Shown here one piece after another: positions 1 through 64,000 of a stretch of DNA of 64,000 bases; position 1 is the first letter of the stretch, and each line of letters starts with the position of its first letter. This DNA is from Nymphaea colorata (lineage: Eukaryota; Streptophyta; Magnoliopsida; Nymphaeales; Nymphaeaceae). The stretch is taken from assembly GCF_008831285.2 (NCBI RefSeq), contig NC_045148.1, forward strand, positions 19,709,002 to 19,773,001, read 5' to 3'. The notes below the pieces were generated by a model. The model did no database searches and had not been told where the DNA came from. It was given only the letters and a program-made list of their open reading frames with translations. The position numbers were made by a program, and so were the translations under genes.

Positions 1-1627
1 TAGATCATTCACTATAGATGTAACAACAAGTTAAACTGATTGGACAAACTATAAGGGATCAAAGTAACGCATAGATCTCATTTATATCCTTATAAACTTG
101 TGATTTCAATCATTTAAATCATTCATTATGGACGCAATAACTAATGAAACACGTTAGCTTAACTATAAGAGATCGAATGAATAAATTGAATCTTGTTTAA
201 TTTCATACAAACTTGTGATTTCAATCCCAAATCATTCAATATGTATGTGACAATAAGTTAAGCACATTTAATTAATCATGCGTGATCAAATGAATCGATT
301 AAACCTTAATCGCATTGATACAAACTTGTGATTTGAATCCTTTTGACCGTTCATTATAAATGTGACAGGTTCAACTCATTGGACTCTAACTACAAGAGAT
401 AAAAGCAATGCATTGAACCCATTTGTCTCCAAATAAACTTTTGGTTTGGGTCCTTGAAATCCGTCATTGTAGATGTAATAAGAAGCGAGACGCATTAGGT
501 TAAGTATGCGGCAAAAGATGAATCACTTGTATCTCATTCATTTTTTAACAAAGTTGTGATTTCAATATACTAATTCTTTGAATATGGATGTAACAATAAG
601 TTAGGAACATTCAATTAAGTGTGCGTAATCAAATCAATAACTTAAATATCACTCGTATTGTCATGAACTTGTTATTTTAATGCCTTAAATCGTTCATTAT
701 AGATTTAACTATAAGGTAATGTATACATCTCATTTATATCCATATAAACTTCTGATTTTAATCATTTAAATCATTCATTATAGATGTAATAAGAAGTAAA
801 ATACATTAGATAAACTGCAACGCATCAAATGAATTACTTGAATCTAATTTACTTATGATTTCAATTAACATAATCATTCAATATGGATGTAACAACAAGT
901 TAAGCACATTTAATTGTAAATGCGTGATCAAATGAATCACTTAAATCATTAATGTTGGTACGAACTTGTGATTTCAATTCTTTAGATCGTTCACTATAAA
1001 CGTAACATTAACTTCGAGTTATTGGATGAACTGCAAGGGATCAAGGTAATAATGCATAGATCCCATTTGTATCCATATGAACTTGTGATTTCAGTGATTT
1101 AAATCGTTCATTATAAGTGAAACACATTAGGTTAAATGTAAGACATCAAATAAATCAATCGAATCTCATTCATGTTCATACAAACTTGTGATTTCAATTC
1201 TCTAAATCAATCATTATGGATGTAACAATAAGCTAAGCACATTCAATTAAGCATGTGTGATCATATGAATCCCTAAAATCTCACTTGTTTTGATACGAAC
1301 TTGTGATTTCAATCCTTTATATTATTTACTATAGATGTAACAACAAGTTAAACTGATTGGACAAACTATAAGGGATCAAAGTAACGCATAGATCCCATTT
1401 ATATCCTTATAAACTTGTGATTCTAATAATTTAAATCCTTCATTATAAGAGTAATAACAAGTGAAATACATTATATAAACAATAACATAATAAATCAATT
1501 GCTTGAATCTAATTTATTTTCATATAAGCTTATGATTTCCATCCACCAAATCATTTAATATGGACGTAACAACAAGTTAAGTCATTTAATTATAAATGCG
1601 TCATCAAATGAATCCCTTAAATCATTT

Positions 1628-1729
1628 ACATTGAAGGCTATCGTAAACAACTTGATTATACATAGGTTTTTGTCCGGGAAGGATGGGATCTTCCGGGTAA
1701 CATTCATTGTAAGGTTTGACAAACTGGGA
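1628..1729. repeat. Satellite-embedded extra element, copy 1
   Basis: A stretch of about 100 bp absent from the regular HOR, containing 'gaaggctatcgtaaacaac' and the GC-richer 'tgtccgggaaggat', replaces the usual 'taatgttggtacgaacttg' part of a monomer. It contains 'aacttgattatac' and 'cattcattgtaa', which resemble degraded versions of the monomer cores. It may therefore be a very diverged monomer rather than foreign DNA. Confidence 0.7.
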
Positions 1730-2201
1730 TTGAATATGGATGTAACAATAAGTTGGGAACATTCAATTAAGTGTGAGTAATCAAATACATTAGGTTAATT
1801 ATAAGGGACCATTTGAATGACTTGACTCTCGTAATCATTAGAATCGCGTAAATCTCACTCGTATTGATACAAACTTGTAATTTCAATCTCTTAGATCATT
1901 CACTATAGATGTAACAACAAGTTAAACTGATTGGACAAACTATAAGGGATCAAAGTAACGCATAGATCCCATTTATATCCTTATAAACTTGTGATTTTAA
2001 TCATTTAAATCATTCATTATAAGAGTAATAACAAGTGAAATACATTATATAAACTATAACATAATAAATGAATTACTTGAATCTAATTTATTTTCATACA
2101 AGCTTATGAATTCCATCCACCAAATCATTCAATATGGACGTAACAACAAGTTAATTCATTTAATTATAAATGCGTCATCAAATGAATCCCTTAAATCATT
2201 T

Positions 2202-2303
2202 ACATTGAAGGCTATCGTAAACAACTTGATTATACATAGGTTTTTGTCCGGGAAGGATGAGATCTTCCGGGTAACATTCATTGTAATGTTTGACGAACTG
2301 GGA
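2202..2303. repeat. Satellite-embedded extra element, copy 2
   Basis: Nearly identical to the copy at 1628-1729 and in the same local context: preceded by 'aatcccttaaatcatt' and followed by 'gaacatggatgtaacaataagttggg'. An open frame of 82 codons (2106-2354) crosses it, but that frame includes satellite sequence on both sides and is not credible as a gene. Confidence 0.7.
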
Positions 2304-5300
2304 TTGAACATGGATGTAACAATAAGTTGGGAACATTCAATTAAGTGTGAGTAATCAAATCAATAACTTAACTACCACTCATATTGACACGAACTTGTTA
2401 TTTCAATCCCTTAGACCGTTCACTATAGATGTAACAATAAACTAATGTATACATCTCATTTATATCCATATAAACTACTGATTTTAGTATTTAAATCATT
2501 CATTATAGATGTAATAAGAAGTAAAATACATTAGATAAACTGCAACGCATCAAATGAATTACTTCAATCTAATTTACTTATGATTTCAATCAACAAAATC
2601 ATTCAATATGGATGTAACAACAAGTTAAGCACATTTAATTGTAAATGCGTGATCAAATGAATCACTTAAATCATTAATGTTGGTACGAACTTGTGATTTC
2701 AATTTTTTAGATCGTTCACTATAAACGTAACATTAAGTTTGACTTATTGGATGAACTGCAAGGGATCAAGGTAATAATGCATAGATCCCATTTGTATCCA
2801 TATGAACTTGTGATTTCAGTGATTTAAATCGTTCATTATAAGTGAAACACATTAGGTTAAATGTAAGGAATCAAATAAATCACTCGAATCTCATTCATTT
2901 TTATACAAACTTGTGATTTCAATTCTCTAAATCAATCATTATGGATGTAACAATAAGCTAAGCACATTCAATTAAGTATGTGTGATCATATGAATCCCTT
3001 AAATCACACTTTTTTTGATATGAACTTGTGATTTCAATCCTTTAGATTATTTACTATAGATGTAACAACAAATTTAACTCATCGGACTAACCACACGGGA
3101 TCAAAGTAACACATAGGTCCTATTTTTATCTATATAAACGTGTCATTTCAATCATTTAAATCATTCATTATATATGTAATAATAAGTGAAATACATCATA
3201 TTAACTATAAGGGACCAATTGAATGACTTGACTTTCATTCATTTCCAAAGGAACTTCTCAATCCAAACCACTAACTCTTTCAATACATACGTATGTAACA
3301 ACAACTTAAGGACATTCAATTAAATATAAGTGATCAAATGAATCACTTAGTCTCTCAATTAAATAAAAGTTATCGAATATATGTAATAACAAGTGAAACA
3401 CATTATATTAACTATAATGGATCAAATGAATTACTTGAATCTCATTCATTTTCATACAAACTTGTGATTTCAATTTACTAAATCGATCAACATAAATGTA
3501 ACAACAAACTCAACTCATGAGACTAACTACTTGGGTTCAAAGTAATGCATAGATCCCTTTTGTATTTATGTGAACTTGTGATTTCAATCATCCATTATAG
3601 ATATAATAACAAGTGAAATACATTAGGTTAACTGGAAGGGACCATTTGAATGACTTGACTCTCGTAATCGTTTGAATCGCCTAGATCTCACTCGTATTAA
3701 TACAAACTTGTAATTTCAATCTCTTAGATCATTCACTATAGATGTAACAACAAGTTAAACTGATTGAACAAACTATAAGGGATCAAAGTAACGCATAGAT
3801 CCCATTTATATCCTTATAAGCTTGTGATTTTAATCATTTAAATCATTCATGATGGACGTAAAAACCAATGAAACACGTTAGGTTAATTATAAAAAATCGA
3901 ATGAATAAATTGAATCTCCTTTAATTTCATACGAACTTGTGATTTCAATCCCAAATCATTCAATATGTATGTGACAATAAGTTAAGCACATTTAATTAAT
4001 CATGCGTGATCAAATGAATCGATTAAACCTTAATCGCATTGATACAAACTTGTGATTTCAATCCTTTTGACTGTTCATTATAAATGTGACAAGTTCAACT
4101 CATTGGACTTTAACTACAAGAGATAACAGCAATGCATTGAACCCATTTGTCTCCAAATGAATTTTTGGTTTGGGTCCTTGAAATCCGTCATTATAAATGT
4201 AATAAGAAGCGAGACACATTAGGTTAAGTATGCGGCAAAAGATGAATCACTCGTATCTCATTCATTTTTTAACAAAGTTGTGATTTCAATATACTAATTC
4301 TTTGAATATGGATGTAACAATAAGTTGGGAATGAATTACTTGAATCTAATTTACTTATGATTTCAATCAACAAAATCATTCAATATGGATGTAACAACAA
4401 GTTAAGCACATTTAATTGTAAATGCGTGATCAAATGAATCACTTAAATCATTAATGTTGGTACGAACTTGTGATTTCAATTGTTTAGATCGTTCACTATA
4501 AACGTAAAATTAAGTTCGACTTATTGGATGAACTGCAAGGGATCAAGGTAATAATGCATAGATCCCATTTGTATCCATATGAACTTGTGATTTCAGTGAT
4601 TTAAATCGTTCATTATAAGTGAAACACACTAGGTTATATGTAAGACATCAAATAAATCACTCGAATCTCATTCATTTTCATACAAACTTGTGATTTCAAT
4701 TCTCTAAATCAATCATTATGGATGTAACAATAAGCTAAGCACATTCAATTAAGTATGTGTGATCATATGAATCCCTTAAATCACACTTTTTTTGATAGGA
4801 ACTTGTGATTTCAATCCTTTAGATTATTTACTATAGATGTAACAACAAATTTAACTCATCGGACTAACCACACGGGGTCAAATTAACACATAGATCCTAT
4901 TTGTATCTATATAAACTTGTCATTTCAATCATTTAAATCATTCATTATATATGTAATAATAAGTGAAATACATCATATTAACTATAAGGGACCAATTGAA
5001 TGACTTGACTCTCATTCATTTCCAAACGAACTTCTCATTCCAAACCACTAACTCTTTCCATACATACGTATGTAACAACAAGTTAAGCACATTCAATTAA
5101 ATATAAGTGATCAAATGAATCACTTAATCTCTCAATTAAATAAAAGTTATCGAATATATGTAATAACTAGTGAAACACATTATATTAACTATAATGGATC
5201 AAATGAATTACTTGAATCTTATTCATTTTCATACAAACTTGTGATTTCAATTCACTAAATCGATCAACATAAATGTAACAACAAACTCAACTCATCGGAC

Positions 5301-8300
5301 TAACTACTTGGGTTCAAAGTAATGCATAGATCACATTTGTATTCATGTGAACTTGTGATTTCAATCATTCATTATAGATATAATAACAAGTGAAATACAT
5401 TAGGTTAACTTTAAGGGACCATTTGAATGACTTGACTCTCGTAATCATTTGAATCGCGTAAATCTCACTCGTATTGATACAAACTTGTAATTTCAATCTC
5501 TTAGATCATTCACTATAGATGTAACAACAAGTTAAATTGATTGGACAAACTGTAAGGGATCAAAGCAACGCAAAGATCCCATTTATATCCTTATAAACTT
5601 GTGATTTTAATCATTTAAATCATTCATTATGGACGTAATAATCAATGAAACACGTTAGATTAACTATAAGAGATCGAATGAATAAATTGAATCTCCTTTA
5701 ATTTCATACGAACTTGTGATTTCAATCCCAAATCATTCAATATGTATGTGACAATAAGTTAAGCACATTTAATTAATCATGCGTGATCAAATGAATCGAT
5801 TAAACCTTAATCGCATTGATACAAACTTGTGATTTCAATCTTTTTGACCGTTCATTATAAATGTGACAAGTTCAACTCATTGGATTCTAACTACAAGAGA
5901 TATTAAACTAATGCATTGAACCCATTTGTCTCCAAATGAACTTTTGGTTTTGGGTCCTTCAAATCCGTCATTATAGATGTAATAAGAAGCGAGACGCATT
6001 AGGTTAAGTATGCGGCAAAAGATGAATCACTCGTATCTCATTCATTTTTTAACAAAGTTGTGATTTCAATATACTAATTCTTTGAATATGGATGTAACAA
6101 TAAGTTAGGAACATTCAATTAAGTGTGCGTAATCAAATCAATAACTTAAATATCACTCGTATTGTCACGAACTTGTTATTTTAATGCCTTAAATCGTTCA
6201 CTATATATTTAACTATAAGGTAATGTATACATCTCATTTATATCCATATAAACTTCTGATTTTAATCATTTAAATCATTCATTATAGATGTAATAAGAAG
6301 TAAAATACATTAGATAAACTGCAACGCATCAAATGAATTACTTGAATCTAATTTACTTATGATTTCAATTAACATAATCATTCAATATGGATGTAACAAC
6401 AAGTTAAGCACATTTAATTGTAAATGCGTGATCAAATGAATCACTTAAATCATTAATGTTGGTACGAACTTGTGATTTCAATTCTTTATATCGTTCACTA
6501 TAAACGTAACATTAAGTTCGACTTATTGGATGAACTGCAAGGGATCAAGGTAATAATGCATAGATCCCATTTGTATCCATATGAACTTGTGATTTCAGTG
6601 ATTTAAATCGTTCATTATAAGTGAAACACATTAGGTTAAATGAAAGACATCAAATAAATCACTCGAATCTCATTCATTTTCATACAAACTTGTGATTTCA
6701 ATTCTCTAATTTAATCATTATGGATATAATAATAAGCTAAGCACATTCAATTAAGTATGTGTGATCATATAAATCCCTTAAATCATTCATTTAAATCATT
6801 CATTATATATGTAATAATAAGTGAAATACATCATATTAACTATAAGGGACCAATTGAATGAATTGACTCTCATTCATTTCCAAACGAACTTCTCATTCCA
6901 AACCACTAACTCTTTCCATACATACGTATGTAACAACAAGTTAAGCACATTCAATTAAATATAAGTGATCAAATGAATCACTTAATCTCTCAATTAAATA
7001 AAAGTTATCGAATATATGTAATAACAAGTGAAACACATTATATTAACTATAACAGATCAAATGAATTACTTGAATCTCATTCATTTTCATAAAAACATGT
7101 GATTTCAATTCACTAAATCAATCAACATAAATGTAACAACAAGCTCAACTCATCGGACTAACTACTTGGGTTCAAAGTAATTCATAGATCCCGTTTGTAT
7201 TCATGTGAACTTGTGATTTCAATCATTCATTATAGATATAATAACAAGTGAAATACATTAGGTTAACTATAAGGGACCATTTGAATGACTTGACTCTCGT
7301 AATCATTTGAATCGCGTAAATCTCACTCGTATTGATACAAACTTGTAGTTTCAATCTCTTAGATCATTCATTATAGATGTAACAACAAGTTAAACTGATT
7401 TGACAAACTATAAGGGATCAAAGTAACGCATAGATCCCATTTATATCCTTATAAACTTGTGATTTTAATCATTTAAATCATTCATTATGGACGTAATAAC
7501 CAATGAAACACGTTAGATTAACTATAAGAGATCAAATGAATAAATTTAATCTCCTTTAATTTCATACGAACTTGTGATTTCAATCCCAAATCATTCAATA
7601 TGTATGTGACAATAAGTTAAGCACATTTAATTAATCTTGCGTGATCAAATGAATCGATTAAACCTTAATCGTATTGATACAAACTTGTGATTTCAATCCT
7701 TTTGACCGTTCATTATAAATGTGACAAGTTCAACTCATTGGACTCTAACTACGAGAGATAAAAGAAATGCATTGAACTCATTTGTCTCCAAATGAACTTT
7801 TGGTTTGGGTCCTTCAAATCCGTCATTATAGATGTAATAAGAAGCGAGACGCATTAGGTTAAGTATGCGGCAAAAGATGAATCACTCGTATCTCATTCAT
7901 TTTTTAACAAAGTTGTGATTTCAATATACTAATTCTTTGAATATGGATGTAACAATAAGTTAGGAACATTCAATTAAGTGTGCGTAATCAAATCAATAAC
8001 TTGTTATTTTAATGCCTTAAATAATTCACTATAGATGTAACTATAGGGTAATGTATACATCTCATTTATATCCATATAAACTTCTGATTTTAATCATTTA
8101 AATCATTCATTATAGATGTAATAAGAAGTAAAATACATTAGATAAACTGCAACGCATCAAATGAATTACTTGAATCTAATTTACTTATGATTTCAATCAA
8201 CAAAATCATTCAATATGGACGTAACAACAAGTTAAGCACATTTAATTGTAAATGCGTGATCAAATGAATCACTTAAATCATTAATGTTGGTATGAACTTG

Positions 8301-8961
8301 TGATTTCAATTCTTTAGATCGTTCACTATAAACGTAACATTAAGTAAGACTTATTGGATGAACTGCAAGGGATCAAGGTAATAATGCATAGATCCCATTT
8401 GTATCCATATGAACTTGTGATTTCAGTGATTTAAATCGTTCATTATAAGTGAAACACATTAGGTTAAATGTAAGACATCAAATAAAACACTCGAATCTCA
8501 TTCATTTTCATACAAACTTGTGATTTTAATTCTCTAAATCAATCATTATGGATGTCACAATAAGCTAAGCACATTCAATTAAGCATGTGTGATCATATGA
8601 ATCCCTTAAATCTCACTTGTTTTGATACGAACTTATAATTTCAATCTTTTAGATTATTTACTATAGATGTAACAACAAGTTAAACTGATTGGAAAAACTA
8701 TAAGGGATCAAAGTAACGCATAGATCCCATTTATATCCTTATAAACTTGTGATTTTAATCATTTAAATCATTCATTATAACAGTAATAACAAGTGAAATA
8801 CATTATATATAAACTATAACATAATAAATGAATTGCTTGAATCTAATTTATTTTCATATAAGCTTATGATTTCCATCCACCAAATCATTTAATATGGACG
8901 TAACAACAAGTTAAGTCATTTAATTATAAATGCATCCTCAAATGAATCCCTTAAATCATTT

Positions 8962-9063
8962 ACATTGAAGACTATCGTAAACAACTTGATTATACAAAGG
9001 TTTTTGTCCGGGAAGGATGGGAACTTCCGGGTAACATTCATTGTAATGTTTGACAAACTGGGA
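8962..9063. repeat. Satellite-embedded extra element, copy 3
   Basis: A third near-identical copy, about 7 kb from the other two, inside a block (about 8650-9100) that also matches 1321-1760 in its flanking monomers. The element therefore moved as part of a larger satellite segment and did not insert independently. Confidence 0.7.
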
Positions 9064-10484
9064 TTGAATATAGATGTAACACTAAGTTGGAAACATTCAA
9101 TTAAGTGTGAGTAATCAAATCAATAACTTAACTACCACTCATATTGACACGAACTTCTTATTTCAATCCCTTAGACCGTTCACTATAGATGTAACTATAA
9201 ACTAATGTATAGATCTCATTTATATCCATATAAACTACTGATTTTAGTATTTCAATCATTCATTATAGATGTAATAAGAAGTAAAATACATTAGATAAAC
9301 TGCAACGCATCAAATGAATTACTTGAATCTATTTTACTTATGATTTTAATCAACAAAATCAATCAATATGGATGTAACAACAAGCTAAGCACATTTAATT
9401 GTAAATGCGTGATCAAATGAATCACTTAAATCATTAATGTTGGTACGAACTTGTGATTTCAATTCTTTAGATCGTTCACTATAAACGTAACATTAAGTTC
9501 GACTTATTGGATGAACTGCAAGGGATCAAGGTAATAATGCATAGATCCCATTTGTATCCATATGAACTTATGATTTCAGTGATTTAAATCGTTCATTATA
9601 AGTGACACACATTAGGTTAAATGTAAGACATCAAATAAATCACTCGAACCTCATTCATTTTCATACAAACTTGTGATTTCAATTCTCTAAATCAATCATT
9701 ATGGATGTAACAATAAGCTAAGCACATTCAATTAAGTATTTTTTATCATATGAATCCCTTAAATCACACTTGTTTTGACACGAACTTGTGATTTCAATCC
9801 TTTAAATTATTTACTATAGATGTAACAACAAATTTAACTCATCGGACTAACCACACGGGGTCAAAGTAACGCATAGATCCTATTTGTATCTATATAAACT
9901 TGTTATTTTAATCATTTAAATCATTCATTATATATGTAATAATAAGTGAAATACATCATATTAACTATAAATGACCAATTGAATGACTTGACTCTCATTC
10001 ATTTCCAAACGAACTTCTCATTCCAAACCACTAACTCTTTCCATACATACGTATGTAACAACAAGTTAAGCACATTCAATTAAATATAACTGATCAAATG
10101 AATCACTTAATCTCTCAATTAAATAAAAGTTATCGAATATATGTAATAACAAGTGAAACACATTATATTAACTATAATGGATCAAATGAATTACTTGAAT
10201 CTCATTCATTTTCATACAAACTTGTGATTTCAATTCACTAAATCGATCATCATAAATGTAACAACGAACTCAACTCATCGGACTAACTACTTGGGTTCAA
10301 AGTAATGCATAGATCCCATTTGTATTCATGTGAACTTGTGATTTCAATCATTTATTATAGATATAAAAACAAGTGAAATACATTAGGTTAACTATAAGGG
10401 ACCATTTAAATGACTTGACTCTCGTAATCATTTGAATCGCGTAAATCTCACTCGTATTGATCCAAACTTGTAATTTCAATCTCT

Positions 10485-13400
10485 TAGAACATTCACTATA
10501 GATGTAACAAGTTAAACTGATTGGACAAACTATAAGGGATCAAAGTAACGCACAGATCCCATTTATATCCTTATAAACTTGTGATTTTAATCATTTAAAT
10601 CATTCATTATGGACGTAATAACCAATGAAACACGTTAGATTAACTATAAGAGATCGAATGAATAAATTGAATCTCCTTTAATTTCATTCGAACTTGTGAT
10701 TTCAATCCCAAATCATTCAACATGTATGTGACAATAATTTAAGCACATTTAATTAATCATGCGTGATCAAATGAATCGATTAAACCTTAATCGCATTGAT
10801 ACAAACTTGTGATTTCAATCTTTTTGACCGTTCATTATAAATGTGACAAGTTCAACTCATTGGACTCTAACTACAAGAGATATTAAACTAATGCATTGAA
10901 CCCATTTGTCTCGAATGAACTTTTGGTTTGGGTCCTTGAAATCCGTCATTATAGATCTAATAAGAAGCGAGACGCATTAGGTTAAGTATGCGGCAAAGTT
11001 GTGATTTCAACATACTAATTCTTTGAATATGGATGTAACAATAAGTTAGGAACATTCAGTTAAGTGTGCGTAATCAAATCAATAACTTAAATATCACTCG
11101 TATTGTCACGAACTTGTTATTTTAATGCCTTAAATCGTTCACTATAGATGTAACTATAAGGTAATGTATACATCTCATTTATATCCATATAAACTTCTGA
11201 TTTTAATCATTTAAATTATTTATTATAGATGTAATAAGAAGTAAAATACATTAGATAAACTGCAACGCATCAAATGAATTACTTGAATCTAATTTACTTA
11301 TGATTTCAATCAACAAAATCATTCAATATAGATGTAACAACAAGTTAAGCACATTTAATTGTAAATGCATGATCAAATGAATCGCTTAAATCATTAATGT
11401 TGGTACGAACTTGGGATTTCAATTCTTTAGATCGTTCGACTTATTCGATGAACTGCAAAGGATCAAGGTAATAATGCATAGATCCCATTTGTATCCATAT
11501 GAACTTGTGATTTCAGTGATTTAAATCGTTCATTATAAGTGAAACACATTAGGTTAAATGTAAGACATCAAATAAATCACTCGAATCTCATTCATTTTCA
11601 TACAAACTTGTGATTTCAATTCTCTAAATCAATCATTATGGATGTAACAATAAGCTAAGCACATTCAATTAAGTATTTTTGATCATATGAATCCCTTAAA
11701 TCACACTTGTTTTGATACGAACTTGTGATTTCAATCCTTTAGATTATTTACTATAGATGTAACAACAAATTTAACTCATCGGACTAACCACACGGGGTCA
11801 AAGTAACACATAGATCCTATTTGTATCTATATAAACTTGTCATTTTTATCATTTAAATCATTCATTATATATGTAATAATAAGTGAAATATATCATATTA
11901 GCTATAAATGACCAATTGAATGACTTGACTCTCATTCATTTCCAAACGAACTTCTCATTCCAAACCACTAACTCTTTTCATACATACGTATGTAACAACA
12001 AGTTAAGCACATTCAATTAAATATAAGTGATCAAATGAATCACTTAATCTCTCAATTAAATAAAAGTTATCGAATATATGTAATAACAAGTGAAACACAT
12101 TATATTAACTATAATGGATCAAATGAATTACTTGAATCTCATTCATTTTCATACAAACTTGTGATTTCAATTCACTAAATCGATCAACATAAATGTAACA
12201 ACAAACTCAACTCATCGGACTAACTACTTGGGTTCAAAGTAATGCATAGATCCCATTTGTATTCATGTGAACTTGTGATTTCAATCATTCATTATAGATA
12301 TAATAACAAGTGAAATACATTAGGTTAACTATAAGGGACCATTTGAATGACTTGACTCTCGTAATCATTTGAATCGCGTAAATCTCACTCGTATTGATAC
12401 AAACTTGTAATTTCAATCTCTTAGATCATTCACTATAGATGTAAGAACAAGTTAAACTGATTGAACAAACTATAAGAGATCAAATTAACGCATAGATGCC
12501 ATTTATATCCCTATAAACTTGTGATTTTAATCATTTAAATCATTCATTATGGACGTAATAACCAATGAAACACGTTAGATTAACTATAAGAGATCGAATG
12601 AATAAATTGAATCTCCTTTAATTTCATACGAACTTGTGATTTCAATCCCAAATCGTTCAATATGTATGTGACAATAAGTTAAGCACATTTAATTAATAAT
12701 GCGTGATCAAATGAATCGATTAAACCTTGATCGCATTGATACAAACTTGTGATTTCAATCCTTTTGACCGTTCATTATAAATGCGACAAGTTCAACTCAT
12801 TAGACTCTAACTACAAGAGATAAAAGCAATGCATTGAACCCTTTTGTCTCCAAATGAACTTTTGGTTTGGGTCCTTGAAATCCGTCATTATAGATGTAAT
12901 AGGAAGCGAGACGCATTAGGTTAAGCATGCGGCAAAAGATGAATCACTCGTATCTCATTCATTTTTTAACAAAGTTGTGATTTCAATATACTAATTCTTT
13001 GAATATGGATGAAACAATAAGTTAGGAACATTCAATTAAGTGTGCGTAATCAAATCAATAACTTAAATATCACTCGTATTGTCACGAACTTGTTATTTTA
13101 ATGCCTTAAATCGTTCACTATAGATGTAACTATAAGGTAATGTATACATCTCATTTATATCCATATAAACTTCTGATTTTAATCATTTAAATCATTCATT
13201 ATAGATGTAATAAGAAGTAAAATACATTAGACAAACTGCAACGCATCAAATGAATTACTTGAATCTAATTTACTTATGATTTCAATCAACAAAATAATTC
13301 AATATGGATGTAACAACAAGTTAAGCACATTTAATTGTAAATGCATGATCAAATGAATCGCTTAAATCATTAATGTTGGTACGAACTTGTGATTTCAATT

Positions 13401-16400
13401 CTTTAGATCGTTCACTATAAACGTAACATTAAGTTCGACTTATTGGATGAACTGCAAAGGATCAAGGTAATAATGCATAGATCCCATTTGTATCCATATG
13501 AACTTGTGATTTCAGTGATTTAAATCGTTCATTATAAGTGAAACACATTAGGTTAAATGTAAGACATCAAATAAATCACTCAAATCTCATTCATTTTCAT
13601 GCAAACTTGTGATTTGAATTCTCTAAATCATTCATTATGGATGTAACAATAAGCTAAGCACATTCAATTAAGCATGTGTGATCATATGAATCCCTTAAAT
13701 CACACTTGTTTTGATACGAACTTGTGATTTCAATCCTTTAGATTATTTACTATAGATGTAATAACAAATTTAACTCATCGGACTAACCACACGGGGTCAA
13801 AGTAACACATAGATCCTATTTGTATCTATATAAACTTGTCATTTCAATCATTTAAATTATTCATTATATATGTAATAATAAGTGAAATACATCATATTAA
13901 CTATAAGGGACCAATTGAATGACTTGACTCTCATTCATTTCCAAACGAACTTCTCATTCCAAACCACTAACTCTTTACATACATACGTATGTAACAACAA
14001 GTTAAGCACATTCAATTAAATATAACTGATCAAATGAATCACTTAATCTCTAAATTAAATAAAAGTTGTCGAATATATGTAATAACAAGTGAAACACATT
14101 ATATTAACTATAATGGATCAAATGAATTACTTGAATCTCATTCATTTTCATACAAACTTGTGATTTCAATTCACTAAATCGATGAACATAAATGTAGCAA
14201 CAAACTCAACTCATCGGACAAACTACTTGGGTTCAAAGTAATGCATAGATCCCATTTGTATTCATGTGAACTTGTGATTTCAATCATTCATTATAGATAT
14301 AATAACAAGTGAAATACATTAGGTTAACTATAAGGGACCATTGGAATGACTTGAGTCTCGTAATCATTTGAATCGCGTAAATCTCACTCGTATTGATACA
14401 AACTTGTAATTTCAATCTCTTAGATCATTCACTATAGATGTAACAACAAGTTAAACTGATTGGACAAACTATAAGGGATCAAAGTAACGCATAGATCCCA
14501 TTTATATCCTTATAAACTTGTGATTTTCATCAATTAAATGATTCACTATGGACGTAATAACCAATGAAACACGTTAGAATAACTATAAGAGATCGAATGA
14601 AAAAATTTAATCTCTTTTAATTTCATACGAACTTGTGATTTCAATCCCAAATCATTCAATATGTATGTGGCAATAAGTTAAGCACATTTAATTAATCATG
14701 CGTGATCAAATGAATCGATTAAACCATAATCGCATTGATACAAACTTGTGATTTCAATCCTTTTGATCGTTCATTATAAATGTGACAAGTTCAACTCATT
14801 GGACTCTAACTACAAGAGATAAAAGCAATGCATTGAACCCTTTTGTCTCCAAATGAACTTTTGGTTTGGGTCCTTGAAATCCGTGATTATAGATGTAATA
14901 AGAAGCGAGACGCATTAGGTTAAGTATGCGGCAAAAGATGAATCACCCGTATCTCATTCATTTTTTAACAAAGTTGTGATTTCAGTATACTAATTCTTTG
15001 AATATGGATGTAACAATAAGTTAGGATCATTCAATTAAGTGTGCGTACTCAAATCAATAACTTCAATATCACTCGTATTGTCACGAACTTGTTATTTTAA
15101 TGCCTTAAATCGTTCACTATAGATGTAACTATAAAGTAATGTATACATCTCATTTATATCCATATAAACTTCTGATTTTAATCATTTAAATCATTCATTA
15201 TAGATGTAATAAGAAGTAAAATACATTAGATAAACTGCAACGCATCAAATGAATTACTTGAATCTAATTTACTTATGATTTCAATCAACAAAATCATTCA
15301 ATATGAATGTAACAACAAGTTAAGCACATTTAATTGTAAATGTGTGATCAAATGAATCACTTAAATCATTAATGTTGGTACGAACTTGTGATTTCAATTC
15401 TTTAGATCGTTAACTATAAACGTAACATTAAGTTCGACTTATTAGATGAACTGCAAGGGGTCAAGGTAATAATACATAGATCCGATTTGTATCCATATGA
15501 ACTTGTGATTTCAGTGACTTAAATCGTTCATTATAAGTGAAACACATTAGGTTAAATGTAAGACATCAAATAAATCACTCGAATCTCATTCATTTTCATA
15601 CAAACTTGTGATTTCAATTCTCTAAATCAATCATTATAGATGTAACAATAAGCTAAGCACATTCAATTAAGTATGTTTGATCATATGAATCCCTTTAATC
15701 ACACTTGTTTTGATACGAACTTGTGATTTCAATCCTTTAGATTATTTACTATAGATGTAACAACAAATTTAACTCATCGGACTAACCACACGGGGTCAAA
15801 GTAACACATAGATCCTATTTGTATCTATATAAACTTGTCATTTCAATCATTTAAATCATTCATTATATATGTAATAATAAGTGAAATACATCATATTAAC
15901 TATAAGGGACCAATTGAATGACTTGACTCTCATTCATTTGCAAACGAACTTCTCATTCCAAACCACTAACTCTTTCCATACATACGTATGTAACAACAAG
16001 TGAAGCACATTCAATTAAATATAAGTGATCAAATGAATCACTTAATCTCTAAATTAAATAAAAGTTATCGAATATATGTAATAACAAGTGAAACACATTA
16101 TATTAACTATAATGGATCAAATGAATTACTTGAATCTCATTCATTTTCATACAAACTTGTGATTTCAATTCACTAAATCGATCAACATAAATGTAACAAC
16201 AAACTCAACTCATCGGACTAACGACTTGGGTTCAAAGTAATGCATAGATCCCATTTGTATTCATGTGAACTTGTGATTTCAATCATTCATTATAGATATA
16301 ATCACAAGTGAAATACATTAGGTTAACTTTAAGGGACCATTTGAATGACTTGACTCTCGTAATCATTTGAATCGCGTAAATCTCACTCGTATTGATACAA

Positions 16401-19400
16401 ACTTGTAATTTCAATTTCTTAGATCATTCACTATAGATGTAACAACAAGTTAAATTGATTGGACAAACTATAAGGGATCAAAGCAACGCAAAGATCCCAT
16501 TTATATCCTTATAAACTTGTGATTTTAATCATTTAAATCATTCATTATGGACGTAATAATCAATGAAACACGTTAGATTAACTATAAGAGATCGAATGAA
16601 TAAATTGAATCTCCTTTAATTTCATACGAACTTGTGATTTCAATCCCAAATCATTCAATATGTATGTGACAATAAGTTAAGCACATTTAATTAATCATGC
16701 GTGATCAAATGAATCGATTAAACCTTAATCGCATTGATACAAACTTGTGATTTCAATCTTTTTGACCGTTCATTATAAATGTGACAAGTTCAACTCATTG
16801 GATTCTAACTACAAGAGATATTAAACTAATGCATTGAACCCATTTGTCTCCAAATGAACTTTTGGTTTTGGGTCCTTCAAATCCGTCATTATAGATGTAA
16901 TAAGAAGCGAGACGCATTAGGTTAAGTATGCGGCAAAAGATGAATCACTCGTATCTCATTCATTTTTTAACAAAGTTGTGATTTCAATATACTAATTCTT
17001 TGAATATGGATGTAACAATAAGTTAGGAACATTCAATTAAGTGTGCGTAATCAAATCAATAACTTAAATATCACTCGTATTGTCACGAACTTGTTATTTT
17101 AATGCCTTAAATCGTTCACTATATATTTAACTATAAGGTAATGTATACATCTCATTTATATCCATATAAACTTCTGATTTTAATCATTTAAATCATTCAT
17201 TATAGATGTAATAAGAAGTAAAATACATTAGATAAACTGCAACGCATCAAATGAATTACTTGAATCTAATTTACTTATCATTTCAATTAACATAATCATT
17301 CAATATGGATGTAACAACAAGTTAAGCACATTTAATTGTAAATGCGTGATCAAATGAATCACTTAAATCATTAATGTTGGTACGAACTTGTGATTTCAAT
17401 TCTTTATATCGTTCACTATAAACGTAACATTAAGTTCGACTTATTGGATGAACTGCAAGGGATCAAGGTAATAATGCATAGATCCCATTTGTATCCATAT
17501 GAACTTGTGATTTCAGTGATTTAAATCGTTCATTATAAGTGAAACACATTAGGTTAAATGTAAGACATCAAATAAATCACTCGAATCTCATTCATTTTCA
17601 TACAAACTTGTGATTTCAATTCTCTAAATCAATCATTATGGATGTAACAATAAGCTAAGCACATTCAATTAAGTATGTTTGATCATATGAATCCCCTATG
17701 TCACACTTGTTTTGATACGAACTTGTGATTTCAATCATTTAGATTATTTACTATAGATGTAACAACAAATTTAACTCATCGGACTAACCACACGGGGTCA
17801 AAGTAACACATAGATCCTATTTGTATCTATATAAACTTGTCATTTCAATCATTTAAATCATTCATTATATATAATAATAATAAGTGAAATACATCATATT
17901 AACTATAAGGGACCAATTGAATGACTTGACTCTCATTCATTTCCAAACGAACTTCTCATTCCAAACCACTAACTCTTTCCATACATACGTATGTAACAAC
18001 AAGTTAAGCACATTCAATTAAATATAAGTGATCAAATGAATCACTTAATCTCTAAATTAAATAAAAGTTATCGAATATGTGTAATAACAAGTGAAACACA
18101 TTATATTAACTATAATGGATCAAATGAATTACTTGAATCTTATTCATTTTCATACAAACTTGTGATTTCAATTCACTAAATCGATCAACATAAATGTAAC
18201 AACAAACTCAACTCATCGGACTAACTACTTGGCTTCAAAGTAATGCATAGATCCCATTTGTATATGTGAACTTGTGATTTCAATCATTCATTATAGATAT
18301 AATCACAAGTGAAATACATTAGGTTAACTATAAGGGACCATTTGAATGACTTGACTCTCGTAATCATTTGAATCGCGTAAATCTCACTCGTATTGATACA
18401 AACTTGTAATTTCAATCTCTTAGATCATTCACTATAGATGTAACAACAAGTTAAACTGATTGGACAAACTATAAGGGATCAAAGTAACGCATAGATCCCA
18501 TTTATATCCTCATAAACTTGTGATTTTAATCATTTAAATCATTCATTATGGACGTAATAACCAATGAAACACGTTAGATTAACTATAAGAGATCGAATGA
18601 ATAAATTGAATCTCCTTTAATTTCATACGAACTTGTGATTTCAATCCCAAATCATTCAATATGTATGTGGCAATAAGTTAAGCACATTTAATTAATCATG
18701 CGTGATCAAATGAATCGATTAAACCTTAATCGCATTGATACAAACTTGTGATTTCAATCCTTTTGACCGTTCATTATAAATGTGACAAGTTCAACTCATT
18801 GGACTCTAACTACAAGAGATAAAAGCAATGCATTGAACCCATTTGTCTCCAAATGAACTTTTGGTTTGGGTCCTCGAAGTCCGTCATTATAGATGTAATA
18901 AGAAGCGAGACGCATTAGGTTAAGTATGCGGCGAAAGATGAATCACTCGTAACTCAATCATTTTTTAACAAAGTTGTGATTTCAATATACTAATTCTTTG
19001 AATATGGATGTAAGAATAAGTTAGGAACATTCAATTAAGTGTGCGTAATCAAATCAATAACTTAAATATCACTCGTATTGTCACGAACTTGTTATTTTAA
19101 TGCCTTAAATCGTTCACTATAGATGTAACTATAAGGTAATGTATACATCTCATTTATATCCATATAAACTTCTGATTTTAATCATTTAAATCATTCATTA
19201 TAAATATAATAAGAAGTAAAATACATTCAATAAACTGCAACGCATCAAATGAATTACTTCAATCTAATTTACTTATGATTTCAATCAACAAAATCATTCA
19301 ATATGGATGTAACAACAAGTTAAGCACATTTAATTGTAAATGCGTGATCAAATGAATCACTGAAATCATTAATGTTGGTACGAACTTGTGATTTCAATTC

Positions 19401-22400
19401 TTTAGATCCTTCACTATAAACGTAACATTAAATTCGACTTATTGGATCAACTTCAAGGGATCAAGGTAATAATGCATAGATCCCATTTGTATCCTTATGA
19501 ACTTGTGATTTCAGTGATTTAAATCGTTCATTATAAGTGAAACACATTAAGTTAAATGTAAGACATCAAATAAATCACTCGAATCCCATTCATTTTCATA
19601 CAAACTTGTGATTTCAATTCTCCAAATCAATCATTATGGATGTAACAATAAGCTAAGCACATTCAATTAAGTATGTTTGATCATATGAATCCCTTAAATC
19701 ACACTTGTTTTGATACGAACTTGTGATTTCAATCCTTTATATTATTTACTATGGATGTAACAACAAATTAAACTCATCGGACTAACCACATGGGGTCAAA
19801 GTAACACATTGATCCTATTTGTATCTATATAAACTTGTCATTTCAATCATTTAAAACATTCATGATATATGTAATAATAAGTGAAATACATCATATTAAC
19901 TATAAGGGACCAATTGAATGACTTGACTCTCATTCATTTCCAAACGAACTTCTCATTCCAAACCACTAACTCTTTCCATACATACGTATGTAACAACAAG
20001 TTAAGCACATTCAATTAAATATAAGTGATCAAATGAATCACTTAATCTCTAAATTAAATAAAAGTTATCGAATATATGTGATAACAAGTGAAACACATTA
20101 TATTAACTATAATGGATCAAATGAATTACTTGAATCTCATTCATTTTCATACAAACATGTGATTTAAATTCACTAAATCGATCAACATAAATGTAACAAC
20201 AAACTCAACTCATCGGACTAACTACTTGGGTTCAAAGTAATGCATAGATCCCATTTGTATTCATGTGAACTTGTGATTTCAATCATTCATTATAGATATA
20301 ATAACAAGTGAAACACATTAGGTTAACTATAAGGGACCATTTGAATGACTTGACTTTCGTAATCATTTGAATCGCGTAAATCTCACTCATATTGATACAA
20401 ACTTGTAATTTCAATCTCTTAGATCGTTCACTATAGATGTAACAACAAGTTAAACTGATTGAACAAACTATAAGGGATCAAAGTAACGCATAGATCCCAT
20501 TTATATCCTTATAAACTTGTGATTTTAATCATTTAAATCATTCATTATGGACGTAATAATCAATGAAACACGTTAGATTAAATATAAGAGATGGAATGAA
20601 TAAATTGAATCCCCTTTAATTTCATACGAACTTGTGATTTCATTCCCAAATCATTCAATATGTATGTGACAATAAGTTAAGCACATTTAATCAATCATGC
20701 GTGATCAAATGAATCGATTAAACCTTAATCGCATTGATACAAACTTGTGATTTCAATCCTTTTGACCGTTCATTATAAATGTGACAAGTTCAACTCATTG
20801 GACTCTAACTACAAGAGATAAAAGCAATGCATTGAAGCCATTTGTCTCCAAATGAACTTTTGGTTTGGGTCCTTGAAGTCCGTCATTATAGATGTAATAT
20901 GAAGCGAGACGCATTAGGTTAAGTATGCGGCACAAGATGAATCACTCGTATCTCATTCATTTTTTAACAGAGTTGTGATTTCAATATACTAATTCTTCGA
21001 ATATGGATGTAACAATAAGTTAGGAACATTCAATTAAGTGTGCGTAATCAAATCAATAACTTAAATATCACTCGTATTGTCACGAACTTGTTATTTTAAT
21101 GCCTTAAATCGTTCACTATAGATGTAACTATAAGGTAATGTATACATCTCATTTATATCCATATAAACTTCTGATTTTAATCATTTAAATCATTCATTAT
21201 AGATGTAATAAGAAGTAAAATACATTAAATAAACTGCAACGCATCAAATGAATTACTTGAATCTAATTTACTTATGATTTCAATCAACAAAATCATTCAA
21301 TATGGATGTAACAACAAGTTAAGCACATTTAATTGTAAATGCGTGATCAAATGAATCACTTAAATCATTAATGTTGGTATGAACTTGTGATTTCAATTCT
21401 TTAGATCGTTCACTATAAACGTAACCTTAAGTTCGACTTATTGGATGAACTACAAGGGATCAAGGTAATAATGCATAGATCCCATTTGTGTCCATATGAA
21501 CTTGTGATTTCAGTGATTTAAATCATTCATTATCAGTGAAACACATTAAATTAAATGTAAGACATCAAAAAAATCACTCGAATATCATTCATTTTGATAC
21601 AAACTTGTGATTTCAATTCTCTAAATCAATCATTATGGATGTAACAATAAGCTAAGCACATTCAATTAAGTATGTTTGATCATATGAATCTCTTAAATCA
21701 CACTTGTTTTGATACTAACTTGTGATTTCAATCCTTTAGATTATTTACCATAGATGCAACAACAAATTTAACTCATCGGACTAACCACACGGGGTCAAAG
21801 TAACACATAGATCCTATTTGTATCTATATAAACTTGTCATTTCAATCATTTAAATCATTCATTATATATGTAATAATAAGTGAAATACATCATATTAACT
21901 ATAAGGGACCAATTGAATGACTTGACTCTCATTCATTTCCAAACGAACTTCTCATTCCAAACCACTAACTCTTTCAATACATACGTATGTAACAATAAGT
22001 TAAGTACATTCAATTAAATATAAGTGATCAAATGAATCACTTAATCTCTAAATTAAATAAAAGTTATCGAATATATGTAATAACAAGTGAAACACCTTAT
22101 ATTAACTATAATGGATCAAATGAATTACTTGAATCTCATTCATTTTCAAACAAACTTGTGATTTCAATTTACTAAATCGATCAACATAAATGTAACAACA
22201 AACTCAACTCATCGGATTAACTACTTGGGTTCAAAGTAATGCGTAGATCCCATTTGTATTCATGTGAACTTGTGATTTCAATAATTCATTATAGATATAA
22301 TAACAAGTGAAATACATTAGGTTAACTATAAGGGACCATTTGAATGACTTGACTCTCGTAATTATTTGAATCGTGTAAATCTCACTCGTATTGATACAAA

Positions 22401-25400
22401 CTTGTAATTTCAATCTCTTAGATCATTCACCATAGATGTAACAACAAGTTAAACTGATTGGACAAACTATAAGGGATCAAAGTAACGTATAGATCCCATT
22501 CATATCCTTATAAACTTGTGATTTTAATCATTTAAATCATTCATTATGGACGTAATAATCAATGAAACATGTTAGATTACCTATAAGAGATCGAATGAAT
22601 AAATTGAATCTCCTTTAATTTCATACGAACTTGTGATTTCAATCCCAAATCATTCAATATGTATGTGGCAATAAGTTAAGCACATTTAATTAATCATGCG
22701 TGATCAAATGAATCGATTGAATCTTAATCGCATTGATACAAACTTGTGATTTTAATCCTTTTGACCCTTCATTATAAATGTGACAAGTTCAACTCATTGG
22801 ACTCTAACTACAAGAGATAAAAGCAATGCATTGAACCCTTTTGTCTCCAAATGAACTTTTGGTTTGGGTCCTTGAAATCCGTCATTATAGATGTAATAAG
22901 AAGCGAGACGCATTAGGTTAAGTATGCGGCAAAAGATGAATCACTCGTATCTCATTCATTTTTTCACAAAGTTGTGATTTCAGTATACTAATTCTTTGAA
23001 TATGGATGTAACAATAAGTTAGGAACATTCAATTAAGTGTGCGTAATCAAATCAATAACTTAAATATCACACATATTGTCACGAACTTGTTATTTTAATG
23101 CCTTAAATCGTTCACTATAGATATAACTATAAGGTAATGTATACATCTCATTTATATCCATTTAAACTTCTGATTTCAATCATTTAAATCATTCATTATA
23201 GATGTAATAAGAAGTAAAATACATTAGATAAACTGCAACGCATCAAATGAATTACTTGAATCTAATTTACTTATGATTTCAATCAACAAAATCATTCAAT
23301 ATGGATGTAACAACAAGTTAAGCACATTTAATTGTAAATGCGTGATCAAATGAATCACTTAAATCATTAATGTTGGTACCAACTTGTGATTTCAATTCTT
23401 TAGATCGTTCACTATAAACGTAACATTAAGATCGACTTATAGGATGAACTGCAAGGGATCAAGGTAATAATGCATAGATCCCATTTGTATCTATATAAAC
23501 TTGTGATTTCAGTGATTTAAATCGTTCATTATAAGTGAAACACATTAAATTAAATGTAAGACATCAAAAAAATCACTCGAATATCATTCATTTTGATACA
23601 AACTTGTGATTTCAATTCTCTAAATCAATCATTATGGATGTAACAATAAGCTAAGCACATTCAATTAAGTATGTTTGATCATATGAATCCCTTATGTCAC
23701 ACTTGTTTTGATACGAACTTGTGATTTCAATCATTTAGATTATTTACTATAGATGTAACAACAAATTTAACTCATCGGACTAACCACACGGGGTCAAAGT
23801 AACACATAGATCCTATTTGTATCGATATAAACTTGTCATTTCAATCATTTAAATCATTCATTATATATGTAATAATAAGTGAAATACATCATATTAACTA
23901 TAAGGGACCAATTGAATGACTTGACTCTCATTCATTTCCAAACGAACTTCTCATTCCAAACCACTAACTCTTTCCATACATACGTATGTAACAACAAGTT
24001 AAGCACATTTAATTAAATATAAGTGATCAAATGAATCACTTAATCTCTAAATTAAATAAAAGTTATTGAATATATGTAATAACAAGTGAAACACATTATA
24101 TTAACTATAATGGATCAAATGAATTACTTGAATCTCATTCATTTTCATACAAACTTGTGATTTCAATTCACTAAATCGATCAACATAAATGTAACAACAA
24201 ACTCAACTCATCGGACTAACTACTTGGGTTCAAAGTAATGCATAGATCCCATTTGTATTCATGTGAACTTGTGATTTCAATCATTCATTATATATATAAT
24301 AACAAGTGAAATACATTAGGTTAACTATAAGGGACCATTTGAATGACTTGACTCTCGTAATCATTTGAATCGCGTAAATCTCAATCGTATTGATACAAAC
24401 TTGTAATTTCAATATCTTAGATCATTCACTATAGATGTAACAACAAGTTAAACTGATTGGACAAACTATAAGGGATCAAAGTAACGCATAGATCTCATTT
24501 ATATCCTTATAAACTTATGATTTTAATCATTTAAATCATTCATTATGGACGTAATAACCAATGAAACACGTTAGATTAACTATAAGAGATCGAATGAATA
24601 AGTTGAATCTCCTTTAATTTCATACGAACTTGTGATTTCAATCCCAAATCATTCAATATGTATGTGGCAATAAGTTAAGCACATTTAATTAATCATGCGT
24701 GATCAAATGAATCGATTAAACCTTAATCGCATTAATACAAACTTGTGATTTCAATCCTTTTGACCGTTCATTATAAATGTGACAAGTTCAACTCATTGGA
24801 CTCTAACTACGAGGGATCAAAGCAATGCATTGAACCCATTTGTCTCCAAATGAACTTTTGGTTTGGGTCCTTGAAATCCGTCATTATAGATGTAATAAGA
24901 AGCGAGACGCATTAGGTTAAGTATGCGGCAAAAGATGAATCACTCGTATCTCATTCATTTTTTAACAAAGTTGTGATTTCAATATACTAATTCTTTGAAT
25001 ATGGATGTAACAATAAGTTAGGAACATTCAATTAAGTGTGCGTAATCAAATCAATAACTTAAATATCACTCGTATTGTAACGAACTTGTTATTTTAATGC
25101 CTTAAATCGTTCACTATAGATGTAACTATGAGGTAATGTATACATCTCATTTATATCCATATAAACTTCTGATTTTAATCATTTAAATCATTCATTATAG
25201 ATGTAATAAGAAGTAAAATACATTAAATAAACTGCAACGCATCAAATGAATTACTTGAACCTAATTTACTTATGATTTCAATCAACAAAATCATTCAATA
25301 TGGATGTAACAACAAGTTAAACACATTTAATTGTAAATGCGTGATCAAATGAATCACTTAAATCATTAATGTTGGTACGAACTTGTTATTTCAATTCTTT

Positions 25401-28400
25401 AGATCGTTCACTATAAACGTAACATTAAGTTCGACTTATTGGATGAACTGCAAGGGATCAAGGTAATAATGCATAGATCCCATTTGTATCCAAATTAACT
25501 TGTGATTTCAGTGATTTAAATCGTTCATTATAAGTGAAACACATTAGGTTAAATGTAAGACATCAAATAAATCACTCGAATCTCATTCATTTTCGTACAA
25601 ACTTGTGATTTCAATTCTCTAAATCAATCATTATGGATGTAACAATAAGCTAAGAACATTCAATTAAGTATGGGTGATCATATAAATCCCTTAAATCACA
25701 CTTATTTTGATACGAACTTGTGATTTCAATCCTTTAGATTATTTACTATAGATGTAACAACAAATTTAACTCATCGGACTAACCACACGGGTCAAAGTAA
25801 CACATAGATCCTATTTGTATCTATATAAACTTGTCATTTCAATCACTTAAATCATTCATTATATATGTAATAATAAGTGAAATACATCATATTAACTATA
25901 AGGGACCAACTGAATGACTTGACTCTCATTCATTTCCAAACGAACTTCTCATTCCAAACCACTAACTCTTTCAATACATACGTATGTAACAACAAGTTAA
26001 ACACATTCAATTAAATATAAGTGATCAAATGAATCATTTAATCTCTCAATTAAATAAAAGTTATCGAATATATGTAATAACAAGTGAAACACATTATATT
26101 AACTATAATGGATCAAAGGAATTACTTGAATCTCATTCATTTTCATACAAACTTGTGATTTCAATTCACTAAATCGATCAACATAAATGTAACAACAAAC
26201 TCAACTCATCGGGCCAACTACTTGGGTTCAAAGTAATGCATAGATCCCATTTGTATTCATGTGAACTTGTGATTTCAATCATTCATTATAGATATAATAA
26301 CAAGTGAAATACATTAGGTTAACTATCGGGGACCATTTGAATGACTTGACTCTCGTAATCATTTGAATCGCGTAAATGTCACTCGTATTGATACAAACTT
26401 GTAATTTCAATCTCTTAGATCATTCACTATAGATGTAACAACAAGTTAAACTGATTGGACAAACTATAATTGATGAAAGTAACGCATAGATCCCATTTAT
26501 ATCCTTATAAAATAGTGATTTTAATCATTTAAATCATTCATTATGGACGTAATAACCAATGAAACACGTTAGATTAACTATAAGAGATCGAATGAATAAA
26601 ATGAATCTCCTTTAATTTCATACGAACTTGTGATTTCAATCCCAAATCATTCAATATGTATGTGGCAATAAGTTAGGCACATTTAATTAATCATGCGTGA
26701 TCAAATGAATCGATTAAACCTTAATCGCATTGATACAAACTTGTGATTTCAATCCTTTTGACCGTTCATTATAAATGTGACAAGTTCAACTCATTGGACT
26801 CTAACTATAAGAGATAAAAGCAATGGATTGAACCCTTTTGTCTCCAAATGAACTTTTGGTTTGGGTCCTTGAAATCTGTGATTATAGATGTAATAAGAAG
26901 CGAGACGCATTAGGTTAAGTATGCGGCAAAAGATGAATCACTCGTATCTCATTCATTTTTTAACAAAGTTGTGATTTCAATATACTAATTCTTTGAATAT
27001 GGATGTAACAATAAGTTAGGAACATTCAATTAAGTGTGCGTAATCAAATCAATAACTTAAATATCACTCGTATTGTCACGAACTCGTTATTTTAATGCCT
27101 TAAATCGTTCACTATAGATGTAACTATAAGGTAATGTATACATCTCATTTATATCCATATAAACTTCTGATTTTAATCATTTAAATCATTCATTATAGAT
27201 GTAATAAGAAGTAAAATACATTAAATAAACTGCAACGCATCAAATGAATTACTTGAATCTAATTTACTTATGATTTCAATAAACAAAATCATTCAATATG
27301 GATGTAAAAACAAGTTAAGCTCATTTAATTGTAAATGCGTGATCAAATGAATCACTTAAATCATTAATGTTGGTACGAACTTGTGATTTCAATTCTTTAG
27401 ATCGTTCACTATAAACGTAACATTAAGTTCGAGTTATTGGATGAACTACAAGGGATCAAGGTAATAATGCATAGATCCCATTTGTATCTTTATGAACTTG
27501 TGATTTCAGTGATTTAAATCGTTCATTATAAGTGAAACACATTAGGTTAAATGTAATACATCAAATAAATCACTCGAATCTCATTCATTTTCATACAAAC
27601 TTGTGACTTCAATTCTCTAAATCAATCATTATGGATGTAAAAATAAGCTAAGCACATTCAATTAAGTATGTGTGATCATATGAATCCCTTAAATCACACT
27701 TGTTTTGATACGAACTTGTGATTTCAATCCTTTATATTATTTACTATAGATGTAACAATAAATTTAACTCATCGGACTAACCACACGGGGGCAAAGTGAC
27801 ACATAGATCCTATTTGTATATGTATAAACTTGTCATTTCAATAATTTAAATCATTCATTATATATGTAATAATAAGTGAAATACATCATATTAACTATAA
27901 GGGACCAATTGAATGACTTGACTCTCATTCATTTCCAAACGAACTTCTCATTCCAAACCACTAACTCTTTCAATACATACGTATGTAACAACAAGTTAAG
28001 CACATTCAATTAAATATAAGTGATCAAATGAATCACTTAATCTCTCAATTAAATAAAAGTTATCGAATATATGTAATAACAAGTGAAACACATTATATTA
28101 ACTATAATGGTTCAAATGAATTACTTGAATCTCATTCATTTTCATACAAACTTGTGATTTCAATTCACTAAATCGATCAACATAAATGTAACAACAAACT
28201 CAACTCATCGGACTAACTACTTGGGTTCAAAGTAATGCATATATCCCATTTGTATTCATGTGAACTTGTGATTTCAATCATTCATTATAGATATAATAAC
28301 AAGTGAAATACATTAGGTTAACTATCAGGGACCATTTGAATGACTTGACTGTCGTAATCATTTGAATCGCGTAAATGTCACTCGTATTGATACAAACTTG

Positions 28401-31400
28401 TAATTTCAATCTCTTAGATCATTCACTATAGATGTAACAACAAGTTAAACTGATTGGACAAACTATAATGGATCAAAGTAACACATAGATCCCATTTATA
28501 TCCTTATAAACTTGTGATTTTAAGGATTTAAATCATTCATTGTTGACGTAATAACCAATGAAACACGTTAGATTAACTATAAGAGATCGAATGAATAAAT
28601 TGAATCTCCTTTAATTTCATACGAACTTGTGATTTCAATCCCAAATCATTCAATATGTATGTGACAATAAGTTAAGCATATTTAATTAATCATGCGTGAT
28701 CAAATGAATCGATTAAACCTTAATCGCATTGATACAAACTTGTGATTTCAATTCTTCTGACCGTTTATTATAAATGTGACAAGTTCAACTCTAACTACAA
28801 GAGATAAAAGCAATGCATTGAACCCATTTGTCTCCAAATGAACTTTTGGTTTGGGTCCTTGAAATCCATGATTATAGATGTAATAAGAAGCGAGACGCAT
28901 TAGGTTAAGTATGCGGCAAAAGATGAATCACTCGTATCTCATTCATTTTTTAACAAAGTTGTGATTTCAATATACTAATTCTTTGAATATGGATGTAACA
29001 ATAAGTTAGGAACATTCAATTAAGTGTGCGTAATCAAATCAATAACTTAAATATCACTCGTATTGTCACGAACTCGTTATTTTAATGCCTTAAATCGTTC
29101 ACTATAGATGTAACTATAAGGTAATGTATACATCTCATTTATATCCATATAAACTTCTGATTTTAATCATTTAAATCATTCATTATAGATGTAATAAGAA
29201 GTAAAATACATTACATAAACTGCAACGCATCAAATGAATTACTTGAATCTAATTTACTTATGATTTCAATAAACAAAATCATTCAATATGGATGTAACAA
29301 CAAGTTAAGCACATTTAATTGTAAATGCGTGATCAAATGAATCACTTAAATCATTAATGTTGGTACGAACTTGTGATTTCAATTCTTTAGATCGTTCACT
29401 ATAAACGTAACATTAAGTTCGACTTATTGGATGAACTGCAATGGATTAAGGTAATAATGCATAGATCCCATTTGTATCCATATGAACTTGTGATTTCAGT
29501 GATTTAAATCGTTCATTATAAGTGAAACACATTAGGTTAAATGTAAGACATCAAATAAATCACTCGAATCTCATTCATTTTCATACAAACTTGTGATTTC
29601 AATTCTCTAAATCAATCATTATGGATGTAAAAATAAGCTAAGCACATTCAATTAAGTATGTGTGATCATATAAATCCCTTAAATCACACTTGTTTTGATA
29701 CGAACTTGCGATTTCAATCCTTTAGATTATTTACTATAGATGTAACAACAAATTTAACTCATCGGACTAACCACACGGGGTCAAAGTAACACATATATCC
29801 TATTTGTATCTATATAAACTTGTCATTTCAATCATTTAAATCATTCATTATATATGTAATAATAAGTGAAATACATCATATTAACTATAAGGGACCAATT
29901 GAATGACTTGACTCTCATTCATTTCCAAACGAACTTCTCATTCCAAACCACTAACTCTTTCCATACATACGTATGTAACAACAAGTTAAGCACATTTAAT
30001 TAAATATAAGTGATCAAATGAATCACTTAATCTCTCAATTAAATAAAAGTTATCGAATATATGTAATAACAAGTGAAACACATTATATTAACTATAATGG
30101 ATCAAAGGAATTACTTGAATCTCATTCATTTTCATACAAACTTGTGATTTCAATTCACTAAATCGATCAACATAAATGTAACAACAAACTCAACTCATCG
30201 GACTAACTACTTGGGTTCAAAGTAATGCATAGATCCCATTTGTATTCATGTGAACTTGTGATTTCAATCATTCATTATAGATATAATAACAAGTGAAATA
30301 CATTAGGTTAACTATGAGGGACCATTTAAATGACTTGACTCTCGTAATCATTTGAATCGCGTAAATCTCAGTCGTATTGATACAAACTTGTAATTTCAAT
30401 CTCTTAGATCATTCACTATAGATGTAACAACAAGTTAAACTGATTGGACAAACTATAATGGATCAAAGTAACGTATTGATCTCATTTATATCCTTATAAA
30501 CTTGTGATTTTAATCATTTAAATCATTCATTATGGACGTAATAACCAATGAAACACGTTAGATTAACTATAAGAGATCGAATGAATAAACTGAATCTCCT
30601 TTAATTTCATACGAACTTGTGATTTCAATACCAAATCATTCAATATGTATGTGACAATAAGTTAAGCACATTTAATTAATCATGCGTGATCAAATGAATC
30701 GATTAAACCTTAATCGCATTGATACAAACTTGTGATTTCAATCCTTTTGACCGGTAATTATAAATGTGACAAGTTCAACTCATTGGACTCTAACTACAAG
30801 AGATAAAAGCAATGCATTGAACCCATTTGTCTCCAAATGAACTTTTGGTTTGGGTCCTTGAAATCCATCATTATAGATGTAATAAGAAGCGAGACGCATT
30901 AGGTTAAGTATGCGGCAAAAGATAAATCACTCTTATCTCATTCATTTTTTAACAAAGTTGTGATTTCAATATACTAATTCTTTGAATATGGATGTAACAA
31001 TAAGTTAGGAACATTCAATTAAGTGTGCGTAATCAAATCAATAACTTAAATATCACTCGTATTGTCACGAACTTGTTATTTTAATGCCTTAAATCGTTCA
31101 CTATAGATGTAACTATAAGGTAATGTATACATCTCATTTATATCCATATAAACTTCTGATTTTAATCATTTAAATCATTCATTATAAATGTAATAAGAAG
31201 TAAAATACATTAGATAAACTGCAACGCATCAAATGAATTACTTGAATCTAATTTACTTATGATTTCAATCAACAAAATCATTCAATATGGATGTAACAAC
31301 AAGTTAAGCACATTTAATTGTAAATGCGTAATCAAATGAATCACTTAAATCATTAATGTTGGCACGAACATGTGATTTCAATTCTTTAGATCGTTCACTA

Positions 31401-34378
31401 TAAACGTAACATTAAGTTCGACTTATTGGATGAACTGCAAGGGATCAAGGTAATAATGCATAGATCCCATTTGTATCCATATGAACTTGTGGTTTCAGTG
31501 ATTTAAATCGTTCATTATAAGTGAAACACATTAAGTTAAATGTAAGACATCAAATAAATCACTCGAATCTCATTCATTTTCATACAAACTTGTGATTTCA
31601 ATTCTCTAAATCAATCATTATCGATGTAACAATAAGCTAAGCACATTCAATTAAGTATGTGCGATCATATCAATCCCTTAAATCACACTTGTTTTGATAC
31701 GAACTTGTGATTTCAATCCTTTAGATTATTTACTATAGATGTAACAACAAATTTAACTTATCGGACTAACCACACGGGTTCAAAGTAACACATAGATCCT
31801 ATTTGTATCTATATAAACTTGTCATTTCAATCATTTAAATCATTCATTATATATGTAATAATAAGTGAAATACATCATATTAACTATAAGGGACCAATTG
31901 AATGACTTGACTCTCATTCATTTTCAAACGAACTTCTCATTCCAAACCACTAACTCTTTCCATACATATGTATGTAACAACAAGTTATGCACAGTGATCA
32001 AATGAATCACTTAATCTCTCAATTAAATGTAAGTTATCGAATATATGTAATAAGAAGTGAAACACATTAGATTAACTATATTGGATCAAATGAATTACTT
32101 GAATCTCATTCATTTTCATACAAACTTATGATTTCAATTTACTAAATCAATCAACATAAATGTAACAACAAACTCAACTCATCGGACTAACTACTAGGGT
32201 TCAAAGTAATGCATAAATCTGATTTGTATTCATGTGAACTTGTGATTTCAATCATTCATTATAGATATAATAACAAGTGAAATACATTAGGTTAACTATA
32301 AGGGACCATTTGAATGACTTGACTCTCGTAATCATTTGAATCGCGTAAATCTCACTCGTATTGATACAAACTTGTAATTTCAATCTCTTAGATCATTCAC
32401 TATAGATGTAACAACAAGTTAAACTGATTGGACAAACTATAAGGAATCAAAGTAACGCATAGATCCCATTTATATCCTTATAAACTTGTGATTTTAATCA
32501 TTTAAATCATTCATTATGGACGTAATAACCAATGAAACACGTTATATTAACTATAAGAGATCGAATGAATAAATTGAATCTCCTTTAATTTCATACGAAC
32601 TTGTGATTTCAATCCCAAATCATTTAATATGTATATGACAATAAGTTATGCACATTTAATTAATCATGAGTGATCAAATGAATCGATTAAACCTTAATCA
32701 CATTGATACAAACTTGTGATTTCAATCCTTTTGACCGTTCACTATAAATGTGACAAGTTCAACTCATTGGACTATAACTACAAGAGATAAAAGCAATGCA
32801 TTGAACCCATTTGTCTCCAAATAAACTTTTGGTTTGGGTCTTTGAAATCCATGATTATAGATGTAATCAGAAGCGAGACGCATTTGGTTAAGTATGCGGC
32901 AGAAGTTGAATCACTCGTATCTCATTCATTTTTTAACAAAGTTGTGATTTCAATATACTAATTTTTCGAATATGGATGTAACAATAAGTTAGGAACATTC
33001 AATTATGTGTGCGTAATCAAATCAATAACTTAAATATCACTCGTATTGTCACGAACTTGTTATTTTAATGCCTTAAATCGTTCACTATAGATGTAACTAT
33101 AAGGTAATGTATACATTTCATTTATATCCATATAAACTTCTGATTTTAATCATTTAAATCATTCATTATAGATGTAATAAGAAGTAAAATACATTAGATA
33201 AACTGCAACGCATCAAATGAACTACTTGAATCTAATTTACTTATGATTTCAATCAACAAAATCATTCATTATGGATGTAACAACAAGTTAAGCACATTTA
33301 ATTGTAAATGCGTGATCAAATGAATCACTTAAATCATTAATGTTGGTACGAATTTGTGATTTCAATTCTTTAGATCGTTCAATATAAATGTAACAATTAG
33401 TTCGACTTATTGGATGAACTGCAAGGGATCAAGGTAATAACGCATAGATCCCATTTGTATCCATATGAACTTGTGATTTAAATCGTTCACTATAAGTAAA
33501 GCACATTAGGTTAAATGTAGGACATCAAATAAATCACTCGAATCTCATTCATTTTCATACAAACTTGTGATTTCAATTCTCTAAATCAATCATTATGGAT
33601 GTAACAATAAGGTAAGCACATTCAATTAAGCATGTATGATCATATGAATCCCTTAAATCACACTTGTTTTGATACGGACTTGTGATTTCAATCCTTTAGA
33701 TTATTTACTATAGATGTAACAACAAATTTAACTCATCGGACTAACCACACGCGGTCAAAGTTACACATAGATCCTATTTGTATCTATATAAACTTGTCAT
33801 TTCAATCATTCAAATCATTCATTATATATGTAATAATAAGTGAAGTACATCATATTAACTATAAGGGACCAATTGAATGACTTGACTCTCATGCATTTCC
33901 AAACGAACTTCTCATTCCAAACCACTAACTCTTTCCATACATACGTAAGTAACAACAAGTTAAGCACATTCAATTAAATATAAGTGATCAAATGAATCAC
34001 TTAATCTCTCAATTAAATAAAAGTTATCGAATATATGTAATGACAAGTGAAACACATTATATTTACTACAATGGATCAAATGAATTACTTGAATCTCATT
34101 CATTTTCATACAAACTTGTGATTTCAATTCACTTAATCGATCAACATAAATGTAACAACAAACTCAACTCATCGGACTAACTACTTGGGTTCAAAGTAAT
34201 GCATAGATCCCATTTGTATTCATGTGAACTTGTGATTTCAATCATTCATTACAGATATAATAACAAGTAAAATACATTAGGTTAACTATAAGGGACCATT
34301 TGAATGACTTGACTCTCGTAATCATTTGAATCGCGTAAATCTCACTCGTATTGATACAAACTTGTAATTTCAATCTCT
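10485..34378. repeat. Regular block of twelve about 2.0-kb HOR units
   Basis: Twelve consecutive higher-order units start at 10485, 12422, 14421, 16420, 18421, 20420, 22419, 24418, 26416, 28415, 30405 and 32389. Seven of the first eight full spacings are 1998-2001 bp, so indels between units are very rare; the last three shorten to 1984-1990 bp. By eye, adjacent units differ by scattered single-base changes. This degree of homogeneity implies recent amplification or continuing conversion or unequal exchange. Confidence 0.92.
18421..20419. repeat. Representative HOR unit made of 18 diverged monomers
   Basis: This 1999-bp unit shows the structure clearly. The monomer core ('cttgtgattt' and variants) recurs near 18517, 18632, 18745, 18857, 18973, 19088, 19169, 19272, 19385, 19502, 19604, 19720, 19835, 19949, about 20050 (very degenerate), 20156, 20270 and 20401. 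Most steps are 102-117 bp; one is 81 bp (internal deletion) and one is 131 bp (small internal duplication around 'gaatgacttgactctcgtaatcatttgaat'). One 14-bp perfect palindrome, TACATACGTATGTA, occurs at 19979-19992. Confidence 0.88.
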
Positions 34379-35286
34379 TAGATCCTTCACTATAGATGTA
34401 ACAACAAGTTAAACTGATCGGACAAACTATAAGGTATCAAAGTAACGCATAGATCTCATTTATATCCTTATAAACTTGTGATTTTAATCATTTAAATCAT
34501 TCATTATGGATGTAATAGCCAATGAAACACGTGAGATTAACTATAAGAGATCGAATGAATAAATTGAATTTCCTTTAATTTCATACGAACTTGTGATTTC
34601 AATCCCAAATCATTCAATATGTATGTGACAATAAGTTAAGCACATTTAATTAATCATGCGTGATCAAATGAATCGATTAAACCTTAATCGCATTGATACA
34701 AACTTGTGATTTCAATCCTTTTCACCGTTCATTATAAATGTGACAAGTTCAACTCATTGGACTCTAACTATAAGGGACCAATTGAATGACTTGACTCTCA
34801 TTCATTTCCAAACGAACTTCTCATTCCAAACCACTAACTCTTTCCATACATACGTATGTAACAACAAGTTAAGCACATTCAATTAAATATAAGTGATCAA
34901 ATGAATCACTTAATCTCTCAATTAAATAAAAGTTATCAAATACATGTAATAACAAGTGAAACACATTATATTTACTATAATGGATCAAATGAATTACTTG
35001 AATCTCATTCATTTTCATACAAACTTGTGATTTCAATTCACTAAATCGATCAACATAAATGTAACAACAAACTCAACTCATCGGACTAACTACTTGGGTT
35101 CAAAGTAATGCATAGATCCCATTTGTATTCATTTGAACTTGTGATTTCAATCATTCATTATAGATATAATAATAAGTGAAATACATTAGGTTAACTATAA
35201 GGGACCATTTGAATGACTTGACTCTCGTAATCATTTGAATCGCGTAAATCTCACTCGTATTGATACAAACTTGTAATTTCAATCTC
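34379..35286. repeat. Internally deleted HOR unit (908 bp)
   Basis: The unit starts normally, then at about 34762-34771 the text 'actctaacta' runs straight into 'taagggaccaattgaatgac'. In complete units these two pieces lie about 1.09 kb apart. The shared 'aacta' at the junction fits deletion by microhomology or unequal exchange between similar monomers. Roughly ten monomers are missing; those on both sides are normal. Confidence 0.88.
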
Positions 35287-37269
35287 ATATATCATTCATT
35301 ATAGATGTAATAACAAGTTAAACTGATTGGACAAACTATAAGTGATCAAAGTAACGCATAGATCCCATTTATATCCTTATAAACTTGTGATTTTAATCAT
35401 TTAAATCATTCATTATGGACGTAATAACCAATGAAACACGTTAGATTAACTATAAGAGTCGAATGAATAAATTGAATCTCCTTTAATTTCATATGAACTA
35501 GTGATTTCAATCCCAAATCATTCAATATGTATGTGACAATAAGTTAAGCACATTTAATTAATCATGCGTGATCAAATGAATCGATTAAACCTTAATCGCA
35601 TTGATACAAACTTGTGATTTCAATCCTTTTGACCGTTCATTATAAATGTGACAAGTTCAACTCATTGGACTCTAACTACAAGAGATAAAAGCAATGCATT
35701 GAATCCATTTGTCTCCAAATGAACTTTTGGTTTGGGTCCTTGAAATCCGTCATTATAGATGTAATAAGAAGCGAGACGCATTAGGTTAAGTATGCGGCAA
35801 AAGATGAATCACTCGTATCTCATTCATTTTTTAAGAAAGTTGTGATTTCAATATACTAATTATTTGAATATGGATGTAACAATAAGTTAGGAACATTCAA
35901 TTAAGTGTGCGTAATCAAATCAATAACTTAAATATCACTCGTATTGTCACGAACTTGTTATTTTAATGGCTTAAATCGTTCACTATAGATGTAACTATAA
36001 GGTAATGTATACATTTCATTTATATCCATATAAACTTCTGATTTTAATCATTTAAATCATTTATTATAGATGTAATAAGAAGTAAAATACATTTGATAAA
36101 CTGCAACGCATCAAATGAATTACTTGAATCCAATTTACTTATGATTTCAATCAACAAAATCACTCAATATGGATGTAACAATAAGTTAAGCAAATTTAAT
36201 TGTAAATGCGTGATCAAGTGAATCACTTAAATCATTAATGTTGGTACGAACTTGAGATTTCAATTCTTTAGATCGTTCACTATAAACGTAACATTAAGTT
36301 CGACTCATTGGATGAACTGCAAGGGATCAAGGTAATAATCCATAGATCCCATTTGTATCCATATGAACTTGTGGTTTCAGTGATTTAAATCGTTCATTAT
36401 AAGTGAAACACATTAAGTTAAATGTAAGACATCAAATAAATCACTCGAATCTCATTCATTTTCATACAAACTTGTGATTTCAATTCTCTAAATCAATCAT
36501 TATGGATGTAACAATAAGCTAAACACTTTCAATTAAGTATGTGTGATCATATGAATCCCTTAAATCACACTTGTTTTGATACGAACTTGTGATTTCAATC
36601 CTTTAGATTATTTACTATAGATGTAACAACAAATTTAACTTATCGGACTAACCACACGGGGTCAAAGTAACACATACATCCTATTTGTATCTATATAAAC
36701 TTGTCATTTCAATCATTTAAATCATTCATTATATATGTAATAATAAGTGAAATACATCATATTAACTATAACGGACCAATTGAATGACTTGACTCTCCTT
36801 CATTTCCATACAAACTTCTCATTCCAAACCACTAACTCTTTCCATACATACGTATGTAACATCAAGTTAAGCACAGTGATCTAATGAATCACTTAATCTC
36901 TCAATTAAATGTAAGTTATCGAATATATGTAATAACAAGTGAAACACATTAGATTAACTATAATGAATCAAATGAATTACTTGAATCTCATTCATTTTCG
37001 TACAAACTTGTGATTTCAATTCACTAAATCAATCAACATAAATGTAACAACAAACTCAACTCATCGGACTAACTACTTGGGTTCAAAGTAATGCATAGAT
37101 CCGATTTGTATTCATGTGAACTTGTGATTTCAATCATTCATTATAGATATAATAACAAGTGAAATACATTAGGTTAACTATAAGGGACCATTTGAATGAC
37201 TTGACTCTCGTAATCATTTGAATCGCGTAAATCTCACTCGTATTGATACAAACTTGTAATTTCAGTCTC
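35287..37269. repeat. Near full-length HOR unit (1983 bp) after the deleted one
   Basis: A complete eighteen-monomer unit. It shares several derived changes with the non-adjacent unit starting at 30405: 'cttgtggtttcagtg', 'cacattaagttaaatg', 'ttaacttatcgg', and loss of the 'attcaattaaatataa' piece leaving 'gcacagtgat'. These point to a common recent origin. Confidence 0.85.
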
Positions 37270-38561
37270 TTAGATCATTCATTATAGATGTAATAACAAG
37301 TTAAACTGATTGGACAAACTATAAGTGATCAAAGTAACGCATAGATCCCATTTATATCCTTATAAACTTGTGATTTTAACAATTTAAATCATTCATTATG
37401 GACGTAATAACTAATGAAACACGTTAGATTAACTATAAGAGATCGAATGAATAAATTGAATCTCCTTTAATTTCATACGAACTTGTGATTTCAATCCTAA
37501 ATCATTCAATATGTATGTGACAATAAGTTAAGCACATTTAATTAATCATGCGTGATCAAATGAATCGATTAAACCTAAATCGCATTGATACAAACTTGTG
37601 ATTTCAATCCTTTTGAACGTTCATTATAAATGTGACAAGTTCAACTCATTGGACTCTAACTACAAGAGATAAAAGCAATGCATTGAACCCATTTGTCTCC
37701 AAATGAACTTTTGGTTTGGGTCCTTGAAATCCATGATTATAGATGTAATAAGAAGCGAGACGCATTAGGTTAAGTTTGCGACAAAAGATGAATCACTCGT
37801 ATCTCATTCATTTTTTAACAAAGTTGTGATTTCAATATACTAATTCTTTGAATATGGATGTAACAATAAGTTAGGATCATTCAATTAAGTGTGCGTAATC
37901 AAATCAATAACTTAAATATCACTCGTATTGTCACGAACTTGTTATTTTAATGCCTTAAATCGTTCACTATAGATGTAACTATAAGGTAATGTATACATCT
38001 CATTTATATCCATATAAACTTCTGATTTTAATCATTTAAATCATTCATTATAGATGTAATAAGAAGTAAAATACATTAGATAAACTGCAACGCATCAAAT
38101 GAATTACTTGAATCTAATTTACTTATGATTTCAATCAACAAAATCATTCAATATGGATGTAACTACAAGTTAAGCACATTTAATTGTAAATGCGTGATCA
38201 AATGAATCACTTAAATCATTAATGTTGGTACGAACTTGTGATTTCAATTCTTTAGATCGTTCACTATAAACGTAACATTAAGTTCGACTCATTGGATGAA
38301 CTGCAAGGGATCAAGGTAATAATGCATAGATCCTATTTGTATCCATATGAACTTGTGATTTCAGTGATTTAAATCGTTCATTATAAGTGAAACACATTAG
38401 GTTAAATGTAAGACATCAAATAAATCACTCGAATCTAATTCATTTTCATACAAACTTGTGATTTCAATTCTCTAAATCAATCATTATGGATGTAACAATA
38501 AGCTAAGCACATTCAATTAAGTATATGTGATCATATGAATCCCTTAAATCACACTTGTTTT
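37270..38561. repeat. Terminal partial HOR unit and right edge of the array
   Basis: The last unit runs normally for 1292 bp, then satellite sequence stops within a monomer. The expected continuation after 'cacacttgtttt' is 'gatacgaacttgtgatt'; instead 'taacagaattgtccagagg' begins. There is no gradual decay of monomers at this side, so the edge is a sharp junction. Confidence 0.9.
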
Positions 38562-38665
38562 TAACAGAATTGTCCAGAGGTCTGCTAAACTCAAGAAAGA
38601 GGACACTCTGTTCTTAATGTCCCAGCTGGAACAGAAAGAACAAACACAAATACCCCGGAGACCGG

Positions 38666-38740
38666 GCCACATTAGCTCCCCTCGAATGGATATTCCTGTT
38701 AAAAAGGGAGTCTCGTGGTTCGAACTCGGATTGGTAGTTG
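38666..38740 (+). other. tRNA-like remnant or SINE head beside the satellite edge
   Basis: 'TAGCTC' at 38673 resembles the start of a pol III A box and 'GGTTCGAACTC' at 38717-38727 matches the B-box consensus. Their spacing (44 bp) is that of a tRNA. The acceptor and T stems do not pair properly, so this is not a functional tRNA. A tRNA pseudogene or the head of a decayed SINE fits best. Confidence 0.35.
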
Positions 38741-38852
38741 ATTGGGTCACTGGGTCTGGTCGACTTGGTTGAGTCAGGTCATGAATTTTTTAACGTATTT
38801 TTACTGCAACCGAGTCAGGCGATTCCAGGCAAGTTAAGGTGATTCCGAAAGA

Positions 38853-39010
38853 GTCAGCAGTTCCTTTAGCAATGCCTATAATTCCAAGATTAGCATTATT
38901 CTATACCATCATCCTCCAAGACTCAAACTAAGGACATGGTTAACATCATCCTTTAGGATTCAAACTAAGGACGTAGTTATCGTACACCACCTATCCCAAC
39001 CAATCAGTGG
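38853..39010 (-). repeat. SINE-like dispersed repeat, copy 1
   Basis: This segment of about 158 bp recurs at 40299-40457 in the same orientation, both beginning 'gtcagcagttcctttag'. On the minus strand it contains 'tggttgggataggtggtg' followed by 'gtttgaatcct', which is loosely like a tRNA-type promoter. It also has a short internal duplication around 'ccttagtttga'. Classification as a SINE is inference; the existence of two copies is directly visible. Confidence 0.55.
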
Positions 39011-40298
39011 CACCCATGCATTGCTCACAAAGTTATTGGACTAGATTGTTGATGTATATAAGGTTTGTCGATGGATCAGATTTGAATCTGATGTACGTTT
39101 AACCATATCTAGTTTTTCGGATGTTCATATATGCCCCTTCAAATACAAACGAGCAAGAGTCTATATTATATTTTGGAATCCAAATTCACAATCTGAATCC
39201 AGTTTTTAAATTCACATCCAATTGTGGTGAATTTTGAAACTTATTGATGCTACCGGAAGCGGTGTACAAATATAAAAAGTATGTAAGGAAAATAGAAAGA
39301 AAAAGGTTGGGAACATATATCATGGGTGATCAGCAAATTTAATTAATTTTCAAAGCAAATTAAGCGCTTGGATGGGGACGGGTTGTTGGTTTGTACTATG
39401 GATGGTGGTCCATACTTATTTGAGGGATTTGAATAGATGACAGCACAAAAAATCTGAAAGGAGGTTGTCCGGGGTCTAGGCCATGGCCAGGCGAAGGCCA
39501 AAATGGCAGGGCCCCGATAGAAAGGGGGGCAGTGCCGGTGGGGGTAGCTGCCGGTTGGCTCCCTTTTTGGGCGACAAAAGGAAGGGAGGAGTTGGATAGC
39601 TGGAAGCATCGCTGATAGAGCCCACTGCCCACATCATGCACGTCAGCGCTGCCGCGAGCAATTCCCATCCAGTCCAGCCTAGGCCGATAGTGGGTGAAGC
39701 GCACAAGGTTGCATCTAATGCACCTACAAAATTAGCAACTCTTTTCGGATGAGCGAAAGGTTAATAAGCCACCACCATCAGCAAAAGAGACCCGAAGACC
39801 CTCCCCTTCTCCATGTCTTTAAAGTCCGGGGTCGACATCAATGGCGAAGTTAGTGGCTCTTTGCCTTTTAGTTTTATGAACATAGGTCTAATGGATTCAA
39901 AGTCTTTCTTCCTACCCTCAATGTGGTAAAACCTTCATTCATTCAGTTGCCGGGCCAGAAAAATTATATTTTGAGGGTCCATTATTTCTTTTTGGGCCTC
40001 TGCACATATCTTTTACGCGTTAAAAAGAAATAATTCAAGAAACTAAATGCTTATTTAAGCTTTTTAAAAAATACAGGGGAAGCTGCCCGTGCGTCCGTGG
40101 CTGCCATGTGGTTCTGTCCCCCGCGCTTTCAATAGCCTCGAATGAAACCCTTGTTCAATCTCATCAAAATATATATGAAAAAAAACATTATTACTTAAAA
40201 AGTCTGAGCACAAACAAAAATAACAAAAAAAATTGACATAAGGCTTGAATGAATCAAGAGCTGACAACTACATGGGAACTCAAACCTTTTGACTGTTA
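39011..40298. other. Non-coding spacer, nothing assignable
   Basis: A GC-richer patch at about 39460-39710 has three overlapping minus-strand open frames of 76-102 codons. They overlap in different frames, are rich in Pro, Ser and Gly, and match no domain I recognise. I treat them as chance frames or decayed transposon sequence. The rest is ordinary AT-rich sequence without visible structure. Confidence 0.5.
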
Positions 40299-40457
40299 GT
40301 CAGCAGTTCCTTTAGTAGCGCCTCTAGTTCCATGATTAACATTCTTCAATACCATTATCCTCCAAGACTTAAAAACTAAGGACCTTGTTACTTTCATTCT
40401 TCAAGAAGAGTCAAACTAAGGACGTGGTTACCGTATACCACCTAACCAAGCCAATGG
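40299..40457 (-). repeat. SINE-like dispersed repeat, copy 2
   Basis: Direct-orientation partner of the repeat at 38853-39010. The ends are shared ('gtcagcagttcctttag' at the left; 'accacctaaccaagccaatgg' against 'accacctatcccaaccaatc' at the right) and the interior is diverged, with small indels. The divergence suggests old insertions and not a recent local duplication. Confidence 0.55.
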
Positions 40458-40664
40458 ATCTAGAGAGAGTGGATAGATCATGGGGCTTGAATTACATGGG
40501 CCCAAGACTAACGGGAAGCAATGAAAGCCATTAAGATTTTGCAGGGAGCTAGCTGGCTGATGGAATAGTTCCTCAACCATTGGGACCGTAAGAAATGAAA
40601 CTGCTGGTTGAGAAGTTGAGGTCCACAAATTTCATAATTACCAATATGAAATGAACCACTAGGA

Positions 40665-40760
40665 GGCGATTAAGTTGGCTGGGATTCGAACCCATGATAA
40701 GTTATTGGACCACAGACCCGAGACTGTTGTTGTACCATTAATGGTGCGGAAAGGTTAGCT
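40665..40760 (-). other. tRNA-promoter-like segment on the minus strand
   Basis: The reverse complement of 40686-40700 reads 'tgggttcgaatccca', a perfect B box inside a paired T-arm-like stem. About 44 bp upstream on that strand is 'tggtacaacaacag', a plausible A box. No complete cloverleaf is evident. A tRNA-derived SINE head or tRNA pseudogene is the likeliest reading. Confidence 0.35.
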
Positions 40761-41548
40761 TCGGAGTCCTGGGCAACACACACAAATATATATAAAAGCC
40801 TTTGTGCAAATTAATTAATATTCTTGCAGTTGATAGAAGTGGCATTACCTATAAATGTCAATTACAGAAGGAGGGATCCCAAAAATGGGTTGAAAAGGTT
40901 GGAGACATTGTGAAATGATGAATCGGTTATATGCACTATATTAGTGCATGAAATTTCATGTGTAGTTTGGTTAATGAAAAATACCTTTTATTGATATTAA
41001 AAAAGAAAACTTTTTGTAAAGACAAAACTAAAAATAAGGAAAAATTAAAAGACTATAAAAAATATTATTTTTTATAAAATTACCAATATGTCTCTTCTGC
41101 TCTTAAGGTGTATATAAATTGCGTGCACAACGGCGCATGCAAGCAGTTCTGGATAAAGGTATATCCGTTGCATTATCGGCTATATCCATAAAATAGAGAT
41201 GAGCAAGTCTGCAAGTAAAAACAAAAAAAAAAAAATTACAATAAAATATGCTTGAAGAAGAAAGCTCAAGCGAGTCCCAACTTCCCTACTGAAATGGGGA
41301 GCATAAGCCCCCACAGAGGCTTTCATTGAAGTCCCAACTTCCTTATTAAATAACGATGCTCAAGGTAGTTCAAAGAATTTGAATGCCCTTCATAAGTCTG
41401 CCAAGATAACAACAGGACACTCATCTTTTAGGCGAGGGCCTTTCATCTAATGCGTGGTTTGGAATTTTTCCCCTTTTGCAAATGAAAAGAGGCCCAACTC
41501 CCGATTGTCCTCCCCCAGTCCCTGGCTACCAAGGAGATGTAGGTAGAG
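40761..41548. other. Upstream region of CRK gene 1
   Basis: AT-rich sequence with no gene. It contains a short direct repeat, 'gtcccaacttcc', at about 41275 and 41332. The promoter of the first CRK gene must lie here, but no unambiguous TATA box or binding-site cluster could be placed. Confidence 0.4.
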
Positions 41549-46916
<5,368 letters not shown>

Positions 46917-48894
46917 AGCTTTTAACTACTCATGGGAGAAGGAAGTCGAGATGAACATCTATTGCTCTGCCTTTTAAGGTACGCTTGTTCTTCTAGTGTA
47001 TGAGCTGTGAACTCCCTGGATGGTATCTTGTAGAGTTGCAGTCATGTTTTTTGTCTGTACTAAATCTCATTACGATTTGGACATGCCTCCATATTAACAT
47101 GTTTTAGTATTGTGCAATATAATGTCTAAGCTCATATTGCACTAATGATGAGATCAATAATATGTTATTATTCTCTTATGGGGAAACCATTTGTTCATTT
47201 GGGTCATCTGAAGGTACTTTAATATCTTCATAACAGTTTTGCAACGCAGATAAATAGTCTCAAGAAAATGCAGGCTGCATATTTATTTATATAAAACTCT
47301 GTTGATGCCCTTTAATGATTTTCTTTATTTGAAGGACAGAAAGGATTAAATCACTCATTTGGTGGACTTAACAAGCTGCAATTTCGAGCTGACCGCTGGT
47401 CAAAGAGCTACCAGTACTACAAAATCTTACTTTTTCTCCAAGTGGCACCAAAAAAACTGCATGATGGTGAACATTAACATAAAATTTATTTTTTAATTTG
47501 TGCCCTAATACAGAACAGTATTGAAGACATCTTGGGTAGAATAATGCATTGTTCCTTATCAGACTTCATTCTAAGAACACATGCATTTTGAGAGCTTGAA
47601 CGAAGGTGAAAACAAGAACAGAGCTTGTGAACAAGGTAATCTAAGTTACCCACGAGTGCGCTTGGGCAATATCTAGGCTTGCTTGTCAAGCCAAATCACT
47701 ACGTTCCGTCTTCGTTACAGTTGATTTTTGTAAGAAAGTTCCTGATTTAATGCCTATATATGATTCCATGTTGTGGAATTCAAGGTTAATGTCATCATGG
47801 ATTTAGTTATCTCTATTTGTGAGACAAAGCTATGCATGTCATAAGGAATCCCAATTTTGTGATTGGCTTATAAGGAAAGTAGGCAACTGCCCATTGCTTT
47901 ATTTGACATTCAGTTTCGACGCAAACCTGCTGGAGGGTGGGGGCTTCCTTCCTTTATCAAGAAATGATGAGACTGTACAGTTGAATCAGCTGAAAGTCAC
48001 AAGCAATCGGTGCCAAGAACAGAGCATCTTCCCATTGCACAATTTGATATCGGTGTTGGGCCTCACAAGAAGGCAGAAAGAAACAATCATCTCGGAGATG
48101 CCCTCAATCTGGACAGATTTAGCTGCACCAGGAGTTACCACAAAAAAGAGATGCAATTCATGCGGATGAATGATCCCTTAACTATGTCCATTTCGTTTCG
48201 AATGCAATTAAATTATGCCCTGTGCAAACTTAGTCCTGTTCGGCTTAGTGCTTCGTTGGATTTGTGAAGTTTGAATCGTGCTTCCAGAAATAAAGGAATA
48301 GGATAACATGCACAGGAAATGATTCCATGTTGGCCTAATTTTTGCGCGCCAGTCTGAACCAAGCAGAACCGATAGAAGAAAATTCCTTTTCTTTTTACTC
48401 ATTTTGTTTATGATCCCAAACTACATTTAAGATCAAACGTGCTACGAATATCAAGCAGACGTCTTTTCATCTGGTTTTCCTTTTTGTACATGGTCATTTC
48501 TGATCGGTATTAGGCCGATGAACTCTGGAATGCTGCCTGCCTAAAACTCAAGATCCCTATGTTCTGTTCAAGTTTTAACTATCCCACCATATGTGAATAT
48601 TTCCCTGCTGCAATGTTGAATGGTGAACAAATATGCAATTATGGTAAATAATTTACGCAGTTGGGTTTCGGGAATCAAAACGTTGTTGTTCTTGAGAAAC
48701 CCAGCTTTCGAGGTGTTTGGATGACAGCAAAATGTTTGGCTTTTACTAAGAACCCCTCAACATCTGGTTTTAAATTTGTTCAAAAGCAATAATTTAAGGA
48801 GCTCTCCCATCAATCGACACTTGCAGCTCGGCGAGGGGAACGTGTGGTTCAGCGGATGAGCTTACAAACAATATTCTTTTAATAATCTTTCTAA
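46917..48894. other. 3' region of CRK gene 1 and unassigned spacer
   Basis: The first 150 bp contain 'gtgtatgagctgtgaact', also present after gene 2 at about 55220, and probably represent the 3' UTR. Two overlapping plus-strand frames of 116 codons (47819-48169) and 85 codons (48010-48267) lie further on. They overlap in different frames, contain no recognised domain and have no counterpart after gene 2, so I do not call a gene. The remainder shows no structure. Confidence 0.5.
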
Positions 48895-49640
48895 TGGGTC
48901 CGTTCCATAGCAAATAAATTCGATATTTCAGTGGCTCGTCCAACAACACGATGTGTCATTTTTTAAATTATTTTTCAAATACGCTAAAAAAATCGTTCTT
49001 ATTTTCATATATTTTTTCATTTCTTCAGAAATAAGATTTTACCAATCTGGGTGCTTACGGTTTCTTCCAATATTCGATGGAGTGCTATAAAGAGATAGCT
49101 TCGTCCAGTGTTTGCAGAGGGTTTGGGAGCCATGGATAGAGCTATAATAAACATACCAATATTTTTTATTATTTAATTTTAGTTAAATTTTATCAAGCAA
49201 ATAAAGCTACAATGATTTAAAATCTGAAATAGTGTGTGTGGCAACTATGAAACTATTACTATTATTGAAATTATTTCTAACATATGAACTCTTTAAGTTA
49301 TAAAATATTAGCTCGTATTAAGGTAGGTAGAAACTTCAGTTCTTTGATTAATTGATTAATTTTTGATGAGTTATGTTTTTTTCTATCATTTTAAGCATAC
49401 TTGTTAATGTTAATTTTTATATTTCTAAAACTTAATAAATCTGAAGAATTTTTTACTGATTAAAGTACCATGATCTATTTGCTATTAGACAAGTACATTA
49501 TTTATGAAGACTTGCTTACTTCATCGAGTCAATTAGCATAATTTTCTGATTACATAAAGTTGTTTAGTTATACACTATCTAATAAATGGTTTGAATAAAA
49601 TAAACATCTATTAATTAAAAAATTGCTGTTGTCTCTGAAA
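48895..49640. repeat. Intergenic duplicon, copy downstream of gene 1
   Basis: Begins 'ttccatagcaaataaattcgata' and continues through 'gtggcaactatga' and 'cataaagttgtttagtta'. The same series of landmarks, in the same order and orientation, occurs at 55800-57680 downstream of gene 2. The duplication unit therefore included intergenic DNA as well as the gene. Confidence 0.8.
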
Positions 49641-50592
49641 ATTTAAGACTGATATGTAATACGGGTGATGTCAACATTGTTTATTAATTGACTAAACGCT
49701 TTAACGAGGATGTGACTGTTCTGTCCGTTCAAGCTAAATGAATTGCTGGCTTCCACGAAAGCTATTAGTTACCAAGCTATTTCTTTTAACTATTCAAAAT
49801 TCGATTACAAGTTGCTAAAATTTATATCTGCATTTTATTTTGGGACCCTTTTTTATTTGGTATTGGTTCGATTGAAAAGAAGCAAATGGGATATAAAAAG
49901 CAAACGACGAAGACTTGCCGCGGCTTTAAATTTATAGTTTTCAGATTCTGAGTTGTCACGTGCTTGTGGCTGTAGACAGAAACAGCTTTATTAATCAATA
50001 TTTGTGTAGAGTAGCAGAAAAAATTAGTCGATTTCGGTGGCCGTGGAATAAATTAATGGATTTCCGTAAACCTCAACTAGATACTCTACCAAACTGATTG
50101 GCCAATTTGGCCTCAGTGTCATTGCAGCACAACCATATTTCTTTGTCTTCCACGGCATATGTACAATCTTCATCATGATTCTCCTCTGATCTCCCAATTT
50201 AATTCTTCCGTTTCTTTATTTTTCAGATCTTGACTGCGCACTCCGATTGGGTGACTGTCCAACATAATTCAACATAGAGTGAGCATCGTGGATGTAGCTA
50301 GGTTCATGAAGAACAGCACCACGTTAAATTTCTCTCTTCCTTTCCGAGAGTCCCCACACATAAGCCAGTTCCCCCATTATATTCTGTAAAAGAAATCAAC
50401 AAAATAAAAATTCTGAAAATGTTTACAACCTGTTAAGTGGTTCTGGTTCCACCTTTTCGTGGAGTCTTGAAATGCTGAACTTATATGGCTGCTCATTTGA
50501 CAGCCAAGGCCCACCATACCATCATCTTTTTTAGCCTGTGCTGTGCTTAATTATCTCCCAAGTCACTTGCTAGGAGAGCCAGAGATTCTCTA
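49641..50592. other. Upstream region of CRK gene 2
   Basis: AT-rich spacer. A 64-codon frame at 49743-49937 has no recognisable features and is not called. One W-box core (TTGACT, 50230-50235), a possible WRKY site, lies about 360 bp before the start codon. No TATA box could be assigned with confidence. Confidence 0.35.
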
Positions 50593-51430
50593 ATGGGGCT
50601 CATTATGTTGAAAATTGGCTTCCCCTTCCTCCTCCTCGTTTCACTCCATGTCGACCGTGCGATGAGCTGCACCCATGACCACATCAACCACCGCTGCTCC
50701 ACAACTGGTAATTACACAGCTGGGAGCGTGTATGAACTGAACATGGAGGCCGTCTTCTCAACCTTGACAAAAGATGCTCCTCCCTTTGGTTTTTCCAACG
50801 TCACAGTGGGCCAAGGATCGGAGACAGTCTATGGCCTGGTTCAATGTAGAGGCGATGTTGATCAGCAGGACTGCAAGGCGTGCATCTTCAATTCCACCAT
50901 ACAAATCGTCGAATACTGCCCCAACACAATGGATGCCATCATATGGTATCAAAAGTGCCAGCTTCGCTACTCCAACACCGATTTCTTTGGTAAGCTAAAC
51001 GTGGATGATTCTGGCGGTTGGCATTGGACAAGCGGTAAAGTGACGGACAGTAAAGGGTTCAACGAGAAGTTGGGCCATCTGCTGAAGGATCTAACTTCTC
51101 TAGCAACAACAGAGCCAGCTTCAAAGTTAATGTTTGCTACCGGCAACATCCCATACACCGATCTGCAGACGATATACGGGCTCGCGCAGTGCACCAGAGA
51201 TACCAGCCTTGCTGATTGTAAGCAGTGTTTGGATACCACCAGGTCCCAGATCCCAACGACCTGCGACACTGCACACGGCTGTGAAATTGCCACGGGAAGT
51301 TGCCGGGTGGTCTACGATACACAGCTCTTTTATCATACCACAACAGATCCAAGCCTACTTCCTCAGTCCAATTCAGCATCAGGACTACCTCCTCAGTACA
51401 ATTCAGGATCACCTCAAGGTATGCCAGGCT

Positions 51431-51468
<38 letters not shown>

Positions 51469-51933
51469 TCATAACTAGACCACTTTATACTTTCAGGTGC
51501 GGGAAGAAACTTTATGTTTGTCATAATCGTCATCTTGATTGTGGTTCTTGCTACTTGCGTCCTTTGTGGCTTTTACTGGTGGAGGAGACAGTTTTGTTGC
51601 TTTGAAAGAAAGAAGTTGAATCCAAGCGGATTGCAGAGGAACGAAGAAGAGGAGGAGACCATACAACAACAAGGTTGGTAGAAAAGAAACAAAACTGGGG
51701 GAGAGAGGGAGATTATACTTATTAAACATTGCAAATCCAACCATATATTAGACAAAGGAGTACAAGACCGAATACAAACCAACGTCTATGCAAGTCTAGG
51801 CGAGACGTGCACGACCTACCAGCCTCGTCGGTTGACCCTGATGTTGTCCATAACCGAGTTGCAGTATGACCGTGCAAGACAACATGGAAGCATAACATGA
51901 GCTACATTGAGAAGAGGAAAATGCAGAGTTGCA

Positions 51934-51983
<50 letters not shown>

Positions 51984-54050
51984 GTTGCATTGGATGGTAG
52001 TTACTCCTACCTCTATGTGAATGAAGGGTACTTTTGTCATTAACTATACTAGTGCATGAATTTACGTGCATCAATATGACACATATAACCAGCTTTTGTA
52101 CATAGACCTTAGATTTTGTTAGTCCAACAAATAACATTGCCATCTCACTGGCTCTCCTGCTTGTTTGGCTAGATTAATTCCCACCCCTATTCACCAATCC
52201 TACCATGACCGACAGAAAGTCACACGCGCACAGACACGCATAAAAAGTTGATAAGGTCAAAATTTTATAAAACTTTAAAGCACGAATCAAATGCTTTCTG
52301 GGATTTAAGATGGTTTTAAATTAATTGAAAATAAAATTCTACAGGTGCATCTTATTTTGTCTTTTCTTTCCCAAATTTTCCGATTTTGATTGTTTAAGCT
52401 AACATGTGAAAGTTAAGCTAACATGTAAAAGTCAAATTTCATATGAAGTTTTTAAAATCTTCATTATAAGATTCTTTTTTAATCCCATCCACTCACACTT
52501 CAGATACAAAATTAAGCTATCTCTCTAAAGTCACATGCAATTGTGTTTGCGATTTTTTTTTAATTGCAAGCGGGCTGGGGTAGACCTTCTCCATTTATTG
52601 ACAACGAGAAAGAATATAAGAATCAAAGCAATGAATCAAATCATGAAAATCAAAAGACAGACTCAACTTTTTTAACCAATTTACCTTGTTTAAACAGTGG
52701 AGATAATTTCAGCTTCTAGGGGAACGGATGCGATGGATGGACTAAGATTTGATCTGGCCACTATCAGATTTGCCACCAACGATTTTGCGCCGGCAAATAA
52801 GCTTGGAAAAGGAGGATTCGGTGCAGTTTACAGGGTATCATTTCTTTTACTGTCGATGCGTCTGAAAAAGATAACATCTGGGGAAGCTACAGTAGGAAAA
52901 TTGAGAGAGGGGGAGGGGGAGGGAGCTGGCACTGTAACTAGGTTACTAAGTCTTCCCTTAATTGACACTCACTTTGTCAGGGCCAACTACTAGATGGTCA
53001 AGAAATTGCTGTAAAGAGATTGTCATGCAATATAGGAAACGGCCCGAAGCAATTCCACAATGAGGTGCAGACACTTGCTAAACTTCAACATAGAAATCTT
53101 GTCCGGCTTTTAGGAGGCTATATGGAAGGTGAAGAAAAGATGCTCATCTATGAGTATGTGCGCAATGCTAGCCTGAACAATTTTCTCTTCGGTAAGCTTG
53201 TTTCTTCTTATTTCTTTTCTTTTTCCCCTTATTGTTTTCTCGTTTGAGGGTTTAATGGTCGGATCAGAGATGTCATGAAAAGGTTGCAGCCGATAACTTT
53301 CATAGGGAGTGATTGTCAAAAAAAGATTGCCTATCTAGCTACGCCGTTTGATCGGGTTAAAGTGTTGCTTATTGTTTGGCTTGATGTGAAATTATCCTAT
53401 ACTTTATTTTTTAGTCTTATATATTTGCTTAAGGTTACTAGAAAGGAAAAACACAATTTACATTTTATCTTATTTTACTTTGAAAGGAGAGCCAACAAAG
53501 CGTCTGCAACTGGACTGGGCAATTCGTTCCAACCTCATCAATGGAACAGCCAGAGGACTTTTATATCTTCATGAAGAATCGCGGCTGAGAATTGTTCACA
53601 GGGATCTGAAAGCAAGCAACGTTTTATTAGATGAAGACATGATTCCCAAAATCTCAGACTTTGGCACTGCAAGGATCTTTAACACAGATCAAACACAAGC
53701 AGAAACAAATGAGATTATGGGGACCCGGTAAGTTGGTCGCTGACTGTTGTTGCACAGCTGCCTAAATTGCCATTGCAAAAATGCAGATCAAACACCGATA
53801 CTAGTGTTTGTGCATCCATCTAGCTCAATTTTAATGGGAAGCTTCCTCCTCAAACAGATTAGGCCATCTACTGCTATTAACTTGTTCCCATAATGTGGGT
53901 TAGTTGACTAATCTTAATCATGGAGATCTGCATGTTGCCTTTTTTTTTCCAGTTCCAACATAAGCTTGAGTTACCATGTTTCATGGCCCGGCCTATAACT
54001 GACCTGAAAGCAAGCATATCAGTTTAATTCAGATTGACACCTAAAAGGGG

Positions 54051-54082
<32 letters not shown>

Positions 54083-55152
54083 TTTCGTTGAGAATTTCAT
54101 ATGTGCTTATTTCCACATTACAGCTTTTTCTATTCTCTATTTTGGAACAAGTCTCTTTAAGCTACACACCAAGTTCCAGAGTTATCCACAACACCCACTG
54201 TAATGGCCTAGCCTTAATTGACGTTCATATTTGGTCTCATGGATCGTAACTTTCTGTTTAAATGCTTTGATTTAGTTCCTAAAGGAACTACAAGTTAAGA
54301 AGTAGGATAGATGATAATCATTCTTGTTACATAACCTCTCTTACTCTTTTTACTGAAGTGGCACCTCACACATTTATTAGAAAGCGAACTTGCACATGCA
54401 CTTAACAGATAAACAATGTTTCAAAGTTGACTAAGAATGGTTTTACCTTTCTCTGCAGTGGGCATATGGCACCGGAATATCTGCTTGAAGGGAAAGTATC
54501 AGTAAAAATAGACGTTTTCAGCTTTGGTGTTTTGCTGCTGGAGATTATAAGTGGAAAACAGAATTTCTATTTCTGTGAACAACAGACGAATGAGAATCTA
54601 CTAAATTATGTAAGTGACTAGCATTGTTCTTGTGCTTCTGCGATTTACTGTATCACTTGTTTATTCCTGGTGTTATTGTTTATATAGCACCATATGGACA
54701 GCTTGGTATCTAGACCATTTTCAAACAAAAAGCATGTTAAATGTAATTAAGGAATTGGTTTCTTTGTCGAACCAGCAATAAAAAACTATCCTCCATATTA
54801 TTGTCACAGCTTCCCACAGTAAATGATAAAAATTGCTATTTTGGCGCAGGCATGGAGAGTTTGGAGGGAGAACAGGGCTATGCAAAATGTGGATGAAATA
54901 TTGGAGGGAGCTTTTGACAAAAATGAGATATTAAGATGCATCCATATTGGCCTGCTCTGTGTCCAAGAAGATGCATCAAGTAGGCCAAAAATGTCCGCGG
55001 TTGTTGCAATGCTTGAAAACGGCTCCTTGATTCTCCCAGCCATTTCGCCTCCTGCCCCTTCTATCTGGAAAACCAGAAACATTTCATTGGCACCACAGAC
55101 AATCTCAACTACATCAGGAACTGGTCCAGAGTTCGGTTCATCTAGTTATTGA
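50593..55152 (+). CDS. CRK gene 2: cysteine-rich (DUF26) receptor-like Ser/Thr kinase
   Basis: Seven coding exons: 50593-51418, 51497-51673, 52713-52834, 52981-53191, 53487-53727, 54459-54609, 54850-55152. They total 2031 bp and encode 676 aa. Exons 3 to 7 have the same lengths as in gene 1, so the two are recent tandem duplicates. Signal peptide ([18 protein letters not shown]), two DUF26 domains ([13 protein letters not shown] and [13 protein letters not shown]), Pro/Ser-rich linker, a membrane helix starting at [11 protein letters not shown], then the Cys/Trp-rich juxtamembrane stretch. Kinase residues: [14 protein letters not shown] Lys387, IVHRD Asp485, DFG Asp503, with GHMAPEY where gene 1 has GYMAPEY. 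Intron 1 is a canonical GT-AG intron that starts with a CT microsatellite. All catalytic residues are intact. Predicted plasma-membrane receptor kinase; ligand unknown. Confidence 0.92.
51430..51470. repeat. (CT)n tract at the start of intron 1 of CRK gene 2
   Basis: A CT-rich run of about 41 bp beginning 12 bases after the donor site, interrupted once by 'tat'. Read through in frame it would add a Ser/Leu repeat; splicing removes it. Confidence 0.9.
51938..51980. repeat. (TA)n microsatellite in intron 2 of CRK gene 2
   Basis: A pure 43-bp TA dinucleotide run in the counterpart of the intron that carries the long TA run in gene 1. Confidence 0.95.
54051..54078. repeat. (TA)n microsatellite in intron 5 of CRK gene 2
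   Basis: A pure 28-bp TA dinucleotide run following 'cacctaaaagggg'. The gene 1 intron has 'cacctaaaaagggtata' at the same place without expansion, so this tract grew after the duplication. Confidence 0.9.
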
Positions 55153-55300
55153 AGGTTCGAACTACTCTTGAGAGGGGAAAGTAGAGATGGCAATTTGTTC
55201 CATGATTTTTCATTCTTTTGGTGTATGAGCTGTGAACTTCTTGGTTAATTAGTTTGTCGAAGTAGTGTTCTTTATCTGTAATGGTTTGCAGTTCTATTTT

Positions 55301-55306
55301 AATAAA
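55301..55306 (+). terminator. Candidate polyadenylation signal of CRK gene 2
   Basis: AATAAA lies 148 bp after the stop codon, within sequence homologous to the 3' region of gene 1. This is a motif match only; plant poly(A) signals are degenerate. Confidence 0.35.
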
Positions 55307-55799
55307 AAATTTTAAATAACTTGTTTTATCATAAGATTTCTCCTATTGCTGCTTCTGCTTTCACCATGGATCAATTTACTTATTCACTGTGTCTTCTCAA
55401 ACAACTTGTTTTTAATAATTTTTTTAATACTTAGTCGCCATGGATCAATTTAATTTTTTAATAATTTTTAAACAAAAACCGTTAAAAATGTAAACATACA
55501 GATTGGACAACAAATAATAATTACTTAAAATAGCCAAAATAATAACTTATAATATTGCCTTAATATCACATTTTAATGAAGAAACAAAAACATTTTTTTC
55601 TCAAATTTTGTTGGGGACCACTTATGAAGTAGTCACTGTTTAAATATTGGCCGGAAACATGAAAGGATTTAGCTGATTTAACAAAAAAATCGGCTGATTG
55701 CTTGAAGCTTTTGAATCAACTTCTGTGAAAGGAGCCGATTTTATCCCAATAAAACGATTCAACCCGATTTTAACAAAACTAGAATGGAACAATCTAAAT

Positions 55800-57680
55800 T
55801 GGTTCCATAGCAAATAAATTCGATATATATCTAGTGGCTCGTCCAATAACACCATATGTCATTTAAATTATTCTTCAAATATGTTCAAAACATTTTATCT
55901 TATTTCTTATATTTTTTCATTATTTCAGAAATAATTCTTTTCCAATCTGAGTACTTGCGGATTCTTCTAATCTTCGGCTCTGCAGACATAGCTTGCTCCA
56001 TTGTTTGTAAAGGGGTTAGGAGATATGAAGGGAAAAAGAAAAAAAAAAAACAATAAAAGAAGTTGAATTGAGAAACTCGGATCCTGATTTCTTCAAGCAA
56101 GAAAGGAGTTCGAACTTTCGGGATTCGCAAACTACAAAGAACAATGAGGAAGGTGAGATCCATGGGGGAATGAGAGAGAAAGAGAGAGAGATAAAAGCAG
56201 ACAAAATGAGAACTCATTGAAGTGAGAATAGTTACAAAGGAACAAAAAGTCAGCAACATGCGAAGAAAATGAGGGAGATAAAAGAAAGGAGAACAGTCAG
56301 AGGAGGATGACAGAGAAAGAGAGAAATAAAGAATAAAATGATGACGATGATGGTGGCACAAAGGGAGCCAATAGTTTTGAAATATGTTGGATAAAACATA
56401 AGGAGGTGGAAAGTTGAAATTTGAAGAGTCGTATAAAAATGAAAGGGTGGACGGGAAGTTGAAAAGCATATCAATTAATTTTGGCTTGACTTTTAATTGA
56501 TCAGTAATGGTCCTTTTCTTTTTTGCTTATTAAAGCACGACTTAATCTATTGAGTTGATTAAAAAATTTATGAATGGGTCCATTACATAATTAATTGATT
56601 AATAAAATAGATAGCTTCACTAAATAAAGCACGGGTTTTTTAATTTAGAAGCTTTATATTATTTTTGAATATTTTCTCTAATCAATTCTTCTTTTTACTA
56701 AATATTTATCAAAACAATTAGTTCGTTGATTTAAAACTTTTGCTTAGCATTGCCTGATTACACAAAATATTTTTTTTATTAAGTCGACAACAGTTTTATG
56801 GTGAATGATTATTTCATAGTTTTCGTTCTCTTTTCATATGGAATTGGTACATCCATTGCTAATTGTATATTATCTAGACAATAACAAATTTTGCTTTAGT
56901 GAACACTTTTTTCTATAATCAACTATATTGTTTCCGACTCAGAATTCTGAATTAGGCTGACATATATTGTTCATATTAAACAAATATATTGTTGAAGGGA
57001 AACTTTCTCATATGATTAAGTTAATTAAAATAATTTGCTTTAAAACATATATTCCTTAATCAAACAAAATATCGGAGTTTATTAAACAAAACAACTTGCT
57101 ATAAGTTAAAATTTTTGTTCTCAAATCAGCAGATTATGTATGTACTAGTGAAAGCTTCAAGTCTCCCATAATAATCATGCCAATATGTTAGTATTTTAAT
57201 TGCACAAAGTGACTTACTTTTTTTTCGTATCTTAAATTTTAGCAGGGAAAACATAGTTAACACGATTTTAAGTCTCAAATAGGGTTTGTGGCAACTATGA
57301 GGCAATTACTATTATTAAAATTTATTTCTACCATATTTACTCATATTAAGTTAGTGAATATTAGCTCGTACTAGACAGTCCTTCGGTTCTTTAATTGGCA
57401 ATTAAGTTTTGATGAATTATGTTTTTTAATTAAACATACTTGTTTGTGTTAATTTTTATATTTCTAAAAATTGATAAAAGCTGAAAAGATTTTTAGTGAT
57501 TAAAGTGTCATATATTTTCTATTAGACAAGAATGTTAATTAAGAAGACTTGCTTAGCTCATCAAGTGAATCAAAATAATTCTTTGATTACATAAAGTTGT
57601 TTAATTATGCACTATCTAATGAATGGTTTAAATAAACTAATTTCTTATTAACTAAAAATGTTTGTTGTTAGACCGAATGT
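55800..57680. repeat. Intergenic duplicon, copy downstream of gene 2, with extra DNA
   Basis: The left part (55800-56025) matches 48897-49134 and the right part (about 57230-57680) matches about 49185-49640. Between them lies about 1.2 kb absent from the gene 1 copy, including a purine-rich GA tract (about 56030-56330). Either an insertion here or a deletion after gene 1 explains the difference. No terminal repeats or transposase were seen, so the extra DNA is not classified. Confidence 0.75.
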
Positions 57681-58704
57681 CTTGCTTTATTTTTATAAAC
57701 GAATCTAACGAGGATGAAAAACCTAGTTATAAGGTTTTTGAATCTAAATTAGTATTTGTAGCTATCATGCAGCTCTTGACTATTATTAAAATCTTTAATA
57801 CAGCTTTTGCGATGTGCTCATGAAAATTGAAGGGTTTTCATATTTTGATATTAATATTAAGTTTGTATTTGTAATTCTTAGTCTCTTGCCTGGCAGTCGT
57901 TTCTAAACTTAATTGGACCCACTGGAACTTGCTAAATGTTACTACCCAATGGTAAATGAATCAGTATATTCACGTTTATGATTTCAAATCTTAACTTGGA
58001 TTAACAAAAAAAAAAAAAGGCGTGAAGACTACACTTGAATCTCCACAATATTGAACCGAATCCTTTTTGTCTTTCACAAAACCAAGCTCACTAAATCCCA
58101 CGGCATCTGTTTCGCTCTCACACACACAAAAGTTTTATGGTTACCTGCACTGTGCACAGTTTCCTGTGGATCTTTAGAAATATTTTTGACCCAATTTTAG
58201 AGATAGCGTATCATGCACGCAAATCCATGCACCTTTACATGGTACACGGAAAGACCGAGTCCTCCCTCTTGCAAACAAGAATCAACGTGCGAAAGTTGTC
58301 CCCACAAACAATAATCAACATGTTTGACTCTGGGGCAGTCTTTATTAAAAATATTTTCGGTGGACACTTTCTTGAATTAAATTACTGTAGATTGGAGGAT
58401 GATGAAACTTTGTCAGCCTTGTAGTCAATGAGAGAAGTATTGGCATGTTTTTGTCGGCACACAAAAAGAAATGTCCGTAAAAGCCGGCCCCTAACCTGTT
58501 CCGGGTGGGGAAGACCTCCTAACGTAGAACCACGCCATTGACCCATCCAAGTCCACCTTGCTCGCTCGCTCAAGGTCACAAGGCCGATCACGGGAATATA
58601 GAGAGAAGCCGTGGAAGATTTATTTCCTCCTCAACACCTTCCCTTTTCCTCCTCCACCCTCTGCAAGCATGGTGCGTTGCTTGAAACGTGCGCAGCAGTT
58701 TTCC
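57681..58704. other. Upstream region and 5' leader of CRK gene 3
   Basis: Contains no gene. The open frame of exon 1 extends upstream to an ATG at 58558 and another at 58669. The ATG at 58705 ('ttccatggcg') is preferred because a typical signal peptide begins there. A 95-codon frame at 58137-58424 has no recognisable features. Confidence 0.45.
58186..58543 (+). promoter_or_regulatory. Cluster of three W-box cores upstream of CRK gene 3
   Basis: TTGACC at 58186-58191, TTGACT at 58324-58329 and TTGACC at 58538-58543 lie 160-520 bp before the start codon, all on the + strand. TTGAC(C/T) is the core bound by WRKY factors, and W boxes are known to be common in CRK promoters. The hexamer is short enough to occur by chance, so function is only suggested. 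Confidence 0.3.
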
Positions 58705-61700
58705 ATGGCGAGAGAGGAACTCGTTCTGCTTCTGCTTCTAGCGGCGGCTTCAGCTCAGTTTTGTAGTGCTGATTATCTGTACTTCATATGTTCAACTTCT
58801 CCAAGTTTTACCGCCAACAGCACCTACCGGCAAAACCTGAACACCGTCCTCTTCTCCCTCACCTCCAATGCGTCTAAAAACGGCTTCACGGCTGCCACCG
58901 CCGGCCAAAGCCCCGACCAGGCGTACGGCCTCGCCCTTTGCCGCGGTGACGTCTCCCCAAGCGACTGCACGAGCTGCACGTCGGACGCAGCCAAGGAGAT
59001 AGTCAACCACTGCCCTAATGGGAAGTCTGCAATCATATGGTACGACAACTGCCTCCTTCGCTACTCCGGTCGGGACTTCTTTGGAGTGGTCGATACCGCT
59101 CACGAGTTCTACATGTGGAATTCCGACTACATATCGGACCCCACTCTCTTAAATTCAGTGCTTGGATCCCTCATGAACAACCTCACTTCGACGGCCACGG
59201 CCGATCCGTCGGGCCGGCTGTACGCGGCCGGACATACTAAGTTCAATGAGTCCCAAGACTTATATGGGCTGGTGCAGTGTACAAGGGATCTCTCAAGCAG
59301 TCAATGCGCTAATTGCCTGAAGGATGCCCTTTCCAAAATCCCGACCTGCTGCGAAGGGATGCAGGGCGGTCGGGTTGTTGAGGCAAGCTGCAGCGTAAGA
59401 TACGAGATATACCGTTTCTTTAATGACTTGGGGACGGCTCAACCTTCTCCCCCGAACGGCACGGCTTTGCCACCGGCGAATCCGCCCGTAGGCGCCCCTC
59501 CTCCTATCTCCAAATCTGGTAATTGGTACCGCCTCTGTTACTTTTCCCACAGAAGGTCCCCAATTTTTTTATTAGAATAAAATCAGTAGATGTGACATCT
59601 TTTTTGCTTTGGAGAGAAGGATGAAATTAAAAATTTTACTAACTAAAATCACTATTATTCAGGACTTCATGTAAGAACTAATCTGCACAATATTAAGAAA
59701 AAGACAGTAAATGACATTACTCTTTTCAAAACTATATTCAATTTTGGTATTTTCACTTTCTTTACGTTTGGCTTCTACCTGCAAGTTTTCCACATGCATA
59801 ACGTTTTGCTTTTCTTGCAGCTTCACCAGAATCTAGCATGCCTCAACCTATGCGGTATTATTGCCCAACCACTTCCAACTTCACTGCCAATAGCACCTAT
59901 CAGCGAAACCGCGACGCCCTTTTACGCTTCTTCTCCTCCTCCTCTAATGCATCCGTAAGTGGCTTCGCCACTGCCACGGAGGGCCGCAGCCCGGATCTGG
60001 TCCATGGCCTCGTCCTCTGCCGTGGCGACGTTCCTGGGGACAATTGCATGGCCTGTATCTCGTATGCAGCCTTCTGGATAGTTCAGTTCTGTCCCAAAGG
60101 GAAATCGGCAGTGGTATGGTACGATTCCTGCCTCATGCGCTACTCTGACGTCAACTTCTTTGGAATGGTAAATACCGACGTCTCCTTCACCATGGCAAAT
60201 CTCGAGAACACGTTAGACGTCAATCTTTTCAATTCACTGCTCGGGGTACTCTTGGACAGCCTCTCCTCAAACGCGACGTCTGATCCCTCCGGCCGGCTGT
60301 TTGCTACCGCAGAGACAAGGTTCAACGACCGCCAGAAGATGTATGGGTTGGTTCAGTGCACAAGGGACCTCTCCGCCTCTGCCTGCACGAATTGCCTGTC
60401 CACAGCCATGTCTCGGATCCCGAGTTGCTGCGACCGCAGGCGGGGTGGCCGGGTTGTCACGGCGAGCTGCAACGTGAGGTACGAGTTGTACAATTTCTTC
60501 TACGGCCTGGTGGGGCCTCAGCCTTCTCTTGAAGCTGTAGGGGTTTCAGCACCAGCGAGTCCCCCTGCGAGCATCGCCCTTCCTCCTTCCAATGCAGCGT
60601 ATGGTTGGTATCCTTTAACTCTTAAACTATTCCTTTGTTAATCATTTAGTTGTCGACGCTCTTCCCCAGTTTTATTGCATAACTCATGCAGTATTGTTGA
60701 ATGGTTAGGCTGCCCATGTCATGTGAACTAGATAACTGCATTGTTGATCACCTCTCAGCCTTCTCTTTCTCTTTCTTTTTTTTAAAGCATGAACTCTGCC
60801 AAATAAATCAGCAATCGGTTTCGTCGATGCTGCTAACAGTTTCTTCTATACATCAGCGGATGAAACTTTATTCTCCTACTTGTGCTTTTTGTTTTCTTCC
60901 ATAGTTTCCAGTAGTACTGTTGCGTTTCAGTTTTTTGTTTTTTTTCCATTAGTTTGAAGTATTTTTGTGCTTCATTTTGTTTTTCTGGTTCTCTATCCAG
61001 CACTTTGACTGGTGATAATGACATTGCTTATCTAAATCGCTTAATTCCTAAGATAATTATTCTTATATGAAATGAAGATTCAAAACGTTCTCTTGAAACA
61101 TGGTTTGCTTTGCGGAAAACATGAGATTGTGGTTCATTATAAACGAAAAATGCTCACTTGCTCTTTTTCACCACCTGTTTCCACTATAAGATTTTATTTC
61201 CTCTTTTTTATCACTTGTTTCTACTTTTGCTTGGATGTAAGTGTTCCTGTTTATGGGCTGTCGTTCTTCCCCTCCGGTTTTAGGAGTGATTTCTTGCATC
61301 ATTGCAACGATTAGATGTTCTTTTTTCTTACATTTATTTCGAAAAAAGTCTTCTTGTCCAAAACTCCAATAATTATTTGTGTTCCGTCTACAAACACGCA
61401 GGTCCCGGCAAGTCGAGAACAAGAAGAACGATGATCATCGTCTCCGTCTTGGTTCCATCAACAGTACTTTTATGCCTCCTGACATTTTTCCTATTTTCCA
61501 AGAAAGCCAAAAGGAAAAGCACCACCCAAGGTTCGCCAATATCTACAAATATCTGGGTCACGCATTTTACTTTTTGGTTGTCGTTTGTGGATGCTAAGAT
61601 TCAATATTCCTATTCAGGTTATGGTGGCGAAGAAATTGATAGCAAGATCTCACTGTTTTTTGACTTGGACATCATTAGAGCTGCCACGAACAACTTTTCA

Positions 61701-63835
61701 GATGCTAACAAACTTGGGGAGGGAGGGTATGGTCCTGTTTACAAGGTAAAGGTCCTCTATCTACTTGAGATTGCATATCAATATCTGTTTTATAGATTTC
61801 TGTAAAATTTCATGAAAATATCAAAAAAAAAAACAAAACTGAATGGGATTTCTGCAGGGTCAACTGTCAGACGGACAGCAAATAGCAGTAAAACGGTTGT
61901 CCAGGAACTCGGGGCAAGGCTCAACTGAGTTCAAGAACGAGGTGAAGTTGGTAGCAAAGCTTCAGCACAGGAACTTGGTTCGCCTTCTTGGTTGCTGCTT
62001 TGAAGGGGAAGAAAAGATACTCATCTACGAATACGTACCCAATAGAAGCCTGGACAAGCTATTATTTGGTTAGTCATCTGCGGCTTCACAGTCTTTAGTC
62101 TTCTGCAGATATCAGCATCCCAGTTACCAATAGTACTTAGATGTGCTGTTGTTAGTAACCTTAGTTTCCTTCTTAAGATGTGTAATTGGTAGATTATAAT
62201 TAAGGAAATTGGTTCACGTTCTTGAACGACAATCTATTCTCTTTATTTGAGCGGCTAAAACGACAGTACCCATTGTATTAACTCTTACCAGCACCGCGTC
62301 CATGTTTTACTCGTGAAGGCTCTCAATTGGCAGTCCAAAAATCATATGGTTGAACCTCACAAAACAATTTTTTGTCTATTTTTTGTTTTTTACCAGTTAT
62401 TATGCTCAGGTGTGCTTCCAGATCACTTCTTTCACTGGATTAACATTGATTTAGATACAGGCTATGCCTTAGCCTGGTTGTCCAATGATCCAATAGTTTA
62501 CCTTGATCCTGCAAAAACTGACCTGGATTCCTGAAAGTGTCATCTATGAATATTTGGCCTGGTCTTTGGTGCATTGTATCGTTCGCACATTTACCCTTGT
62601 ATCAACGTGAATACTGTATTGTTTCTACTCAAACATAACATGGTTTTATTGATTATTCATTGTGCAGATCCAGTTAGAAAAACACAATTGGACTGGCTGA
62701 TCCGGAGCAAAATAATAGCTGGCGTAGCGAGAGGACTTCTCTACCTTCATGAAGATTCTCGACTTAAAATCATCCACAGGGACCTCAAGGCCGGTAACAT
62801 ACTTCTAGATCAGGACATGACTGCTAAGATTTCAGACTTTGGCATGGCAAAGCTTGTTGGAGTGGAAGAAACACAAGGCAAGACGAGTAATGTTGCTGGC
62901 ACATAGTAAGTTCTGCATCCTAACCTGCATGTCAAATACCGATCCTGTGCATGGAAAAACAGTGATCAGTAGATGAGTATGCGTATCTTATTCTCCCATA
63001 CAAGGACCTTCGCATATACTATTTTTATTCTAACAGCAACAGCAAAAATTTTTAATACTACGCAGGCTTCTACCGGTTCATTTTTTGCTCGTTGTAGAAA
63101 GCTCCCTAACCAACCTCCGCTGGTTAGAATGCCACTAAATTATAAACAACAGCATTCCTTAACACCATAAGGGACCTCTCTGACTGACCTATTAATGTTT
63201 AGAATGCCACAAATTACAAAAATTGAGCTCACTTTGTTCTCTTGTCAGTGGCTACATGGCACCGGAATATGTTATGCAAGGCCAATTCTCTGTCAAGTCA
63301 GACGTGTTCAGCTTTGGAGTCTTGATGCTAGAGACTGTTAGTGGCGTGAAGAACTCTTCATTCCCTCATTCACAATATGGCTCAAGCCTGCTTGACTATG
63401 TAAGCATTTTGTTGTAACAACAGATTAATTTCGTATGCGCATATGCTGCTTCATTTTTTTTAATTTTATGTGGAAATGGCACAGGCGTGGAGGCTGTGGA
63501 GGGAAAACAAGGCAACTGAACTATTAGACGAATCACTCACTCATTCAAGCGACGGAAGTGAAGTGGCAAGGTGCATCCATATTGGGTTGCTATGCGTTCA
63601 GGAGGATGCAACACGAAGGCCAACAATGTCGTCTATTGTTCTCATGCTCAATAGCAGCTCTTTGACCCTTCCTGCGCCTTCGGCTCCTGCTTTCATATTG
63701 GGGAGAAGCAGAGTGTACTCAGACACCTCAATCACTGGCTCATCTGCAGCAAGAACGGGGTCGGACAAGTCACGGAGTGGTTCCGCCCCAAAATGTGAAA
63801 ATGATATGACCATTTCCGAGGTTGAAGCTAGATAA
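58705..63835 (+). CDS. CRK gene 3: receptor-like Ser/Thr kinase with four DUF26 domains
   Basis: Eight coding exons: 58705-59518, 59821-60603, 61402-61530, 61618-61745, 61858-62068, 62668-62905, 63249-63399, 63485-63835. They total 2805 bp and encode 934 aa. Exon 1 carries a signal peptide ([17 protein letters not shown]) and two DUF26 domains ([26 protein letters not shown]). Exon 2 has no signal peptide and carries two more ([26 protein letters not shown]). Membrane helix about 543-564, then kinase: [11 protein letters not shown], Lys630, IIHRD Asp727, DFG Asp745, GYMAPEY; the C-terminus is ISEVEAR, typical of CRKs. CRKs usually have about 650 aa and two DUF26 domains, so this ectodomain is doubled. 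Exon 2 is phase 1-1 (783 bp), so skipping it would give an ordinary two-domain CRK. Alternative view: exon 1 could be a separate secreted DUF26 protein, but the in-phase splice sites and the missing second signal peptide favour one gene. Confidence 0.85.
59821..60603 (+). repeat. Duplicated ectodomain exon within CRK gene 3
   Basis: This 783-bp exon is a diverged copy of the DUF26 part of exon 1. The two share [50 protein letters not shown] and [30 protein letters not shown] in the same order. It lacks a signal peptide, starts after a good acceptor ('ttttcttgcag'), and both borders are phase 1, which permits duplication or skipping without frame loss. Confidence 0.8.
61531..61617 (+). other. 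Short in-frame intron of CRK gene 3 (87 bp)
   Basis: The donor 'cccaag/gttcgc' is weak and the acceptor 'tattcag' is good. The intron is a multiple of three and contains no stop in the reading frame, so retention would insert 29 residues (FTFWLSF-containing) between the membrane helix and the kinase domain. Genes 1 and 2 have a long intron with stops at the equivalent place. Confidence 0.6.
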
Positions 63836-64000
63836 CAGATGCTACTTAAAGATCTTTTCAATTTGGAACTCTTACCGGAAAACGGATTGGCCACAGGGTG
63901 ATAACCCAGTCCTTGTTTTTTATTAATGCAACCTTTATGATCTGACATTTACAATTTTTTTTTTGGGATTTGTATGTTAGTCTAAGAGAATCGAGGGGAT
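63836..64000 (+). other. 3' region of CRK gene 3
   Basis: Sequence after the stop codon to the window edge. It includes 'ttttttattaatgcaacc' but no clear AATAAA, and nothing else is identifiable. The cluster may continue beyond the edge. Confidence 0.4.

Follow-up and report, generated by a model that had tools for sequence, protein, structure and literature searches.

A candidate four-DUF26 CRK gene of Nymphaea colorata with its doubled ectodomain on two exons

Cysteine-rich receptor-like kinases (CRKs) normally carry two DUF26 domains, as the earlier note on this DNA rightly held, and their genes usually comprise seven exons, with few eudicot members exceeding two DUF26 domains according to the accessible text of PMC6368629. 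Four-DUF26 CRKs have nonetheless been published (PMC6237359, PMC6356535), which means that this architecture has precedents. In the accessible part of PMC6237359, four DUF26 domains are ascribed to 11 CRKs of soybean, which are 903-948 aa long and make up 12% of that family, to 7 of the 53 Medicago CRKs and to 2 of the 54 of Phaseolus, and further examples are mentioned from fruit trees and cotton. The two from Phaseolus are named PvCRK9 and PvCRK26 in the available portion of PMC6356535. GmCRK ectodomains are mostly encoded by one or two exons while all four-module ones lie on one, and the four-DUF26 CRKs of soybean, Medicago and Phaseolus are likewise described with the whole ectodomain on a single exon (PMC6237359, same part). 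Exchanges of ectodomains and kinases took place among CRKs, as stated in the same text of PMC6368629. PMC6320849 was also considered as a four-DUF26 report and set aside, since it concerns four genes rather than four domains.

The window analysed here is a stretch of 64,000 nucleotides from Nymphaea colorata, in which a spliced gene model with one open frame over eight exons, giving 934 aa from the ATG at 58705, was resolved into the following features.

58669 to 59518, plus strand: exon 1, with the leader (start at 58669, or 58705), the first DUF26 pair (D1), a Pro-rich stalk and a phase-1 donor (open frame and junctions; PF01657 twice, E 9.2e-43)
59519 to 59820, plus strand: intron 1, the extra intron, 302 bp, 69% AT (read-through stop at 59578-59580; AATAAA at 59576, ATTAAA at 59626)
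59821 to 60603, plus strand: exon 2, with the second DUF26 pair (D2) and a stalk, no leader, both ends in phase 1 (PF01657 twice, E 3.1e-39)
61402 to 61530, plus strand: exon 3, the transmembrane segment (hydropathy maximum of the protein, residue 556 on)
61618 to 61745, plus strand: exon 4, the juxtamembrane part and the Gly-rich loop (splice combinations, motif scan)
61858 to 62068, plus strand: exon 5, kinase with the IAVK lysine (splice combinations, motif scan)
62668 to 62905, plus strand: exon 6, kinase with HRDLK and DFG (splice combinations, motif scan)
63249 to 63399, plus strand: exon 7, kinase with APEY (splice combinations, motif scan)
63485 to 63835, plus strand: exon 8, kinase C-lobe, tail and stop (splice combinations, exon table)

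Seven junctions were placed by hand, and combining the GT/AG sites near them gave 18 open combinations, one of which is the 934-aa model. Both DUF26 exons were kept and exon 2 ended at 60603 in all 18, and exon 1 could be connected to exon 2 in frame in three ways (59518/59821, 59518/59830 and 59525/59837). The earlier note had described eight exons, a single 934-aa frame and an intact kinase; the frame is indeed open and the kinase motifs GEGGYG, IAVK, HRDLK, DFG and APEY are all present, but the start needs revision. An in-frame ATG upstream, at 58669, is flanked by A (-3) and G (+4), compared with T at -3 for the ATG at 58705, and for this reason the 946-aa product is the likelier one and is preferred over that of 934 aa.

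Pfam analysis of the spliced protein found four PF01657 (DUF26) domains and a kinase, for which PF07714 and PF00069 both scored above the cut-off. The claim that two consecutive exons each encode a complete DUF26 pair was borne out by Pfam, with two PF01657 stretches per exon, and in the 946-aa model four CX8CX2C motifs lie at residues 91, 204, 350 and 463. Each of the two exons encodes a DUF26-A/DUF26-B pair followed by a Pro-rich stalk, joined in frame to the transmembrane segment and kinase. The protein shows the features of a CRK, namely a signal peptide predicted by hydropathy (a 12-residue hydrophobic stretch near the N-terminus), DUF26 domains with CX8CX2C, and a transmembrane segment from residue 556 on (hydropathy) followed by a kinase (Pfam), whose best-scoring PDB match is BAK1. 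It departs from the usual seven-exon plan with one ectodomain exon, having eight exons with two for the ectodomain, and it differs from ddCRRSPs and PDLPs, which are defined by having no kinase, in that a kinase is joined in frame. Judged from these features, the gene is predicted to encode a receptor kinase that crosses the membrane once and carries two successive DUF26 pairs, and that would presumably work like other CRKs.

A tblastn search of the window with the parts of this gene uncovered two further CRKs, which lie upstream in the same orientation; their models were each picked by hand from 36 open combinations.

41549 to 46916, plus strand: neighbour CRK A, seven exons, two DUF26 domains, 675 aa (hand-chosen model, Pfam)
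50593 to 55152, plus strand: neighbour CRK B, seven exons, two DUF26 domains, 676 aa (hand-chosen model, Pfam)

The first exon of A, like that of B, encodes one DUF26 pair (Pfam). The intron phases are 1,1,1,0,1,2,0 in the four-DUF26 gene versus 1,1,0,1,2,0 in A and B, the remaining six exons agreeing in phase with those of the neighbours, so that the gene follows the normal CRK plan with the addition of one ectodomain exon and one phase-1 intron. It had been proposed that all borders are phase 1, which applies to the borders of the ectodomain exons (introns 1 and 2) but not to the whole gene, where introns 1, 2, 3 and 5 are in phase 1 and introns 4, 6 and 7 in other phases.

D1 and D2 are 53% identical at the protein level (133/252, BLASTP E 4e-90), which is not a chance resemblance, with an NG86 dN of 0.37, a dS of 1.06 and a dN/dS of about 0.35 over 247 codons; this ratio indicates constraint on both copies together and does not separate the branches. 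The ectodomains of A and B are 58% identical with a dS of 0.74, and in the four comparisons of D1 or D2 with A or B dS was saturated in three and 4.96 in the fourth. Trees were built from the four ectodomains of the window, with PDLP5, PDLP8 and Gnk2 added to the single-domain tree, in which the A-type domains of D1 and D2 split from the rest (ultrafast bootstrap 92) and their B-type domains grouped together (86); in the whole-ectodomain tree D1 and D2 came together (87). This pair-by-pair grouping identifies the pair as the unit copied, and taken with the identity and the dN/dS it implies an ancient duplication of an entire ectodomain exon. An assembly artefact duplicating one exon, in favour of which nothing came to light, was rejected with practically no residual probability, because the two copies have diverged to 67% identity over 652 aligned columns (blastn). 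No direct repeats of at least 20 bases were reported across 58000-61500 by a tool that may miss repeats as diverged as these.

The explanation that we regard as probable, with fairly good confidence in it as a whole, is that one CRK gene had its ectodomain exon duplicated in tandem long ago, probably through unequal exchange within the CRK array. The Pro-rich stalk joining the two pairs would then be a copy of the juxtamembrane stalk, and the leader of exon 1 would serve the whole protein. A fusion of two neighbouring CRK genes would yield the same product by a different history, the first gene having kept its promoter, leader and ectodomain and lost its transmembrane and kinase exons, and the second having kept its ectodomain and kinase and lost its promoter and leader. 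The presence of a tandem array is in keeping with such a fusion, as is the stalk on both exons, which whole first exons would have brought along, but D1 and D2 are mutually closest among the four window ectodomains and two PDLPs, a weak separator given that tandem neighbours would be likewise; we consider the fusion possible, if somewhat doubtful. The comparison took in the window and PDB chains, so a CRK elsewhere in the genome may be closer to D1 or D2 than they are to one another, which would make the gene a fusion of two different genes.

Since first exons lack a 3' splice site, the copied exon must have gained one, and a new acceptor before exon 2 is needed by tandem duplication and by fusion alike, which leaves the latter on an equal footing in this respect. 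Under the preferred duplication, exon 2 would have turned internal by gaining a 3' splice site near the end of its former leader, in phase 1 like the exon-1 donor. The sequence around the exon-2 acceptor is similar to that encoding the leader in exon 1 (CGTTYTGCTT..TTCT..GCRGCTTCA), although the stretches compared were chosen after the likeness had been noticed, and alignments as good arise in 67 of 1000 dinucleotide shuffles with the leader core and in 248 of 1000 with a longer leader stretch. In register, 13 of 27 positions match at the exon-2 acceptor, which ties for first with one other among the 19 acceptors of the array, and the same value is reached by 5 of 133 pyrimidine-rich AG sites on the plus strand (exon 2's own, one inside the leader and three others). 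Against the preferred duplication, intron 1 showed no homology to intron 2 or the promoter, 860, 384 and 547 of 1000 shuffles being as good, in a comparison of little power, as the control of intron 1 of A against that of B was itself weak (165/1000). On these alignments a leader relic at the exon-2 acceptor is only suggested. It is improbable in our estimate that the copied leader codons themselves became the new 3' splice site, T-rich hydrophobic codons followed by GCA GCT TCA supplying the polypyrimidine tract and AG, so that splicing would remove nothing but the second copy's signal peptide, and that the weak exon-1 donor would then let the locus make three products, kinases with four and with two DUF26 domains and a secreted protein with two.

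The strength of the splice sites and the absence of a second leader bear on the question of one gene or two. Among the 19 introns modelled in the array, scored by leave-one-out, the exon-1 donor is weak (rank 16/19), the exon-2 acceptor is strong (4/19), and the exon-2 donor GTTGGT ranks 12/19 and belongs to the type seen at intron 2 in A and B. Hydropathy placed a hydrophobic leader before D1 and found none at the start of exon 2, confirming that only the first DUF26 exon has a signal peptide. The D2 frame has a stop at 59799-59801 and no in-frame ATG between this stop and the exon-2 start, and past its first ATG, at 59839, it encodes no hydrophobic stretch. Exon 2 is unlikely to begin a separate second receptor gene, because it has no leader of its own. 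Exon 1 read through intron 1 would encode a 303-aa product with a leader and without a transmembrane segment, so exon 1 could also be imagined as a transcription unit for a secreted, ddCRRSP-like two-DUF26 protein, with exons 2-8 as a leaderless CRK or relic. The read-through stop at 59578-59580 overlapping the polyadenylation-like AATAAA at 59576 agrees with this arrangement and tells against the preferred one, as does the weak exon-1 donor, but AATAAA is presumably common in AT-rich introns, exon 2 keeps its frame and cysteine motifs intact in spite of having no leader, the D1 and D2 copies are under constraint, and the exon-2 acceptor is strong; two transcription units are accordingly very improbable. 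One gene with a duplicated ectodomain exon, as first proposed, is well supported by the frame, the phases, the comparison with the neighbours, the pair grouping and the leaderless exon 2, and the locus is a real, old and probably functional four-DUF26 CRK whose RNA would be spliced as modelled.

More than one product from this single gene can also be envisaged. The model without exon 2 remains in frame (685 aa, with a single stop at the end), for which reason cassette skipping of exon 2 is possible, and the weak exon-1 donor together with the stop overlapping AATAAA leaves room for the secreted two-DUF26 product of 303 aa. The locus would then yield the four-DUF26 kinase by full splicing, a two-DUF26 kinase by exon-2 skipping and a secreted two-DUF26 protein by retention of intron 1 or polyadenylation within it. 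In addition to the in-frame skipping, the weak donor and a retention product that has the leader and no transmembrane segment, the 2 to 11 splice variants of 43 GmCRK genes given in the accessible part of PMC6237359 speak for such a range, but phase-compatible exons are to be expected after any such duplication, and we hold this several-product reading to be rather unlikely.

The PDB relatives of D1 and of D2 by sequence (E <=0.001) were PDLP5, PDLP8 and Gnk2, amounting to four distinct sequences. The PDLP5 and PDLP8 ectodomains (PDB 6gre, 6grf) gave the best matches and share the tandem DUF26-A/B arrangement, whereas PDLPs have one pair and no kinase, compared with two pairs and a kinase here; the DUF26-B domains of this gene are also without the first PDLP-B cysteine and have a CC doublet. 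An AlphaFold2 model of D2 built on four sequences was modest (pLDDT 58.4, pTM 0.55), and its six Foldseek matches with E <=0.001 were all chains of PDLP5, PDLP8 or Gnk2, with PDLP5 and PDLP8 best. Its whole-chain TM against tandem-DUF26 chains was low (0.36-0.37 by query), so the model would support the single-domain fold and not the domain arrangement. Ginkbilobin-2 (Gnk2) is a mannose-binding single DUF26 protein, and in both DUF26-B domains N, R and E fall opposite its N11, R93 and E104 in the alignment, which we take to be the mannose contacts, while the DUF26-A domains keep none of the three. As GGRV..RYE is common in CRK DUF26-B domains, we treat mannose binding as a lead only, suggested by this alignment. 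Gnk2 Arg132 is named together with Glu130 in the accessible text of PMC6368629 and would align with Tyr here, provided that the numbering is that of the precursor.

If the protein acts as a receptor, the DUF26 array would sense an apoplastic cue and the kinase would pass it on, and the doubled ectodomain could change ligand reach or multivalency. The ligands of DUF26 ectodomains are largely unknown according to the accessible text of PMC6368629, which makes a natural doubled form a useful test object, and a two-exon version open to in-frame skipping would let the doubled and the single ectodomain be compared at one locus. Such a gene also prompts one to ask how a first exon, once duplicated, obtains an acceptor. 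In two collections other than plant genomes, the exon-2 protein gave 1 patterned stretch (viral contigs) and 146 (genome contigs), none of them confirmed. Among the matches listed from open-licence papers on DUF26 or CRKs, none describes a CRK whose ectodomain occupies two exons with one DUF26 pair apiece.

Compared with a standard CRK such as A or B, with two DUF26 domains and seven exons, the gene has the same exon plan and phases in the transmembrane and kinase part and differs in having one additional ectodomain exon and intron. The legume four-DUF26 CRKs, as far as the available text of PMC6237359 describes them, resemble it in the doubled pair, the kinase and the size (903-948 versus 934 or 946 aa), but have one ectodomain exon, in contrast to the two here that are split by the phase-1 intron at 59519-59820. 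Because the soybean, Medicago and Phaseolus forms described there are all single-exon, this gene represents a known type of receptor in a two-exon version, the doubled ectodomain itself being known.

The two DUF26 pairs of the third gene are joined by a linker that looks like a copy of the juxtamembrane stalk, since exons 1 and 2, each encoding one pair, both end in a Pro/Ser/Ala-rich stalk:

59438-59517 (approximate), + strand, stalk at the 3' end of exon 1
60520-60602 (approximate), + strand, stalk at the 3' end of exon 2

Reading through the exon-1 donor leads after ~58 bases to a stop overlapping AATAAA (59576-59581), and a secreted two-DUF26 isoform could arise via this stop.

Sequence comparison within the window placed the gene in a tandem array with CRK A and CRK B, the two-DUF26 comparison genes:

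41549-63835, + strand, tandem array of three CRK genes
42369-42470, + strand, first intron of CRK A, for which the model uses a GC donor (CAG/GCTAGT)

The GC donor was selected via comparison with CRK B from the donors tried in 42360-42375, a stretch in which GT is absent. The ectodomains of CRK A and CRK B share 58% identity, and the third gene's two pairs share only 37-40% with them. Upstream, 1-41000 appears mostly non-coding or composed of short exons, as only two stop-to-stop frames of at least 110 aa occur in these 41 kb.

In comparison with the mannose-binding protein Ginkbilobin-2 (Gnk2), N, R and E in DUF26-B of both exon 1 and exon 2 align with three Gnk2 residues that we take to be its mannose contacts, whereas T, E and D occupy the same positions in DUF26-B of CRK A and CRK B.
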